A stretch of 20,750 bases of DNA from the IMG/VR virus record IMGVR_UViG_3300036863_000040, positions 1 to 20,750 of that record. One strand, written 5' to 3'. Below the pieces are notes generated by a model. That model made no database searches. It saw only the letters and a program-made list of their open reading frames with translations, and was not told where the DNA came from. Made by a program: the position numbers and the translations under genes. This DNA is from a virus. Shown piece after piece: positions 1-20,750 of this stretch (positions within the stretch are counted from its first letter, which is position 1; each line of letters opens with the position of its first letter).

Positions 1-168
1 CAAGCTGTCGAGTCGCTCGGAGCAGATGTGCGCCTGACTGATGCCGTCGTGTTGCTGCAAGCTGCGCGTGACAGCGTGGCGGACTACATAGACGCCGTAG
101 AGATGCGTCGCTATGTGTCGGCCGTGCCAACGCTCGGTATAGACGCTCGTCCAACTGAACCGCGATGA
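1..168 (+). CDS. Hypothetical protein, C-terminal fragment
   Basis: An open frame enters from the left edge and stops at TGA 166-168, giving 55 residues with no internal stop. The visible part is mostly helical in character (AVESLGADVRLTDAVVLLQ, then DSVADYIDAVEMRRYV) and ends with a loose tail. The next gene begins inside its stop codon in an ATGA overlap at 165-168, which is the usual junction in this window and supports the frame. No family is recognised and the N-terminus lies outside the window, so no function is proposed. Confidence 0.55.
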   Translation, partial: QAVESLGADVRLTDAVVLLQAARDSVADYIDAVEMRRYVSAVPTLGIDARPTEPR

Positions 169-464
169 CCCCTACTGACGTGAAGACGCTGATTGAGAAA
201 TGGCGAGCGTTCGCTGCCGTCTTGGATGCCTGCGATCCGGCGTCGTGGCTTGCTGTCCGTGACTCCACCAGATTGAAGATATGCGCTGACGAACTCGACG
301 CCATTCTCCAAGGAGCGAGACACCCAAATGTCGTGCTGTGCTCATGCCCAGTCGTCACTGGGGGCCAGATCGCGCGGAGCCTGAGCTGTCCGATCCACGG
401 AGCCGGACGCCTACAAGAACAGTGGGAGATGCCGAACCCACGGCAGCCGCTGACAGATGAGTAA
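165..464 (+). CDS. Hypothetical phage protein with Cys/His-rich centre
   Basis: 99 residues, starting in an ATGA overlap with the upstream gene. The first 50 residues look helical (KTLIEKWRAFAAVLDAC, then RLKICADELDAILQGA). The second half holds C58 and C60 (LCSCPV) and, about 15 residues on, C75 and H78 (LSCPIHG), which could be a small metal site but match no named family. The frame is supported by the tight junction and by the gene's place in a co-directional array. The function is unknown. Small accessory proteins of this kind are common upstream of phage terminase genes. Confidence 0.55.
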   Translation: MTPTDVKTLIEKWRAFAAVLDACDPASWLAVRDSTRLKICADELDAILQGARHPNVVLCSCPVVTGGQIARSLSCPIHGAGRLQEQWEMPNPRQPLTDE

Positions 465-484
465 CCCACGGGACGCGATCGCCG

Positions 485-1153
485 ATGCCGTGTAAAGCCA
501 CCATTGGCGATCATCTGATTGAGAAAGGCCGCTCCAGCACGCGTAAGCGAGCGCATCGTTATCTGGCTGGGCTGTGTATTGATTGTCCTCGTCAGCGCCG
601 TACAGACCCAGACTCGAAGATGTGCACAGAGTGCCTGGCCAAAGCGTCGCTCAGGCAGAAAGCGCAGCAAGCGCGTTACGATCAACGGCGTGACGCAGGG
701 CTATGCCGACGATGCCAGCGCCAGCGCGAGGCGGAGTCAGCTTATTGCGGGATCTGTCAAGCGAAAGCTAGGCAGAGTAACTGGCAAAGCGCTCACCGCC
801 GAGGCGTACGAGGCCGTGGGCGTGTCGTGCGTCATGTGGATACTACGGTGTGGAACTTTGCGACGGATGGGCTGATTACCGAACACTTTACCCTAGCCCG
901 CAGAATGGCATGGTGGGCGTATCGTCGCTTCCCAGTCCTCGATTCGGTGGACATCAATGATGTCGAGAGCGATGCGATGTTAGGCCTGGTGATGGCTGGG
1001 CGTCGATACGATCCAGATCGCGGCGAATTTAAGAAGTTCGCGCTGACGGAGATCCGCAGCGCGATTTATCTCGGCTATCGGAAGGCCATGCACCGAGGTA
1101 TGAAGGAGCCGCCCGTGTTTGTTCCGTTGGCAGATTGGGGTGAGGAGGCGTGA
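485..1153 (+). CDS. Zinc-finger protein with a sigma-70 region 2-like domain
   Basis: 222 residues. The N-terminal half has two CxxC...CxxC modules (C31, C34, C47, C50 and C74, C77, C88, C91) joined by a basic helix, resembling tandem zinc-binding modules. Residues 131-200 resemble region 2 of sigma-70 factors: a helix ARRMAWWAYRRF, an acidic DINDVESDAMLGL segment, the hallmark RRYDPDRGEFKKFA and an AIYLGYRK helix, in the same order as regions 2.1-2.4. Regions 3 and 4 are absent, because the protein ends about 20 residues later. In known sigma factors region 2 binds the RNA polymerase beta-prime coiled coil and the -10 element. An inference is a phage regulator that redirects host RNA polymerase. 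Alternatively it is a degenerate DNA-binding relic. The stop overlaps the next start (GTGA). Confidence 0.7.
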   Translation: MPCKATIGDHLIEKGRSSTRKRAHRYLAGLCIDCPRQRRTDPDSKMCTECLAKASLRQKAQQARYDQRRDAGLCRRCQRQREAESAYCGICQAKARQSNWQSAHRRGVRGRGRVVRHVDTTVWNFATDGLITEHFTLARRMAWWAYRRFPVLDSVDINDVESDAMLGLVMAGRRYDPDRGEFKKFALTEIRSAIYLGYRKAMHRGMKEPPVFVPLADWGEEA

Positions 1154-2130
1154 ATCTACCATTCTGGTGGCTAGCGAAGTTGAAACGGCCGATTATCCTC
1201 GGCCCATGGACGTCAGAGATGGGCTTCGAGGTGCTGTACTGGGTGCCGTTTATCCAGCAACTACGGCACAAGCACAACATCCCTCGAGAGCGTCTTATTG
1301 CGGTCACGCGAGGCGGGGCCGGTATCTGGTATGACGTGGCGCATACTGTAGAGCTCTACGACTATGCCCCACCCAGCGATCTCCGGCTGTCCGCATTAGC
1401 GGCCCAGCGAGACAAGGCCTCAATCAAGCAGCTTGGCTTAACCAGCTGGGAGAAGAAGGTTCTAGCCCTCGTGGCTGAGCGTATCGGGCTTAGGCGCTAT
1501 CATGTGCTTCACCCCTCAGCAATGTACCGAGCCCTTGATCCGTGGTGGGGTCCGCAAACCATGGGTATGGGCAAGGCGATGGAACATCTCCGCATCACCG
1601 ACATGCCGACGCCGCTCGTTCCAGTCGGTCTCGCACTGCCTGAGCAGTTCGTATGTGTTCGGTGGTATCAGCGCGCCACCTGGCCGCTCAATGAAGGCTT
1701 GTTAGAATGGACACAGGCCATGGTGCGCTCGATTGCCCAGACCGTGCCAGTGGTGATTCTCCGGTCCAGCCAGTACGCGGACGACCACATTGACTTTCCC
1801 GCACCGACCGGCGAGAACATTACCGTGGTGCAGGCTGAGCCATGGAGAGAAAACCTCGCGGTACAGTCCGCCATCATCAAGAAAGCCGTCGCGTATGTCG
1901 GCACCTGGGGTGGTATGGCGCAGCTTGCGGTCAGGTTGGGCAAGCCTACGGCAGCCTTCTTCGACCGGTGGCATAGCTGTTCCTATGCACACCGAGTCTT
2001 AACCGAATGGCTGGCCATGCAGCAAGGCGTACCGTGTTTCGTCGGCCGGCCGCATGATATTGAATTCGCGCGGTTTGTCCTGCCAAAAGAGATTGCGCTG
2101 CCAGAGCCGCCAAGGGGGAGTTCATCATGA
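1150..2130 (+). CDS. Putative glycosyltransferase-like protein
   Basis: 326 residues, starting at GTG 1150 in a GTGA overlap with the sigma-like gene and preceded by GAGGAGG. Near the N-terminus it has IILGPWTSEMGFEVLYWVPF (residues 15-34), a glycine/aromatic motif like the first strand-loop-helix of GT-B type glycosyltransferases in phage genomes. Around residues 245-275 it has AYVGTWGGMAQLAVRLGKP followed by TAAFFD, typical of the nucleotide-sugar-binding half, where a Gly-rich loop precedes a buried strand. No catalytic residue can be fixed by eye. It would act in the host cytoplasm, and plausible targets are virion proteins or host surface glycans. It could instead be another Rossmann-type enzyme. 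Family assignment is tentative, but the gene itself is convincing. Confidence 0.55.
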   Translation: MNLPFWWLAKLKRPIILGPWTSEMGFEVLYWVPFIQQLRHKHNIPRERLIAVTRGGAGIWYDVAHTVELYDYAPPSDLRLSALAAQRDKASIKQLGLTSWEKKVLALVAERIGLRRYHVLHPSAMYRALDPWWGPQTMGMGKAMEHLRITDMPTPLVPVGLALPEQFVCVRWYQRATWPLNEGLLEWTQAMVRSIAQTVPVVILRSSQYADDHIDFPAPTGENITVVQAEPWRENLAVQSAIIKKAVAYVGTWGGMAQLAVRLGKPTAAFFDRWHSCSYAHRVLTEWLAMQQGVPCFVGRPHDIEFARFVLPKEIALPEPPRGSSS

Positions 2131-2390
2131 GTCGAGCCGGGTTTGAGGTGGAGAGATACCAAGAAAGGCTGACCGTTGACGGAGATGGCGATTGGGACTA
2201 TTCCTGCCCGAAGTGTTACGAGCCGTTCCATCCAGCCATCGTAGGCCGTGGTAGACCGTGCCCTTTACGCGCGCCTAAGCTGACCTTTCAGTCTGACGGA
2301 TTAAGGGAGTGGTTCTCCGTCACATGCGGGAGTTGTGGATTCTACGACCACAATCCGCAGCCTGAGCCGGTTTATAAGAACCGCGCATGA
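2127..2390 (+). CDS. Small zinc-ribbon protein
   Basis: 87 residues, starting in an ATGA overlap with the glycosyltransferase-like gene. Two CxxC pairs, CPKC (C27, C30) and CGSC (C67, C70), sit about 36 residues apart and would form one zinc ribbon. Between them lies a basic stretch with a further Cys (GRGRPCPLRAPK). Its stop overlaps the next gene's start, so the two zinc-ribbon genes are probably translated together. No specific family is recognised. Single zinc ribbons in phages serve in DNA, RNA or protein binding, and the sequence does not say which. Confidence 0.6.
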   Translation: MSRAGFEVERYQERLTVDGDGDWDYSCPKCYEPFHPAIVGRGRPCPLRAPKLTFQSDGLREWFSVTCGSCGFYDHNPQPEPVYKNRA

Positions 2391-2578
2391 CTGGCCTCCG
2401 CTGCCCGCGCTGCAAGGATACAGGGACAGACGTCCTCGATAGTCGTCCTGTCCGCTGGTGGCGGAGGCGAAGGCATCGGTGCGCCGGTTGCGGATACAAG
2501 TTCTCGACCGCCGAACTCGTGATCACGAAACGGCTGCGCCTCGCCTTGTTCAAGTCGCAGCCGCCGGCCTCGACCTAA
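2387..2578 (+). CDS. NrdR-like zinc-ribbon protein lacking an ATP-cone
   Basis: 63 residues, ATGA overlap with the previous gene. It has CPRC (C6, C9), then DVLDSRPV, RRRRHRC and CAGC (C32, C35), followed by GYKFSTAEL. This is the arrangement of the N-terminal zinc ribbon of NrdR, the bacterial repressor of ribonucleotide reductase genes (CPxC, DSR, IRRRR, CxxC, RFTTxE). NrdR is about 150 residues with an ATP-cone after the ribbon. This protein stops at 63 residues, so the nucleotide-sensing part is missing. It may bind DNA or compete with host NrdR, but that is inference. P2 Ogr/Delta zinc fingers are a weaker alternative because their cysteine spacing differs. Confidence 0.6.
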   Translation: MTGLRCPRCKDTGTDVLDSRPVRWWRRRRHRCAGCGYKFSTAELVITKRLRLALFKSQPPAST

Positions 2579-2585
2579 AGGAACG

Positions 2586-2789
2586 ATGAGCGCCAAATCA
2601 AGGGCGAGGCGGTGGGTACAGCTGCCCATCAGCCAGTCTGATTACGTGGTAGCCATGTTAGAGGCCGAGGACGGCCCGTATGATGGCGAATTAGTGGTGA
2701 CATGCGCCAGCGGCCGGAGGTTCGGCATACGACGCGTAGCGCGCTATAAGCGCAAGTACAAAGTGCGCGAGCTGGCTCAATCCGCCTAA
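2586..2789 (+). CDS. Small basic hypothetical protein
   Basis: 67 residues, separated from the NrdR-like gene by 7 bases that contain AAAGGAACG, a reasonable ribosome site. It is rich in Arg and Lys at both ends (SAKSRARRW; VARYKRKYKV) around a compact, probably beta-stranded middle (YDGELVVTCASGRRFGIRRV). No motif or family is recognised. It is the last gene of the first block, because a hairpin with a T-rich tail begins inside its TAA stop. A nucleic-acid-binding role would fit the charge but is unsupported. Confidence 0.5.
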   Translation: MSAKSRARRWVQLPISQSDYVVAMLEAEDGPYDGELVVTCASGRRFGIRRVARYKRKYKVRELAQSA

Positions 2790-2820
2790 ACACCACCATT
2801 AGTAGTAGTGTTTTCTGTTT
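2788..2820 (+). terminator. Candidate rho-independent terminator
   Basis: AAACAC at 2788-2793 pairs with GTGTTT at 2808-2813. The stem continues inward past one mismatch (A2795-T2806, C2796-G2805) to a small ATTAG loop, and TTTTCTGTTT follows. It starts within the TAA of the preceding gene and is followed by 38 bases before the next start, so it sits where a transcript end is expected. The stem is AT-rich and broken by mismatches, so efficiency may be modest. The palindrome core recurs in reverse orientation at 10824-10840. Confidence 0.45.
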
Positions 2821-2836
2821 CTGCTCACCAATCTGG

Positions 2837-2842
2837 TATGGT
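2837..2842 (+). promoter_or_regulatory. Possible extended -10 element
   Basis: TGGTATGGT at 2834-2842 resembles an extended -10 (TGnTATAAT) with four of six matches in the hexamer. It lies after the candidate terminator and 15 bases before the start codon at 2858. No good -35 hexamer is visible 16-18 bases upstream. This is weak evidence, kept because a new transcript start would be expected here. Confidence 0.2.
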
Positions 2843-2857
2843 CAGGTATCTCTACGC

Positions 2858-3052
2858 ATGCCTGACTCCAAAGTCATAGCCTTTCAAGCCGCACTTGCCA
2901 ATGGTCGGTGCTTCACACTGGACCATGAAGGCGAGGCCAGAATTACGCTCCAAGTCCCTGCCGAGTTCGCGCAGGTGCTCGCTGAGGCCATGCCGCAGCT
3001 CAGAGACAAGACATTCGCTGTCGGTATTTCGCTCTTGCCGGAGCTGGATTGA
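2858..3052 (+). CDS. Hypothetical protein upstream of terminase
   Basis: 64 residues: MPDSKVIAFQAALANGRC, then FTLDHEGEARITLQVP and a helix EFAQVLAEAMPQLRD, ending in a strand with an acidic tail. The alternation suggests a small alpha/beta fold. It is the first gene after the candidate terminator. No strong Shine-Dalgarno sequence precedes the ATG (only AGGTA about 10 bases away). Its stop is 2 bases before the ATG of the likely small terminase, so the two are probably co-translated. No family is recognised. Confidence 0.5.
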   Translation: MPDSKVIAFQAALANGRCFTLDHEGEARITLQVPAEFAQVLAEAMPQLRDKTFAVGISLLPELD

Positions 3053-3054
3053 GC

Positions 3055-3426
3055 ATGCGTCACGCGCCGAAGGGGCCGATTAAGGCCCACCACCCTATCG
3101 AAGCCGACTACCCAGTGGAAGAGCGGCCGCGTTGCACAGCGACGAATCGACAGGGAAATCGATGCGGGAAGCCACCGATTCGTGGGGGTTATGTGTGCCG
3201 AATGCACGGAGGCGGAGCGCCGCAAGTGATTGCCAAAGCGCAGGAACGCCTACGAGCATTGGAGCCGAAGGCCATTACGACACTGGATAAACTGCTCGAC
3301 CGGGACGAGTTTCCCACTGTGCAATTTCAGGCGGCAAAGGCGGTGATTGATTACACGGAAGGCAAGGCTGCCGAGCGCGTAGAACAGCACATTGACGGGG
3401 ACATCACGCTTCGGTGGCAGTCGTAG
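3055..3426 (+). CDS. Putative terminase small subunit with Zn motif
   Basis: 123 residues from ATG 3055. A TTG at 3049 in frame has the better-spaced GGAG and would add two residues. Residues 27-51 hold a metal-binding pattern C27, C37, C48, H51 (CTATNRQGNRC ... VCRMHGG), a signature often seen in small phage proteins next to terminases. The rest is helical (QVIAKAQERLRALEPKAI, then LDKLLD ... FQAAKAVIDYTEGKA), like the DNA-binding and oligomerisation helices of small terminases. It directly precedes and overlaps the large terminase by 13 bases, the classical TerS position. The role would be to recognise the packaging site and regulate the motor. The assignment rests on context plus the motif; it could instead be an HNH-like or general DNA-binding accessory protein. 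Confidence 0.6.
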   Translation: MRHAPKGPIKAHHPIEADYPVEERPRCTATNRQGNRCGKPPIRGGYVCRMHGGGAPQVIAKAQERLRALEPKAITTLDKLLDRDEFPTVQFQAAKAVIDYTEGKAAERVEQHIDGDITLRWQS

Positions 3427-4760
3427 AGATCCCGTATGCCCCACGTCCTCTCCAGCGGGTCATCCACGATGCGATGGACCGCTACCGCCGGGGCGTGGTG
3501 GTGTGCCATCGACGGTTTGGCAAGACGGTCGCTGCAGTGAATCAGTTGCAGAAATGCGCCGTGAGCTTGGGCCGCAAGACGCCACCGCCTCGATTTGCGT
3601 ATATCGCACCGACGTTTACGCAGGGGAAGTCGATCGCGTGGGACTACATGAAGTACTACGCGCGGCCGATTCCAGGCGTCCGAGTCAACGAGTCTGAGTT
3701 GCGGGTGGACTACCCGAATCGTGCCCAGGTGCGTCTTTATGGAGCGGACAATCCGGACCGGTTGCGCGGGCTGTACTTTGATGGCGTGGTGTTGGATGAG
3801 TATGGCCTCATGCGCCCAGAGACGCTGCCTGAAATTATTGGTCCGACTCTGATGGACTATCGAGGATGGGCGCTCATTCTCGGCACTCCAACAGGCAAGA
3901 ACCAGTTTTGGCGCGAATACGAAACAGCACGCAAGGATGGGGCATGGTTCGCGGCGTCATATCCAGCCAGCCAGACTGGTATTTTGTCTGAGGACGAACT
4001 GGCGGATGAGCGGAAGCACATGACCGAAGATCAGTACGCGCAGGAATACGAATGCTCGTTTGAGGCGAGCGTGAGAGGCGCTGTCTTCGCGAAGGAAATG
4101 CTGCGCGTGCGGCAGGAAAACCGTATCACGGCTGTTCCGTATGACCCGACACTGCCAGTCGATACGAATTGGGACCTCGGCTATCGAGACGCCACGGCGA
4201 TCTGGTTCTCGCAGTCGTCCTATGGCGGGGTCGTTCGGCTAATAGACTACTACCAGAACACAGGCGAGGGCATCGACCATTACCTGCAGTTCGTGCAGGG
4301 CAAGCCATATACGTACGGGGAGCACTGGTTCCCGCACGACGTCGAGCAGCATGAACTGGGCACAGGTCGCCGGCTGATCGATCTCGTGCGAACGAAGCTG
4401 CGCAATGTGAATGTCGCGACACGGCTGGAGTTCTCGGACTCGTTGCATGCCCTGCGAATGCTTCTACCACGGTGCTATTTCGATGAGACGCGGTGTGAGC
4501 GCGGGCTTGACGCGTTGACCAGTTACCGGTGGCACTACAACACAGAATTGAAAGAGTTTACGAACAAGCCAGAGCATGACTGGGCGAGCCACGGGGCTGA
4601 TGCGCTGCGCACGCTGGCGGTTCGGTATGACCCAGCCATTCGGAAGGCTGAACGAGAGTTGAAGCGCGACAGTGGCGAGATAGATCATGCGCGGATGCTG
4701 CGCAACGAGTACGGCTATCGATCGCCTCGACAGGCTGGATTCAGGCGGGCTGGATATTGA
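3414..4760 (+). CDS. terL: Terminase large subunit (packaging ATPase-nuclease)
   Basis: 448 residues, GTG start inside the upstream gene. It powers DNA translocation into the procapsid and cuts the concatemer. The Walker A-like loop is CHRRFGKT (31-38), Walker B is VVLDE (125-129) and the coupling motif is LGTPTG (156-161). The C-terminal RNase H-like nuclease begins at VDTNWDLGYRDATAIW, with D254 a likely metal ligand. HDVEQHELGTG follows, and the last acidic motif is HDWASHGADALR with D396. Both domains are complete and the length is normal. The HRRFGKT variant of Walker A is seen in many phage terminases. It follows the likely TerS and precedes the small-gene cluster and portal. The packaging type (cos or headful) cannot be read from the sequence. 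Confidence 0.95.
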   Translation: MAVVEIPYAPRPLQRVIHDAMDRYRRGVVVCHRRFGKTVAAVNQLQKCAVSLGRKTPPPRFAYIAPTFTQGKSIAWDYMKYYARPIPGVRVNESELRVDYPNRAQVRLYGADNPDRLRGLYFDGVVLDEYGLMRPETLPEIIGPTLMDYRGWALILGTPTGKNQFWREYETARKDGAWFAASYPASQTGILSEDELADERKHMTEDQYAQEYECSFEASVRGAVFAKEMLRVRQENRITAVPYDPTLPVDTNWDLGYRDATAIWFSQSSYGGVVRLIDYYQNTGEGIDHYLQFVQGKPYTYGEHWFPHDVEQHELGTGRRLIDLVRTKLRNVNVATRLEFSDSLHALRMLLPRCYFDETRCERGLDALTSYRWHYNTELKEFTNKPEHDWASHGADALRTLAVRYDPAIRKAERELKRDSGEIDHARMLRNEYGYRSPRQAGFRRAGY

Positions 4761-4763
4761 CGC

Positions 4764-4892
4764 ATGGGCCAAGGGTTGACCGCCGCGCAGGAGATTGTCT
4801 TCGGGCTCGTCATGCTGATTATCGGCCTAGTCGCAGAGTGCGCGATTGATGTCTGGCGGGAGCGAAAACGCGATGGTCGTCGCTCCGATTAG
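4764..4892 (+). CDS. Small single-pass membrane protein (42 aa)
   Basis: 42 residues from ATG 4764, three bases after the terminase stop. One hydrophobic segment, IVFGLVMLIIGLVAECAI (residues 11-28), is flanked by a short polar N-terminus and a strongly basic tail (RERKRDGRR), which predicts a cytoplasmic C-terminus. The next gene overlaps its end. Small membrane proteins near the terminase can be holins or pinholins, but no lysis enzyme is visible nearby, so the role is open. Confidence 0.5.
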   Translation: MGQGLTAAQEIVFGLVMLIIGLVAECAIDVWRERKRDGRRSD

Positions 4893-5166
4893 TTCCGCCG
4901 ATCGCCGCCCAGAGCCGCAGATCCATCCATCGATTGAGGTGCGTAAAGTCAGCGTGCGCGAGTTCTGCGACCATCTGGGCATTGAGGATGAGAAGCGGTT
5001 CGTTGGCCTGCAGCACATGAAGCCAACATCATCTGGCTCTTACTCGAGAAAGGCGACTGAGATGCAGACCACTGGCACGGCACCACAGATTCACAGCAAC
5101 ACGAACTACGGCGGCAAAAAGGGCTCTGTCAAGACACCGAAGAGTGACGTGAAAAAGAAGCGTTGA
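4873..5166 (+). CDS. Small hypothetical protein with Lys-rich tail
   Basis: 97 residues from ATG 4873, chosen because GGGAG lies 10 bases upstream; in-frame ATG 4849 or TTG 4846 would add 8-9 residues. It has a helix-like centre (VREFCDHLGIEDEKRFVGLQ) and a low-complexity tail GGKKGSVKTPKSDVKKKR. The tail is rich in Lys, Gly and Ser and resembles the tails of the next small proteins. It overlaps the membrane-protein gene by 20 bases. No family is recognised. The basic tail could bind DNA or the acidic face of a virion protein, but that is speculation. Confidence 0.5.
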   Translation: MVVAPISSADRRPEPQIHPSIEVRKVSVREFCDHLGIEDEKRFVGLQHMKPTSSGSYSRKATEMQTTGTAPQIHSNTNYGGKKGSVKTPKSDVKKKR

Positions 5167-5173
5167 CGCCAGA

Positions 5174-5449
5174 ATGGGGTGCATCGGATGTGCTGTCCCG
5201 GGTGATTGGACGCCATGCATAGAGTGCATGGACGAGGAAGAACTGAAACGTTACCGGCGCGCTATATCCAAAGAGCGGCGGAAAGAAGAAGTGGTGACCA
5301 TGCTGAATGTGATGTTTTGGCTCGCTGTGGCCCTGGGCGGCGCACTTATCGGCGCGTTCTTGAGCGCGATCAGGGCCGACGCGTTGGCCGTGCCACTTGG
5401 GTTGGCGTGGGGCGTTGGAGCGATGTCGTGGTGGCTAAGGCGGATGTGA
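5174..5449 (+). CDS. Two-pass membrane protein with Cys-rich N-terminus
   Basis: 91 residues. The N-terminus has four cysteines (MGCIGC ... PCIECM), followed by a charged helix (DEEELKRYRRAISKERRKEE). Two hydrophobic segments follow: VMFWLAVALGGALIGAFL (about 46-63) and ALAVPLGLAWGVGAMSWWL (about 70-88). The stop overlaps the next start codon in a GTGA junction. The topology (charged cytoplasmic part plus a hairpin of two membrane spans) is compatible with a holin, but no lysis genes surround it. A later start at ATG 5228 would remove the cysteines. Confidence 0.5.
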   Translation: MGCIGCAVPGDWTPCIECMDEEELKRYRRAISKERRKEEVVTMLNVMFWLAVALGGALIGAFLSAIRADALAVPLGLAWGVGAMSWWLRRM

Positions 5450-5502
5450 CGATGGAGCCGGACACGAAAAAGTCTGGCGGGAAGAAAGGCGGCTGTTACT
5501 GA
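5446..5502 (+). CDS. Micro-ORF, 18 aa Lys/Gly-rich peptide
   Basis: GTG 5446 overlaps the previous stop (GTGA), and the TGA at 5500-5502 overlaps the next ATG (5502), so both junctions fit translational coupling. The product is MTMEPDTKKSGGKKGGCY; ATG 5452 would give 16 residues. Its tail resembles the GGKKG motif of the protein ending at 5166. It is too short to support by composition; only the perfect spacing argues for it. Confidence 0.3.
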   Translation: MTMEPDTKKSGGKKGGCY

Positions 5503-5675
5503 TGGCGAAACCTAAGCTCGGCAGCGGCGGGCGGTTCAAGGCGCTTGAGAGCAAGTTGGCCAGCGAGCCTGGCATAAGAAACCCGGCGGCAGTCGCAGCG
5601 AGCATTGGCCGGAAGAAGTACGGCGAGGCGTCGATGGCGAAATGGTCGGCGCAGGGTCGGAAACAGGGCAAGTAA
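5502..5675 (+). CDS. Small basic phage protein (57 aa)
   Basis: 57 residues from ATG 5502 to TAA 5673-5675, sharing one base with the upstream stop. Residues 27-57 read NPAAVAASIGRKKYGEASMA and then KWSAQGRKQ, a pattern I recognise from short basic proteins in many phage structural regions (N-P-x-A-x-A-A-x-I-G-R-K-K-Y-G). It is rich in Lys, Arg and Ala and probably one or two helices. The family's function is not known. The next gene starts immediately after the stop (TAAATG), so co-translation is likely. Confidence 0.6.
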   Translation: MAKPKLGSGGRFKALESKLASEPGIRNPAAVAASIGRKKYGEASMAKWSAQGRKQGK

Positions 5676-5837
5676 ATGCCGTTCAAGAGCAAGGCGCAGG
5701 TCAAGGCCTGTTTCGCCAAGAACGACCCGAACTGGGACTGTCACAAGTGGGCGGCCGAGACGCCGTCGATGGCTAAACTGCCGGCCCAGAAGGCCACGCA
5801 CAAGGCACCAACCATCAGCAGCCGAAAGAAGCATTGA
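5676..5837 (+). CDS. Small basic phage protein, PFKSKAQ type
   Basis: 53 residues from ATG 5676, with no gap to the upstream stop. It begins MPFKSKAQVKACFAKNDPNW, which matches a recurrent N-terminal pattern of very small phage proteins (M-P-[FY]-K-S-x-A-Q), and ends in a basic tail (ISSRKKH). It has two cysteines (C12, C22) about ten residues apart. Lys content is high, as in its neighbours. The function of these peptides is unknown; their constant position near head genes hints at a virion or packaging role. Confidence 0.6.
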   Translation: MPFKSKAQVKACFAKNDPNWDCHKWAAETPSMAKLPAQKATHKAPTISSRKKH

Positions 5838-5838
5838 C

Positions 5839-5919
5839 ATGCAGCCTGGCGCGATCTTCGCGGTGGCATTGCTCGTGTTTGCTGCGGTGATTCACTGGAA
5901 GATCCGGGGGTGGATGTGA
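5839..5919 (+). CDS. 26-residue single-pass membrane peptide
   Basis: ATG 5839 lies one base after the previous stop and TGA ends at 5919. The peptide MQPGAIFAVALLVFAAVIHW plus KIRGWM is almost entirely one membrane helix with a basic C-terminal cap. The next gene starts in a GTGA overlap at 5916-5919. The length alone is weak evidence, but a hydrophobic run with conserved gene-junction spacing favours a real gene. Confidence 0.45.
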   Translation: MQPGAIFAVALLVFAAVIHWKIRGWM

Positions 5920-6179
5920 AGCGTAGCCTTGTTGTCCGCATGAATGCAATGCTGAGGCAACTGGAATATGCGGACGATGGTCGCTGCCTTGAATGTGGGC
6001 TCATGGCAATGAGACACCGGAAGGACTGCGAATTGGGCGCGTTGATACGCGACATGGAAGATGCGGAGTTGGCTGTAGAAGTGATGAAGGCGCGAGCAGC
6101 CGACTGTAAGACGGTGCATTTCAATAACCGGGATGACATCACCGAGATACGCATACCTCATGGCACAACAAAAGCGTAG
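5916..6179 (+). CDS. Small hypothetical protein with Cys/His motif
   Basis: 87 residues from GTG 5916, chosen for the GTGA overlap with the membrane peptide and the GGGGG run 5 bases upstream; GTG 5910 is an alternative. The N-terminal half is helical (KRSLVVRMNAMLRQLEYAD), followed by CLECGLMAMRHRKDC, a CxxC plus His/Cys arrangement that could bind one metal ion. A second helix (ALIRDMEDAELAVEVMKARA) follows. It overlaps the portal start by about 20 bases. No family is recognised. Confidence 0.55.
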   Translation: MKRSLVVRMNAMLRQLEYADDGRCLECGLMAMRHRKDCELGALIRDMEDAELAVEVMKARAADCKTVHFNNRDDITEIRIPHGTTKA

Positions 6180-8196
6180 TCCCTGGGACGTCGCGCTCAC
6201 GCCAGACGCCAAAGAGAGGCTTGCAAACTGGCTGGTCTATGAACTCGACAAGGCGGTGTCCTGTCACACGGCCAGCGAGGCTGAAACGGCATACTGGCAC
6301 ACGCTGTACGAGCAGGGCCGTACGCGTGGCGCCCAAAACTCTCCGTGGGCTGATGCGGCAGACCTGACCAGTGCGATTGCCACCGAGAAGGTAGACGCGC
6401 TGCGCTCGCGCATCGTCAAAACCATCTTCGTTGATCCGATCTGGACCGTCGAGGGCTGGGGCGATGCCGGGCCCAAAGCGCCATTTGTCGAGTCGTTCCA
6501 CCAGTGGCAGGCAGAGAGCGAAGGCTTTCAGGCGGCATGCTCAAGAGCAGTACATCTGTCCTTGATCGAGCCACGTGGCGTGCTGGAGGTGTACGAGGAT
6601 ACGACCCGCCGGCCAGTCAGAAAGACCATCAAGGCGGCCATCCAGCAGGCGCCAGACGGCACAGCCTTGATCGGTCCGGACATGCAGCCGGTCTTGCAGC
6701 AGGGCCCGGACGGCTCGTATGTAGAAGTCACGGACGATCCGAATGTCCCGCCAGAGATGCAGCCTGCCTCAGCCGAGATGGTGATTGACGACTACGAGCC
6801 TGTCGCCAACGGACCCCGGCACCGCACCATCCCCTATCGCGATTTCTATGTCTTGCCTGGCCACGCCCGCGAGAAAGACGAAATCTGGGGCTATGCCAAG
6901 CGGTTCTGGAAGCGCGTCGATCAGCTCAAAGAGCGTGCAAAAGAGGGCGTTTACGACAAGGACGCCATTGAGAAGCTAGGCACGGCTGACGAGCGGCAAA
7001 GCGCCATCAACAATTCAGGCGGAACGACACTGGCTGGCGAGGCGCTGAGCATTCCCAGCCAGGAAGACGGCCTCGCGGAGAAGGAACTGCACGAAGTGCT
7101 CTTTCTGTACGAGCTCGACAAGACCGGGTACCGCTGGTATATCGCGACCCTGCACCGCGAGACGTCGACGCTGCTCCGTTTGCAGTATGACGACATCGGG
7201 CGACCCCGCTATTTCTCGTTTGTGCCGTTTCCTCGGCCAGATTTGACGGAAGGCTACTCGTTTATCGGCCACAAGCTGATTACGACCATCGAAGAGAACA
7301 CGGCGTGGCGGAACATGCTGGCCGATCGAGCAGCCCTACAGCTACAGGCGCCCATCATGCGCCGGCAAAACGCCCTCTGGGACCCGGACGACGAGCCGAT
7401 TGGTCCGAAACAGGTCATCACTGTCCGAGACATGCAGGAAGTCCAGGCCCTGCAGCTGCCCGATTACACGGCACCGGCGAGGGAGCGCATCATTGATACC
7501 GAGCGGCAGGCGGAAAAGCTCGGCGGGATGACGGATATTGCCTCTGGCAATAGTCCGAACGAAGACCGCACGCTCGGCGAAACACGCATCGTGACCGCCT
7601 ACAGCGAGGTCCGGATCGAGGAAGTGATTCGCAACCTGCAAGAGACGATCGAGGACATCGCGCAGGTTAGGCACCTGATGTGGAAGCGTGCGTTAGCGAG
7701 TATGCCTGATGGGGTCGAAGCTCCGACGCATGTGTTGCAAGGGTTAGAGACACGCGGCATGGATGTGACGTCATTCCTGCCGAACAAACGCTTTGCAGCG
7801 TCCGTGCTCGAGGGGGCCTATCGGTTCAAGCCGCGCGGCAGTGTCGAAGCGACTGATAAGCATCAGCAGCGGTCAGACTTTGCCGAATCACTGAAAGCAT
7901 TAGCTGGCATGGCAGCGGCGTGTCCGATGATTGGGATGTTGCTCCAGCAGCCCGCGACGGCCAAGGCGCTCCTCGAAACGTGGGTGAATCTGTATAATGT
8001 GGCTGATAAGCAGGCGTTTTTGGGGCCTGATACGCTCGGCATGGTCATGCAGCAGGCGCAAATGCTCGGCGGGATGGGCGGGCTCATGGGGCCGGCTGGG
8101 CTAGGCGGACAGCCGATGTTACCGCCTGGTAATCCACCGAGTGGGCCGGTGAATCCAGGTCGCCAGTTGCCACAAGAGCGTACGGGCGTGCAGTGA
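6160..8196 (+). CDS. Portal protein
   Basis: 678 residues from ATG 6160 (MAQQKRSPWDV); ATG 6133 would add nine residues but lengthen the overlap. Portal proteins form the dodecameric ring at one capsid vertex through which DNA is packaged and the tail attached. The segment NSPWADAADLTSAIATEKVD (residues 60-79) is the typical N-terminal portal signature in which a Pro-Trp motif precedes two helices. The segment TDIASGNSPNEDRTLGETRI at about residues 457-476 matches the region before the long stem helix (VRIEEVIRNLQETIEDIAQV). The C-terminal 50 residues are Gly, Met, Pro and Gln rich, as in the barrel tail of long portals. The place after the terminase supports the call. The length suits the larger P22-like or T7-like portals. 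Confidence 0.9.
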   Translation: MAQQKRSPWDVALTPDAKERLANWLVYELDKAVSCHTASEAETAYWHTLYEQGRTRGAQNSPWADAADLTSAIATEKVDALRSRIVKTIFVDPIWTVEGWGDAGPKAPFVESFHQWQAESEGFQAACSRAVHLSLIEPRGVLEVYEDTTRRPVRKTIKAAIQQAPDGTALIGPDMQPVLQQGPDGSYVEVTDDPNVPPEMQPASAEMVIDDYEPVANGPRHRTIPYRDFYVLPGHAREKDEIWGYAKRFWKRVDQLKERAKEGVYDKDAIEKLGTADERQSAINNSGGTTLAGEALSIPSQEDGLAEKELHEVLFLYELDKTGYRWYIATLHRETSTLLRLQYDDIGRPRYFSFVPFPRPDLTEGYSFIGHKLITTIEENTAWRNMLADRAALQLQAPIMRRQNALWDPDDEPIGPKQVITVRDMQEVQALQLPDYTAPARERIIDTERQAEKLGGMTDIASGNSPNEDRTLGETRIVTAYSEVRIEEVIRNLQETIEDIAQVRHLMWKRALASMPDGVEAPTHVLQGLETRGMDVTSFLPNKRFAASVLEGAYRFKPRGSVEATDKHQQRSDFAESLKALAGMAAACPMIGMLLQQPATAKALLETWVNLYNVADKQAFLGPDTLGMVMQQAQMLGGMGGLMGPAGLGGQPMLPPGNPPSGPVNPGRQLPQERTGVQ

Positions 8197-8197
8197 T

Positions 8198-8225
8198 ATG
8201 AGTGACACGATTGATGCCCTTGAAT
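8198..8225 (+). repeat. 28-bp direct repeat, copy 1 (MSDTIDALE codons)
   Basis: The start codon and next eight codons plus one base match 8452-8479 at 26 of 28 positions. The two differences (AGT/AGC and ACG/ACA) are synonymous. The match ends abruptly after the shared GAAT. The copies lie 254 bp apart and head two different genes. Confidence 0.85.
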
Positions 8226-8455
8226 ACCGTCGCCTTCCAGTCCCATCAGCTATGAGCGTGACGTCCTTTAGGTGGGCGCTTTCGCTTCTGCATGAGACGC
8301 CGCGGCGCCTTGTCGTGCATCCTGACGAGGAACGCTGGGCGAGATTGGCCGTTGAGGCGACACCCGATTGCGATGTGGAACTTGCCTTTGATGCCAGCTT
8401 GCCGGAGATGCGCTGGCGCGTCGAGGGGGCCACGCGCGCAGTGGTGAGCGAATGA
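8198..8455 (+). CDS. Hypothetical protein sharing its N-terminus with the next gene
   Basis: 85 residues, one base after the portal stop. It begins MSDTIDALE, exactly as the following gene does, after which the two diverge completely. The remainder, with LVVHPDEERWARLAVEATP followed by DVELAFDASLPEMRWRVEG, looks like a small alpha/beta protein with an acidic C-terminal half. The next gene starts in an ATGA overlap at 8452-8455. Function unknown. The shared segment may be a recruited or copied translation-initiation and N-terminal tag. Confidence 0.55.
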   Translation: MSDTIDALEYRRLPVPSAMSVTSFRWALSLLHETPRRLVVHPDEERWARLAVEATPDCDVELAFDASLPEMRWRVEGATRAVVSE

Positions 8456-8479
8456 GCGACACAATTGATGCCCTTGAAT
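8452..8479 (+). repeat. 28-bp direct repeat, copy 2 (MSDTIDALE codons)
   Basis: Second copy of the segment at 8198-8225, with two synonymous differences. It again begins exactly at an ATG. Confidence 0.85.
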
Positions 8480-8745
8480 CGTTGGTGAGCTCCGAAGGCT
8501 GGCGTCTGTTAGCTGACACCGCGCGCAAGGAATGGACCGAACGCGAACGCGCAGGGCGGAAAAACGCCCTGAATGATACCGATGACAAGCGAGCCTTAGA
8601 CAAACTCAGACAGATTACGGCAGCGCAGGAGGCTGTTGAATGGGTGCTAGCGTTACCGAACGAGGAAATTGCCAGGCTGAAGCGACTGAGTTCGACGGAG
8701 GAATCATGGCTCCAGCCGTCGATGAGCCGGCGAGGACGTTTGTAG
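8452..8745 (+). CDS. Conserved-type phage protein near portal
   Basis: 97 residues, ATGA overlap with its neighbour and an identical MSDTIDALE start. Residues 10-35 (SLVSSEGWRLLADTARKEWT) resemble a small helical protein often encoded beside phage portals (L-x-S-x-G-W-x-x-L). A charged helix (RALDKLRQITAAQEAVEWVL) and PNEEIARLKRL follow. The last 15 residues read through the ribosome site of the next gene, giving a 40-base overlap with a compositionally odd tail (QPSMSRRGRL). The function is unknown; the position suggests a head-assembly accessory. Confidence 0.6.
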   Translation: MSDTIDALESLVSSEGWRLLADTARKEWTERERAGRKNALNDTDDKRALDKLRQITAAQEAVEWVLALPNEEIARLKRLSSTEESWLQPSMSRRGRL

Positions 8746-9176
8746 GCTTGACCATCACGCAAGACCGCGTGTTGATTCGGGCCGACCGGGAAGACAAGGC
8801 CCCTAAGCAGACCGCGAGCGGGATCTACCTCGCGCAGAGCCTCGCCGCAGCAGTCGACGGCTCAGACCTAGGCGAATCGTGGTTTGTGGGCACTATTGTG
8901 CGGCTTGGACCGCTGGTCCGGCGGTTTGACGTGCGAGAGACGGTACATGATTGGCTGCTGGAGTTAGAGCAGCATGGCCACGACATCTCGCCTGTGGAGT
9001 TGAAAGTCTTGCGTATGCGGATTCGCGCGCTGCCCAAAGAGCATGTCGACCCGCTGAACGTCGGGGATCGCGTGGTGTTCTCGTGGGCCAGCGGGCAGCA
9101 GATTGCAATTGATGACGACAAGTACGTGGTGCTGCGGGCGGACGACATCCTAGGCATTCTGAGCGATGACGAATGA
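8706..9176 (+). CDS. GroES-like co-chaperonin with helical insert
   Basis: 156 residues from ATG 8706, chosen for GGAGG four bases upstream. The N-terminal strand (LTITQDRVLIRADRED, 15-30), the mobile-loop region (KQTASGIYL, 34-42, equivalent to GGIVL that docks on GroEL), the strand WFVGTIVRLGP (59-69) and the C-terminal block NVGDRVVFSWASGQQIAIDD (118-137) plus YVVLRADDILGIL (140-152) follow the GroES order. GroES is about 97 residues. The extra length is mainly residues 70-117, a charged helical insert (VRETVHDWLLELEQ; PVELKVLRMRIRAL) where GroES has its short roof hairpin. GroES caps GroEL and closes the folding chamber. T4 gp31 is a known phage equivalent, needed to fold the capsid protein. 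The position between portal and scaffold fits the same job. It is probably functional, since both GroEL-contact and core strands are intact. Confidence 0.8.
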   Translation: MAPAVDEPARTFVGLTITQDRVLIRADREDKAPKQTASGIYLAQSLAAAVDGSDLGESWFVGTIVRLGPLVRRFDVRETVHDWLLELEQHGHDISPVELKVLRMRIRALPKEHVDPLNVGDRVVFSWASGQQIAIDDDKYVVLRADDILGILSDDE

Positions 9177-9430
9177 TGGACGAAGTCGTGACCATCCGCG
9201 ACCTTGCCAGCATGATTGTGAGTGAAACGAGAACTGCTACCAAGGCTGGCGCCTGCGCAACCTGTCACTGGCTCGCTGCCTACATGCCCAACAACCCGTC
9301 CCATGGTGGGGAATGCGTGCGCCACGCACCGTCCGTGGTTGTCGTGCATGACACCGCGGTCACGATTCGCCCGACCGTACGCGCGACGGATCGCTGCGGT
9401 GAGTGGACTGAGATGCACAAGGAGAACTGA
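9173..9430 (+). CDS. Small cysteine-rich hypothetical protein
   Basis: 85 residues, ATGA overlap with the co-chaperonin gene; ATG 9176 is equally possible. Five cysteines sit in a pattern CATCHW, ECVRHAP and RCGEW. Short phage proteins of the type CxxC-aromatic ... GxCxRxxP ... CGEW are familiar and probably bind a metal ion or cluster. The first 25 residues form a helix (VVTIRDLASMIVSETRTATK). The stop is followed directly by the scaffold-like gene. Function unknown. Confidence 0.6.
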   Translation: MMDEVVTIRDLASMIVSETRTATKAGACATCHWLAAYMPNNPSHGGECVRHAPSVVVVHDTAVTIRPTVRATDRCGEWTEMHKEN

Positions 9431-10336
9431 ATGGCAGAGATTAGCCCAGACGCGCTCTCACTGGAAGACGCGACCATTGAAAGCCCGCCGATCCAGCAGC
9501 CTGAAGCCGTTCAAGAACCAGATGAAGCCGAACCCGAAGGTGCTGTAGACGTCCAAGGCCGCCGCATGGTGGATGTCTCGGTGCTGGCCGCTGAACGTCG
9601 GCGCGTCCGGGAAGCCACTGAGAAGGTCATCCGTGAAGCACTCGCGAAAGAGCACGAGCCGATCAAGCAAAAGGCCGATGAAGCGGAACGGCTTCGCCAG
9701 GCGCTTGCTGAGACACAGCCTTACATCGAGCATCTGCGCCGACATCCGGAACTCTTGCAGCCGCCGAAGCCGACGCCGCTTGAGGAGCAGATTTCCGATG
9801 ACGAGGCGATCGCCGAAGCGCGCGATCTCGAGCTCTACAACCAGCAGACGGGCCAGCCGGATATCGCGCGCGCCAAACGTATTATTGCCAGGCGTCGAAC
9901 CGATGCGCAGACCGCCGCGCAACAGGCCGCACAGGCTGCGGTAGGCCCGATCACCAGCCAGACGGCGCAGCAGACCTCACGACAGAACTTCGTGACCATG
10001 GCGACCAGGAGAGACACCTCGAATCAACCGCTTGTCGATCCAAAAACGCTCGCGGAAATGTGGGCGCAGTTGCCACCGGAGCTGACGCAGCACGCCGAGG
10101 TGGGCGAATTGATACTTGATGCCGCGATTGGCAAGAGCCTCCGTACTAAAGGCCGTGTCGCAGCACCGGAACGGCCTCCTGTTGTCTCTGAGCCGGCCGG
10201 CGGACGTAGCGGGCCGAGTTATCAGATGGATCAGATGGCAAAGAACATAGCGCAGCACGCCGGGATCAGCCAGAAGGCGTTCACGGACGCCGCGAAGACG
10301 TATGTGCCTGGCGGCGTAAACATTTTGGGTGACTAA
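9431..10336 (+). CDS. Putative capsid scaffolding protein
   Basis: 301 residues with no gap to the preceding gene. The N-terminal 40 residues are acidic and proline-rich. They are followed by long charged helices likely to form a coiled coil (VSVLAAERRRVREATEKVIR and AKEHEPIKQKADEAERLRQA, about 49-93), an Ala/Gln/Thr-rich linker, and a C-terminal domain ending in MDQMAKNIAQHAGISQKAFT. The acidic helical make-up and position between portal and capsid genes are what scaffolds show; they line the procapsid inside and leave at packaging. There is no sign of a protease domain. It could also be a head-maturation accessory. The stop overlaps the next start (TAATG). Confidence 0.6.
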   Translation: MAEISPDALSLEDATIESPPIQQPEAVQEPDEAEPEGAVDVQGRRMVDVSVLAAERRRVREATEKVIREALAKEHEPIKQKADEAERLRQALAETQPYIEHLRRHPELLQPPKPTPLEEQISDDEAIAEARDLELYNQQTGQPDIARAKRIIARRRTDAQTAAQQAAQAAVGPITSQTAQQTSRQNFVTMATRRDTSNQPLVDPKTLAEMWAQLPPELTQHAEVGELILDAAIGKSLRTKGRVAAPERPPVVSEPAGGRSGPSYQMDQMAKNIAQHAGISQKAFTDAAKTYVPGGVNILGD

Positions 10337-10815
10337 TGGCAAAAACCACACCTACCATCAGCGTGATCGAACGTCGGCTCCAGAGCCCAAACGTCTTCCG
10401 AGCCTCCTCTCAGCCTATTGCGCTTGCCGAGCCGAAGAAATGGACGGTGCGCTGGGAGAACTCGGACATCTCGCCGGAGCATCTGTCCGACATGATCCAT
10501 ATTAAGGGCTGGGTCTATGCGGAACCCGCGGATCTCGCCTGTCCAATCGAGGAAATCGGTGCGACTGTCCGTGATGGGCGCGTGGTACGTGGCGAGCGGG
10601 GCCGGGAAGTGCTCATGAAGATGGCACTCCGCGACTACAGCCGCGTGCAGAAGAAGAAGCAGGAAGAGACAATCCGCCAGACATTTGGCAAGAAGCAGAT
10701 CAAGGACGCGATCGTGGCTGGGGCGGCTGCAGAGCACGGGGAACAGGCGGCCGAGTTCCTTCAGCAGAACGTGAACATGGTCTCAGTGCAGGATTCGCGC
10801 GGGCCGGAGGAGTAG
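10336..10815 (+). CDS. Conserved phage structural-region protein
   Basis: 159 residues, one-base overlap with the scaffold-like gene. The centre reads IHIKGWVYAEPADLACPIEE, then RDGRVVRGERGREVLMKMAL, a pattern I associate with an uncharacterised family encoded between scaffold and capsid genes in many uncultured phages (KGW ... G.V.RG.RGREVLMKM). A basic helix (RVQKKKQEETIRQTFGKKQI) and a short helical C-terminus (EQAAEFLQQNVNMVSVQD) follow. It probably helps head assembly, but the evidence is only context. It is followed by the 326-base structured gap. Confidence 0.55.
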   Translation: MAKTTPTISVIERRLQSPNVFRASSQPIALAEPKKWTVRWENSDISPEHLSDMIHIKGWVYAEPADLACPIEEIGATVRDGRVVRGERGREVLMKMALRDYSRVQKKKQEETIRQTFGKKQIKDAIVAGAAAEHGEQAAEFLQQNVNMVSVQDSRGPEE

Positions 10816-10823
10816 CGTCTGAC

Positions 10824-10840
10824 CACTACTAATGGTAGTG
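10824..10840 (+). repeat. Palindrome, second copy of the 2791 element
   Basis: CACTAC and GTAGTG flank a TAATG loop, a perfect six-pair stem. The reverse complement matches the core of 2791-2806 at 15 of 16 positions, so the same palindrome occurs in opposite orientation at two gene-block ends. It lies 8 bases after a stop codon. No T tract follows, so it is not a good terminator here. Confidence 0.6.
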
Positions 10841-10953
10841 ATTAGGACCTTGCGGTGAGTATCTCGTAGAGTAGAGCAGTAGACCTTTCAGTCCGCGCCC
10901 TGACGTGGCGCGGCGTGGTACGGCGCACGGCAAGACCGGCCGGCACCATCATG

Positions 10954-10979
10954 GACTGGTAGCCAGTCTCCACTACCAG
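10954..10979 (+). promoter_or_regulatory. Overlapping alternative hairpins
   Basis: GACTGG (10954-10959) pairs with CCAGTC (10963-10968) across a TAG loop. Alternatively CTGGTAG (10956-10962) pairs with CTACCAG (10973-10979) across ten bases. The two stems share bases and cannot form together, as in attenuators and some riboswitches. No known riboswitch class is recognised. Confidence 0.35.
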
Positions 10980-11104
10980 CGCGACTCGGCACGCGATATT
11001 GGCCGGCGGCCTTCTAAGGCCGCGCAGGGACAGCAGCTCGGGAACGGTTCGGGTCAGCCGCTGCCTCCGCGCTCCTAAATCTCCGAACCACACAACCAAC
11101 ACAG

Positions 11105-11127
11105 GCTCTGTCTGTAACTGACAGGGC
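11105..11127 (+). promoter_or_regulatory. Hairpin upstream of the decoration-like gene
   Basis: GCTCTGTC (11105-11112) pairs with GACAGGGC (11120-11127), eight pairs including one G-T, around the loop TGTAACT. It ends beside the GGGAG ribosome site (11128-11132), so folding could change how accessible that site is. Confidence 0.4.
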
Positions 11128-11141
11128 GGGAGTGTGGCTTC

Positions 11142-11756
11142 ATGGCCGATTGGACAGCGAGTTCCGGAAGCAAAATCCGGCCTTATCGCTCGCTCGCCAG
11201 CCCGTTTATCCGCGAATACGAGGAATCCACCTGCGCGGCGACGGCGGTGATTGTGCGTGGCGATGTCGTGACCAGCGACACGGTGGTCACGTCCGGAGGG
11301 CTGCGCTTGGTGCGCGCGCCTTCGAGTGGGGGCACGACCTCAGCAGGAGATCCCATTTCGCAGTTAGTGCAAGTGGGTATCAAGTCTCTGATGGGCGTAG
11401 CCCTGCAGAACAGCACCTCAGACGGTTCCACTACAGGCCTGAACTCCACGGGTATCGGGCGTTCGCGCCTGCGCTACCTGTCGGTATGTCTGGCTACGCC
11501 AGGACAGGAGTTCCTTGGCTATGTCAAGGGTGCAGACGTCGCGAGTCAGCAGCTGGTTGGACTGAATCGTCCACTGATTTTCGACAGCACGCTGCATACG
11601 TTCTTTGTGGCCTCGACGAACTCCACCGCGGCGCTCGCGGCGGTGCAGATTACGGAAGTCCCGGATTACGCCGTCGGCGATAGCGGGGCGTTCCCGGTGG
11701 TCTTCCGGTTCTTGTCCACCAACGTCTCGCCGGCTGCCGGCGGCATCACTCAGTAA
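11142..11756 (+). CDS. Putative head decoration or minor capsid protein
   Basis: 204 residues, GGGAG 9 bases before ATG. After a polar N-terminus the chain is beta-type: TAVIVRGDVVTSDTVV, a Gly/Ser-rich loop, LQNSTSDGSTTGLNSTGIGR, and a C-terminal half with strands and aromatic patches (EFLGYVKGADV; LHTFFVASTNSTAAL). There are many Asn-Ser-Thr runs, as in other proteins of this block. The place directly before the major capsid gene is typical of decoration or stabilising proteins that bind the outer shell. No named family is recognised, so this is a context-based call. An alternative frame from 11132 is ruled out because its product is low-complexity Arg/Gly-rich and the capsid gene's ribosome site lies just after this stop. 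Confidence 0.55.
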   Translation: MADWTASSGSKIRPYRSLASPFIREYEESTCAATAVIVRGDVVTSDTVVTSGGLRLVRAPSSGGTTSAGDPISQLVQVGIKSLMGVALQNSTSDGSTTGLNSTGIGRSRLRYLSVCLATPGQEFLGYVKGADVASQQLVGLNRPLIFDSTLHTFFVASTNSTAALAAVQITEVPDYAVGDSGAFPVVFRFLSTNVSPAAGGITQ

Positions 11757-11769
11757 GGGAGCTGCATAA

Positions 11770-12687
11770 ATGGCACAGACACGCGGCACCTTTGCTGAAC
11801 TGCATGACAATCTGGACCGAGCGATTTATACGCTGCTCGGGAAGGAATACAAAGAACTTCAGCCGATCTGGCGGAAGTACTACGACATCAAGACGTCGAA
11901 GAAACGCTCAGAGCTCGTCATGGGCGTGGTCGGCATGGGGGATATCCCGGAGAAAAACGAAGGCGCGCCCTATGTGTCGGATATCATCCAGGCTGGGTAT
12001 AGCAGGGAATTCCTGCATACTGAGTTTGGCCTTATGTTCGAAGTAACGCAGACCGCGCTCGAAGATGACCGCTACGACGTGCTCTCGGAGTACGCCAAAT
12101 GGCTCATGTTCTCTGCGCGGGTGGTTGAGGAGAAGCGCGCGGCGATCCTCTTCAACAACGGGTTCGGCGGCGAGCAGTCGCCTGATGGCGTGTCGATCTT
12201 CAACTCGGCACATGTCCTGAAGGGTGGAGGCACGGCGCGAAACCTTCTCTCCACCGCGTCTGACTTGTCGTGGACCTCGCTCCAGCAGGCCCTGACCGAC
12301 TGGCAGCGGGAAACCAAGTTCGAAGCCGGCCAGTTCATGCAGCCGGCAGAGGACTTGTGGCTCATCGTCCCGCCGGAACTGGAGTTCACGGCGCATCGCA
12401 TCGTTGCGTCAACCGGCCTTCCGGGTAGCGCGGACAACGATGTGAACGCGATCAAGGCTCTCCGCAACATCACCGTCGTCAAGAACGTGTATCTGACGGA
12501 TACCGATGCGTGGTTCTTGCTCGCCAAGAACAAGTCGCATGGATTCTGCAGTTACACGCGCGTGCCGATGTCGATGGAACCGGCGATGACCGACCCGAGG
12601 ACCCGCAACCGGCTGTATCCGGTGAGGTTTAGGCGGAGCTGGGGATGTCGTTGGTGGCAGGGTAGTTTTGGTACGCCCGGCGCGTAG
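11770..12687 (+). CDS. Major capsid protein
   Basis: 305 residues, AGGGAG upstream of ATG. The N-terminal arm (ELHDNLDRAIYTLLGKEYKE) leads into a helix-rich region. It carries FGLMFEVTQTALEDDRYDVL and WLMFSARVVEEKRAAILFNN, the segments expected for the E-loop and spine helix of HK97-fold capsid proteins. A characteristic C-terminal block is NVYLTDTDAWFLLAKN, followed by YPVRFRRSWGCRWWQGSFG at the end, which matches the R-F-x-x-S-W-G ... G-S/T-P-G ending seen in Mu gpT-like and related capsid proteins. Length is normal for this group. It would form the icosahedral shell around the scaffold. No protease gene is visible and no cleavage site can be read. It precedes a strong hairpin at 12709-12766. 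Confidence 0.8.
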   Translation: MAQTRGTFAELHDNLDRAIYTLLGKEYKELQPIWRKYYDIKTSKKRSELVMGVVGMGDIPEKNEGAPYVSDIIQAGYSREFLHTEFGLMFEVTQTALEDDRYDVLSEYAKWLMFSARVVEEKRAAILFNNGFGGEQSPDGVSIFNSAHVLKGGGTARNLLSTASDLSWTSLQQALTDWQRETKFEAGQFMQPAEDLWLIVPPELEFTAHRIVASTGLPGSADNDVNAIKALRNITVVKNVYLTDTDAWFLLAKNKSHGFCSYTRVPMSMEPAMTDPRTRNRLYPVRFRRSWGCRWWQGSFGTPGA

Positions 12688-12708
12688 TCTGGTAAACGCC
12701 TCGCAACT

Positions 12709-12766
12709 TGTCGTCGGGCTGGCTGCGCGAGGCCGGCTGGTGGTCCTGGCCACTGGCCCGACGACA
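12709..12766 (+). terminator. Strong hairpin after the major capsid gene
   Basis: TGTCGTCGGGC (12709-12719) pairs perfectly with GCCCGACGACA (12756-12766), eleven pairs. An inner bulged stem GCCGG/CCTGGC lies within the 36-base loop. The hairpin sits 21 bases after the capsid stop and 6 bases before the next ribosome site. No T tract follows (ACTTCCC), so full termination is unlikely. Partial termination, RNase processing or mRNA protection of the highly expressed capsid message are possible. Confidence 0.45.
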
Positions 12767-12784
12767 CTTCCCAGGAGTGCATAA

Positions 12785-13219
12785 ATGGGTCGTACAGCAT
12801 TCTCAGGCCCAGCATTCGGTGCGAAAAGCCTGTTGTGGTCGGTCTCGGCTGACAACGTTGTTATTTCGACCGCTATACAGACGGTGGCGTCTATTGTGGT
12901 GCCTGCCGGTGAGGACTGGTATGTCACAGAGATGCATGTCCACCGCGGATCCACGGGTTCTACCTCATTTGTGGCCACGCTCGTGGATGACACGACGAAC
13001 GTGGCGACTGTCGCGATTGCCTCTAGCGCCGCAGATGTAGCCGGCAGCACACGCCCTACGCCTGACGGCGGAGAATTCGCCGGCGTACAAGTGTTGTCTG
13101 GCTCGTCTGTGTCATTTCGGATCACGAACGGCAACTCGTCGGTTGTGGGCTCGAGCAAGGTCTATGCGTGGGTCTACGGGTTCCCACGCTGGCTGCAGAC
13201 TGATACGCGTGCGTTCTAG
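12785..13219 (+). CDS. Beta-rich structural protein, decoration-like
   Basis: 144 residues, CAGGAGTGCATAA before ATG, nearly the same initiation sequence as the major capsid gene. Alternating hydrophobic and Ser/Thr residues (IQTVASIVVPAGEDWYVTEM; STSFVATLVDD; GVQVLSGSSVSFRIT) predict a beta-sandwich. It closes with an aromatic C-terminus (KVYAWVYGFPRWLQT). Proteins of this kind in head regions are usually decoration or head-fibre proteins, which add stability or bind surfaces. No named family is recognised. The gene may respond to the hairpin just upstream. Confidence is good for a structural protein and low for the exact role. Confidence 0.55.
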   Translation: MGRTAFSGPAFGAKSLLWSVSADNVVISTAIQTVASIVVPAGEDWYVTEMHVHRGSTGSTSFVATLVDDTTNVATVAIASSAADVAGSTRPTPDGGEFAGVQVLSGSSVSFRITNGNSSVVGSSKVYAWVYGFPRWLQTDTRAF

Positions 13220-13221
13220 CC

Positions 13222-13878
13222 GTGAGTCTTAGGGCTGTAACGACCTATGTCCAGCCAGGGATGACCGCGCTGGACATAGGGGCGAATGGTGGCTCGTACG
13301 CACGCGAGATGCTGCGCTGCGTGGGGCCAACTGGGCGTGTATACGCCATCGAACCGGACCCGCGGGCCAAGCCGGTCGAGGGCGTGCACTGGCTCCAACT
13401 GGCCTGTGCGGATCAGGACGGCACGACCACATTGATGATTGCTCAGGAGCCCATGCAGAACTCTCTTTGGGCTCCTAACGTGCCCGTGCTGCTCGAGCGT
13501 GTGGATGTCCGCGTGGCCAGGCTCGACACGCTCCAGGCACAGGGCCTGTTACCAGACCATATCGACGTAGTGAAGATCGACGCGCAAGGCGCCGAAGTAC
13601 GCATCTTGGAACACGCCACGCGCCTGTTAGCGGGGAACACGGTGTGGATCGTGGAAGTGTGGCATGACGGCCTCCAGACGAGCGGGCGATCCGCCGCTGT
13701 CTTATTCCAGCATTTCGAGGCGGCGGGCTATGCGGGATGGATTGCGGAGAGCGATATAGGGCAACCACCGCGACCGTGGCCTGAATTGCAGCGGTGTGCC
13801 GACGGGCATCGCGGCACCGAGGAACATCTCAGTCACAAAAGCTTCGACCTCGTGGCGCGGCGCGTAGCTGGAGTCTAA
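13222..13878 (+). CDS. FkbM-family SAM-dependent methyltransferase
   Basis: 218 residues, GTG start two bases after the previous stop. It has the Rossmann motif MTALDIGANGGSYAREM (residues 14-30), an acidic ribose-binding residue in VYAIEPDP (40-47, E44) and the FkbM signature block VDVRVARLDTL plus DHIDVVKIDAQGAEVRILEH (112-131). VWIVEVWHDG closes strand 5. FkbM enzymes O-methylate sugars or small molecules with SAM. It is a complete enzyme of usual length. It lies between decoration-like genes and is out of place among structural genes. Targets could be glycans on virion proteins, host glycans, or other small molecules. The glycosyltransferase-like protein at 1150-2130 is a possible partner in the same pathway. 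Function of the fold is solid; the substrate is unknown. Confidence 0.85.
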   Translation: MSLRAVTTYVQPGMTALDIGANGGSYAREMLRCVGPTGRVYAIEPDPRAKPVEGVHWLQLACADQDGTTTLMIAQEPMQNSLWAPNVPVLLERVDVRVARLDTLQAQGLLPDHIDVVKIDAQGAEVRILEHATRLLAGNTVWIVEVWHDGLQTSGRSAAVLFQHFEAAGYAGWIAESDIGQPPRPWPELQRCADGHRGTEEHLSHKSFDLVARRVAGV

Positions 13879-13881
13879 AAC

Positions 13882-14268
13882 ATGAGCTTTTTTGGTACAG
13901 GCAATCGAACGGTCAATTCCACGACGCTCGGTCTCACGAGCAATCCAACGACGGCCACGCTCCTCGCCGAAATAGACTGCAACTCGACAATGGCCACGGT
14001 CCGGAGAGGCGGAGAGCCGTGGCAGGTGTCATGGATTGTGGGATCGACTGGAGCGCAAGTGACATTCCAGCTTGAACAATGCCTGTCAACCGGCCTTGAC
14101 ATGTCCACGGCCGGCCGTGACCAGACGGTCGTCATGGTGAGTTCTGGCCAGAGCGCCGAATTTGTCACGAAGCATAACGTGGAATCTGGCGATCGCTTTA
14201 GGGTGAGAGTGAACTCGTCGTTCACTGGTGCTGCAGCGGCGAAGATCATTGCAGAGCCGCTGGCATAA
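13882..14268 (+). CDS. Ser/Thr-rich beta-type structural protein
   Basis: 128 residues, ATG three bases after the methyltransferase stop, with GGAG upstream. It begins MSFFGTGNRTVNSTTLGLTS and continues in alternating strands (TVVMVSSGQSAEFVT; RFRVRVNSS) with a Cys pair (C33, C67). The composition, with many Ser, Thr, Asn and Ala residues, is that of surface or tail-fibre-like beta-proteins. It resembles the next small gene in style but not in sequence. No family is recognised. Its place between the methyltransferase and further beta-type proteins suggests a virion surface role. Confidence 0.5.
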   Translation: MSFFGTGNRTVNSTTLGLTSNPTTATLLAEIDCNSTMATVRRGGEPWQVSWIVGSTGAQVTFQLEQCLSTGLDMSTAGRDQTVVMVSSGQSAEFVTKHNVESGDRFRVRVNSSFTGAAAAKIIAEPLA

Positions 14269-14291
14269 CCATTAAAAGAGGTGGCCCTGTA

Positions 14292-14597
14292 ATGATCGAA
14301 CTGTTCTCGTCGGCTGGATCGTCCGGACCGAGCGCCGCAATAGCTCTTCGGGAGCGCGCTCAAACGCACACGGTATTAGCAACTTCATCTACTAACGCTG
14401 CTGGATCGATCACGGTGAAGATCCAGGTCGCCGATTCCACGCAAGGCACATTTCTAGACGTGCTCAATATGCCATCCGTGGGCGGCGGCGCTGGCGAAGC
14501 CAGGACTGTTCCGGCTGGCGTCTATGTCGCTATGCGTGCGTATCTGGTTGATTCGCCCAGCCCTGGAACAGTCACCGTCAAACTGTATTCTGATTGA
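14292..14597 (+). CDS. Small beta-rich structural protein
   Basis: 101 residues; AGAGGTGG 11 bases upstream serves as ribosome site. It has a strand pattern such as HTVLATSSTNAAGSITVKIQ, then QGTFLDVLNMPSV, a Gly-rich turn, and GTVTVKLYSD at the C-terminus. The form is a compact beta-sandwich similar in composition to nearby structural proteins. The stop overlaps a TTG and lies 2 bases before the next ATG. No family is recognised; a decoration or tail accessory role fits the location. Confidence 0.5.
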   Translation: MIELFSSAGSSGPSAAIALRERAQTHTVLATSSTNAAGSITVKIQVADSTQGTFLDVLNMPSVGGGAGEARTVPAGVYVAMRAYLVDSPSPGTVTVKLYSD

Positions 14598-14599
14598 CG

Positions 14600-15163
14600 A
14601 TGCCTGTTGCCGGCGAGTTTCACAGCCATCTATGGCGGGCTCGCGCGAATGGTCCCGCTCCGCCAAGCGAACAATATCAGGGGGCCATGTATCCGCCTTG
14701 GCAGAGATCAGTCCTGTATGTCTCGTTTTTCGGCGTGCCGTGGGATTACGCGAAGCATCTCTGGGATGTCCTGTGCTGGTATTGGCGTCTGTGGCAGTGT
14801 CTGCGGCTCTCCTCGATGAATGCTGAGCAGTTAGCGGTCCTCGTGCGCGTGAGCCGTGCGCTGCACCGACCTGAATGGGCCACGGCGCGGCAGTTGGTGC
14901 GCACGTGCGCGACCTCGCCGAGCTTTCATCGTCCGGAACAGTGGATTGAGTATGGGCGGGCACTCAAAGCGAATGCCGGGCAAGCTCAGAACGTCTTCCG
15001 CCACGTCAAAGTGGTTCATCAGCTCAAGGCGGCACACCCGGAACTCTCCAATCCTGAAGCACATCTCCTGGCAGAGCTCGGCTATCAAGGCTTCGCGACT
15101 CGAAAGCATCCGGATCGGCGTGTTGTGCGGCGGCGCATCGTGAAAAGGCGGATTGATGGCTAG
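14600..15163 (+). CDS. Hypothetical helical protein with aromatic N-terminus
   Basis: 188 residues from ATG 14600 (TTG 14594 is an upstream alternative). Residues 30-65 are aromatic-rich (QRSVLYVSFFGVPWDYAKHL, then WDVLCWYWRLWQC) and could be an amphipathic or membrane-inserting helix. The rest is basic and helical (LVRVSRALHRPEWATARQLV; KANAGQAQNVFRHVKVVHQL), ending in a run of Arg/Lys (RRVVRRRIVKRRIDG). The composition breaks sharply from the beta-rich neighbours. It overlaps the next gene by 8 bases. It is unlike any family I recognise. DNA-binding or ejected internal protein are possible readings of the basic tail. Confidence 0.5.
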   Translation: MPVAGEFHSHLWRARANGPAPPSEQYQGAMYPPWQRSVLYVSFFGVPWDYAKHLWDVLCWYWRLWQCLRLSSMNAEQLAVLVRVSRALHRPEWATARQLVRTCATSPSFHRPEQWIEYGRALKANAGQAQNVFRHVKVVHQLKAAHPELSNPEAHLLAELGYQGFATRKHPDRRVVRRRIVKRRIDG

Positions 15164-16253
15164 CTTCTCGAACATCGACATCGAAGAAAGCGCCACCGTC
15201 ACGAAAAGCGTTGGCTCGGTCACGATTGCCCGCGGCTCGACGAACGAGGAGCAAGAAATCCTCTGCTTGGGCGATCCGGATACCTCGAACGCAATTGCGG
15301 CGATCACGAATGCGGCGCCAGCCTCAACGCGCTGGGGCCTGAATGTCCGCATCGTCGGCGGGCCATCATCGGTTGCAGATCTCGCGGTGCGGGCGGTTCT
15401 GTCTTCGACGGCAGCGGATAACCCCGTCAACGTCTCAAGCATGGCAGGGCAAGTTAGTGTCGGCGAGTACTCCACCGCGGTACCGGCGGTCGGCTCGACG
15501 GGGCTTGTCGTCCGTCTCGCATCTACGGGCGTGCGGGTTATCAATTCCAGCGCTGCGGACCTGCTCGCGAATGTCTCGTCAGTGGCTGGACGGGTTCTGG
15601 CTGACCAGAACTCCACCGTCTGGGCGGTTCAAGTCGATGGCCGAGTCAGGGCGCAGAACTCCACTATCGGAGACCTGCTAGCAAGTGTCCAGCAGAACTC
15701 GACGGTGTGGGCGGTCCAAGTAGACGGCCGCGTGCGTGCCCAAAACAGCACGATCGGCGACCTGTTGGCCTCGGTGCAGCAGAACAGCACCGTCTGGCAG
15801 GTCCAAGCCAAGATTCAGGATTCCTCGGGCGTCTCGCCCTCAATCGTCAACAGCGCGCCATCGACGTCCATGCAGGGCCTGGTTGTTCGTGAGGTCGTCG
15901 GCGGGATGAACTCGACGACGGTCACGATTACGTCGACGCACAGCACGGCACTCTACAGCCTTATTTCCTCTGTCGCTGGCGCGCAGCAGAAAGTGACCGC
16001 GTATTTCATCGGGTCGACCCATACGAACCCGTCGACGCTCGTCTTCATGTCGAGCAACGTGATTGACCGCTGGGGCGTGAATTTCGGATCTGGATCCTCT
16101 GGCGTGACAGGCGCGAATCTCGCCGTTGGCGCGCCGGCATGGCTGTTCAACACCGATGCCGCCAATGCGCTGAATTGTCGGATCGAAGGCGGATCGTCCG
16201 TGACAGCCACTGTTGTGGCGCGTGTATCGATTAGCTGGTTCTCAGAGGCGTAG
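15156..16253 (+). CDS. Structural protein with 29-residue tandem repeats
   Basis: 365 residues from ATG 15156 (TTG 15153 is alternative). The N-terminal part is a beta-type region (ESATVTKSVGSVTIARGS). Residues 151-208 contain two perfect copies of a 29-residue unit that starts QNSTVWAVQVDGRVR, then a truncated third QNSTVWQVQA. Preceding segments (INSSAADLLANVSSVAGRVL) look like older, degenerate units. The C-terminal half is again beta-rich (QQKVTAYFIGSTHTNPSTLV) with closing strands. Repeat-bearing, Ser/Thr/Asn-rich chains of this type occur in phage tail fibres and head fibres, where repeats set length. The role in host binding is inference. The two copies are identical in protein but differ at 18 codons. 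Confidence 0.6.
   Translation: MASFSNIDIEESATVTKSVGSVTIARGSTNEEQEILCLGDPDTSNAIAAITNAAPASTRWGLNVRIVGGPSSVADLAVRAVLSSTAADNPVNVSSMAGQVSVGEYSTAVPAVGSTGLVVRLASTGVRVINSSAADLLANVSSVAGRVLADQNSTVWAVQVDGRVRAQNSTIGDLLASVQQNSTVWAVQVDGRVRAQNSTIGDLLASVQQNSTVWQVQAKIQDSSGVSPSIVNSAPSTSMQGLVVREVVGGMNSTTVTITSTHSTALYSLISSVAGAQQKVTAYFIGSTHTNPSTLVFMSSNVIDRWGVNFGSGSSGVTGANLAVGAPAWLFNTDAANALNCRIEGGSSVTATVVARVSISWFSEA
15606..15809 (+). repeat. Tandem 87-bp protein repeats
   Basis: Unit 1 is 15606-15692 and unit 2 is 15693-15779, each 29 codons. A partial third begins at 15780. The two full units encode the same 29 residues but differ at 23 bases over 18 codons, all synonymous. Each unit holds QNST twice, 16 residues apart. 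Confidence 0.9.
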
Positions 16254-16256
16254 ACG

Positions 16257-16955
16257 ATGGCTTTTGGCAACGCCTTATCCAGTACGCTGACATCAAGCGC
16301 GACGAATCCGAGTTTTACACATAGCCCGGCGCATATACCGAAGATCGCGATGGTCACCTGCGTCAACAATATCGTGGCGTCAAGCGGTGTTCCAACAGCC
16401 ATCACGTATGGCGGGAACGCGCTGTCGAGGCTGTCCGTGTCGGTCGATACCGCTGGTGAGCCTGGCGCGGCCTCTATCTGGGCTCGCACATCGACACAAG
16501 GCGCGTTCTCGTCCGGGGCCGCCACAGTCGCGGTGACGAAGGCCTCCACGGATATGTTTCAGTACGTCTGCATGACCGTGACGGCTGACGGCAACATTAC
16601 CGTAGCCTCGACGCATCGCGGAGTAGAAGACGCAAACAGCTCCGCCTCGCAACTAAGCATTGCGAAGGCCGGGGCTCTGCGCTGGGCGTTCGGGTGCAAG
16701 TTCTCTGGCATTGGCGCTCCCACAGAAAGCACCGTCATTGCTGGTCAGGTCAAGGTCGCCGTGCTCGACTTCGGGGCGCAATGCGCGGAAACCACCATGG
16801 AATCCACTGCCGGGACAGCTGATATCACATTTGGCTCGGCCCAGACGGCGGATGACTGGGCGCTAGTGGCGATTGCCATCCAAGAAGAGGCTGTGGGCGG
16901 CGGTGGCGGATCGATGCATCGCCCGTGGCGCATGGGCGTGTTAGGCGTGAATTAG
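16257..16955 (+). CDS. Beta-rich virion protein, tail or decoration type
   Basis: 232 residues, three bases after the repeat-protein stop. It is beta-type: TVAVTKASTDMFQYVCMTVT, then SQLSIAKAGALRWAFGCKFS and VKVAVLDFGAQ, with three cysteines (C35, C104, C146) plus C171. The segment TADDWALVAIAIQEE near the C-terminus is typical of jelly-roll-type virion proteins I have seen in uncultured phage genomes. The tail GGGGGSMHRPWRMGVLGVN is a flexible Gly linker with a basic end. The function is not established; it may be a surface protein. Confidence 0.5.
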   Translation: MAFGNALSSTLTSSATNPSFTHSPAHIPKIAMVTCVNNIVASSGVPTAITYGGNALSRLSVSVDTAGEPGAASIWARTSTQGAFSSGAATVAVTKASTDMFQYVCMTVTADGNITVASTHRGVEDANSSASQLSIAKAGALRWAFGCKFSGIGAPTESTVIAGQVKVAVLDFGAQCAETTMESTAGTADITFGSAQTADDWALVAIAIQEEAVGGGGGSMHRPWRMGVLGVN

Positions 16956-16956
16956 C

Positions 16957-17151
16957 ATGGCAACTGTTCGCGAAGTCTTAACGCTGCGCATCCAGTCTCT
17001 TCGAGATCGCAAGCAGCACTTGCTCGCCGAAGTCACCGCGATTCAGGCTCGGATTGATGCGCTGGTTGCCGAGCGCGATGCGTTGACGCTGACCGAGGAA
17101 GACAAGTTTGCCCGATTTCAGAGCCTCGACATTATCCAGACACAAGCCTGA
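16957..17151 (+). CDS. Short coiled-coil protein
   Basis: 64 residues, starting one base after the previous stop. It is one long helix with heptad-like hydrophobic spacing (VLTLRIQSLRDRKQHLLAEV, then ARIDALVAERDALTLT), which suggests a dimeric or trimeric coiled coil. The final TGA shares its last base with the start of the adaptor-like gene. A structural spacer or scaffold role is plausible. No family is recognised. Confidence 0.55.
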   Translation: MATVREVLTLRIQSLRDRKQHLLAEVTAIQARIDALVAERDALTLTEEDKFARFQSLDIIQTQA

Positions 17152-17963
17152 TGGCACAATTCTCTGATCTTTACGTCAGTCGGCTGGATGAAGAACTCGG
17201 AACAGATGATTCAACGAGGTTATTCCTCACGGCTCGGCGCAAGCACCAGATCAATGAGGGGATCCGGCAATTTGCTGACCTCACCGAGTGTTTCGTCAAG
17301 GAATCCTCAATTACCTGCTCGAATGGAACAGCCGAATACGACCTGCTGTCCACGGTCAACACCACCGCGGCAGACTTTCTTCGTCTCAGTCAGCAACTCC
17401 CTGAGTATAGGCTGAAGTCAAGCGGGTCGAGCGGCAGCACGCAGTATATCGGCGGGCAGGATTTTCCGCGCACCACGGTGCAGTGGCTGGATCAATACGA
17501 GCCCGGCTGGAGAAATTCCACCGGCGGCACGCCGCAGTGCTGGTACGAGCGGGTGCAAGGCGGGAAGCGCCTGATTGGGATGTGGCCGCCTCCGAAAATT
17601 ACATCCAGCCAGACCGGGACGCTCCGTGTGCCGTATGTGGCGCGGCCATCATCGCTGACGAGCGATACCGATGTGGCCTTCAAGGATTCGTCCTTGACCA
17701 CGCGGAATGACCTCGAGCCGTATCACGAAGCCTTCGCGCACTATGCCGCATATCGGCTGGAGAAGTTGCGCGTCAATACAGAGGCGAGCAATGCCCAGTT
17801 CCAAACGTTCATGGGCTATGTCCAGCGGTTCCTCTCGGCCTTGAGGCCAAGGGGCGGCTCGCAAGTGAAGCCAGCGCGGAGTTATTTCGGCCAGGCGCGG
17901 AGCCGTGGTGGATGGGGCGGAAGCCTGCGCCCATGGAGAACAGATCTCTGGGGAGACAGATGA
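17151..17963 (+). CDS. Putative head-tail adaptor protein
   Basis: 270 residues. The N-terminal helices (FSDLYVSRLDEELGTDDSTR, then KHQINEGIRQFADLTECFVK) and the later EPYHEAFAHYAAYRLEKLRV with NAQFQTFMGYVQRFL resemble the helical adaptor proteins that bind under the portal and start the tail. The middle GKRLIGMWPPPKITSSQTGT gives the beta region expected in larger adaptor families. The C-terminus is basic and Gly-rich (FGQARSRGGWGGSLRPWRTD). The position, before the tail-hub-like gene, fits the portal-to-tail connection. It lacks catalytic motifs. The assignment depends on gene order and helix pattern, so it is moderate; it could alternatively be another connector component. Confidence 0.55.
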   Translation: MAQFSDLYVSRLDEELGTDDSTRLFLTARRKHQINEGIRQFADLTECFVKESSITCSNGTAEYDLLSTVNTTAADFLRLSQQLPEYRLKSSGSSGSTQYIGGQDFPRTTVQWLDQYEPGWRNSTGGTPQCWYERVQGGKRLIGMWPPPKITSSQTGTLRVPYVARPSSLTSDTDVAFKDSSLTTRNDLEPYHEAFAHYAAYRLEKLRVNTEASNAQFQTFMGYVQRFLSALRPRGGSQVKPARSYFGQARSRGGWGGSLRPWRTDLWGDR

Positions 17964-18193
17964 TGATTGGTATCAGGTATGTTTGTGGCCACACCGCCAC
18001 AATTAGCGAAACAGTGAATGCCTCGCCGGTCTGCGCATGTGGCGAACGGCGCATCGCGATGGTGGATCCGCGCCGGATGCCGCGCTTTACCGGGACTGTC
18101 ACAGGGCCCGTGAGCGAGTACCAGGCGCTCGAACCAGGCACAGCCAACCTGGCGCCGGGCGGGCCGCTCAAGTTGAAGGATAGAGGTAACTGA
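17960..18193 (+). CDS. Small zinc-binding hypothetical protein
   Basis: 77 residues from ATG 17960, chosen for its ATGA overlap with the adaptor-like gene and GGGGAG a few bases upstream. The site is YVCGHTATISETV followed by PVCACGERR: CGH and CACG would hold one zinc ion. The remainder (DPRRMPRFTGTVTGP) matches the ends of small phage proteins of the CGH ... C.CGERR ... F.G.A.GP type. No role is known. It may be a small assembly or binding protein. Confidence 0.6.
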   Translation: MMIGIRYVCGHTATISETVNASPVCACGERRIAMVDPRRMPRFTGTVTGPVSEYQALEPGTANLAPGGPLKLKDRGN

Positions 18194-18194
18194 C

Positions 18195-18812
18195 ATGGCT
18201 GGTGATTATGGATACGGGCTGAGCTTCCAGCCCGGAATGGTTCAGAACGGTAATGGTCCCGGCGGCCAGTCGCGCGGGCGCGTGCAGGAGCCGGTGCAGA
18301 TCCTAAGCACGCGGTTACCCAAGATATTCGGAGCCGGGGCGATTGCGCCGGGTGTATTGCTGAATGCCCCTGGCGGGATGGGTGCGCCGGCCGCGCACGG
18401 CAATGTGGTAGCTCAGGCCTTGGCGCAGTTGGCCGGGTTGCCGCCGAGTATGGCGCCACCGCCAAGCATGGCTCCGGCTGGGGACTTTTGGCCTGGACCT
18501 GTGACGCCGCCCATGCCTGCGCCTGGGCCGGGGCCGCAGCCGCCGATGAGGCAGCCGGAAGCCCCGGGCGGATACGGCGCCTGGATGAGGAACGAGCGCG
18601 ACTTAAACAGGCCGCCAATGGCACCGCCGTTCCAGCCGCCGCCGATGGCATCGACACCGCCACCGATGCCTCCACCGCCGCGGATTATTCCAGGCATTGA
18701 GCCTACGCCGCCGCCGCAGCAGCAAGAGCCACAGTTTGACCAAGGCATCCAATCGCTCGCGGAAGCATTGTTCCGGCAGTTTCCGGGGCGTGGGTTCATG
18801 CGCGAGATGTAA
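18195..18812 (+). CDS. Proline-rich virion-region protein
   Basis: 205 residues, ATG 18195. The N-terminus contains PVQILSTRLPKIFGAGAIAP, then NVVAQALAQLAGL, a pattern familiar from phage proteins before tail-hub genes. Residues 80-180 are low-complexity Pro/Met/Gly (PPSMAPPPSMAPAGDF; PPPMPPPPRIIPG), likely a disordered or extended linker. It ends in a helix (GIQSLAEALFRQF). The stop overlaps the start of the large gene (TAATG). A long minus-strand open frame across it is a codon shadow of the Pro/Gly bias. The function is unknown. Confidence 0.55.
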   Translation: MAGDYGYGLSFQPGMVQNGNGPGGQSRGRVQEPVQILSTRLPKIFGAGAIAPGVLLNAPGGMGAPAAHGNVVAQALAQLAGLPPSMAPPPSMAPAGDFWPGPVTPPMPAPGPGPQPPMRQPEAPGGYGAWMRNERDLNRPPMAPPFQPPPMASTPPPMPPPPRIIPGIEPTPPPQQQEPQFDQGIQSLAEALFRQFPGRGFMREM

Positions 18813-20713
18813 TGCCCAAAAACGTCAAGAGCCGGACGCCGAGCGCGAGTCGCAGATACCAGCTCATTGAGGTCGGAGACCTCACGGGCGGGCTCGATCT
18901 GCGCCGATCGCCGAGCCTCTTGGCTTCTGACCGGTCGCGCACGCTCAAGAACTTTGCCCTGACGAACCCTGGCGAGCTCGTGGTCCGTCCTGGCTATCGG
19001 CAATTCAGCACGACGAATCTCGGGAACTTCCGCATTCAGGGCGGACAGCGAATCTATCTCACCTCGACTACCGCCACGCGGTTGGCGTGGAATGGTGCTG
19101 TCTACAGCCTGACTGACGGTGGGGTGCTGGACTCAACAGCGGTCTATTCAACCATCTCCTCGACCAATCAGGTGTTCTTTCCGCATGACCGCGAGCTCGT
19201 GGCGGTGATGGACGGCGTCAATCGGCCCAGAAAGTCCACCGATGCTGTGACCTGGACGTTGATGGGTATCGAGGCCGGGTCATCGTCCTGTGTGTTGTCC
19301 TCAGTTGGCGGCGGCTCGCTCTCGTCGGCAGAATTCGAGGTTGCCGCGACGTTCAAGGACCGAGGGACCGGATTCGAGTCCAACGGGACGACGGGCTCCA
19401 CGATTACGCTCGGCGCGACAGGCGCCATAGCCGTCACGGTGTCGAACTCCACTGATGCACAAGTGGAGGCGATTGTCCTGTACGCGAGAAACAAGACAGC
19501 CGGCGAGACGGTGCTCCGGAAAATCTCGAGCGCGGCCATGCAGGGCGGTGCTGGCGCGAATTCGACCTACACGATTACCAGTTCGAATTGGAGCGCGAAC
19601 GCCGAGATTCCGACCAATCACAACGTCCCGGACGCGTTCAAATTTGCGGTGCCATGGAAGAACCGCTGGTGGGCGGCGCATCCTACAGTTGGCAACCGGA
19701 TTCACTTCACAGAACTCTTTCTGAATCAGGCGTGGCCGATACTATTTTTCATTGACATTCCGTTTGAGCGCGGCGACTCGATCACGGCTTTGGTCCCGCA
19801 GGGAGACACGCTACTGGTATTCGGCCAGTCGAAAGTCTTCCTGATTATCGGGCAGACGTCGCTTGATTTCGAGGTCCGCCCGAGCGCGGGGGCGCAAGCG
19901 GGATGTCTTGGCCCCCGCGCAGCCATAGCAATTGAGAACGGTGTGATTCACGCGTCGGCCGAGGGTGTGTTTATCTTCGACGGGGCGACCGACAAGTATC
20001 TCGGCTTTGACATCGAAACCGGGTGGCGGGACTTGATCGGCAATACCGCAGCCTCGGATCTGTCAAATGTCGCTGTCGTCTATCACTTCACGCAGAAAGA
20101 GTTGCGCATTGCTGTCCCACGCCTCTATCCCACCGGAGTAGTCGGAGAGTGGATCCTCGATCTGAACCGCACGCGGGAACAAGAAGAGCCAGCCTGGACG
20201 AGCACAGACCGAACAATCGGCGGATACATCTTGTTCGCCGGCAACGAGGCCACGGTCGGGCAGCGCGGCTTCTTGCTCTCCTGGCACAACAGCACGCAAG
20301 GAACGGTCTGGACTGAATCAACCGGCACCACGGCGAATAGTTCCAACATGACGGCTGAGTATGAAGGTCCAGATTTCTCGATGGGCATCCATCGGGCACG
20401 ATTGATCGACGTGCGCGGGGAATACGAGCCGCACGGTGGGGCGTTCTCGATTGAGCCGATCGTGGATGGAGTCTCGCAGGGCGTGCAGAGCGTGACCATC
20501 GGCAGCGGCCTCGCCGTGTACGGTACAGCAGTCTACGGCACGGGTGTCTATGCCGGGTCTGGGCGCCGCATGTTTCACGTGATGCAGCCACTCGGCGCCG
20601 AGGGCCGCACGCTGCGCCTGAAGCAGACCTATGTCGGACAGGAAGCCTTTCGCATGTTCAGTTATCAGATGTCGTTCGTGCCTGAGTCGATGCCGAGAGG
20701 ATTTTCGGAGTAG
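18812..20713 (+). CDS. Tail-hub/stabilisation protein, podovirus-type
   Basis: 633 residues starting in the previous stop. The N-terminus has DLTGGLDLRRSPSLLASDRS, followed by NFALTNPGELVVRPGYRQFS, the opening seen in beta-propeller nozzle or stabilisation proteins such as P22 gp10-type. Repeated beta segments follow (VFFPHDRELVAVMDGVNRPR; SITALVPQGDTLLVFGQSKV; GWRDLIGNTAASDLSNVAVV), and near the C-terminus there is VYGTAVYGTGVYAG (569-582). Those proteins sit below the portal and close the DNA channel in short-tailed phages. No enzymatic motif is visible. The absence of a tape-measure gene nearby agrees with a short tail. The group name is inferred from the N-terminal signature and gene order, so it is moderately sure. 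Confidence 0.7.
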   Translation: MPKNVKSRTPSASRRYQLIEVGDLTGGLDLRRSPSLLASDRSRTLKNFALTNPGELVVRPGYRQFSTTNLGNFRIQGGQRIYLTSTTATRLAWNGAVYSLTDGGVLDSTAVYSTISSTNQVFFPHDRELVAVMDGVNRPRKSTDAVTWTLMGIEAGSSSCVLSSVGGGSLSSAEFEVAATFKDRGTGFESNGTTGSTITLGATGAIAVTVSNSTDAQVEAIVLYARNKTAGETVLRKISSAAMQGGAGANSTYTITSSNWSANAEIPTNHNVPDAFKFAVPWKNRWWAAHPTVGNRIHFTELFLNQAWPILFFIDIPFERGDSITALVPQGDTLLVFGQSKVFLIIGQTSLDFEVRPSAGAQAGCLGPRAAIAIENGVIHASAEGVFIFDGATDKYLGFDIETGWRDLIGNTAASDLSNVAVVYHFTQKELRIAVPRLYPTGVVGEWILDLNRTREQEEPAWTSTDRTIGGYILFAGNEATVGQRGFLLSWHNSTQGTVWTESTGTTANSSNMTAEYEGPDFSMGIHRARLIDVRGEYEPHGGAFSIEPIVDGVSQGVQSVTIGSGLAVYGTAVYGTGVYAGSGRRMFHVMQPLGAEGRTLRLKQTYVGQEAFRMFSYQMSFVPESMPRGFSE

Positions 20714-20715
20714 CG

Positions 20716-20750
20716 ATGCCAAGTTTCCCCGACTCTATATTTGCCTCAGC
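20716..20750 (+). CDS. Partial virion-gene start
   Basis: ATG 20716 lies two bases after the tail-hub stop, with CGGAG as ribosome site (20706-20710). Only MPSFPDSIFAS is seen before the window ends. The start resembles N-termini of phage tail or fibre-type proteins (M-x-x-F-P-x-x-x-F), but 11 residues do not fix a family. Its position at the end of a virion block suggests another tail component. Confidence 0.4.
   Translation, partial: MPSFPDSIFAS

Follow-up and report, generated by a model that had tools for sequence, protein, structure and literature searches.

To our knowledge, the role of the roof of GroES is poorly understood. A well-known natural example of a lid without a roof is gp31 of phage T4. 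In the folding of T4 gp23, gp31 takes the place of GroES (PMC6318259; PMC3012670). Cage enlargement was proposed in T4 for the 56-kDa gp23, and the gp31 found there has lost its roof (PMC6318259); according to a review, cage size alone may not account for gp31 specificity (PMC3012670). Lacking roof loops, gp31 is nevertheless an accepted co-chaperonin, and a short roof is thus typical of the family but not strictly defining (PMC6318259). In HTVC023P-type phages, GroES belongs to the core genes (PMC9599517). Here, we analyzed a 20,750-nt stretch of viral DNA (IMG/VR record IMGVR_UViG_3300036863_000040, positions 1 to 20,750), referred to below as the window, which carries a GroES gene with an enlarged, predicted helical roof.

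Results

A GroES homologue with an interrupted Cpn10 domain

The product of the ORF at 8706-9176 is a GroES/Cpn10 homologue. The sequence GGAGGA lies close upstream of its ATG, and the ORF shares 40 nt with the preceding one. The HMM search that had been proposed in a preliminary description of the window gave a match to PF00166 (Cpn10) with an E value of 2.8e-11 and 43.7 bits, well above the curated cut-off of 21.1, and the protein matched PHROG 3188 (co-chaperonin GroES) at 1.2e-13. The NCBIfam GroES models also matched, with scores under their own cut-offs. PHROG 3188 was matched as well by 40 of 45 relatives. When the whole genome was searched, the Cpn10 match came in two pieces within one open frame (8757-8846, Cpn10 positions 5-31; 9051-9158, positions 57-92), a split around residues 69-118 that is expected from an insert.

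To model the fold, we used AlphaFold2 (AF2) on the monomer with an input alignment of 45 sequences, the window protein and 44 relatives. The model had a mean pLDDT of 81.9 and contained barrel strands at residues 21-26, 59-67, 122-126, 130-135, 138-144, and 148-152. All 28 PDB matches returned by Foldseek at E ≤ 0.001 were co-chaperonin chains. The highest VIA-align score was obtained for Mycobacterium tuberculosis Cpn10 (1p3h; Z 12.4), with Z 9.8 for GroES in 1aon and Z 10.1 and 9.5 for gp31 structures. The best chain outside the co-chaperonins was an oxidoreductase (Z 7.8), from a family that possesses a GroES-like domain. Thus, the 156-aa ORF stands as the preliminary description gave it, and its reading of the residues flanking the insert as a GroES barrel is confirmed by the two profile matches and the confidently predicted barrel; both a Cpn10 match and a GroES fold were found.

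The window protein has the barrel fold of the GroES family and, by prediction, a flexible mobile loop with a hydrophobic tripeptide. The low pLDDT of this loop (Table 1) is expected for a flexible segment. It includes SGIYL (residues 38-42), a motif of the GroEL-binding type; the strict pattern [SGED]-G-hydrophobic-x-hydrophobic occurs in 42 of 58 aligned sequences, and the remainder are mostly close variants. Residues G62 and G68 are almost invariant among the aligned relatives. The mobile-loop region of the window protein is about a dozen residues longer (SLAAAVxGxDAxxSW), a feature common to L016, L017, L018, L023, and L024, its nearest relatives, whatever their roof type; other members have a shorter region.

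A predicted helical hairpin replaces the roof loop

We measured roof length as the number of residues between the conserved GTxxxxG and VGDxV motifs, which gave 50 residues for the window protein versus 16 for Escherichia coli GroES. The typical short roof loop is absent from the window protein; its place is taken by 50 residues that include a predicted hairpin of two helices, at residues 76-89 and 96-108 in the AF2 model and with a pLDDT of about 92-93. The insert had been placed at residues 70-117 and described as helical; alignment to the relatives moves its borders slightly, to about 69-118, and the predicted helices agree with that description. For L044, which carries another, divergent roof subtype, AF2 likewise gives a helical hairpin (residues 78-90 and 103-112), so that the helical structure is predicted for two of about 20 long roofs.

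A Pfam search with the insert alone matched no family. In tblastn searches with the GroES proteins of the window, L017, and L044, no clear copy of the insert was found in 50,697 phage records; these gave nothing, or weak Cpn10 hits that were partial or shorter than the query. Foldseek and VIA did not turn up a long helical roof among solved structures, where one may still exist. A study by Marine and colleagues is said to deal with virioplankton chaperonins. Our literature search found no description of helical roof inserts; that study (Marine et al. 2017, ISME J 11:2479) lay outside the search and may mention variation of the roof. Phage GroES genes and the loss of the roof are already known, and as far as we searched, the helical roof is a variant beyond those. 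It stands out against known co-chaperonins, in keeping with the earlier remark that a long helical roof is unusual.

The GroES gene belongs to a head cassette

The window gene order is portal (687 aa), small ORFs, GroES, a scaffold-like gene, two further genes, and capsid (Table 1). Homologues of the small ORF directly upstream of GroES lie between portal and GroES in L016-L018, L020, L023, L024, and L030, and after the portal in L015. The scaffold-like gene had no family match in profile searches; from its position and composition, its product is probably a scaffold. The placement of GroES between portal and scaffold in the preliminary description is borne out in that the head-morphogenesis cluster is confirmed, the scaffold being a putative one.

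Table 1. Features of the GroES gene and of the surrounding head cassette. Positions are those of the window; residue numbers refer to the GroES protein.
Feature	Position	Strand	Basis
Portal protein, cassette anchor	6133..8196	+	phrog_332 head-tail adaptor, 1.1e-9; matches annotated portals
Small conserved ORF directly upstream of GroES	8452..8745	+	homologues in relatives
GroES/Cpn10-family co-chaperonin, 156 aa	8706..9176	+	Pfam, PHROG, AF2 model, PDB matches
First barrel strand region, residues 18-28, TQDRVLIRADR	8757..8789	+	Cpn10 5-31 match from 8757; model strand 21-26
Mobile loop, residues 31-58	8796..8879	+	low pLDDT, 53-62
Barrel strand before roof, residues 59-68, WFVGTIVRLG	8880..8909	+	model strand 59-67
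Roof insert with predicted helical hairpin, residues 69-118, 50 aa	8910..9059	+	AF2 helices, roof lengths, alignment of relatives
Second barrel half, residues 119-152, VGDRVVFSW...DDILGIL	9060..9161	+	Cpn10 57-92; model strands 122-152
Scaffold-like protein, downstream of GroES	9431..10336	+	same place in L016-L018, L020, L021, L023, L024
Major capsid protein, 305 aa, about 34 kDa	11770..12687	+	PF25209 Phage_capsid_4, 1.7e-13; matches annotated capsid proteins

Named phages reached through the capsid protein (DSL-LC04, HTVC027P, HTVC023P, CRP-901, Pag-Yong1, 023Pt_psg01, and similar ones) have the order portal, small genes, GroES, a gene of about 300 aa, one of about 160 aa, one of about 190 aa, and capsid. 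GroES is annotated in this same slot, for example, in DSL-LC04, HTVC027P, and CRP-901. Of the related portal loci, 50 extend at least 2 kb past the portal gene, a set in which a few contigs are counted twice; GroES was found downstream of the portal in every one of these 50 and ended 0.5-2.4 kb beyond the portal end.

Other observations concern the wider neighborhood. An FkbM-type methyltransferase gene (13222-13878; PF05050, 1e-13) lies inside the structural block; related genes occur in L020, ahead of the portal gene, and in L023. The ORF at 15153-16253 carries near-identical tandem repeats of QNSTVWAVQVDGRVRAQNSTIGDLLASVQ and is possibly a fiber or surface protein. The portal of L015 is 96% identical to that of the window; tblastn gave no match in L015 to the window terminase (3414-4760), and a different terminase-like ORF occupies its place (L015 5176-6801). 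It thus seems that unrelated terminase genes were exchanged upstream of a near-identical portal.

Roof states among the relatives

Single-protein scans with the window GroES and with the terminase found no viral relatives. These were recovered with the portal protein and then with portal plus capsid alignments; the portal-based scans gave 67 viral loci. On cellular genome contigs, the capsid scan found nothing, and the portal scan detected a single contig, which comes from a Gemmatimonadaceae MAG and at 4,959 bases is too short for naming a host; the GroES encoded there is also long-roofed. Separately, most of 61 cellular Gemmatimonadota genomes sampled have a second, diverged Cpn10 besides the normal GroES. 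In the eight of these that we read out (L112-L119), the roof is longer and proline-rich, and a mobile-loop-like motif, VGLYLPP, is conserved.

We compared the roofs of 58 aligned sequences, 57 from phages or viruses and that of E. coli. Roofs of 6-9 residues were present in 22 of the 58, and the same number was counted among the 47 rows of a portal tree. Roofs of 14-20 residues without CxxC occurred in nine phage cassettes and E. coli, and roofs of 16-17 residues with CxxC in five (5/58 aligned; 5/47 in the portal tree). The remaining 21 roofs measured 35-66 residues, including that of L031, which shows no obvious helical character and comes from a sequence that does not belong to the portal family. 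Roofs of 40-66 aa occupy 20 of the 47 portal-tree rows, so that long roofs are frequent among these phages. Two subtypes of long roof could be told apart: FDVR... in the window, L017, and L018, and HPRKAEAE...LLRDLVRREP in L030, L037, L042-L045, L055, L061, and their kin. The CxxC roofs (L020, L024, L067, L068, and L106) read, for example, CPSCGKG or CTKCGRG; with two cysteines per subunit, they could coordinate metal or cross-link neighboring subunits at the dome.

The closest comparison is with L016, whose portal is 59% and whose capsid is 73% identical to that of the window. L017 and L018 carry an insert similar to the window's, and L016 has none: on the alignment, the two proteins differ by about 41 residues (69-109) that make up one in-frame module, with PEQSKDPIV of L016 aligning to the insert end PKEHVDPLN of the window. 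In the portal tree, obtained by a quick search without bootstrap, the window and L016 form a sister pair (SH-aLRT 99). To explain the long state on this tree takes about nine changes, at least eight of which are forced by well supported branches, and the roof states are strongly clustered relative to shuffles. We counted changes on the portal tree because the barrel-only tree, with four starred branches, is too short to resolve.

We also compared dN/dS between insert and barrel in three pairs, which are small samples with synonymous sites close to saturation. The values were about 0.28 (insert) and 0.13 (barrel) for L017/L018, 0.33 and 0.26 for L044/L037, and 0.34 and 0.21 for L043/L045. Being near 0.3 yet above that of the barrel, the insert dN/dS indicates a segment that is constrained but evolves faster.

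Discussion

We consider it likely, with a probability of roughly 0.8, that the window protein is a phage co-chaperonin that works with host GroEL; the role of its helices is far less certain. The case for a lid is built on homology and genomic context. We found no Cpn60 gene in 24 records including the window, which may in part be fragments (the control was positive in 14 of 14 cellular genomes), so that the partner should be the GroEL of the host. Together with the place among head genes and the precedent of gp31, this makes a host-GroEL lid for head proteins the most likely function. The protein would be made within the head cassette, form a sevenfold ring, and dock on host GroEL through its mobile loop, capping the chamber during the folding of phage head proteins, with the capsid protein as the presumed substrate and first candidate. 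At the top of the dome, the two-helix hairpin would replace the roof loop, so that a heptamer would have fourteen helices, on its dome or within it. These helices would most plausibly modulate closure of the lid or contact with phage protein that is inside the chamber or on its way out. We favor such modulation without deciding between crown and docking site; the roof itself is best read as a helical crown that is gained and lost among relatives. A gene that always adjoins those for portal, scaffold, and capsid might instead encode a virion or assembly protein in which the Cpn10 fold is reused without any contact with GroEL. We regard this as very improbable, as the mobile-loop motif and flexibility, neither of which a structural role would need, are retained, and gp31 and its RB49 relative stand in for GroES (PMC3012670).

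Why the roof is helical is harder to say. The preliminary description suggested a lid for a larger chamber into which the capsid protein would fit. The gp31 cage is indeed 8% larger by cryo-EM, but gp31 enlarges it through longer mobile loops and has no roof loops, and the protein described as slightly too large is the 56-kDa gp23, so that the window capsid protein falls well below the limiting size (PMC6318259). Among complete relatives, long-roofed and roofless alike, the capsid protein almost always measures 305-306 aa, and the portal would be too large in either case. With capsid size constant across roof states and an enlarger that itself lacks roof loops, the need for a larger cage is improbable, and we reject it as the main reason for the insert; that part of the preliminary description found no support. 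Alternatively, the roof may be a site where insertions are tolerated and selection is weak, so that its lengths mostly reflect drift or recombination. The forced changes of the long state and the faster evolution of the insert relative to the barrel would fit, but an insert dN/dS still near 0.3, the motifs kept in the larger subtype, and the clustering of roof states make this rather unlikely.

The helices could also provide docking for one particular phage protein (scaffold, capsid, or portal), which they would recruit or pass on; the lid would then be a targeting adaptor and more than a simple cap. This is a narrower form of the co-chaperonin reading and compatible with the GroEL role. Purifying selection on the insert, the motifs HPRKAEAE...LLRDLVRxEP retained in many members of one subtype, and the consistent position of GroES near head genes all speak for it. 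Likewise, T-even gp31 homologues of similar size favor their own gp23, which implies that features other than size matter (PMC3012670). Yet the sister L016 has no insert, and its capsid protein shares about 73% identity with that of the window; any partner would be a candidate among the head proteins, and we hold docking to be possible, at somewhat less than even odds. To a similar, tentative degree, we propose for the co-chaperonin that its roof is a swappable module: helical crown, CxxC loop, and open hole may interchange at one position within one phage family, each state conferring a different lid property for host GroEL (sealing, substrate docking, or release) that is matched to head assembly or to the host chaperonin, independently of cage size.

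This phage group offers a natural experiment on the roof of a chaperonin lid, a spot that is repeatedly absent, helical, or cysteine-bearing, and it includes sister pairs with and without the helical module at constant capsid size. Because related lids differ in the roof and capsid size does not change, the function of the roof, and the question of the phage's own lid, could be tested by module swaps with GroEL.

Compared with known systems, the window protein shares with E. coli GroES and bacterial Cpn10 (PF00166) the barrel, the strand order, the mobile loop with its hydrophobic tripeptide, and a Pfam score above the cut-off. It differs in the helical roof that takes the place of the 16-residue loop and in the mobile-loop region, which is longer by about a dozen residues. 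PHROGs 3188 and 13932 (phage co-chaperonin GroES) match as profiles, but the 96 positions of PHROG 3188 leave no space for the insert. Like T4 gp31, whose role in capsid folding is known, it is a phage-encoded co-chaperonin of the Cpn10 fold, at 13-14% identity in the structural alignment; in contrast to gp31, which has no roof loops (PMC6318259), its roof is enlarged and helical. An open dome of the gp31 type is thus not that of the window protein, though many relatives have 6-9-aa roofs. The GroES proteins of HTVC023P-type pelagiphages, CRP-901, and DSL-LC04 are Cpn10 by annotation and alignment and occupy the same slot before scaffold-like and capsid genes, in phages whose capsid proteins are 32-36% identical to that of the window. 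Their roofs, however, are 16-20 aa long and often end like FPxGPWCK, most have N-terminal extensions, and the long roof of the window protein is present in none of them.
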